In this document: piece after piece, positions 1 to 12,210 of the stretch | Layout of the letters: each line of letters begins with the position of its first letter | Position numbering within the stretch: position 1 is the first letter of the stretch | Assembly (NCBI GenBank): GCA_023807065.1 | Contig: JAJJLU010004510.1 | Location: 1 to 12,210, forward strand | Source: Isotricha intestinalis | Lineage: Eukaryota; Ciliophora; Litostomatea; Vestibuliferida; Isotrichidae | DNA length: 12,210 nt | Direction: 5' to 3' | Made by a program: the position numbers and the translations under genes | Notes under the pieces: generated by a model | Database searches by the model: none | The model's input: the letters and a program-made list of their open reading frames with translations, nothing else | Told to the model about the DNA's origin: nothing

Positions 1-747
1 AGAAGGAGAAGTATCTTCAGTGGCTGTCACTTCATCTTCATTTACAGTGACAGTTCCAAAGTCATCATTTCCTTTATAAGTAACAGTTGATTTAGCTTTT
101 AATTTATATTTTGTGTCTTTAGTTGCTGCTGTATCCATAGTACAATCAACATCTCCTAATTTAGATCCACTTGCTATTTTACAAGTTAAATCTTTAGTAA
201 AAGATGTTCCTGAATTTAATTGAAGATTTTTTATTGTTGTATCTGCAGTCACTTTTTTATCTTGATCTGCCTCAGCTGGTTCTATTGTAATTACTACAGC
301 TTTTCCTTTTACTGATTTTAATTTTATTGTTGTTGCTCCAAATTCCACTGGCTTTGTTATACATTGAGCAGGTGATGCTGGAGTAAATTCACATAAAACT
401 GTTTCTCCACTTTTTACCTTTGTACAAGTAGATTCATCAGCAACTGCAGCAGTGCATAAAGTAGCAATATTAGCTGCCACAGGCCCACAATTTGGTGTTT
501 TATTAGCATCCCACGCACAAACAGCTGTACTTCCACTTTTAATCTCAGGACAATTATTTTGGTCTGTTACAGCTCCACAATCATCAGTCATAACATTTTC
601 TATTGCAGTGCATGCTTTGGTAACTTCTGCAACCCATTCACAATCATCTTTACATTGACCTGAATCAGTAATTGATGAACATGAATCAGCACTTAATGAA
701 TTTATTATTAATGAGAAAAGAAATATTAATTTAAAAATATTCTTCAT
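1..747 (-). CDS. Secreted Cys-repeat surface-type protein, partial (C-terminus beyond window edge)
   Basis: The frame starts with ATG at 747 and stays open for exactly 249 codons to base 1, so the C-terminus lies outside the window. Residues 1-20 form a signal peptide (MKNIFKLIFLFSLIINSLSA). Three tandem four-cysteine modules follow: C23/C32/C36/C46, C57/C66/C77/C87 and C98/C108/C119/C129. Their pattern is C-x8-9-C-x3-or-10-C-x-(W/F)-x7-C, and successive modules are exactly 11 residues apart. From about residue 130 the protein becomes Thr/Lys/Val-rich with few cysteines, probably beta-rich, and ends Thr/Ser-rich at the edge. The layout resembles protist surface antigens that carry Cys/Trp repeats, such as those of ciliates, but I cannot assign a family. 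A membrane or GPI anchor may lie off the edge. The coding sequence looks clearly less A+T-rich than the other genes here. Confidence is high for the gene and moderate for the surface role. Confidence 0.88.
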   Translation of the reverse strand, partial: MKNIFKLIFLFSLIINSLSADSCSSITDSGQCKDDCEWVAEVTKACTAIENVMTDDCGAVTDQNNCPEIKSGSTAVCAWDANKTPNCGPVAANIATLCTAAVADESTCTKVKSGETVLCEFTPASPAQCITKPVEFGATTIKLKSVKGKAVVITIEPAEADQDKKVTADTTIKNLQLNSGTSFTKDLTCKIASGSKLGDVDCTMDTAATKDTKYKLKAKSTVTYKGNDDFGTVTVNEDEVTATEDTSPS

Positions 748-1349
748 TTTTTTCTATTATTGATTTATTCTTTCCTTTTTATCATGGAATTTCTTTAGTT
801 ATATAACTCAATAAGAATATAATATTTTACATAAGAAATGTTTCTCCCATGAAACGTTTAGAAAAATTATAAAAAAATATTTTATTGAAAGAGGATTAGG
901 AAAAATTATATATATATAGATAATAAAATCAAAATTTATTTTCAAGGTCAAAGAAGATTTAAATAATTAAAGAATTTAATCTTTTGTTAAATCACTAATT
1001 ATTCAAGATTTAAAGTAAGTTATTATACTCTTTATTTTTATAATATATTTTCTTCAATATATTAAATTATTTCGAATAATATTAGTTTAAAATAATATTT
1101 ATTTTATTCTTATGTCTAATAAGAATATGATAGATAATATTAATATAATTGTATATTATTTAATATAAAAAAATCAATGAATTTTAAAAAATAAATTTAA
1201 TATTTTTTTATTTTTCAAAAAATAATAATAAATAATAAAAGCAATTAATATTTTCTTTTCTTATATATAAAGCATAATTAATAGATAATTTAAGCAGAAA
1301 AAAAGAAGTATGATTTAATATTTTAAAATTATAAAATTAAAATAATAAT
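748..1349. other. Gene-free spacer between surface-protein and HP1-like genes
   Basis: This stretch should contain the promoter and 5' leader of the left-edge gene and the 3' end of the HP1-like gene, both on the minus strand. It is almost entirely A/T with short TA runs (near 908-918). The only defined structure I see is a short inverted repeat at 1105-1127. I find no tRNA-like or coding signal. Confidence 0.6.
1105..1127. repeat. Inverted repeat, 9-bp arms, 5-nt loop
   Basis: TATTCTTAT at 1105-1113 and ATAAGAATA at 1119-1127 are perfect reverse complements, separated by GTCTA. It lies about 360 bp upstream of the left-edge gene and about 220 bp past the HP1-like stop. It could be a factor site or a hairpin. 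In DNA this A+T-rich, chance is a real alternative. Confidence 0.4.
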
Positions 1350-2165
1350 TTAATTTTCTAAATCATCAGTGAAACAAATATGTTTTTCATAAAATTGTAA
1401 TAATTTTTTAGGTTCTAAATCCCATATTTTTCTAGTTGATAGGATAATATCCTTTTTTTGATTATTCTTAAATTTAACACCAACATCAGCAAAAAATGTA
1501 CCTTTGAGAGAATAAACATTATTAATATTTAAAATTTTAAAATCATTATTTTCTTCAAAGCATTCATCTTTCAAACTTGATTTTGTAGAAGAAGTTGTTT
1601 TAATGGATTTAAACATATTTTTTTTCACATTTCTTTTTTTATTCAAAAATTTATTTTTAGTTGATTTTAAACTTTGTTCAATAACAATTGATTTTTTATT
1701 ATCATTATTATCAATAGAACAATTATGATAATTTTCATTACTATCATCAATATTCTTTTCAATTTTAGGAGTCTTAGAATAATCTTTTTCATCAAAAGCA
1801 TTACTTTCTTTAATATCATCCTTATTTGAATTTAAATGACTAACATTATTATTATTTAAAGAATCATTGTCTAAACTATTATTTTCAGTAGAATATTTTT
1901 CAATTAAAACTTTATCTAAAAATTTTTCTTTTTTCTCACATACAGAATTGTTATCTTTTTTAGTGGATTGAATTCCTTTTTCATATTCTTCAATTGCTTC
2001 TTTGGCATTATATAATTGATCAGCTGGTTCCCAACTTGATTCTTTATCACTATAACCTAACCATTTTATTTTATATTCTATTTTTCCATTCAGTTTTATC
2101 CTTTTGTCTGTTATTTTCTCTATTTCATATTCTATTTCACTTGCGTTAGATTCTATTTTACTCAT
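1350..2165 (-). CDS. HP1-like protein (chromodomain plus chromoshadow domain)
   Basis: This 271-residue protein has the two-domain layout of heterochromatin protein 1. The N-terminal chromodomain (about 11-65) has the expected YEIEKI strand, IKWLGY and SSWEP motifs. Y13, W35 and Y38 match the aromatic cage that binds methylated lysine on histone H3 in known HP1 proteins. Residues 70-200 are a low-complexity Asn/Ser/Asp/Lys hinge with a basic patch around 168-198 that could bind nucleic acid. The last 65 residues fit a chromoshadow domain: GTFFADVGVKFKN, then a Trp-containing segment and FYEKHICF, close to the family's FYE-x-H/R-L-x-F signature, normally used for dimerisation. The likely role is heterochromatin binding in the nucleus. 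The ATG at 2165 sits just before the chromodomain, which supports this start. It is divergent from the WD40 gene at 2904. Confidence 0.9.
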   Translation of the reverse strand: MSKIESNASEIEYEIEKITDKRIKLNGKIEYKIKWLGYSDKESSWEPADQLYNAKEAIEEYEKGIQSTKKDNNSVCEKKEKFLDKVLIEKYSTENNSLDNDSLNNNNVSHLNSNKDDIKESNAFDEKDYSKTPKIEKNIDDSNENYHNCSIDNNDNKKSIVIEQSLKSTKNKFLNKKRNVKKNMFKSIKTTSSTKSSLKDECFEENNDFKILNINNVYSLKGTFFADVGVKFKNNQKKDIILSTRKIWDLEPKKLLQFYEKHICFTDDLEN

Positions 2166-2903
2166 TTTTCTTTGTTTTATTTAATTTTTTTTTTTCATTC
2201 TTTTAAATGAGTTTTTGATGATTTTTTAAAATTTGCATCATTTTTTTTTTAAATTTGGATTATTCTTTTTTTAGGGTTAATTATAATTTGTTGTTATAAT
2301 AATTAAAAAAATATAATTATTGTGTAATTAAATTAAAAATTCCGAAAAATCTATTCGTGGACGAATGGCAATTACAAAAAAAATTTAATCAAATAAAAAT
2401 TCTTATTATATATAAAGTATTATATGAAGAATTTAAATAAACAATATTTATTACTTAAATATTAAGAGGAGATTTAAAATAGAAAGAAAATTCAACAAAA
2501 AATAATTAAGTTTCATTTATTTTATCAATAGGATTTATGTTTGCAATGTTATTTGATAAATATTTTTAATATGATAGAACAGTTAAAAAAATATTAATAA
2601 ATGGAACAAGCAAATTAATATCTTAAATTTAGATTATAAATATGAAATTATGGATAAGAGAATGATTAAAGAAAATAAGCTAATATAATGGAGACAAAAT
2701 TAAAAAAGTGTTATTAATAAAAATTTATAAAATTTAGAAAGGTTTTTTTGGTTGAAGTGAAAAAAGTTTCAATTATATTATAAAATTTTATTATTGATTA
2801 TCACGTTTTTATTAACAAAGAAATATTAAAAAGAATTTATGAATATTAAATAAATATTTATAATAAGAATATATTGAATTATATTCTATATATTTAAATT
2901 TTA
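2166..2903. promoter_or_regulatory. Divergent intergenic region between HP1-like and WD40 genes
   Basis: These 738 bp must carry the upstream regions of both the minus-strand HP1-like gene and the plus-strand WD40 gene. T-runs sit directly upstream of the HP1-like ATG, giving an A-rich leader on its coding strand. The only G+C-containing structure is the inverted repeat at 2351-2368. The segment 2455-2760 has somewhat more G on the plus strand but no usable frame on either strand. Confidence 0.5.
2351..2368. repeat. Short palindrome in the divergent promoter region
   Basis: ATTCGT (2353-2358) and ACGAAT (2361-2366) are exact reverse complements around a GG centre. One wobble and one C-G pair extend the stem to 8 bp. 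It contains two CpG steps, which are rare in this window, and lies 185 bp upstream of the HP1-like start. It could be a dimeric-factor binding site; function is unproven. Confidence 0.4.
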
Positions 2904-4172
2904 ATGGAAGAAATTGATGATTTATTAAAAGAATTTGGAAATCAATTTAATATGAATGATAAAAATATAAAAAAAAATTTAAAAGAAATAAATACATATT
3001 CAGAAAGAATTTCTTTAATGAATAAAAAATACTTTGAATTCAATGAAAAATTTATTAGAAAAATAAAAAATAAAATAATTGATAAAAACTTAAAAAATTT
3101 AGATTTATATAAAAAAGACATAATATTATTAAATAATTTCCAAAAATTTATAAATGAAATAATAAAATATCAAAATCAAATAATTTCTCTTTTCAATAAA
3201 TCAATAACAGAATTTTCATCATTAGAAGATAAAATAAAAACAAGTTATTATTCTTCAAATAATTTTATTCAATTACCAAAATCAATTAACACTCAAAGAA
3301 AAATAAATTGTATTCTTTTATTATCAAATTTAGATATTATAATAGGTTTTAAAGACTCTAAAATTATCATTTATGATAAAGATAATTTAAAGGAAAAATT
3401 AAAAATAGAAGAATTTATATTTGAAATTAATGATATAATTCAAATTAAAAATGGAAATTTAATAATTTCATCTGAAAAAAAAGCAAAAATTTTTAAAATT
3501 TATGAAAATAATTTAAAATATGAAACTTTAAATATTTTAGAATTAGATAATTATTCAATAAATAAAATTATTGAATTAAAAAATGAAAATTTAGTTTCAT
3601 GTTCAATCGATTGTTCAATAATTATTTGGAAAAAAATAAATAATTCATATATAAAACAAATTTCTATTTATGAAGAAGAAAATGGACCAATTTATTCTAT
3701 AATTGAATTTAATAATACTTTAATTTCTACTCATAATGAAAACGATTGGATTATAATTTGGGATAATGAAAGTTATAAAATTATAAAAAAAATAAATAAT
3801 ATTGAACTTAATTTATTTAATAATAATATTATAATTACTTATGAAAAATATTTAATTATTTCAGGAAAAGGAATTTATATTTTAAATATAGAAAATTATG
3901 AAATAATTAAACATTATTATATAAATAATTATGAATATAGTTGTATATTTAAAATAAATGAAAAATCATTTTTAACTGCTTTAACTAATAAAAATTCTTA
4001 TTATTTTTCTTCAATTGAACAATGGAATTTTAATAAAGAAAAAAATGAATGGATTATTAAAAGGAAAATTGAAAATGTTCATAAAGATTATATTACTGGA
4101 TTAATTTATATAAGAAATCAAAAAATTTTAATTTCTTCTTCTTTTGATGGTAAAATTAATTTTTATCAATGA
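2904..4172 (+). CDS. Coiled-coil / WD40-type beta-propeller protein
   Basis: This 422-residue protein ends in TGA at 4170-4172. Residues 1-110 are Lys/Asn/Leu/Ile-rich and likely helical or coiled coil, as in proteins where a B-box or similar N-terminal domain precedes a propeller; no zinc ligands are seen here. From about residue 130 to the C-terminus, beta-strand blocks recur with the WD40 style: 'NLVSCSIDCSIIIWKK' (strand, Asp, then I-I-I-W), 'DWIIIWDNES' and a final 'ILISSSFDGKINFYQ'. The repeats are degenerate, with Trp often replaced by Tyr or Phe, and about six or seven blades fit the length. The role is probably a protein-interaction scaffold in the cytoplasm. The start is the first ATG after an A/T-rich leader with stops. 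No introns are needed. I do not recognise a specific orthologue. Confidence 0.82.
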   Translation: MEEIDDLLKEFGNQFNMNDKNIKKNLKEINTYSERISLMNKKYFEFNEKFIRKIKNKIIDKNLKNLDLYKKDIILLNNFQKFINEIIKYQNQIISLFNKSITEFSSLEDKIKTSYYSSNNFIQLPKSINTQRKINCILLLSNLDIIIGFKDSKIIIYDKDNLKEKLKIEEFIFEINDIIQIKNGNLIISSEKKAKIFKIYENNLKYETLNILELDNYSINKIIELKNENLVSCSIDCSIIIWKKINNSYIKQISIYEEENGPIYSIIEFNNTLISTHNENDWIIIWDNESYKIIKKINNIELNLFNNNIIITYEKYLIISGKGIYILNIENYEIIKHYYINNYEYSCIFKINEKSFLTALTNKNSYYFSSIEQWNFNKEKNEWIIKRKIENVHKDYITGLIYIRNQKILISSSFDGKINFYQ

Positions 4173-4359
4173 TATTTATTAAATTTATTTTATATTTTAA
4201 ATTCTAAAAGTAAAAATTATAATTTTTCATTAAATATTTATGGAAAGATTTAAAAAAAAACATATAAACCACAAAAATAAACAAAAAATAAAAAAAAATA
4301 AAATTAAAAAAAGTTTAAAATCCTTATTATTTATTTCTAATTTTAAAAGCTAAAATTAT

Positions 4360-4557
4360 TTATCTTCTTCCATTTCCAAATAAACAAGATTCCAAATTTT
4401 CTCGACATTTTTTTCCACAACTCATTGCTAAAAGATCTGTTTTGGTTAAACATTGATCAACACATCTCAAATATGTATTTTTACATTGATTTTTATATTG
4501 TTCCACTGTAAATACAAATAAAGATAAAAGTGTTAAAAAGAAGAAAATAAATTTCAT
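4360..4557 (-). CDS. Small secreted six-cysteine protein, copy 1 (probable helical hairpin)
   Basis: This 65-residue protein has a signal peptide (about 1-19, F/L-rich). The mature part has six cysteines spaced C-x6-C-x3-C-x10-C-x3-C-x6-C, which reads the same in both directions. On a helix, the i, i+7, i+11 spacing puts three cysteines on one face. Two such helices joined by the x10 turn would form a hairpin held by three nested disulphides (inference). It ends in GNGRR. It is the first of four tandem minus-strand relatives; this one has the shortest central loop and no M-K-M start. Function is unknown: a secreted defence, signalling or matrix peptide are options. It converges with the WD40 gene across 187 bp of A/T-rich DNA. 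Confidence 0.85.
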   Translation of the reverse strand: MKFIFFFLTLLSLFVFTVEQYKNQCKNTYLRCVDQCLTKTDLLAMSCGKKCRENLESCLFGNGRR

Positions 4558-4906
4558 TTTTTTTTAAGATTTTTTTATTATTTTTTAATTAAGATTTATT
4601 ATAAAATATAATTGATTTATGTTGAAGTTAATTCTTTTTAATCATTGTAATTTTGAAAAAAAAATTTAATTAGTTTTTAAAGATTTTAATTAACTGTCTT
4701 TGTTTTTTTTTTAATTTTTAGTTTTATTAAAATATAATAAGTTAATAAACTTCAAAAAAAAATCTTCTTTTATTATTCTTAAAATTCTTAAAAATTTTTT
4801 CAAAGAAAAAAACAAATAAATAACTTTAAGAATAAAAAAGATTAAAAAAAAATATAAAAAAGGATTTTTAAAATTTTTGTTTTCTAATATTAAAAAAGAA
4901 AAATAT
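4558..4906. other. Gene-free spacer between copies 2 and 1 of the six-Cys family
   Basis: A/T-rich with long T and A runs. The minus-strand open frame across 4711-4983 is Lys/Phe/Ile/Leu-only low-complexity sequence that overlaps copy 2, so I treat it as chance. Nothing else is seen. Confidence 0.5.
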
Positions 4907-5119
4907 TTATCTTCCATTAGCAAAATAGCAATCTTCAAATTTATTATAGCATCCATTAATACATTGTCTTCCTTTTTGTTCATTTGTTATACGTAAACAT
5001 GCAGAAATACAACTTGAATGAGCTCTTTTACATTTTTTTTTTTCTAAAGCTGATGATTGAAAAGTAAATGTAAATAATGATATAATTATTAAGAAAAGAA
5101 AAGTTAAATGCATTTTCAT
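4907..5119 (-). CDS. Small secreted six-cysteine protein, copy 2
   Basis: This 70-residue protein has a strongly hydrophobic signal peptide (1 to about 24). Its six cysteines follow C-x6-C-x3-C-x11-C-x3-C-x6-C, the same fold signature as its neighbours with an 11-residue loop. The C-terminus is YFANGR, close to copy 1's GNGRR and copy 4's YAKGR. ATGs at codons 1 and 3 (MKM) both precede the signal peptide, so the start is uncertain by two residues. Sequence between the cysteines differs greatly from the other copies, so the duplications are old or diverging fast. The plus-strand and overlapping minus-strand frames in this stretch are A/T-rich shadows. Confidence 0.87.
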   Translation of the reverse strand: MKMHLTFLFLIIISLFTFTFQSSALEKKKCKRAHSSCISACLRITNEQKGRQCINGCYNKFEDCYFANGR

Positions 5120-5562
5120 TATTATTTATATAATTAGATTGAATGTTTATTAATTATTAATTTATGAATATTAAAATAAATAATATTTTTAATTTAATAT
5201 TTTTTCAAGAGTGAAAAAAAAGATGAAAATAGTGTTTTTAAAATTCTTTCTTATTCTTAGAATTTATTGTTTACTTGGCAATATAAAAAAAAATTTAATG
5301 TTCATCTGAGAAAATTTCTTAATAAAGTATAAAATATTTATTCAATGTTTTTATTAATAAAAATTAAATAAATTTTTTTTTAATAGATATCTTGAAATAA
5401 ATTATAAAATTAAGGGAATATAATTTTTTAATTAAATTATAAATATAACTTTCATAATCTTTAAAAATTATTCTCTTCATATAATATTAACTTATCAAAT
5501 AAAAAAAAAGAAAAAAGAAACTTTAAAAAAGTTAAAATTTTTTTAATAAAATTTAACATGAT
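5120..5562. other. Gene-free spacer between copies 3 and 2 of the six-Cys family
   Basis: A/T-rich spacer holding the upstream region of copy 2 and the 3' end of copy 3. I see no coding signature, and no fifth six-Cys remnant after checking for the C-x6-C-x3-C pattern. Confidence 0.5.
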
Positions 5563-5772
5563 TTATTTTTTCTTTTCCCATAAACATTTTTCTAAAGTTT
5601 TAAAACATTTAGCAGAACATTTTTTAACTTGAGCATTACTTGATAATTTAATACATTTACCGATGCATTGAGAATATTGAACACCGCATTTAGCTTTTGA
5701 TTTTGTTTGTTCTAAAGTGAAAGATAATAAAGATAAAATGATTAAGAATATTAAACTTAAATTCATTTTCAT
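5563..5772 (-). CDS. Small secreted six-cysteine protein, copy 3
   Basis: This 69-residue protein has a signal peptide (1 to about 21, ending ...SFTLEQ, nearly the same as copies 1 and 4). It has the C-x6-C-x3-C-x11-C-x3-C-x6-C pattern. The mature region is strongly basic (Lys-rich), more so than in the other copies. It is the only copy ending in Lys residues (W-E-K-K-K) rather than Gly-Arg. The MKM start gives two nearby ATG choices. It lies 443 bp from copy 2 and 270 bp from copy 4, both same strand. The family role is unknown; a basic, disulphide-locked helical hairpin could bind membranes, nucleic acid or a receptor (inference). Confidence 0.87.
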   Translation of the reverse strand: MKMNLSLIFLIILSLLSFTLEQTKSKAKCGVQYSQCIGKCIKLSSNAQVKKCSAKCFKTLEKCLWEKKK

Positions 5773-6042
5773 TTTTATTTATTTTTTTTTAATGTTATTG
5801 ATTAATATTACACTTATATATTATATGTTTATATTTATTAGAATATAGAACAATTTAAATTCTCTTTTTCTTCATAGAAATAAAAATATTAAAATTATTT
5901 CAATCAAATAAGTTTAGTTTTCCCTTTTTATTTCTTATAATTGATAATAATATATTAATAATAAAAATAAGTGAATTAAAAAAAATTTAAAAAGAAAGAA
6001 TAAAAGCCATTAATTTTTTCTTTTAATGAAATTTAAAATTAT

Positions 6043-6249
6043 TTATCTTCCTTTAGCATAAATACAAGAAATAAAACCATCATAACATTTTTTTAAACAT
6101 TCTTTACCTTTAGTTTCTTCAGTGTTTTTGAAACAAGGTTTCATACAAGTATTTTGTTCTTTTCTACAAAATTCTCTATCTTGGTATTTATCTTCTAAAG
6201 TAAAACTAAATAAAGATAAAAGTACAAATAATAAGAAAGATAATTTCAT
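6043..6249 (-). CDS. Small secreted six-cysteine protein, copy 4
   Basis: This 68-residue protein has a signal peptide (1-19, LSLFSFTLED at the cleavage region) and the C-x6-C-x3-C-x11-C-x3-C-x6-C signature. It ends in YAKGR. The central loop shares an E-x-K-G-(R/K)-x-C stretch with copy 2 (NEQKGRQC versus TEETKGKEC), so these two may be closest relatives. Upstream on the coding strand is the A-rich leader common in this window. The plus-strand frame over 6122-6400 overlaps this gene, has no Cys or signal logic, and is a shadow. Confidence 0.86.
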   Translation of the reverse strand: MKLSFLLFVLLSLFSFTLEDKYQDREFCRKEQNTCMKPCFKNTEETKGKECLKKCYDGFISCIYAKGR

Positions 6250-6805
6250 TTTTTTATTTTATTTATATTTTTCGTTGTTAGGATTTTTTGTGTTAAAAAA
6301 ATTAATAAAAATAATCAAAAAAAAGATTTCAAAAAATATGATTGAAATCAATATAAAAAAAAATTTTTTAATTTTGAAAAATATGAAAAATTCTAAATGA
6401 TAAAATAAAACAAAAGATATCATAACTATTCTAATAAAAATTATATAAATGAAATAAAGAAATTAGAGAATTTTTTTAAAATAAAGAAAAAAGAATTATT
6501 AAAACTATGAAATATAAAGAAAATAAATATATAAAAACTGAAATTACTAAAGATTTAATTAATTATATAATTTGTAATATAGTATATTTAAAATAAAATA
6601 ATTAGTTTTGTATTTTTTATTTAATTTATATATAATTAATATTATATACATTCAATTTAATTAAGTATATAACTTAAATATTTATTGATATTTAACATAA
6701 TATCTTTTTGATAACTCCTAAAGAAAAGATTTTATACTTAAAACAATGTTATTACTCTTAATTAAATCAGAAAAAGTAAATTTTTACTTTACAAATTTTA
6801 TAAAA
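6250..6805. other. Gene-free spacer upstream of six-Cys copy 4 and downstream of the membrane-protein gene
   Basis: 556 bp of A/T-rich DNA. It should contain the promoter of copy 4 and the 3' untranslated region of the two-span protein. I see no open frame with domain-like composition and no RNA gene. Confidence 0.5.
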
Positions 6806-8347
6806 TTAAACATGATTTTTTTTTTTACTTGAATCGGTATTATAAATATAATTATTTTTAAAAGATTTATAATTATTTTGATTAGATAATAAAAAAGAAT
6901 TACCAAAAGAATTTACATTAGAAATATCAAATTCTTTTCTTAATTTATCCATTTGTTCTAAAATATTTAAAACATGAATAACATTTAATTTCTCATTAAT
7001 GATTTTAATATACCAATAAAATTCTATTTTATCTTGTTTAGATTTTAAAGTCATAGAAAGAGGTAAAAATAATCTTTTAAATTTATTATCAATTTTTTCT
7101 TTATCTTTCATTTTTTCTACAATAAAAGTATTAGATTTCTGAAAAATAGGAAGAATACCTTTATTACTGCAAAATTTACTTTTAACTTGTTTAGGAGTAT
7201 AAAAAGAATTTTTTAAAGCCACATCAGATTGTTCTAAACCACTTTCACTTTTATAATTATTTTTTTTTTTAATTTGATTCTCAATAATAAAGTCTTTAAT
7301 AATTTTCCTATAATAAGAATTTTTAGAATTATAATAATTAATACATTGACATAAGAAAGAAAACACTTTAATAATTCCTCCAATAGTAGCTAAATAATCT
7401 TGAACTTTTAAATAACTTCTATTATAAGTATATAAATTTCCACTATTTAAAATAGTACCAACTAAGAAAGTTCCAGGTATTTCTTCATTATTTAAATTTC
7501 TTAAATCAACATCAATTCTTGCTCTATCAAATTGATGAAATTTTTCTATTGAATTTGAAGGAAAAAATAATCCATTATCTGTTATATATTCTACTTTATT
7601 AAAAAAAAACCATATTTTTTTATATATTGTTCCTGATATACTATATCTATCACTATAAACAAATAAATCTGTTGTTTTTGATAAATTTAAACTATCTATT
7701 GAATATGATAAAAATTTAACATCTAAATAAGAATGAGATAAAAATTTTTCTATTGTTTCTTCTTGATAACATGTATTATTATTTTCTGTACTATTTATAC
7801 ATTTTGAAAGATAAAATGAATAATAACTAAAAAAACTATGATCACCATATATTCCTGTTATTGTTTGATTTGTTAATCTTTCAATTGGACAAAAAAAAGT
7901 TTTTAAATCTGGAATATTATTAAATAAATGTTTATATTCTCCAAAGTGTTTATCAATATTACATTTCTCTATTTTTACTTTTTCATATTTTTGAGTTATT
8001 TCATTTTTTTCTGAATTATATGTTGAATACCAAAAATAAAGAGAAACATTAAATAAATTTTCATTTGGTATTTTATTTGAATAAGAATCACTTAAACGAA
8101 ATAAAAAAGGAAATTTATCAGAATTAAAAATTGTAACATTGCTTTTTTTCTGAATTGATGTTATTATTTTTGCATCTTTTTTATATAGTAATCTATGAAA
8201 AATATAACATGAAAAACCAAAAGAAAAAATTATTGACATTAAACTTAATATTCCTCCTATTATTGTTTTATATATTTTATCTCCATTTTCATTTAATGTT
8301 AAATGAGTTTCATATGATAAATAATCTATTTTTCTTATTAAATTCAT
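6806..8347 (-). CDS. Two-span membrane protein with glycosylated lumenal/extracellular loop
   Basis: This 513-residue protein has a short polar N-terminus (1-27), a first transmembrane segment at about 28-54 and a second at about 317-340. The 262-residue loop between them has four cysteines (129, 153, 183, 193) and several N-glycosylation sequons (N70, N100, N160, N185, N190, N221, N309), so it is probably lumenal or extracellular. The roughly 170-residue C-terminal tail is Lys/Asn/Ser-rich and cytosolic. Both membrane segments open with a similar T-I-(I)-G-G-I motif (28-33 and 321-326). This layout recalls ERV41/ERV46-ERGIC cargo receptors and a large class of uncharacterised ciliate two-span proteins; the similarity is architectural and I cannot assign a family. 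The start is the first Met, preceded by an A-rich leader. It is a single uninterrupted exon. Confidence 0.85.
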   Translation of the reverse strand: MNLIRKIDYLSYETHLTLNENGDKIYKTIIGGILSLMSIIFSFGFSCYIFHRLLYKKDAKIITSIQKKSNVTIFNSDKFPFLFRLSDSYSNKIPNENLFNVSLYFWYSTYNSEKNEITQKYEKVKIEKCNIDKHFGEYKHLFNNIPDLKTFFCPIERLTNQTITGIYGDHSFFSYYSFYLSKCINSTENNNTCYQEETIEKFLSHSYLDVKFLSYSIDSLNLSKTTDLFVYSDRYSISGTIYKKIWFFFNKVEYITDNGLFFPSNSIEKFHQFDRARIDVDLRNLNNEEIPGTFLVGTILNSGNLYTYNRSYLKVQDYLATIGGIIKVFSFLCQCINYYNSKNSYYRKIIKDFIIENQIKKKNNYKSESGLEQSDVALKNSFYTPKQVKSKFCSNKGILPIFQKSNTFIVEKMKDKEKIDNKFKRLFLPLSMTLKSKQDKIEFYWYIKIINEKLNVIHVLNILEQMDKLRKEFDISNVNSFGNSFLLSNQNNYKSFKNNYIYNTDSSKKKNHV

Positions 8348-8790
8348 TTTTTTATTTATTTTTTATGAAATGAAAAATCAATTTACATTTTTATTTTTTG
8401 AAATAATGATTTATTTTTATTATTAATAATAAATTCTGATTTTTTAAATTATTTAATATTCAAAAAAGAATAAAATACTTTTTTATTTAATTTCAAATAA
8501 AATAATAGTAATTTAAAGAATAAACATTTGAGTTTTTTTTTGAAAATTTGAAAAAATAAGAGATATCATTTAAAAAAATAAAAAAATTTATATTATAGAA
8601 AATAATGATTATAAAATTTAATTATTTTTTTTCAATAGATTAAATATTTATTATAGTGAAAAAACAAAAATGAAAATAAAGAAATTTTTATGAAATAATA
8701 AAAGAAAAAAAAACTTAATTTAAAAGAGAATAAAAGTAAAAAACCAACAATAAATTAATTTATTAAATTTTCAAGACAATATATAAACAA
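8348..8790. other. Gene-free spacer, A/T-rich
   Basis: 443 bp between the stop of the RIIa-type gene and the start of the two-span gene, both on the minus strand. It holds the latter's upstream region. The plus-strand frame ending at 8373 is a Phe/Leu-rich shadow of the membrane-protein gene. I see nothing else. Confidence 0.5.
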
Positions 8791-9000
8791 TTATTTTTTA
8801 TATTGCGCAATTTCTTTTCTTAAATTTTCTAATTCTTCTTTTTCTTGAGAAGTTAAACCATTTGAATTATATCCTCCTGTTTTTTGAATCCAATTTATCA
8901 TAAATTGAACTGGATCATCAGGTTTTTCATAAGCTAATTGAAACATTAAATTTTCCATTATTGGCTTAATTTTATTTTCTATATATTCTTGTTTGTTCAT
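8791..9000 (-). CDS. RIIa/DPY30-type dimerisation-docking protein
   Basis: This 69-residue protein has the hallmark layout of RIIa/DPY30-like docking domains: Y-I-E-N-K-I-K-P-I-M-E (6-16), then EKPDDPVQFMINWIQK (25-40). This matches the known pattern of a helix, a K-P-x-D-P loop and a second helix with F-M-x-x-W-L. Residues 53-69 (QEKEELENLRKEIAQYKK region) form a short charged coiled coil. Such domains dimerise in a four-helix bundle and bind amphipathic helices, as in PKA regulatory subunits with AKAPs, in DPY30, and in many small cilium/flagellum proteins. No cyclic-nucleotide or catalytic domain is attached, so it is likely a stand-alone adaptor. It is divergent from the pseudokinase gene, with only 93 bp between the two starts. 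Family call is confident; the cellular partner is unknown. Confidence 0.88.
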   Translation of the reverse strand: MNKQEYIENKIKPIMENLMFQLAYEKPDDPVQFMINWIQKTGGYNSNGLTSQEKEELENLRKEIAQYKK

Positions 9001-9093
9001 TTCTTTTTTAATTAAAAATAATTTTAATCAAAAAATTAAAATTATTAAATTACTTAAAGTTCTTATTTTAAATTTTACATTTATTAGTAAAAA
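9001..9093. promoter_or_regulatory. Compact shared divergent promoter region
   Basis: Only 93 bp of almost pure A/T separate the start codons of the RIIa-type gene (-) and the pseudokinase gene (+). Both promoters and both leaders must fit here, or overlap the genes. No distinct motif is visible. Confidence 0.5.
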
Positions 9094-10434
9094 ATGAAGA
9101 AAATGGATGATATATGGGGAAAATATTTTAAAATAGAAACAATAAATTCAAATGCAATTTCAGATATTTATAAAGGGAAAAATAGAACAACAAAAGAATA
9201 TGTTTCTATAAAAGAAATAAAAAAAATAAAAGTGAATGATTCAGATAAATTAATTAAAAATGAAATAGAAATAATAAAACAATTAAATTCAGAAAATACA
9301 TTATTACCAATTGAAACAATAGAATCATTAGATTCATATTTTATTGTTTCAGAAATTTATAATATGACATTAGAAGAATATATTAAAAAAAGAAAAGAAC
9401 CTTTATCAATAGATGAAATAAAAGAAATATTATTTGAATTAAATAAATTATTTAAAAGCATGAATGAAAAAAATATTATTCATGGAAATTTAAATCTTTC
9501 AAATATTTTAATAACAATTAATAAATCAAAATTAGGAAAACTAAATTTTAAAATTGCTAATTTTGGATTAAATGAATTAAAAGAACATAATTTTAATATA
9601 AATCCGGAAACAATTTCTCCTGAAGTTTTAAAAAGAGAAAATATATCTTTAAAAAGTGATATTTGGTCTTTAGGAATAATAATATATTATTTATTATTTA
9701 AAGAATATCCTTTTAATGGAAGTGAATATAATATAATAAATCAAATAGAATCAAATAAAGAATTAAAAAGTATTTATTATAAAGAATTAGATGATTTAAT
9801 TAAAAAAATGTTAAAAAAAGATATTAATGAAAGAATATCTTGGGACAATTATTTTCAACATTCTTTTTTTAATAATAATACTTTAAATCAAAATGATTTT
9901 CCCTTATTTAATTATCAATGTAATATTCATTTTAAAGATTATAATTCTTATTGTTCTAAATGTAAAAAAAATATTTGTGAATCATGTTTAAATGATCATT
10001 CTTCGAATGAACATAAAGTTATTGTTTTTTCTAAAATTGGTTTATCTGAAAATGAAATTAAACAATTTGAAAATTCAATTAAACAAATTGAAAATAATTT
10101 AAAGAAAATTAATGATATTAAAAAACAAATTTGTGATTTTTTAAATCAAATTAAAGTTATCAATGAAAATTCTTCATCTTATGAAAATGATAATGATAAT
10201 AATTATAAATATTATTCTATTCAATGTTTAAATTTAATTAAAGAGAAAATTAAAATTGAAGGAAATATTAATCTTCCTAAAATTCAAAATTTAAAAGTGG
10301 ATAATTCAAAAAAAGAAAATCAAATAATTAATGATTCAAAAGAAAAAGAAACTAAAAAATTTAAAAATAAATTTAAATGGGAATTAAGGTATATTAAAGA
10401 TATTTTAATTTGTGAGAGTAAAATTAAATTTTAA
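9094..10434 (+). CDS. Pseudokinase - B-box - coiled-coil protein; probable first exon of the micro-exon gene
   Basis: Read as one exon, this encodes 446 residues. Residues 8-260 have a protein-kinase fold: beta3 Lys (VSIK, K40), a likely helix-C Glu (E57), the APE-like SPE (175-177), SDIWSLG (188-194) and a late conserved Arg (R247). Key catalytic features are lost. The glycine loop reads INSNAISDIYKG, HRD is HGN (130-132), the catalytic-loop Lys is Asn (N134) and DFG is NFG (156-158). It is therefore probably a pseudokinase. A B-box zinc finger follows with eight ligands: C276, H279, C287, C290, C295, C298, H302, H307. Residues 318-360 look coiled coil. Unspliced, the frame ends at TAA 10432-10434. 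No ATG precedes the micro-exons downstream, so I infer splicing out near 10389-10418 into 10475. M1 and M4 are both possible starts. Confidence 0.85.
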   Translation: MKKMDDIWGKYFKIETINSNAISDIYKGKNRTTKEYVSIKEIKKIKVNDSDKLIKNEIEIIKQLNSENTLLPIETIESLDSYFIVSEIYNMTLEEYIKKRKEPLSIDEIKEILFELNKLFKSMNEKNIIHGNLNLSNILITINKSKLGKLNFKIANFGLNELKEHNFNINPETISPEVLKRENISLKSDIWSLGIIIYYLLFKEYPFNGSEYNIINQIESNKELKSIYYKELDDLIKKMLKKDINERISWDNYFQHSFFNNNTLNQNDFPLFNYQCNIHFKDYNSYCSKCKKNICESCLNDHSSNEHKVIVFSKIGLSENEIKQFENSIKQIENNLKKINDIKKQICDFLNQIKVINENSSSYENDNDNNYKYYSIQCLNLIKEKIKIEGNINLPKIQNLKVDNSKKENQIINDSKEKETKKFKNKFKWELRYIKDILICESKIKF

Positions 10435-10474
10435 TTTCTTTGTGCGGAATTTATTATTATTTATTTATTTATAG
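10414..10474 (+). other. Probable first intron linking the pseudokinase exon to the micro-exons (boundaries uncertain)
   Basis: The micro-exons need a phase-0 entry. Option A: exon 1 ends at TGT 10411-10413 and a 61-nt intron begins with the non-canonical GAGAGT, giving C-K-N-C across the joint. Option B: a canonical 28-nt intron 10389-10416, a one-base exon A at 10417, then a canonical 57-nt intron 10418-10474; AG plus A restores frame as Arg. Using GTAAAA at 10418 alone shifts the frame and meets TGA after about a dozen micro-exons. The 57-61 nt length is about twice the other introns, and no internal AG is present, so no canonical hidden exon fits. Confidence 0.45.
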
Positions 10475-10823
10475 AAAGTATATTTAATTATTAAATATAG
10501 AATGTAGGAATGAAATATAAAAATTTTTTAGTGTGTAATATTTTTGTTTTTATAAAAGCATGTAAAAATATTTTCATTGATAATAGTATGTATTAATTTA
10601 ATAATTAATTGAAAAGCAAGTAAAAAAATATAAATGTTAATTAAAGTTTGTATGAATATCTTTAAAAAAATTTCATTAGTGGGTATAATTATCATATTTA
10701 TTTAAAGAAAGTATTCATAAAAAATATAATTTAAAAGGGAGTATAATTGAAAAAATAATTTAAAGGAAGTAAAAAAAATAAATAAAATAATAGAATGTAT
10801 AATAATAAATAATTAAAAAGGAA
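10475..10823 (+). CDS. Micro-exons 1-13 (one codon each)
   Basis: Each residue is given with the first base of its 3-nt exon: K 10475, N 10501, C 10532, H 10559, Y 10587, Q 10617, F 10647, W 10680, K 10708, G 10738, E 10766, N 10794, E 10821. The introns between them are 23, 28, 24, 25, 27, 27, 30, 25, 27, 25, 25 and 24 nt, all GT...AG. If the first intron removes the bases after TGT 10413, C-K-N-C forms at the start of this block. Confidence 0.83.
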
Positions 10824-12048
10824 GTATAAAATTATAGTTAAAATATAATATTAGCCTGTTAATAATATTTTTATATTTTAAAAAAGGAAGTATAATTATT
10901 AAATAAATAAAAGAAAGTTGAATTTAATATTAATATATTATAGGGGGTAAAATATTCTTAATATAAAAAGAAAGTAAAATAATTTTTTATATATCAAATA
11001 GTGGGTAAACAATTTATTTTGATTTTTAAAGATGGTAAAAATTAAAAAAATTTACTATAATAGGGAGTAAGATTTATTTTAAAATTAAAGTTTGTTAAAA
11101 ATTATTTTAATAATTTACACAGTGGGTAAAAATCTTATTTTTAATTATAATATAGTTGGTAAAAATTAATTAATTGGTATAGCAAGTAAGAATATTGTTA
11201 ATTATAGTATGAAAGATAATTATAATAATTCAATTATAGAAAGCAAGAAAAATTTTATTAATTCCAGTTTGTATTATTTATTCTAAATATAATAGGATGT
11301 AAAATCATTTTTAAATGAAATAAAGTTTGTAAAGAATATTATTTATTTTAGTATGTAAAAATAATTTATTTTATATTATAGGGAGTAAAAATATATATGT
11401 AAATTATAGGAAGAATGATAAAACAATAATTTTTTTAGGATGTAAAATGAAATTATTAATATAGTATGTAAATATTACCATTAAATCATTAAGAAAGTAA
11501 ATAATTAATTTGAAGTTAATATAGGATGTAAGATAATAATATATTAAAATAGATTGTATATATTCATTGATTATTTAGTGTGTATAGATAAAATAATTTT
11601 TTAAGTCAGTATTTAAATAATAATATTAGGATGTATTAACAAAATTAATTTTAGGATATAAGATAATTTTATCTTATTAATTAGGAAGTATAATTAAACA
11701 AATATAATTAATATAGCCTGTATATTAATAAATGTAATTTAGTGTGTATAAAACTTTTAATGTTAGCCAAAAGTAAGAAATAAATTAATTTTAAGTGTGT
11801 AAAATATTATGTGATTTTAGGGAGTATAAAAAAATCATTTATTTATAGTATGTAATTATATAAAAATGAAAAAAAGGGAGTAATTATTAATAAGAAATAA
11901 ATAAAAGACTGATTTTAAAGAACCAAATAAAATAGAAGATGATGGAAACAATGAAGAAATAATAAATAAAGAAGAAGATCATTCAAATATTAATATAGAT
12001 GAATTATCTTCAAAAATTGACCATGATCAATTATGTTATTTATTTTAA
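10475..12048 (+). CDS. Hyper-fragmented coding region: 50 micro-exons (49 of 3 nt, one of 6 nt) plus terminal exon
   Basis: From 10475 to 11879 the sequence is a regular chain of AG-NNN-GT units. The 50 introns between 10478 and 11907 are 21-31 nt (sum 1280, mean 25.6). All end in AG (mostly TAG or AAG, two CAG). 46 begin with GT, 43 of these with GTA, and the others with GA (two), GC and AT. Joined, the 51 codons contain no stop, and the frame runs directly into the terminal exon at 11908, which stays open for 46 codons to TAA at 12046-12048. All introns are phase 0, so skipping any exon deletes whole residues without shifting frame. The peptide has Cys and Trp/Phe/Tyr/Gly/Asp content typical of a folded domain, including a C-P-K-C-G-Y-G knuckle. 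No start codon exists locally; exon 1 is probably the pseudokinase frame at 9094. I know of no described gene with such a run, but cannot search. Confidence 0.85.
10855..11210 (+). CDS. Micro-exons 14-26 (one codon each)
   Basis: Residues with the first base of each exon: P 10855, E 10887, K 10914, G 10944, K 10971, W 11002, M 11032, G 11064, F 11091, W 11123, L 11156, Q 11183, Y 11208. The preceding intron (10824-10854) is 31 nt, the longest of the set. The introns within the block are 29, 24, 27, 24, 28, 27, 29, 24, 29, 30, 24 and 22 nt. Three begin GTT instead of GTA (10858, 10917, 11094). Aromatic residues cluster here (W, F, W, Y), which suggests a hydrophobic core or binding strand. Confidence 0.83.
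11240..11555 (+). CDS. Micro-exons 27-38 (one codon each)
   Basis: Residues with the first base of each exon: K 11240, F 11268, D 11296, F 11326, Y 11352, G 11382, E 11410, D 11439, Y 11465, K 11494, D 11525, I 11553. Three introns in or entering this block lack GT: 11211-11239 (GAAAGA), 11243-11267 (GCAAGA) and 11413-11438 (GAATGA). All still end in AG and still flank 3-nt exons, so the exon grid holds where the donor site is unusual. Confidence 0.8.
11579..11879 (+). CDS. Micro-exons 39-50 (eleven of 3 nt, one of 6 nt)
   Basis: Residues with the first base of each exon: C 11579, S 11606, D 11630, D 11655, E 11685, P 11717, C 11743, then P-K from the 6-nt exon 11767-11772, C 11796, G 11821, Y 11849, G 11877. 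The intron at 11658-11684 begins with ATAAGA instead of GT. C-P-K-C-G-Y-G at 11743-11879 has the look of a zinc-ribbon knuckle. The 6-nt exon could reflect loss of one intron between two codons. Confidence 0.82.
11908..12048 (+). CDS. Terminal exon of the micro-exon gene (acidic tail)
   Basis: After the last 28-nt intron (11880-11907, GT...AG), the frame set by the micro-exons continues from ACT at 11908 for 46 residues to TAA at 12046-12048. It starts T-D-F-K-E-P-N-K-I and ends D-Q-L-C-Y-L-F. It is rich in Glu, Asp and Asn, so it is probably a flexible acidic tail. The abrupt return to a normal exon with codon use like the neighbouring genes is strong support for the phase chosen upstream. 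Of the two other phases across the micro-exons, one stops inside the array and the other reaches TAG about nine codons into this exon. Confidence 0.85.
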   Translation, partial: TDFKEPNKIEDDGNNEEIINKEEDHSNINIDELSSKIDHDQLCYLF

Positions 12049-12210
12049 ATTATATTTAATAAAATTAATTTTAAAAATAATTAATATTAATAAAAGTATT
12101 TTAAAGAAAAAATATTAATCTTTCAAAATTTCTAATTTAATTACTGTTTTTTATACTTTTTTCAAAAGAATAAATAATTAAATTTTCTCAAATAATTGTT
12201 TATGGGGATT
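12049..12210. other. 3' flank of the micro-exon gene
   Basis: A/T-rich sequence after the TAA, containing several AATAAA-like stretches suitable as polyadenylation signals (AATAAA at 12058-12063). No further gene is visible before the edge. Confidence 0.45.

Follow-up and report, generated by a model that had tools for sequence, protein, structure and literature searches.

The terminal exon array of the window

The window, that is, the whole stretch of DNA analysed here, is one complete contig (G000:C1946) of 12,210 bp from a genome of 57.3 Mb in 2,153 contigs. It contains a gene whose parts are listed in Table 1. The long first exon of this gene (9094-10388) matches the Pfam profiles Pkinase (6.9e-36) and zf-B_box (2.8e-6); neither Rfam matches nor tRNA were found within the window. 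The initial annotation had described positions 10475-11907 as coding sequence delivered one codon at a time, and its counts and coordinates hold: the stretch comprises 50 tiny exons, 49 of them of 3 nt and one of 6 nt (CCAAAA, 11767-11772), together with 50 introns of 21-31 nt that all end in AG (50/50) and mostly start with GT (46/50). The four other donors read GA (after 11210), GC (after 11242), GA (after 11412) and AT (after 11657), three of them lying in the loop and the AT donor in the conserved tail. GC content within the array is 30% in exons versus 12.8% in introns. As had also been claimed, the joined codons (under predicted splicing, for example CHYQFWKGENEP) run without a stop and in frame into the last exon and its TAA; the 51 joined codons contain 0 stops versus 5.3 expected from nucleotide shuffles (P=0.004).

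The arrangement had further been called unlikely by chance, and this judgement is borne out by the length of its strict chains, defined as runs of GT..AG introns of 20-36 nt with 3-nt exons alone between them. The longest such chain in the window has 26 GT donors, one of which sits just upstream of the start given in the initial annotation, compared with 4 at most in 1000 dinucleotide shuffles of 10380-12060. With exon lengths of 0-12 nt other than 3, chains in the window region reach 2 or fewer.

Table 1. Parts of the kinase/B-box gene and contig end in the window.
Feature	Coordinates	Strand	Description
First exon	9094..10388	+	Protein kinase domain, zinc finger of the B-box type and a coiled region; ends KFKWEL-AG
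Intron 1	10389..10416	+	28 nt, GTATAT...GAG; relatives share donor position
1-nt exon (A)	10417	+	Completes Arg AG/A
Intron 2	10418..10474	+	57 nt, about twice the usual length; holds degenerate Cys micro-exon
First-Cys relic (TGT)	10441..10443	+	No AG before, GC after; place and codon match family-head C1
Conserved head	10475..10857	+	14 three-nt exons: K N C H Y Q F W K G E N E P
Variable region	10887..11527	+	23 three-nt exons: E K G K W M G F W L Q Y K F D F Y G E D Y K D
Conserved tail	11553..11879	+	I C S D D E P C (PK) C G Y G; matches CxxD..CPxCGxG
Last exon	11908..12048	+	TDFKEPNKI..., stop TAA
Probable first macronuclear telomere repeat (GGGGATT)	12204..12210	.	Contig end; single repeat only

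On the predicted splicing, the array region is the C-terminal part of the upstream protein-kinase/B-box gene, joined to it via the 1-nt exon. In a comparison of eight genes including the window, a 1-nt exon (A or G, always yielding Arg) with the Cys exon next to it is present in L011, L016, L022, L023, L024 and L025, and L020 has no clean 1-nt exon. The pattern W-E-[LI]-AG followed by a 1-nt exon occurs at 13 places in the genome, two near-copy pairs among them, versus 0 in the reversed control. Where the window has intron 2, six relatives show an ordinary intron, then a Cys exon and a second intron, and the Cys exon is present in 11 of the 11 compared heads at the place where the window has only a TGT relic. 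Apart from this lost first Cys, the head of the window matches CxxCxYxFWKGExxP. Its variable region is without conservation relative to the relatives in the domain alignment, the 6-nt exon of its tail has a counterpart (CCTAAA) in L022, and TDFKEPNKI from its last exon aligns with ENSKEPHEI (L016), SGCKEAHDI (L022) and KNYKEANKI (L025).

With introns that have ceased to resemble one another and a conserved Cys exon whose splice sites are gone, the copy in the window looks like an older member of the family. Four of its donors, including one within the conserved tail, are not GT; together with the lost Cys exon, this suggests that the copy may be partly inactive.

Beyond the initial annotation, we observe a genome-wide architecture, exons that in several arrays are not codon-aligned, a conserved 1-nt exon, a codon minisatellite in the middle of many arrays and a link to the upstream kinase/B-box gene.

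Single-codon arrays and their predicted joined products across the genome

The genome search for further AG-NNN-GT arrays that had been proposed with the initial annotation returned 371 matches to a three-unit pattern (neighbours partly overlapping) versus 2 in the reversed control; with a two-unit pattern the count was 68 matches versus 4 in the control. The longest run, at L031, has 107 exons, each precisely 3 nt long, among 108 introns that are GT-AG throughout. On one strand, strict chains of 6 or more were found in all 29 records examined, several of which overlap and 28 of which were picked around matches to the two-unit pattern, itself containing 3-nt exons; reversed and complemented controls yielded one chain of 6 only. 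Once exon lengths of 1-12 nt are permitted, control chains reach up to 20, which leaves the 3-nt test as the one sharp test. In 40 of 40 loci (L009-L048), chains are longest at an exon length of 3 nt, a uniformity that is partly selection since most loci were fetched by patterns containing 3-nt exons; run length is for this reason the better evidence. Of the internal exons parsed, 1238/1297 are of 3 nt, with a parser that favours 3 and with some overlapping loci, and the coding stretch lies mostly in very small symmetrical exons, as in micro-exon genes. A rough search for introns lying between two long open frames yielded 10 candidates versus 1 in the reversed control, measuring 26, 27, 31 and 40 nt (n=4) and 66-120 nt (n=6).

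Eight joined domains align as WELRCxxCxYxFWKGExxP, a variable stretch and CxxD..CPxCGxG, with W2, E3, R5, C9, G16, C64 and C73 invariant; the L011 row includes about nine out-of-frame loop residues, which leave the conserved columns unaffected, and the alignment with this flaw served as query for the structure and protein searches. The forced parser skips damaged units as long introns, some residues of the joined peptides are accordingly uncertain, and L020 and L035 were left unparsed; L044 appears twice in the parsed set. Intron removal restores the frame in the window and its relatives, in some relatives only with damaged units skipped as longer introns. An example of a joined-codon sequence under predicted splicing, from L022, is CTKCGYQYYNGEEEP.

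Heads were compared among 11 arrays, 10 of them independent (two are recent copies), with the window, which has no C1, excluded. Residues C1 (TGC in 3, TGT in 8), C4 (TGT in 11) and G11 (GGA in 8, GGG in 2, GGT in 1) are invariant in all 11 heads, and the codons of C1 and G11 vary among loci synonymously only. Intron likeness across the same heads is 0.639 at the same position versus 0.611 at mismatched positions; the peptide is therefore kept though the introns are not. At the level of sequence, the recurrence of the same peptide from loci with unrelated introns strongly supports the single-codon exons and tiny introns put forward in the initial annotation, and shows that the micro-exons, once joined, spell out a zinc-knuckle-like module that is conserved as WELR-CxxCxYxFWKGExxP ... 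CxxD..CPxCGxG-K-E, its halves separated by a loop that varies in both length and sequence.

Members of a second family carry CFxC...CxxCGYxF after a trypsin-like domain (Pfam Trypsin_2; below the curated cut-off in L014, L015 and L031), and their 3-nt exons straddle codons (phase 2). In L009, L014, L015, L019, L028 and L031 (L014 and L028 are near-identical), the array frame predicted from the phase of the exon upstream is free of stops, and it is the sole stop-free one in L015, L019 and L031. Exon-order shuffles of the shifted-frame arrays, a test of low power and uninformative for L031, gave no result that was significant singly (P 0.06-0.67).

Protein data searched with length and word filters (59 candidates, then the best 8000 candidates) yielded neither a relative nor a joined product of the family-1 domain. 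A made-up 62-aa consensus, used without a positive control, found no uninterrupted version of the domain elsewhere in this genome, and viral and prokaryote contig collections gave no match. The sole match among solved structures, a marginal one to DnaI (E=0.18), was disregarded.

The family-1 module follows several different upstream sequences. It stands after a kinase and B-box in the window and in L022 (B-box sub-threshold), after a B-box-like protein in L025 (sub-threshold) and L011 (by eye, no Pfam match), after a trypsin-like domain in L029 (1.4e-8), after an ADP-ribosyltransferase-like sequence in L033 (only 0.015), and elsewhere after a short leader, e.g., MELKIRDINNPIDKWELR.

Arrays of (CCCCAAT)n or (ATTGGGG)n were seen at 7 of 28 contig ends inspected, and a report on the litostome Muniziella cunhai describes a telomere of the CCCCAAT type together with the standard genetic code (PMC11316547). 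Judged by these telomere repeats at contig ends, the array-bearing DNA is macronuclear; telomere and code point to a ciliate as its source, probably a litostome and probably one living in the gut. Of 30 contigs tabulated, 7 have their single-codon arrays at a distance of 0.3-3.3 kb from a telomere (the window being counted via its single repeat), and 6 have them over 5 kb away from either end; on the other 17 the arrays are nearer a contig end without a visible telomere, where assembly breaks are likely.

Splice donors and the variable loop

In six family-1 arrays, GT donors account for 103 of 104 sites in head and tail versus 144 of 167 in the variable block. Expressed as losses, non-GT donors number 1/104 around conserved codons versus 23/167 in the variable block (P=1e-4), a comparison with borders set by hand, in which units within one block are not independent and the window is not among the six arrays. 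Such a skew is expected if a lost donor costs one residue, which would be tolerable in the loop and harmful in the zinc knuckle. The splice sites thus appear to be under selection.

Public protein data are consistent with the position of the first donor. Searching with a trypsin-family protein query, we identified 76 relatives, of which 52 end in W at the same motif (48 of them in CW), the product expected from an unspliced TG/GTAA; likewise P0064 ends in WELR, matching an unspliced AG/GTAA. None of the 76 trypsin-like relatives, compared as proteins alone, reads through into joined micro-exons, so these records support the donor and not the splicing. A standard gene caller would not get past the first intron, and entries for such genes are therefore probably truncated proteins.

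Many loops consist of a repeat unit of one 28-33-nt intron plus one 3-nt exon. Among 21 blocks chosen by intron similarity, 17 combine an intron identity of 0.81-1.00 with an exon-triplet identity of 0.30-0.46, which is the level of random draws; the exceptions are L025, whose triplets resemble one another as much as its introns do, and L010, L027 and L030, where introns are less uniform. In L034, seven 100%-identical 28-nt introns stand beside codons for E, L, D, W, G, E and E. Across the genome, the exact 28-nt intron GTAADATAATATTATTAATTAATTATAG has 67 copies on 16 contigs (control 0), 62 of them on multi-copy contigs and many spaced 31 bp apart. Duplication of units is visible: L022 contains a 12-unit duplication in which 11 of 12 codons are kept, and L046 a 3-unit repeat, three times over. 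With similar tandem units and unit turnover, the block arrays behave as minisatellites. The array of the window has no homogeneous intron block and does not form a minisatellite of this kind.

An inverted pair of paralogues on C1406 offers one case in which codon change is accelerated. Exons of the two copies differ at 11/89 sites with automatic labels or at 14/90 with 30 hand-paired codons, versus 20/689 differences in introns (P=3e-4 for the automatic and 6e-6 for the hand pairing, the latter omitting one leading codon, two additional units that the other copy lacks and a TGG/TTT pair of ambiguous match). Among the hand-paired codons, 10 changes are nonsynonymous versus 1 synonymous. The L033/L038 pair has no such exon excess (exons 1/63 versus introns 3/604).

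Proposed mechanism, alternatives and related systems

Our main reading, to which we assign a probability of roughly 0.8, is that the C-terminus of the kinase/B-box gene, in which nearly every codon forms its own exon, is spliced and yields a zinc module with a hypervariable loop. The architecture, the conservation of the joined codons and the donor constraint are seen in the DNA itself; we infer that the ordinary spliceosome would remove the introns in intron-definition mode. Removal would probably be serial, most simply starting from the long 5' exon, because adjacent 3' and 5' splice sites only 3 nt apart cannot be bound at once. Exon length is equally small in all units, so that a unit gained, lost or skipped would mean one residue more or less and leave the frame intact. 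Duplication of units is observed, and identical introns would allow the loop to evolve residue by residue, with the C1406 pair as the one case of accelerated codon change. The loop would likely be the hypervariable recognition or binding part, joined to varied catalytic or signalling parts. Lamprey VLRs and fungal NLR repeats likewise combine a constant effector part with a repeat-encoded hypervariable part; unlike in those systems, the variable unit here is a single codon, and the homology between units resides in the introns and not in protein repeats. A bolder extension, which we put forward tentatively and consider more doubtful than probable, is antibody-like diversity at single-amino-acid resolution, in which identical tiny introns would act as recombination handles and optional splice units, a loop on a zinc scaffold would grow, shrink or be recoded by single residues through turnover of DNA units and skipping of frame-neutral exons, and the modules would sit on kinases, B-box proteins, trypsin-like proteases and possibly ADP-ribosyltransferases.

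Conserved and spliced micro-exons could also be devoid of any role in diversity, the arrays being a neutral by-product of the tandem duplication of an intron with its 3-nt exon, tolerated since the added residues serve as a flexible linker. We regard this as possible, if on balance improbable. The tandem unit duplications in L022 and L046 speak for it, as do the simple D/E/K runs in the loop of L025 and the likeness of L031 and L026 to a coiled coil; the randomised triplets beside introns 81-100% alike in 17/21 blocks, the C1406 exons that outpace their introns, and the loops of L017, L039 and the window, W/Y/G-rich by eye, argue against it. A different origin would be the invasion of a contiguous coding exon, between its codons, by copies of one short mobile intron. 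Introner elements are known to place near-identical intron copies at many sites, and both the 67 occurrences of GTAADATAATATTATTAATTAATTATAG on 16 contigs, with 0 in the control, and the identical introns of L034 between mostly different codons would suit such an invasion. Here, however, the copies are mostly tandem, 3-nt spaced and, as far as seen, within few gene families rather than spread over ordinary genes: 62/67 are on multi-copy contigs, many at 31-bp spacing, it is hard to see how insertions could fall exactly 3 nt apart each time, and the duplications in L022 and L046 carry codons along. A contiguous ancestor was found neither in the genome nor in protein data (weak negatives), and we judge this origin rather unlikely.

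Ciliates delete tiny IESs, and mitochondrial byps are similar in size to the spacers here, which might instead be eliminated from the DNA while the nucleus develops or be bypassed by the ribosome. This is highly improbable: the spacers are GT..AG-ended with donors constrained around conserved codons, and several arrays are present, rather than absent, on telomere-bearing contigs, which are already processed macronuclear DNA, and on this ground IESs were rejected. Many arrays are tandem repeats of one unit, as would befit a non-coding AT-rich minisatellite whose splice sites are mere mimicry; we rejected this too, since the joined codons are conserved between loci with unrelated introns, and the synonymous variation and in-frame flanking exons render it barely credible.

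The closest architectural likeness is to the micro-exon genes (MEGs) of schistosomes, in which the coding region consists mostly of very small symmetrical exons and splicing makes proteins differing by few residues (PMC4350168). Unlike MEGs as so described, the genes here have one codon in nearly every exon, runs of up to 107 exons, a conserved 1-nt exon, introns mostly of 20-36 nt that are often near-identical repeats, and fusions to kinase, B-box or trypsin-like sequences in a probable ciliate. Microexons of 1-3 nt are on record in plants (1 nt, APC11 and VPS55; PMC8831610) and animals (3 nt, Drosophila homothorax; PMC7392893), but in the accessible portions of these sources they are isolated or paired, without long runs. 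Tiny introns of the size range seen here are reported for the ciliates Nyctotherus (21-29 nt) and Paramecium (20-33 nt; PMC2633312), but they interrupt ordinary genes, and the available text of that source mentions no single-codon arrays. Among titles and abstract openings in an open literature library, we found no description of long runs of single-codon exons.

Should RNA bear out the main reading, these would be, to our knowledge, the most fragmented protein genes known, with more than 100 consecutive single-codon exons and conserved 1-nt exons. They would test the limits of the spliceosome, which would have to cope dozens of times in succession with a 5' splice site only 3 nt behind a 3' splice site, and would provide a natural system for the study of splicing order and fidelity. 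Truncated records of such genes are probable in public data, 52/76 relatives stopping where an unspliced first donor would end them. Finally, the combination of near-identical introns with diversified triplets suggests that the loop may evolve residue by residue without frameshifts.

Variant donors in the micro-exon arrays

Among the donor variants of the arrays, AT replacing GT occurred most often. AT accounted for 21 of the 23 non-GT donors in the variable blocks, that is, in the middle of the array, of six loci of the same genome (L016, L022, L029, L039, L040 and L041), and the donor hexamer ATAAGA ranked ninth by frequency overall. An apparent AT-AG intron, ATTATTATTTAATTTATTAG, follows the DLN codons in the tails of two array genes, L034 and L039, and is conserved between both. 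The array of a further locus, L030, is different: its triplets are rich in AG (AGG, AGC, AGA), and several of its units are irregular.

Other genes of the window

Pfam scans returned no match at all for the 513-aa protein and no match for the two cysteine-rich peptides scanned among the four of the tandem.

Features and their coordinates (window positions unless a contig is named)
Feature	Position	Strand	Description
HP1-like protein	1350-2165	minus	chromodomain (1.8e-14), weak chromo-shadow match
Cysteine-rich peptides	4360-6249	minus	tandem of four, small, secreted-type, 65-70 aa each
513-aa protein	6806-8347	minus	no Pfam match
6-nt exon	11767-11772	plus	kinase gene
L030 array	C2033:990-1991		

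The 6-nt exon and trypsin-like relatives

The sole 6-nt exon of the window gene lies in the same place as the sole 6-nt exon of its kinase paralogue L022 (CCTAAA), and in both paralogues its product is the Pro-Lys inside CPKC. Among the trypsin-like relatives, which were seen as protein, P0010, P0020 and P0021 carry an uninterrupted zinc-ribbon-like stretch, WKCPICSCKTNLINNPICSICGNN.
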